Shown: piece after piece, positions 1 through 6,988 of the stretch
How the letters are laid out: each line of letters opens with the position of its first letter
Position numbering within the stretch: the first letter of the stretch is position 1
From: Pseudomonadota bacterium
GTDB lineage: Bacteria; Pseudomonadota; Gammaproteobacteria; Acidithiobacillales; Acidithiobacillaceae
NCBI GenBank assembly: GCA_021840785.1
Contig: JAKBXD010000098.1
Location: forward strand, 1-6,988
DNA length: 6,988 nt
Direction: 5' to 3'
Position numbers and translations under genes: made by a program
The notes under the pieces: generated by a model
Told to the model about the DNA's origin: nothing
What the model saw: the letters and a program-made list of their open reading frames with translations, nothing else
The model's database searches: none

Positions 1-192
1 GTCGGGTAAACAGTCTGGTGAATCGAGCGCACTCAACGGCGGGCGAACAAGCAATCCCACCTTTCCCGCATCCTCGTCACCCAGTCGACCCGCGATGATT
101 CGCGACTGTAGACGCGTATAACCAGCCGCTGCTGCGGCACAAAAAACATCTTGCGACAATGGCCTGTCGATGATCCGTATGGGTTCTGGCAT
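1..192 (-). CDS. recJ: Element-borne replacement 5' end of recJ (RecJ N-terminus, partial, runs off left edge)
   Basis: An open frame starts at ATG 192-190 and stays open for 64 codons to base 1. Its product begins MPEPIRIIDRPL and contains GYTRLQSRIIAGRL near residues 24-37. It aligns ungapped over all 64 residues with the start of the interrupted recJ at 6483 (31 identities by eye, including RI-DRP, GYT-LQ-RIIAGRL and a shared LPD at 62-64). Codons differ freely between the two copies, so this is not a recent duplication. RecJ is the cytoplasmic 5'-3' single-strand DNA exonuclease of recombination and mismatch repair; this part precedes the DHH catalytic motifs. The start overlaps the stop of the upstream small gene (TGATG), and an AGGA ribosome site lies 9 nt upstream. 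I infer that it fuses to the host recJ remainder left of the window. A complete RecJ/DHH gene carried by the element is the alternative. Confidence 0.78.
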   Translation of the reverse strand, partial: MPEPIRIIDRPLSQDVFCAAAAAGYTRLQSRIIAGRLGDEDAGKVGLLVRPPLSALDSPDCLPD

Positions 193-665
193 CACTCGCT
201 ATCCTGGTTGACCATGTGCAACTTATCGCGCTCCTTTAACAGATTCTCTCGCCGCTGAGCTTCCTTTCGCCATCGCTCCGCCTCACGTTCTGCTCGTTGA
301 CGGGCCAGAAAATGAGCTGCCTGACCACTCAGAGCAGCATGCAGCTTGCTCTTCAGGTCCGCCACGTCTTCCCGAAGACGAGAGATCACCTCACTCGCGG
401 TCCTTGGCGCAGCAACCTCACCAGGGCGCATCAACTGCAACACTCTGACCCTTTGTGACTGATATTGACACTTTGCGTGTGCGATCAAAGTCCGCGAGTG
501 TTTAGCCTCTTTGGCAACCGTCGAAAAGTTGATTTGCAGGCGCCCCTCTGCAGCAAGTCTCTTCAGCAGAGGGTCCTTTGGTTTTTTCTTTTCCAGACGG
601 TCGATCGCGTCGTCAAAATCCTTTTCGATGACTGCCTTGGGAGGCCGTTTTCTAGTGCCTGACAT
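192..665 (-). CDS. DUF6262/TnpC-like HTH-coiled-coil accessory protein of the recombinase operon
   Basis: This encodes a 157-aa, strongly charged, soluble protein. Residues about 43-64 (INFSTVAKEAKHSRTLIAHA) have the I-x-F-x-x-V-A-x-E-A-x-x-S-R pattern that I associate with DUF6262 proteins encoded next to site-specific integrases, and look like a helix-turn-helix. Residues about 90-148 are rich in R, E, K, A and L with heptad spacing and should form a coiled coil. Size, position at the end of a recombinase operon and this architecture fit TnpC of Tn554-like elements or GmtX of Gamma-Mobile-Trio elements; TnpC is known to influence efficiency and orientation of Tn554 transposition. The ATG at 665 is preferred because AGGA (677-674) lies 8 nt upstream. 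An upstream in-frame extension to 929 overlaps the recombinase gene and is not credible. The start overlaps the preceding stop by 14 bases, and its own TGA overlaps the ATG of the recJ segment. Confidence 0.75.
   Translation of the reverse strand: MSGTRKRPPKAVIEKDFDDAIDRLEKKKPKDPLLKRLAAEGRLQINFSTVAKEAKHSRTLIAHAKCQYQSQRVRVLQLMRPGEVAAPRTASEVISRLREDVADLKSKLHAALSGQAAHFLARQRAEREAERWRKEAQRRENLLKERDKLHMVNQDSE
202..205 (-). promoter_or_regulatory. Ribosome binding site for the recJ replacement segment
   Basis: The minus strand reads AGGA 9 nt before ATG 192, inside the last codons of the DUF6262-like gene. With the TGATG overlap it supports translation of the recJ segment by re-initiation or direct entry. 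Confidence 0.55.
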
Positions 666-2808
666 TAGCGAGTTCCTGTTCCACGCGCAGATCCAACGGA
701 GCGGTATTGATCCCCAGGCGCTCCAGGAGCTTTTTTGCCACTGAAGCCCGCATAGCCGCCACGCGGAACATGCTGCCCTGCCCTCGCGCCTCGGCTTGCT
801 GATGTGCCACGGCATTAGTGACATACCGTTCCTGCCAGAACCCGACGTGGCGCAAGTCCAGAATGAAGCAGTCGCAACCCGCACAGAGTGACGGTTCTCG
901 CGTAGTGTAGTTAGGGATGGGTAGCCCAATTGGGCGCGTCCCCGCTGCCTTATGGCAACCCATGTTCTCCGGGTTCATCGGGAAGCAATTACCAGGCGGG
1001 GCAAACCACATGTGCAAGCTGCTATCCCGAACGAAGCGCATCACGCGCCGCCAGCCTACCTCCAAACCCGCCCCCTCGACCAACTTGCGCACCTCATCGA
1101 TCCCTTCCTCAAGTTGGGCGCCCATCTTTCCGGCGACCTTTGTCCGGCCGGTCGCCATTTCATACATTTGCATGGCCGTAAGTTGGGATGCCATGGCATT
1201 GATTGGTTCGATCTGAATTCGATTGCTCCCCCAGTAGCCACCTTCCGTGATAGCCATGGCCACGTGGTGGTATTGGCGCTGAACGGCCGGCAGCAGACGC
1301 GGATCAATGGACAACGCGAACTGCGCATAGGTCTTGCGAAACTGGTGTGGCCGGATGATGCGACCCTTCGACTCGCGCCAAGGTATGAGGTCATTCTCGG
1401 AAATTCGATGTGCAGATTCGTCCGGCAAGCCGGACAGATCTACCCATCGCTCAATGAACTTCTTGACAAAAGCGTTCAGCCGGGCGGTGTTGAAGAGGGT
1501 GACTCCCGTTTTCTTCCAGGCAAAGGACTTCCCGGCATTGATGGTGATCAACAGTCGATCTATTTCGGCAAGTTTGCGTTCATGCGCGTACAGTCTGTCA
1601 AGCACGAGCATGGCACGGACCGGAAGGGGGATTTCGTCGCCGCCTTTCGGCCGCATTCCGAGCAACCAGTCTACATCACGTGGAACCTCTTCCTCCTTGC
1701 TCAGCTCGGATCGAAGCACGAATGCTTCATTGAGCCCCGACGATGTCTCGACGATACGGACCCCATGCGGTAGACCGGTTTCCGGATCAACGCCTGCGCG
1801 CAAAGCACATATCTCGCTTGCACGCATGCCAGTTGAGGATTGGATTGTGATACACGCAGCCCCCGTAATAGCAACAACCAACTGTCGGACCCGTAATATC
1901 GCACTCGACTCTCTATTTTTTTTAATCTTGCATTTGCTCAAAGGGGCATACCACGCCCCAGACTCACCATCAAGGACAGATAATTCATAGTCATGTAGAG
2001 CAGCGTTAATGCGCATTAGGCGAGTACCCTGAGACTGCCCAGGTCCTTTAGGGTGGGCTCCGATTCGGTGGTAGGCCTCCTCGATTTTTTCACGCGCCTC
2101 CAAGACAACTTCAGCAGGGGCTCCAAGAAACCATGCCGCCTTGTTCACCAGTGGAATGGCCACTTCGTCTGGCAAAGGCCGGATCCAACCCCGCGCCTCG
2201 GTGATGATCCGCCTGACAATCGAGTTGGCACCTTTCTCGTCCATCCAAGGCCGTTCCGGCATCGGTGAAATGCCCGCTTCTTCCAGCGCTTGGCGCTGCC
2301 GCCAGAGCAGGTCAATGATTTTCAGAGGCCTATAGGCTGCCCCTTCCCCGATAACCTCTTCGTCATCTACTTCTACGGCGATAATCGACGGCAGATCATC
2401 GATGAACGCGGCAACGAACTCCTTGTCCACATCTTTTGGCCAAATCTGCCCACGTTCGACCATCCACGGCACGACTACCCGAAGACCCTGCGTCAACAGG
2501 CAGCCATTCCCAGTTTTATATGCCTTTGCCTTGTCTCGGGGATCAACAAACAGACTCCAGACAAATCTCCGTAGCCATCCAAGCAATTGAGAATGCTCCG
2601 AGTCGATGAGGTTTCGCCCATCTGGCAACTCCATATCCCAAGTCACTTTAGCTGCCAAGGGGCGCTGGCCGATGCTCGGATTATCCAGCCACCAGATCGG
2701 GTCCCTCCAGCGACTCATCGAGGACACCCAGACCCCATCCAGTTCGACTTCCGGGCGGAGGTGGAACGGAACACTCGAACTTGTACGAATGATTTCTGCG
2801 GTCAACAT
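652..2808 (-). CDS. Large tyrosine recombinase/integrase with C-terminal Cys cluster
   Basis: This is a protein of about 718 aa from the third recombinase gene. Numbering from ATG 2808, the catalytic domain occupies about residues 305-535. Box I is STGMRASEICAL with Arg329. A candidate beta-hairpin Lys is Lys371 (SELSKEEE). Box II is RPHQFRKTY with His488 and Arg491. A YHH takes the LGH position (His514/515), and GGYW supplies candidate nucleophile Tyr525. The R-K-H-R-H-Y set therefore appears complete, though box III is unusual. The first 300 residues are a Trp-rich region of unrecognised fold. After the catalytic domain come Cys608, Cys618-His619 and CAGCDC (Cys642, 645, 647), which could bind zinc. 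ATG 2808 is chosen because GGAG sits 8 nt upstream. A GTG at 2817 would give 721 aa and a GTGA overlap with the preceding stop, but lies on that ribosome site. The protein may correspond to GmtZ or a TnpB-like protein; assignment is uncertain. Confidence 0.8.
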   Translation of the reverse strand: MLTAEIIRTSSSVPFHLRPEVELDGVWVSSMSRWRDPIWWLDNPSIGQRPLAAKVTWDMELPDGRNLIDSEHSQLLGWLRRFVWSLFVDPRDKAKAYKTGNGCLLTQGLRVVVPWMVERGQIWPKDVDKEFVAAFIDDLPSIIAVEVDDEEVIGEGAAYRPLKIIDLLWRQRQALEEAGISPMPERPWMDEKGANSIVRRIITEARGWIRPLPDEVAIPLVNKAAWFLGAPAEVVLEAREKIEEAYHRIGAHPKGPGQSQGTRLMRINAALHDYELSVLDGESGAWYAPLSKCKIKKNRESSAILRVRQLVVAITGAACITIQSSTGMRASEICALRAGVDPETGLPHGVRIVETSSGLNEAFVLRSELSKEEEVPRDVDWLLGMRPKGGDEIPLPVRAMLVLDRLYAHERKLAEIDRLLITINAGKSFAWKKTGVTLFNTARLNAFVKKFIERWVDLSGLPDESAHRISENDLIPWRESKGRIIRPHQFRKTYAQFALSIDPRLLPAVQRQYHHVAMAITEGGYWGSNRIQIEPINAMASQLTAMQMYEMATGRTKVAGKMGAQLEEGIDEVRKLVEGAGLEVGWRRVMRFVRDSSLHMWFAPPGNCFPMNPENMGCHKAAGTRPIGLPIPNYTTREPSLCAGCDCFILDLRHVGFWQERYVTNAVAHQQAEARGQGSMFRVAAMRASVAKKLLERLGINTAPLDLRVEQELANVRH
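674..677 (-). promoter_or_regulatory. Ribosome binding site fixing the start of the DUF6262-like gene
   Basis: AGGA on the minus strand lies 8 nt before ATG 665, within the end of the large recombinase gene. It favours the 665 start over any in-frame upstream start. Confidence 0.5.
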
Positions 2809-2813
2809 ATTCG

Positions 2814-4799
2814 TCACTCCACCGCCGGCAGAATCACATGGAAGCGCTTGGCCGAGTCCATGACGTCGGCTGGTACATGCTTCAGTAGCGCATCGAGATC
2901 AATGAGCACACGGGCGTAACGCCCTAGCCAAGCCTCACCGGCGATCCGGCCTTGTGCATCAAAAATCGCCGTACGCAAAGACAGGTACAACGCGACAGCT
3001 CCGGGATCATGGATGTCGGCTGCCGCCAAAGGACAGGAGGGGCATTGACCGTAAGCGGCGCACAACCGATTCTTGCGCTGCATCGGCCATGGCGAATCGT
3101 AGGGATCGAAACAATGGAACCCCGGTGTGGCAGCGCCACGATCCATGCGCGGCGTGAGCCGACGTCGACGCGAATCGATCTTCCCGTCCGATCTGAACCA
3201 TCGTTCCATGAAGAGCATGGCGTGCCCAAGCCACTCGGCTTCCCGCCACCGTGTTCCATCACTAACATAATGCATATCCGTGGTCCGAACATCCTTGTGT
3301 CCAAGAGCCTGACTTGACACCACGATGCCCTCACGGAAGGCAATCTCGTTGCCGATTGTTGCCCTGATCTGGCTGAGTTTAAACGGCGGGAGTCCATAAT
3401 CCTCGCAGAACTCCACCAGACCGCGTAGCCAGCTGGAATCGGAGTGGGATATTCCCCTGTCATCCCCACCAAATCCCCGGCCCGCGGGATTGGCCCCATG
3501 AAGCCGGTTGAAAAGGAACAACCGGTCCTTCAGGGAATTGCTGACAGTCGTGCGCACCAGCTTCGTTAAGCGCTTAAGAAGATCTAAGACCGGCTCAATG
3601 CGAGCCGCCGGAATCGGGACTAAGGGATCTTCGCTTGCTCGCCACTTGGTCCCACCCAATCGGATCACTGACTGACCGAGCAGCTCTCCAGGATCGATAT
3701 CTGACCACTCCAACTCAAACAATGTCGTCGGATTCATAGTGGACTCGATAGCCAGGAAAAGAACCAGTGGCACGAGGTCGCGGGCATTTGGATAGAGGAT
3801 TTCCTTAAGCTGCACGATCCTATGCGCTTTCCTGCTACAGTTAACGTAGCGATACAAATCTGGATGACGTTTTTTCAATACGCCCAAAGACGGGAGGCCT
3901 TCGGGGTAATTCTGAGCGATGTAAGCGGCGCACGTGGCCAGATCGGAAAGATCGAAATCTTCTGCAGCGAGTCTTTCGCGCCCCTCCCGCAACAACTGCT
4001 CTGACTTCTCTGTTCTTGCGCGAAGCGCATCAACATCCTTGGCCACCGCGTTATCGATTGCCTGCAATGCTTCAAGCGACAACATTTCTCGTGGTGTGGT
4101 TCGCGTTTCAACATTATCCCAAGTGACGTTCGGTCTTGCATCAAATGCAACTCGTGCCAATCGACTGAATTCTGGAACCGACTTCAATGCTTCCATCACG
4201 ACAACCAATGCCCCGAAGGTCGTCGCCCTGGTTTTCGGATGAATCGCCTTTCCATGTCTCTGATCAATCTTCGTGTCAAGCCACTGCTTGAACTGATTCC
4301 ATAAGGGACGATCCATTTCTTCGAGAGTGATGTGTAACAAATCATTTTCCTGCAAGAAGACTAAAAATCCAACCTGAAGCTCGGATCTACGCCCTATGAT
4401 CGTCTTCTGGCGCTTACCGACTCCATAAATCCGGAAGCCCTCAGCTAGCGGCTTGGCTAGGTGGGGTGCCAGTCCCAGAAACGAAAGGTCTAAAACGTAG
4501 GGCTCACGATCAGGACCCGGAAACTCGACGCGGATATCGTGAAAGTCATTACTGAAATGGAGTTTGGTTTGCTTTAGACGAGCCGCCCCCAGATCTACAA
4601 CATTCGCGGTCTCTTCCGACTTCCTACGGATCTGAGCAACGACAGAAGCAGCCGAAGTTGGCTTACGCTTGATTTCTGTGCGTCGCGGAAGAGTGGCATT
4701 AGATCCTGGTCGGTCGTCGTGTGCGATGGTGGCTGACTTTGCTAGCATCGAGGCTTTGGCAACAGTGCTTGCAGGGGATCGCTTCTTATTCTTGGCCAT
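2814..4799 (-). CDS. Tyrosine-recombinase-like protein with degenerate catalytic site and Cys-rich tail
   Basis: This 661-aa protein is the second gene of the operon, starting 4 nt after the stop of the 411-aa integrase. Residues 1-60 are basic, Ser/Ala-rich and probably disordered. Residues about 100-210 resemble a SAM-like DNA-binding region (GFRIYGVGKRQKTIIGRR; LQENDLLHITLEEMDRPLW). The catalytic fold is recognisable at about 335-515: box I is ESTMNPTTLFELEWSDID, box II is KLSQIRATIG with Arg479, followed by ALGHKDVRTTDMHYVS with His501 and Tyr511. The box I Arg is replaced (Asn356 by alignment) and the box II His position is Ser476 or Lys474, so it keeps Arg-II, His-III and Tyr but lacks two usual catalytic residues. 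Lys385 may be the hairpin lysine. The tail has His562-Cys563, Cys580, Cys586 and Cys589 (CPSCP), a possible zinc site. It probably acts as a partner subunit with the neighbouring recombinases, comparable in place and size to TnpB of Tn554. Confidence 0.8.
   Translation of the reverse strand: MAKNKKRSPASTVAKASMLAKSATIAHDDRPGSNATLPRRTEIKRKPTSAASVVAQIRRKSEETANVVDLGAARLKQTKLHFSNDFHDIRVEFPGPDREPYVLDLSFLGLAPHLAKPLAEGFRIYGVGKRQKTIIGRRSELQVGFLVFLQENDLLHITLEEMDRPLWNQFKQWLDTKIDQRHGKAIHPKTRATTFGALVVVMEALKSVPEFSRLARVAFDARPNVTWDNVETRTTPREMLSLEALQAIDNAVAKDVDALRARTEKSEQLLREGRERLAAEDFDLSDLATCAAYIAQNYPEGLPSLGVLKKRHPDLYRYVNCSRKAHRIVQLKEILYPNARDLVPLVLFLAIESTMNPTTLFELEWSDIDPGELLGQSVIRLGGTKWRASEDPLVPIPAARIEPVLDLLKRLTKLVRTTVSNSLKDRLFLFNRLHGANPAGRGFGGDDRGISHSDSSWLRGLVEFCEDYGLPPFKLSQIRATIGNEIAFREGIVVSSQALGHKDVRTTDMHYVSDGTRWREAEWLGHAMLFMERWFRSDGKIDSRRRRLTPRMDRGAATPGFHCFDPYDSPWPMQRKNRLCAAYGQCPSCPLAAADIHDPGAVALYLSLRTAIFDAQGRIAGEAWLGRYARVLIDLDALLKHVPADVMDSAKRFHVILPAVE
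2817..2820 (-). promoter_or_regulatory. Ribosome binding site deciding ATG 2808 for the large recombinase
   Basis: GGAG on the minus strand lies within the last codons of the 661-aa gene and ends 8 nt before ATG 2808, an optimal spacing. The competing GTG start at 2817-2815 shares the last G of this motif, so it would be badly placed to use it. Confidence 0.55.
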
Positions 4800-4803
4800 T
4801 GCC

Positions 4804-6039
4804 CTATTCCAAGCCTACAAGAGATCTAATGTCCTGTTGGCCACGAGGGCCAAACAACTGGACAAACTTCAGGTAAGTCCGAATAGTCGTTTCCATCCGC
4901 TCATGACCAAGTTGCGCCTGGATCACCTTCCATGGTTCCGAATTCCCATTCCCCACCTCAATCCAATAGGTGTAAACGGCATAGGTGTGCCGGAGATCGT
5001 GCACGCAGTGATTGGCAACCGAAACCTGCGTCGTTATGCCTGTGTCTGGATCAATGCGTTGCTTCAACCGCATCAGGCCTGCGGAAATGCAGGCATCTCC
5101 GACGATCGTCTCGAACCGCCGCGGGGTGAAAGGTGATCCTGGATCTGGTGAACGTGTACCTGCCAGAAATAGGACTTTGGGCGCCTGCCTTCCTTTCTTG
5201 CGCCCCAGTTCCAGCGCTCGTGCCCGCTCCCCTTGCATGTATTGGAGCGTATCTGCTATCAACCAGTTCGGCACGGCGACATTTCGCGCCACATTACCTT
5301 TGCCAATCACTTCAACGGCTTGCTGGGAGAAGGGGGATTCCCCATCAGGATGCATCGCAAGAAACTGATACGGATTGAGGGTCATGATCTCCGAAAGGCG
5401 GAGGCCAACCGCCCAACCCCAATCCGCCATAAGTCTGTCTCTGGTTGGGCGCAGGTCCCCTACTTCCCGCTCCGTTGCAGAGGGACCAAGCACCGCCAGG
5501 AACTTCCTTAGTTCTCCGGTCTGGAACGGTCGGATTGCATTTTTCTTAGCGCGTCGAGAGGGCACCAACCGCGAGGCGTCCGATAGAGTATCGAGCGATT
5601 CTTCCGAGGCTGATTTTGATTTCAACCCATCAGCGCTGCAAATATCCCCGAAGTACGCTTTGTGCCGCCGGGCGTAATCGTAGAAAGCAATGACCGGCTG
5701 CATGTAAGCAACGATCGTCCCGCTGCTGTAGGCATCGCCCGTCACGGGACTGATAGCCGTGGATAAGCCATCCCGGAAATCAATCAAATCGTCCTGAGAT
5801 GCAGTCCGCCAATCAATGTTGGCCTCCAAACACCAGTTAAACCAGAACGTCAATGCGCTAGCAACATTTTTCCAGGTTCGCGGCGACGACCGGGACCCGG
5901 ATTGGCAGCACTCGTCGTTAAGGAACGCGGTCGCTTCCTCGAACAGTTGTTGTTCTGGCTCCCAGAACAAACTCGGCTGCCCCACCTTCAGGCCTCCGAA
6001 GTCCCGAGTGATGTGAACCGCCACGCCACTGTTCATCAT
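4804..6039 (-). CDS. Tyrosine recombinase (phage-integrase family), first gene of the element operon
   Basis: This 411-aa protein has all signature residues of the phage-integrase (DNA breaking-rejoining) family. Residues about 30-130 form the SAM-like core-binding domain (SSPRTWKNVASALTFWFNWC; GTIVAYMQPVIAFYDYARR). The catalytic domain follows: Arg214 in VGLRLSEIMTL, Lys247 in VIGKGN, His347-Arg350 in HDLRHTYAVYTYW, His379 in LGHE and nucleophile Tyr389 in IRTYLKF. It cuts and rejoins element ends and target through a 3'-phosphotyrosine intermediate in the cytoplasm. Place and size match TnpA of Tn554 and GmtY of Gamma-Mobile-Trio elements; I cannot choose between these from sequence alone. 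Two ATG codons lie in tandem (6039 and 6036). GGGG at 6048-6045 is 5 nt from the first and 8 nt from the second, so the second may be the real start. A sigma70-like promoter lies 32 bases upstream. Confidence 0.92.
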   Translation of the reverse strand: MMNSGVAVHITRDFGGLKVGQPSLFWEPEQQLFEEATAFLNDECCQSGSRSSPRTWKNVASALTFWFNWCLEANIDWRTASQDDLIDFRDGLSTAISPVTGDAYSSGTIVAYMQPVIAFYDYARRHKAYFGDICSADGLKSKSASEESLDTLSDASRLVPSRRAKKNAIRPFQTGELRKFLAVLGPSATEREVGDLRPTRDRLMADWGWAVGLRLSEIMTLNPYQFLAMHPDGESPFSQQAVEVIGKGNVARNVAVPNWLIADTLQYMQGERARALELGRKKGRQAPKVLFLAGTRSPDPGSPFTPRRFETIVGDACISAGLMRLKQRIDPDTGITTQVSVANHCVHDLRHTYAVYTYWIEVGNGNSEPWKVIQAQLGHERMETTIRTYLKFVQLFGPRGQQDIRSLVGLE

Positions 6040-6046
6040 CCAAGCC

Positions 6047-6059
6047 CCAATTTAATTGG
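6047..6059. repeat. Palindrome in the integrase leader
   Basis: CCAATT-T-AATTGG is a perfect inverted repeat with 6-base arms and a one-base centre. It lies between the predicted transcription start and the first ATG of the 411-aa integrase, touching the GGGG ribosome site. It could be an operator for autoregulation or a recombinase contact; its function is unproven. Confidence 0.45.
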
Positions 6060-6070
6060 TCAGTACAAAC

Positions 6071-6099
6071 TGTATACTCCAATAACACACTAATATCAA
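6071..6099 (-). promoter_or_regulatory. Sigma70-type promoter of the recombinase operon
   Basis: On the minus strand TTGATA (6099-6094, five of six matches to TTGACA) is followed by a 17-base spacer and TATACA (6076-6071, four of six matches to TATAAT). Transcription would start near 6064 and give a leader of about 25 bases before ATG 6039. The surrounding stretch is clearly AT-richer than either flank. The promoter can drive the whole operon, including the recJ segment at its end. Readthrough from the upstream rpfE-type/recJ transcript could add to it, since no terminator is seen between them. Confidence 0.6.
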
Positions 6100-6107
6100 T
6101 GATATTA
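6091..6107. promoter_or_regulatory. Perfect 8-bp-arm palindrome over the -35 box (candidate operator)
   Basis: TAATATCA-A-TGATATTA has 8-base arms and a one-base centre. It completely covers the predicted -35 box (6094-6099) of the integrase promoter, where a dimeric repressor would block RNA polymerase. The HTH-bearing DUF6262-like protein or a recombinase are candidate binders, but nothing in the sequence proves this. Confidence 0.5.
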
Positions 6108-6141
6108 TTATTGCGAAGTGAACACATCTCCGCATCCGCTC

Positions 6142-6203
6142 CCTTCAAACTACTTGGACGAAGATTACCCGTCTGGACGGGCAGGCCAAGTCAGTATTGA
6201 AGG
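6142..6203. repeat. Nested inverted repeats at the element terminus (candidate recombinase binding sites)
   Basis: The outer arms CCTTCAAACTACTTGG (6142-6157) and CCAAGTCAGTATTGAAGG (6186-6203) are inverted copies except for two extra bases in the second arm (CCAAGT and TTGAAGG match exactly). Between them lies an inner palindrome, CCCGTC-TG-GACGGG (6168-6181). The set starts 8-10 bases inside the recJ junction, where tyrosine recombinases usually bind inverted arms next to the crossover. There is no following T-run, and the inner loop of two bases is too tight for a normal RNA hairpin, so a terminator is less likely. Confidence 0.5.
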
Positions 6204-6204
6204 T

Positions 6205-6483
6205 TCATATTGCCGCATCGAAGTCGGAAATCAGGAGGATGGGCAACCCTTGTTTTATGGCGGAGACGATGCATTCAGAAGCGATGTCGATATCAGGCAG
6301 CAAATCCGGCGGGGTGAGGCCACTCAACTGCAGATTCAGCAACTCCGGCAGTTTCGCCAGATCGGCCTCGCTCAATCTACCGGCAATGATCCGGGCCTGG
6401 AGCGGGGTATATCCAAGCTCCAAAGTCGCGCGCAATATCGCCGCTGCCACAGGACGGTCGACAATGCGCGCGGCTTCAGACAC
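6205..6483 (-). pseudogene. recJ: Host recJ 5' fragment, interrupted by the element within DHH motif I
   Basis: The gene starts with GTG at 6483, directly after the TAG of the RpfE-type gene. The product begins MSEAARIVDRPV, a beginning like that of proteobacterial RecJ proteins, and reaches GLPILLISDFDA at residues 79-90. In RecJ (for example E. coli IIVVGDFDADGATS) these residues are strand one and motif I of the DHH exonuclease domain, whose aspartates bind the catalytic metal. Here D-F-D-A is followed by A-I-stop instead of D-G-A-T, so only 92 of the several hundred residues of RecJ remain. The tail codons and TGA stop come from the element. The fragment lacks nearly all of the catalytic domain and should be inactive. 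It could instead belong to a RecJ-like DHH paralogue, but the RpfE-type neighbour favours recJ itself. Confidence 0.78.
6211..6216. other. Inferred element/host attachment junction inside recJ
   Basis: On the minus strand the host sequence GACTTCGATGC still encodes D-F-D-A; the next bases (GGCAATATGA) no longer match the DADGAT coding pattern. The crossover therefore lies within or just beside this Ala codon and the next. The exact base cannot be fixed without the left junction or an empty site. Confidence 0.6.
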
Positions 6484-6988
6484 CTACCAGCCCCCCGGCA
6501 GCGCATGGCCCGGCCGGGCCGGTCCGCGCCAGAAGCGCCAGCGATCCGTACGGCGAAGCGTAAGGCGCTCTATACCACCGCTGGCAAGCACCCCCGTCAA
6601 ACACTCCAGGCGCCCGCCGCTCCGCCACAAGGATTGCAGGGCCGGGACCAGCGCCGCGAAAGACTTTGCCGCATCGGGATAGAGCCAGGCTCCGGACCAG
6701 ACCCAGAGCAGATCATCGGGGAGTTTTACGGCGGCCTGCAACGCTTTGGGATAGGACAGGGGCAGACCGAGCCAGCGGGCCGCGGCCTGCAGGTAGTCCG
6801 CCTCCGCCGCCACGGTCTGCCACCGCGGAATGGGCCGCGCAGCAGGTAATCGCCCCTCCCCCCAGGCCCAGAACAGACACCAGGGTTCCTGACCGTCGGC
6901 ATCGACATCCTGATTGACGGGATGCGCGGCGAGGAGCATTTGCAACTCATTGAGGAAGGCATTCCAGCGCCGGGCATCGGTACCGGTG
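6484..6988 (-). CDS. RpfE-type / phosphoglycerate mutase-like protein, C-terminal part (starts beyond right edge)
   Basis: The frame is open from the right edge to TAG 6486-6484, about 167 residues. It holds RRWNAFLNELQMLLAAHPVN, then a Trp-rich stretch (CLFWAWGEGRLP, PRWQTV) and ends WRFWRGPARPGHALPGGW. I recognise the FLNELQMLL-x-x-HPVN and WGxGRLP signatures from the RpfE / putative phosphoglycerate mutase-like family of beta- and gammaproteobacteria, usually about 300 residues, so roughly the first half is missing. The molecular role of this family is poorly defined; in Xanthomonas rpfE belongs to the cluster for pathogenicity-factor regulation and lies near recJ. The TTG at 6945 is not a real start because the conserved motif continues upstream. 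The codons are very GC-rich, unlike the element. The stop is followed immediately by the recJ GTG, so both were probably one operon. Confidence 0.7.
   Translation of the reverse strand, partial: TGTDARRWNAFLNELQMLLAAHPVNQDVDADGQEPWCLFWAWGEGRLPAARPIPRWQTVAAEADYLQAAARWLGLPLSYPKALQAAVKLPDDLLWVWSGAWLYPDAAKSFAALVPALQSLWRSGGRLECLTGVLASGGIERLTLRRTDRWRFWRGPARPGHALPGGW

Follow-up and report, generated by a model that had tools for sequence, protein, structure and literature searches.

Gene organization of the window

The window (the whole stretch of 6,988 nucleotides that was analysed) was found to contain, on one strand, the C-terminal part of a host rpfE/apgM-like gene, a 5′ fragment of host recJ, a four-gene operon resembling ginABCD, and the beginning of a second recJ, the element's own, designated RecJ′ (Table 1). 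By this anatomy the element looks like a GInt, the class being assigned on layout. An rpfE-like gene lay directly upstream of intact host recJ in all five genomes fetched for that comparison, and the host recJ fragment of the window ends just past "...LLISDFDA" (RecJ motif I). The AT content was 57% over positions 6040–6205 versus 36% in the host flank. The ginD-like gene was 82% and 84% identical by tblastn to its counterparts at loci L001 and L002, respectively, and its product had no Pfam match reaching the cut-off; no tRNA was found in the window, nor any Rfam match. The ATG of RecJ′ at position 192 shares one base with the stop codon of the ginD-like gene (TGATG), in agreement with an earlier note on this DNA, made from the letters alone, which had placed a recJ sequence last in the recombination operon of the element.

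Residues 1–64 of frame 192→1 were aligned without gaps to residues 1–64 of the host recJ fragment (6483–6205), with 30 identities, or 31 (the number counted by eye in that note) when the GTG start of the host fragment is taken as Met. Alternative registers from −4 to +4 gave 3 to 9 identities, and in 2000 trials with shuffled host sequence the best of 9 registers never exceeded 15.

Table 1. Positions of features in the window and of the corresponding recJ genes in related genomes (window coordinates unless another locus is named)
Feature	Position	Strand	Basis or remark
Host rpfE/apgM-like gene, C-terminal part	6484–6987	−	Weak model matches below cut-off
Host recJ 5′ fragment, truncated in motif I	6205–6483	−	Final codons before stop element-derived
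Insertion junction in recJ motif I codons	6213–6219	−	GATGC/GGCAATATG..., crossover base approximate
gin-proximal element end up to insertion junction	6040–6214	−	Base composition
ginA-like tyrosine recombinase, 411 aa	4804–6039	−	Pfam PF00589 above cut-off; PHROG integrase, 1e-15
ginB-like large tyrosine-recombinase-related protein, 661 aa	2814–4799	−	Weak PHROG integrase match, E 0.0012
ginC-like third tyrosine-recombinase-related protein, about 718–721 aa	652–2817	−	Weak integrase matches only
ginD-like small protein, 157 aa	192–665	−	tblastn to L001, L002
RecJ′, first 64 codons	1–192	−	Cut by left edge of window
Complete RecJ′, L001	6139–7905		Full-length relative of window frame
Complete RecJ′, L002	2259–4028		Full-length relative of window frame
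Host recJ 5′ part, G973 (4.2-Mb contig)	1789518–1790309		Followed by gin operon
RecJ′, G973 (same contig)	1796535–1798190		
Host recJ 3′ part, G973 (same contig)	1812730–1813566		

Related operons and the complete carried RecJ

Of 7996 candidate proteins scored against the 720-aa recombinase, 174 were relatives. A scan of genome contigs gave 19 loci with a ginC-like gene (L002 and L018 being cut by contig ends), of which 17 had a GinA-like and 18 a GinD-like gene, and a scan of viral contigs gave no relative of the third recombinase. Of 369 genomes searched in the class of G001, G001 (locus L017) was the only one found, and of 57 in the order of G002, G002 (L001) and G003 (L002) were the only ones. 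At L001 and L002 (recombinase 81% identical) the small gene runs directly into a complete RecJ of 588 residues. Complete carried RecJ genes were present at L001, L002, L017, L162 and L203, and in G001, G002, G003, G050 and G973 the frame remained element-type to its own stop. The earlier note had predicted a frame open through motif I and continuing as host-type recJ; the open frame through motif I was seen in these relatives, and what followed it was element-type RecJ. In G050 (L162, 6610–15051) a much more divergent three-recombinase operon with the layout kept (422, 868, 684 and 199 aa) was likewise located in recJ and followed by a complete RecJ.

A search with RecJ of the L001/L002 type returned a large family, of which the best 120 matches were listed. 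The closest to the window among these, P0124 (605 aa), had 63 of 64 residues identical to the window N-terminus and was element-type through to its end, so that the closest allele among the matches listed is not a host-recJ chimera. DHH, DHHA1 and RecJ_OB domains were detected above the Pfam cut-offs in RecJ′ of L001 and L162, and the conserved RecJ motifs were kept, by eye, in alignments of RecJ′ to two solved RecJs. RecJ′ scored below the TIGR00644 cut-off of 396.9 bits in G001 (348), G002 (338.7), G003 (339.4) and G973 (345.8).

Split host recJ and insertion junctions

Host recJ was split in 5/5 genomes in which the gin operon and RecJ′ occurred together, to which the partly visible case of the window can be added as a sixth; the interruption of recJ by the element, claimed previously, was borne out. 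Because G050 and G973 were found by a recJ search, this tally is biased, and the operon alone, through which G001, G002 and G003 were found, gives three. In TIGR00644 positions, the host pieces covered 3–65 and 64–509 in G002, with the carried gene in between; 2–267 and 266–542 in G001, on two contigs; and 2–266 and 266–543 in G973, on a single contig with RecJ′ in between. In G003 only the 64–542 piece was present, the contig ending before the other, and in G050 the 5′ and 3′ parts were on separate contigs. The order in G973 was rpfE–recJ5′/gin operon–RecJ′–cargo/recJ3′, spanning about 22.4 kb, and where the carried gene and the host 3′ part were on one contig (G002, G003 and G973) they were 8 to 15 kb apart.

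The left junction of G002 was ...GACTACGATGCCG/CAATATGAACC and the right junction ...CGTATT/GATGCCG/ATGGGGCGACC, with GATGCCG present at both element ends. The insertion in G002 is at the site of the window (GATGCCG/CAATATG), and the left junction of the window (GATGC/GGCAATATGAACC) was the same as in G002. The junctions were in motif I for the window, G002 and the far end of G003, and in the PRxNAAGR motif for G001 and G973; G002 and G003 had the far junction in common, and G001 and G973 the recJ site.

For the host recJ 3′ part of G002, no in-frame start codon was found between the last stop and the beginning of this part, an internal start gives a 476-aa frame, and a cysM-like gene (named by eye) lies beyond it. 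In G050 and G001 an in-frame start was present upstream of the junction. Since the host 3′ parts stay open with starts in G001, G002 and G050, a truncated host RecJ product is possible. In G028, two recJ genes above the family cut-off (on contigs C28 and C114) were found in one assembly, which is possibly a mixed bin.

G001, G002 and G003 are labelled as MAGs, with pieces on different contigs. An assembly artefact was ruled out by the occurrence of the 5′ piece, the full copy and the 3′ piece on one contig in seven genomes, namely G973 for recJ, G007 and G009, G377 and G410, and G383 and G429, the last six representing the targets described below.

Other target genes

The set of operon-bearing genomes comprised 30 (19 from the contig scan, nine more from a later search, and G050 and G973). 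An interrupted target together with a complete carried copy was found in 14/30 (recJ in five, a radical-SAM gene in five, pncB in two and a hypoxanthine-DNA glycosylase gene in two), with all three parts on one contig in 7/14. The other 16 consisted of three radical-SAM cases without a copy or ambiguous, two PAPS-reductase-like cases, and 11 not assigned to any of these classes.

The radical-SAM gene, which we take to be PA0069-like, was interrupted at its CxxxCxxC motif in eight genomes, and a complete copy besides the pieces was present in five of them (G007, G008, G009, G018 and G298). G006 had the 5′ piece and, on another contig, a complete gene, with no 3′ piece; no complete copy was found in G010 or G275, the latter having a partial one. 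As a control, 17 other operon-bearing genomes were searched for a second complete radical-SAM gene, and it was found in none of them. Split genes with a complete copy were found in both pncB genomes (G377 and G410) and both glycosylase genomes (G383 and G429). No copy was found in the fetched loci of G004 and G015, where a PAPS-reductase-like gene (named by eye) was split, in 60 kb downstream of an ABC-permease-like insertion in G401, or in about 42 kb at a DUF455-like insertion in G014 (both also named by eye).

In the pncB and glycosylase islands the copy starts about 140–170 bp past the host 5′ fragment and is co-directional with it, and in the recJ islands, where visible, RecJ′ points the same way as host recJ 5′; the native promoter could serve the copy in either placement. 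In the radical-SAM islands of G008, G009 and G018 the copy was at the far end, reversed in G018.

Several further features were recorded. The same island was present in three sphingomonads (L003, L014 at 6440–6745 and 15259 onward, and L004), with the PAPS-reductase-like gene split in two of the three and no replacement copy seen in the locus. Two glycosylase 3′ pieces lay near one island in G429 (C12:217323–217679 and 219668–220021), perhaps from a second insertion. A RecD2-like helicase gene (by eye) followed the GInt-type operon in an Azonexaceae MAG (L016, 12955–16087) and in Microvirga (L019, 12841–15234); its 3′ pieces were duplicated at L016, possibly another replacement pair. At L005, in an Acidobacteria MAG, the GInt-type operon was inserted in the radical-SAM gene; the accessible part of the GInt paper does not list this phylum as a host. 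Cargo recognised by eye at L001 (8939–14222), L017 (15989–21818), L006 (15891–19032) and L013 (13420–14832) resembled metal-efflux/copper or defence-like genes (helicase, ATPase, TIR-like).

Phylogeny, divergence and constraint of the carried copies

A tree of 66 proteins was constructed with hosts from all 30 intact-host loci, two short host pieces of G001 being left out. A branch with 100/100 support parted the four element RecJs (G001, G002, G003 and G050) from 33 host RecJs, the element side also holding the "relocated" RecJs of G070 and G072 and 27 of the 120 listed database relatives. Since these 27 were picked for similarity to the element gene and the hosts came solely from the order of G002, the tree argument is carried by the four element rows against the host rows. 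Origin of RecJ′ by simple duplication of the host gene was ruled out, the carried and host RecJs lying across the 100/100 branch.

RecJ′ of G002 and G003 were 95% identical (dS 0.20, dN/dS 0.11), and the host recJ 3′ parts of the same genomes 69% (dS 1.5); RecJ′ of G001 and G973 were 88% identical (dS 0.66, dN/dS 0.10), and their host recJ 5′ parts 57% (dS 1.39). The dN/dS of the host recJ pieces (0.18–0.27) is expected if the host genes were cut only recently. These values are read as movement of the recJ islands between distant hosts with landing in the same gene, and the carried RecJ looks functional, constrained and mobile as judged from its sequence.

The glycosylase copies were 94.6% identical between the two hosts, the hosts' own genes 71%, and each copy was 52–55% identical to its own host's gene. 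The radical-SAM copies of G008 and G009 were 98% identical (dS 0.18; host dS 0.79) and near those of their own hosts (88% and 96%), and those of G018 and G298 were no closer than the host genes (56% both). The pncB copies had 85% protein identity with saturated synonymous sites, so that recent sharing of these copies is not supported; the host pieces had 71–82% (dS 0.56–0.93), and copies and host gene 63–74%. The distance of a carried copy from the host gene thus varies, the recJ, glycosylase and pncB copies being far. In the four pairs where it was computable, dN/dS of the carried copies was 0.05–0.11.

Element-type RecJ outside gin islands

In the family of G018, a RecJ scoring with the element type was found in 8/233 genomes, at 582–866 bits versus at most 431 for the others among the matches listed. 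One of the eight, G973, had a gin island in recJ, and also a second element-type RecJ elsewhere. Six others (G845, G884, G885, G913, G980 and G984) had intact host recJ with the extra RecJ elsewhere and no gin operon near it within the stretch fetched; these extra genes (L211, L207, L205, L201, L200 and L209, respectively) lie in apparently mobile contexts. In G958 the sole RecJ was element-type, with no gin operon within its 9-kb contig. An element-type RecJ, being present outside gin islands, therefore need not be a replacement.

An element-type RecJ was the only complete RecJ found in G070 and G072. In G072 (L164, 2712–6075, and L232, 300–2081) the intact element-type RecJ adjoins rpfE, and on a different contig a decayed host-type recJ remnant, from near family position 265, adjoins the cysM-like gene. 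This genome reads as an old insertion in which the carried recJ would have taken over the role of the host gene. In G070 (L163, 7273–15775) the element-type RecJ lies between rpfE and the cysM-like gene.

Interpretation

The window is best explained as one end of a GInt-type island located in motif I of host recJ, which carries a complete, divergent RecJ as the fifth gene of its operon and so compensates for the insertion; we put the probability of this reading at about 0.8. The island would insert in motif I and split host recJ, transcription from an island promoter and/or the native rpfE–recJ promoter would proceed in the same direction through ginABCD into RecJ′, and RecJ′ would supply RecJ activity, making the insertion tolerable. 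Restoration of RecJ function by the carried copy is likely, judged from sequence comparison. The earlier proposal that the element makes good the damage of its insertion thus appears sound for the relatives that carry a complete RecJ, with a complete gene, not a replacement 5′ end, as the compensating part, and it is more general than recJ alone: the same arrangement at other target genes suggests a strategy of the element type, not an accident.

It is unlikely that RecJ′ is a general accessory exonuclease for DNA processing or defence whose location in recJ is unrelated to its function. The six genomes with an element-type RecJ, intact host recJ and no gin operon in the stretch fetched, and the second element-type RecJ of G973, would be accounted for in this way, but host recJ was split in all five genomes with the operon (two of them found through recJ) and in none of the six without it. 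Sister islands in other genes, including pncB, carry a copy of the gene that they interrupt, and the second radical-SAM gene was found in 5/8 interrupted genomes (a sixth being ambiguous) versus 0/17 other operon-bearing ones.

Similarly improbable is a neutral by-product, in which faulty excision would have picked up the copy next to the attachment site in a previous host. Capture predicts copies at the very end of the island, as found for pncB and glycosylase next to the host fragment, and the saturated synonymous sites of the pncB copies give no sign of a recent common origin; however, the copies are intact with low dN/dS in the four computable pairs, and RecJ′ lies inside the operon beside ginD, not at the far end. 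Capture may nevertheless be how the copies originated.

The chimeric RecJ proposed in the earlier note, in which the element would contribute just the start of recJ, joined in frame to the 3′ end of the host gene, agrees with the 64 codons visible in the window by itself and with documented islands at prfC (SXT) and dusA (PMC8409611), but is very improbable given that in all five split-recJ genomes the element-type gene is complete and the remaining 3′ part of host recJ is found either at the far end of the island or on a separate contig, and that P0124, which matches the window N-terminus, stays element-type to its end.

Extending the preferred reading, that of a compensating complete gene, we somewhat favour the view that each GInt lineage interrupts a conserved gene within the DNA encoding a conserved motif, carries a complete portable version of that gene, and can thereby sit in the middle of a core gene and over time replace it across species; G072 and G070 look like endpoints of such core-gene replacement. 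If true, this would make it understandable that site-specific islands can occupy the interior of conserved genes, a position expected to carry a cost, would allow the attachment site of an island to be predicted from its own cargo, and would provide a route for core-gene swaps between species via mobile DNA. For annotation, a recJ, pncB or similar gene that looks unusual, scores low and adjoins three integrases may be the sole working copy.

Comparison with known systems

GInts, called the Tn6571 family in the accessible part of PMC10121019, are characterized in that of PMC5385486 by a four-gene operon (three integrase-related proteins and a small protein), all four genes being required for excision and integration, by cargo starting from the end of the fourth gene, and by high site specificity. 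The window has three tyrosine-recombinase-related genes and one small gene (6039–192), in the window and in L001 the first codon of RecJ′ overlaps the stop of ginD, and insertion is site-specific, the radical-SAM islands also hitting one common motif. Flanking imperfect direct repeats of about 10–17 nt and a short AT-rich far end are further traits given for GInts in the available text; the far end of G002 had about 50% AT versus 32.5% in the host, the nearby cargo itself having 40–53%, and that of G001 had 32–55%. Operon transcription of GInts is described as entering from outside and likely running on into the cargo (PMC5385486). The same source, as far as accessible, argues that GInt insertion probably does not abolish target function altogether (outward promoter, altered ends), gives gene ends, intergenic sites or the target 5′ end as insertion sites, and notes a ribonucleotide reductase gene, described as "duplicated", with an insertion at its end. 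Its accessible part describes neither an insertion in the middle of a gene with a complete carried copy nor recJ, whereas both are found here. Among literature titles and the beginnings of abstracts, a set that mostly leaves aside subscription papers and preprints, no target-matched replacement by GInts was found.

Strand-biased circularizing integrative elements, Tn554 and RIT likewise encode two or three tyrosine-recombinase-type proteins, and a small helper protein is also present in the first two and absent from RIT (accessible part of PMC10214605). In the same part, RIT elements have three recombinases without a fourth recombination gene, whereas a conserved fourth gene is present here; a carried target-gene copy is not mentioned there, and neither "recJ" nor "target gene" appears as a term in the text.

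The SXT/prfC and dusA islands, as described in the accessible part of PMC8409611, also compensate for insertion in a conserved gene, by fusing an N-terminus and a promoter of their own to the host gene. An in-frame fusion of the element N-terminus to the host remainder was absent in the relatives read; unlike those islands, the present elements carry the whole gene and leave the host 3′ part behind.
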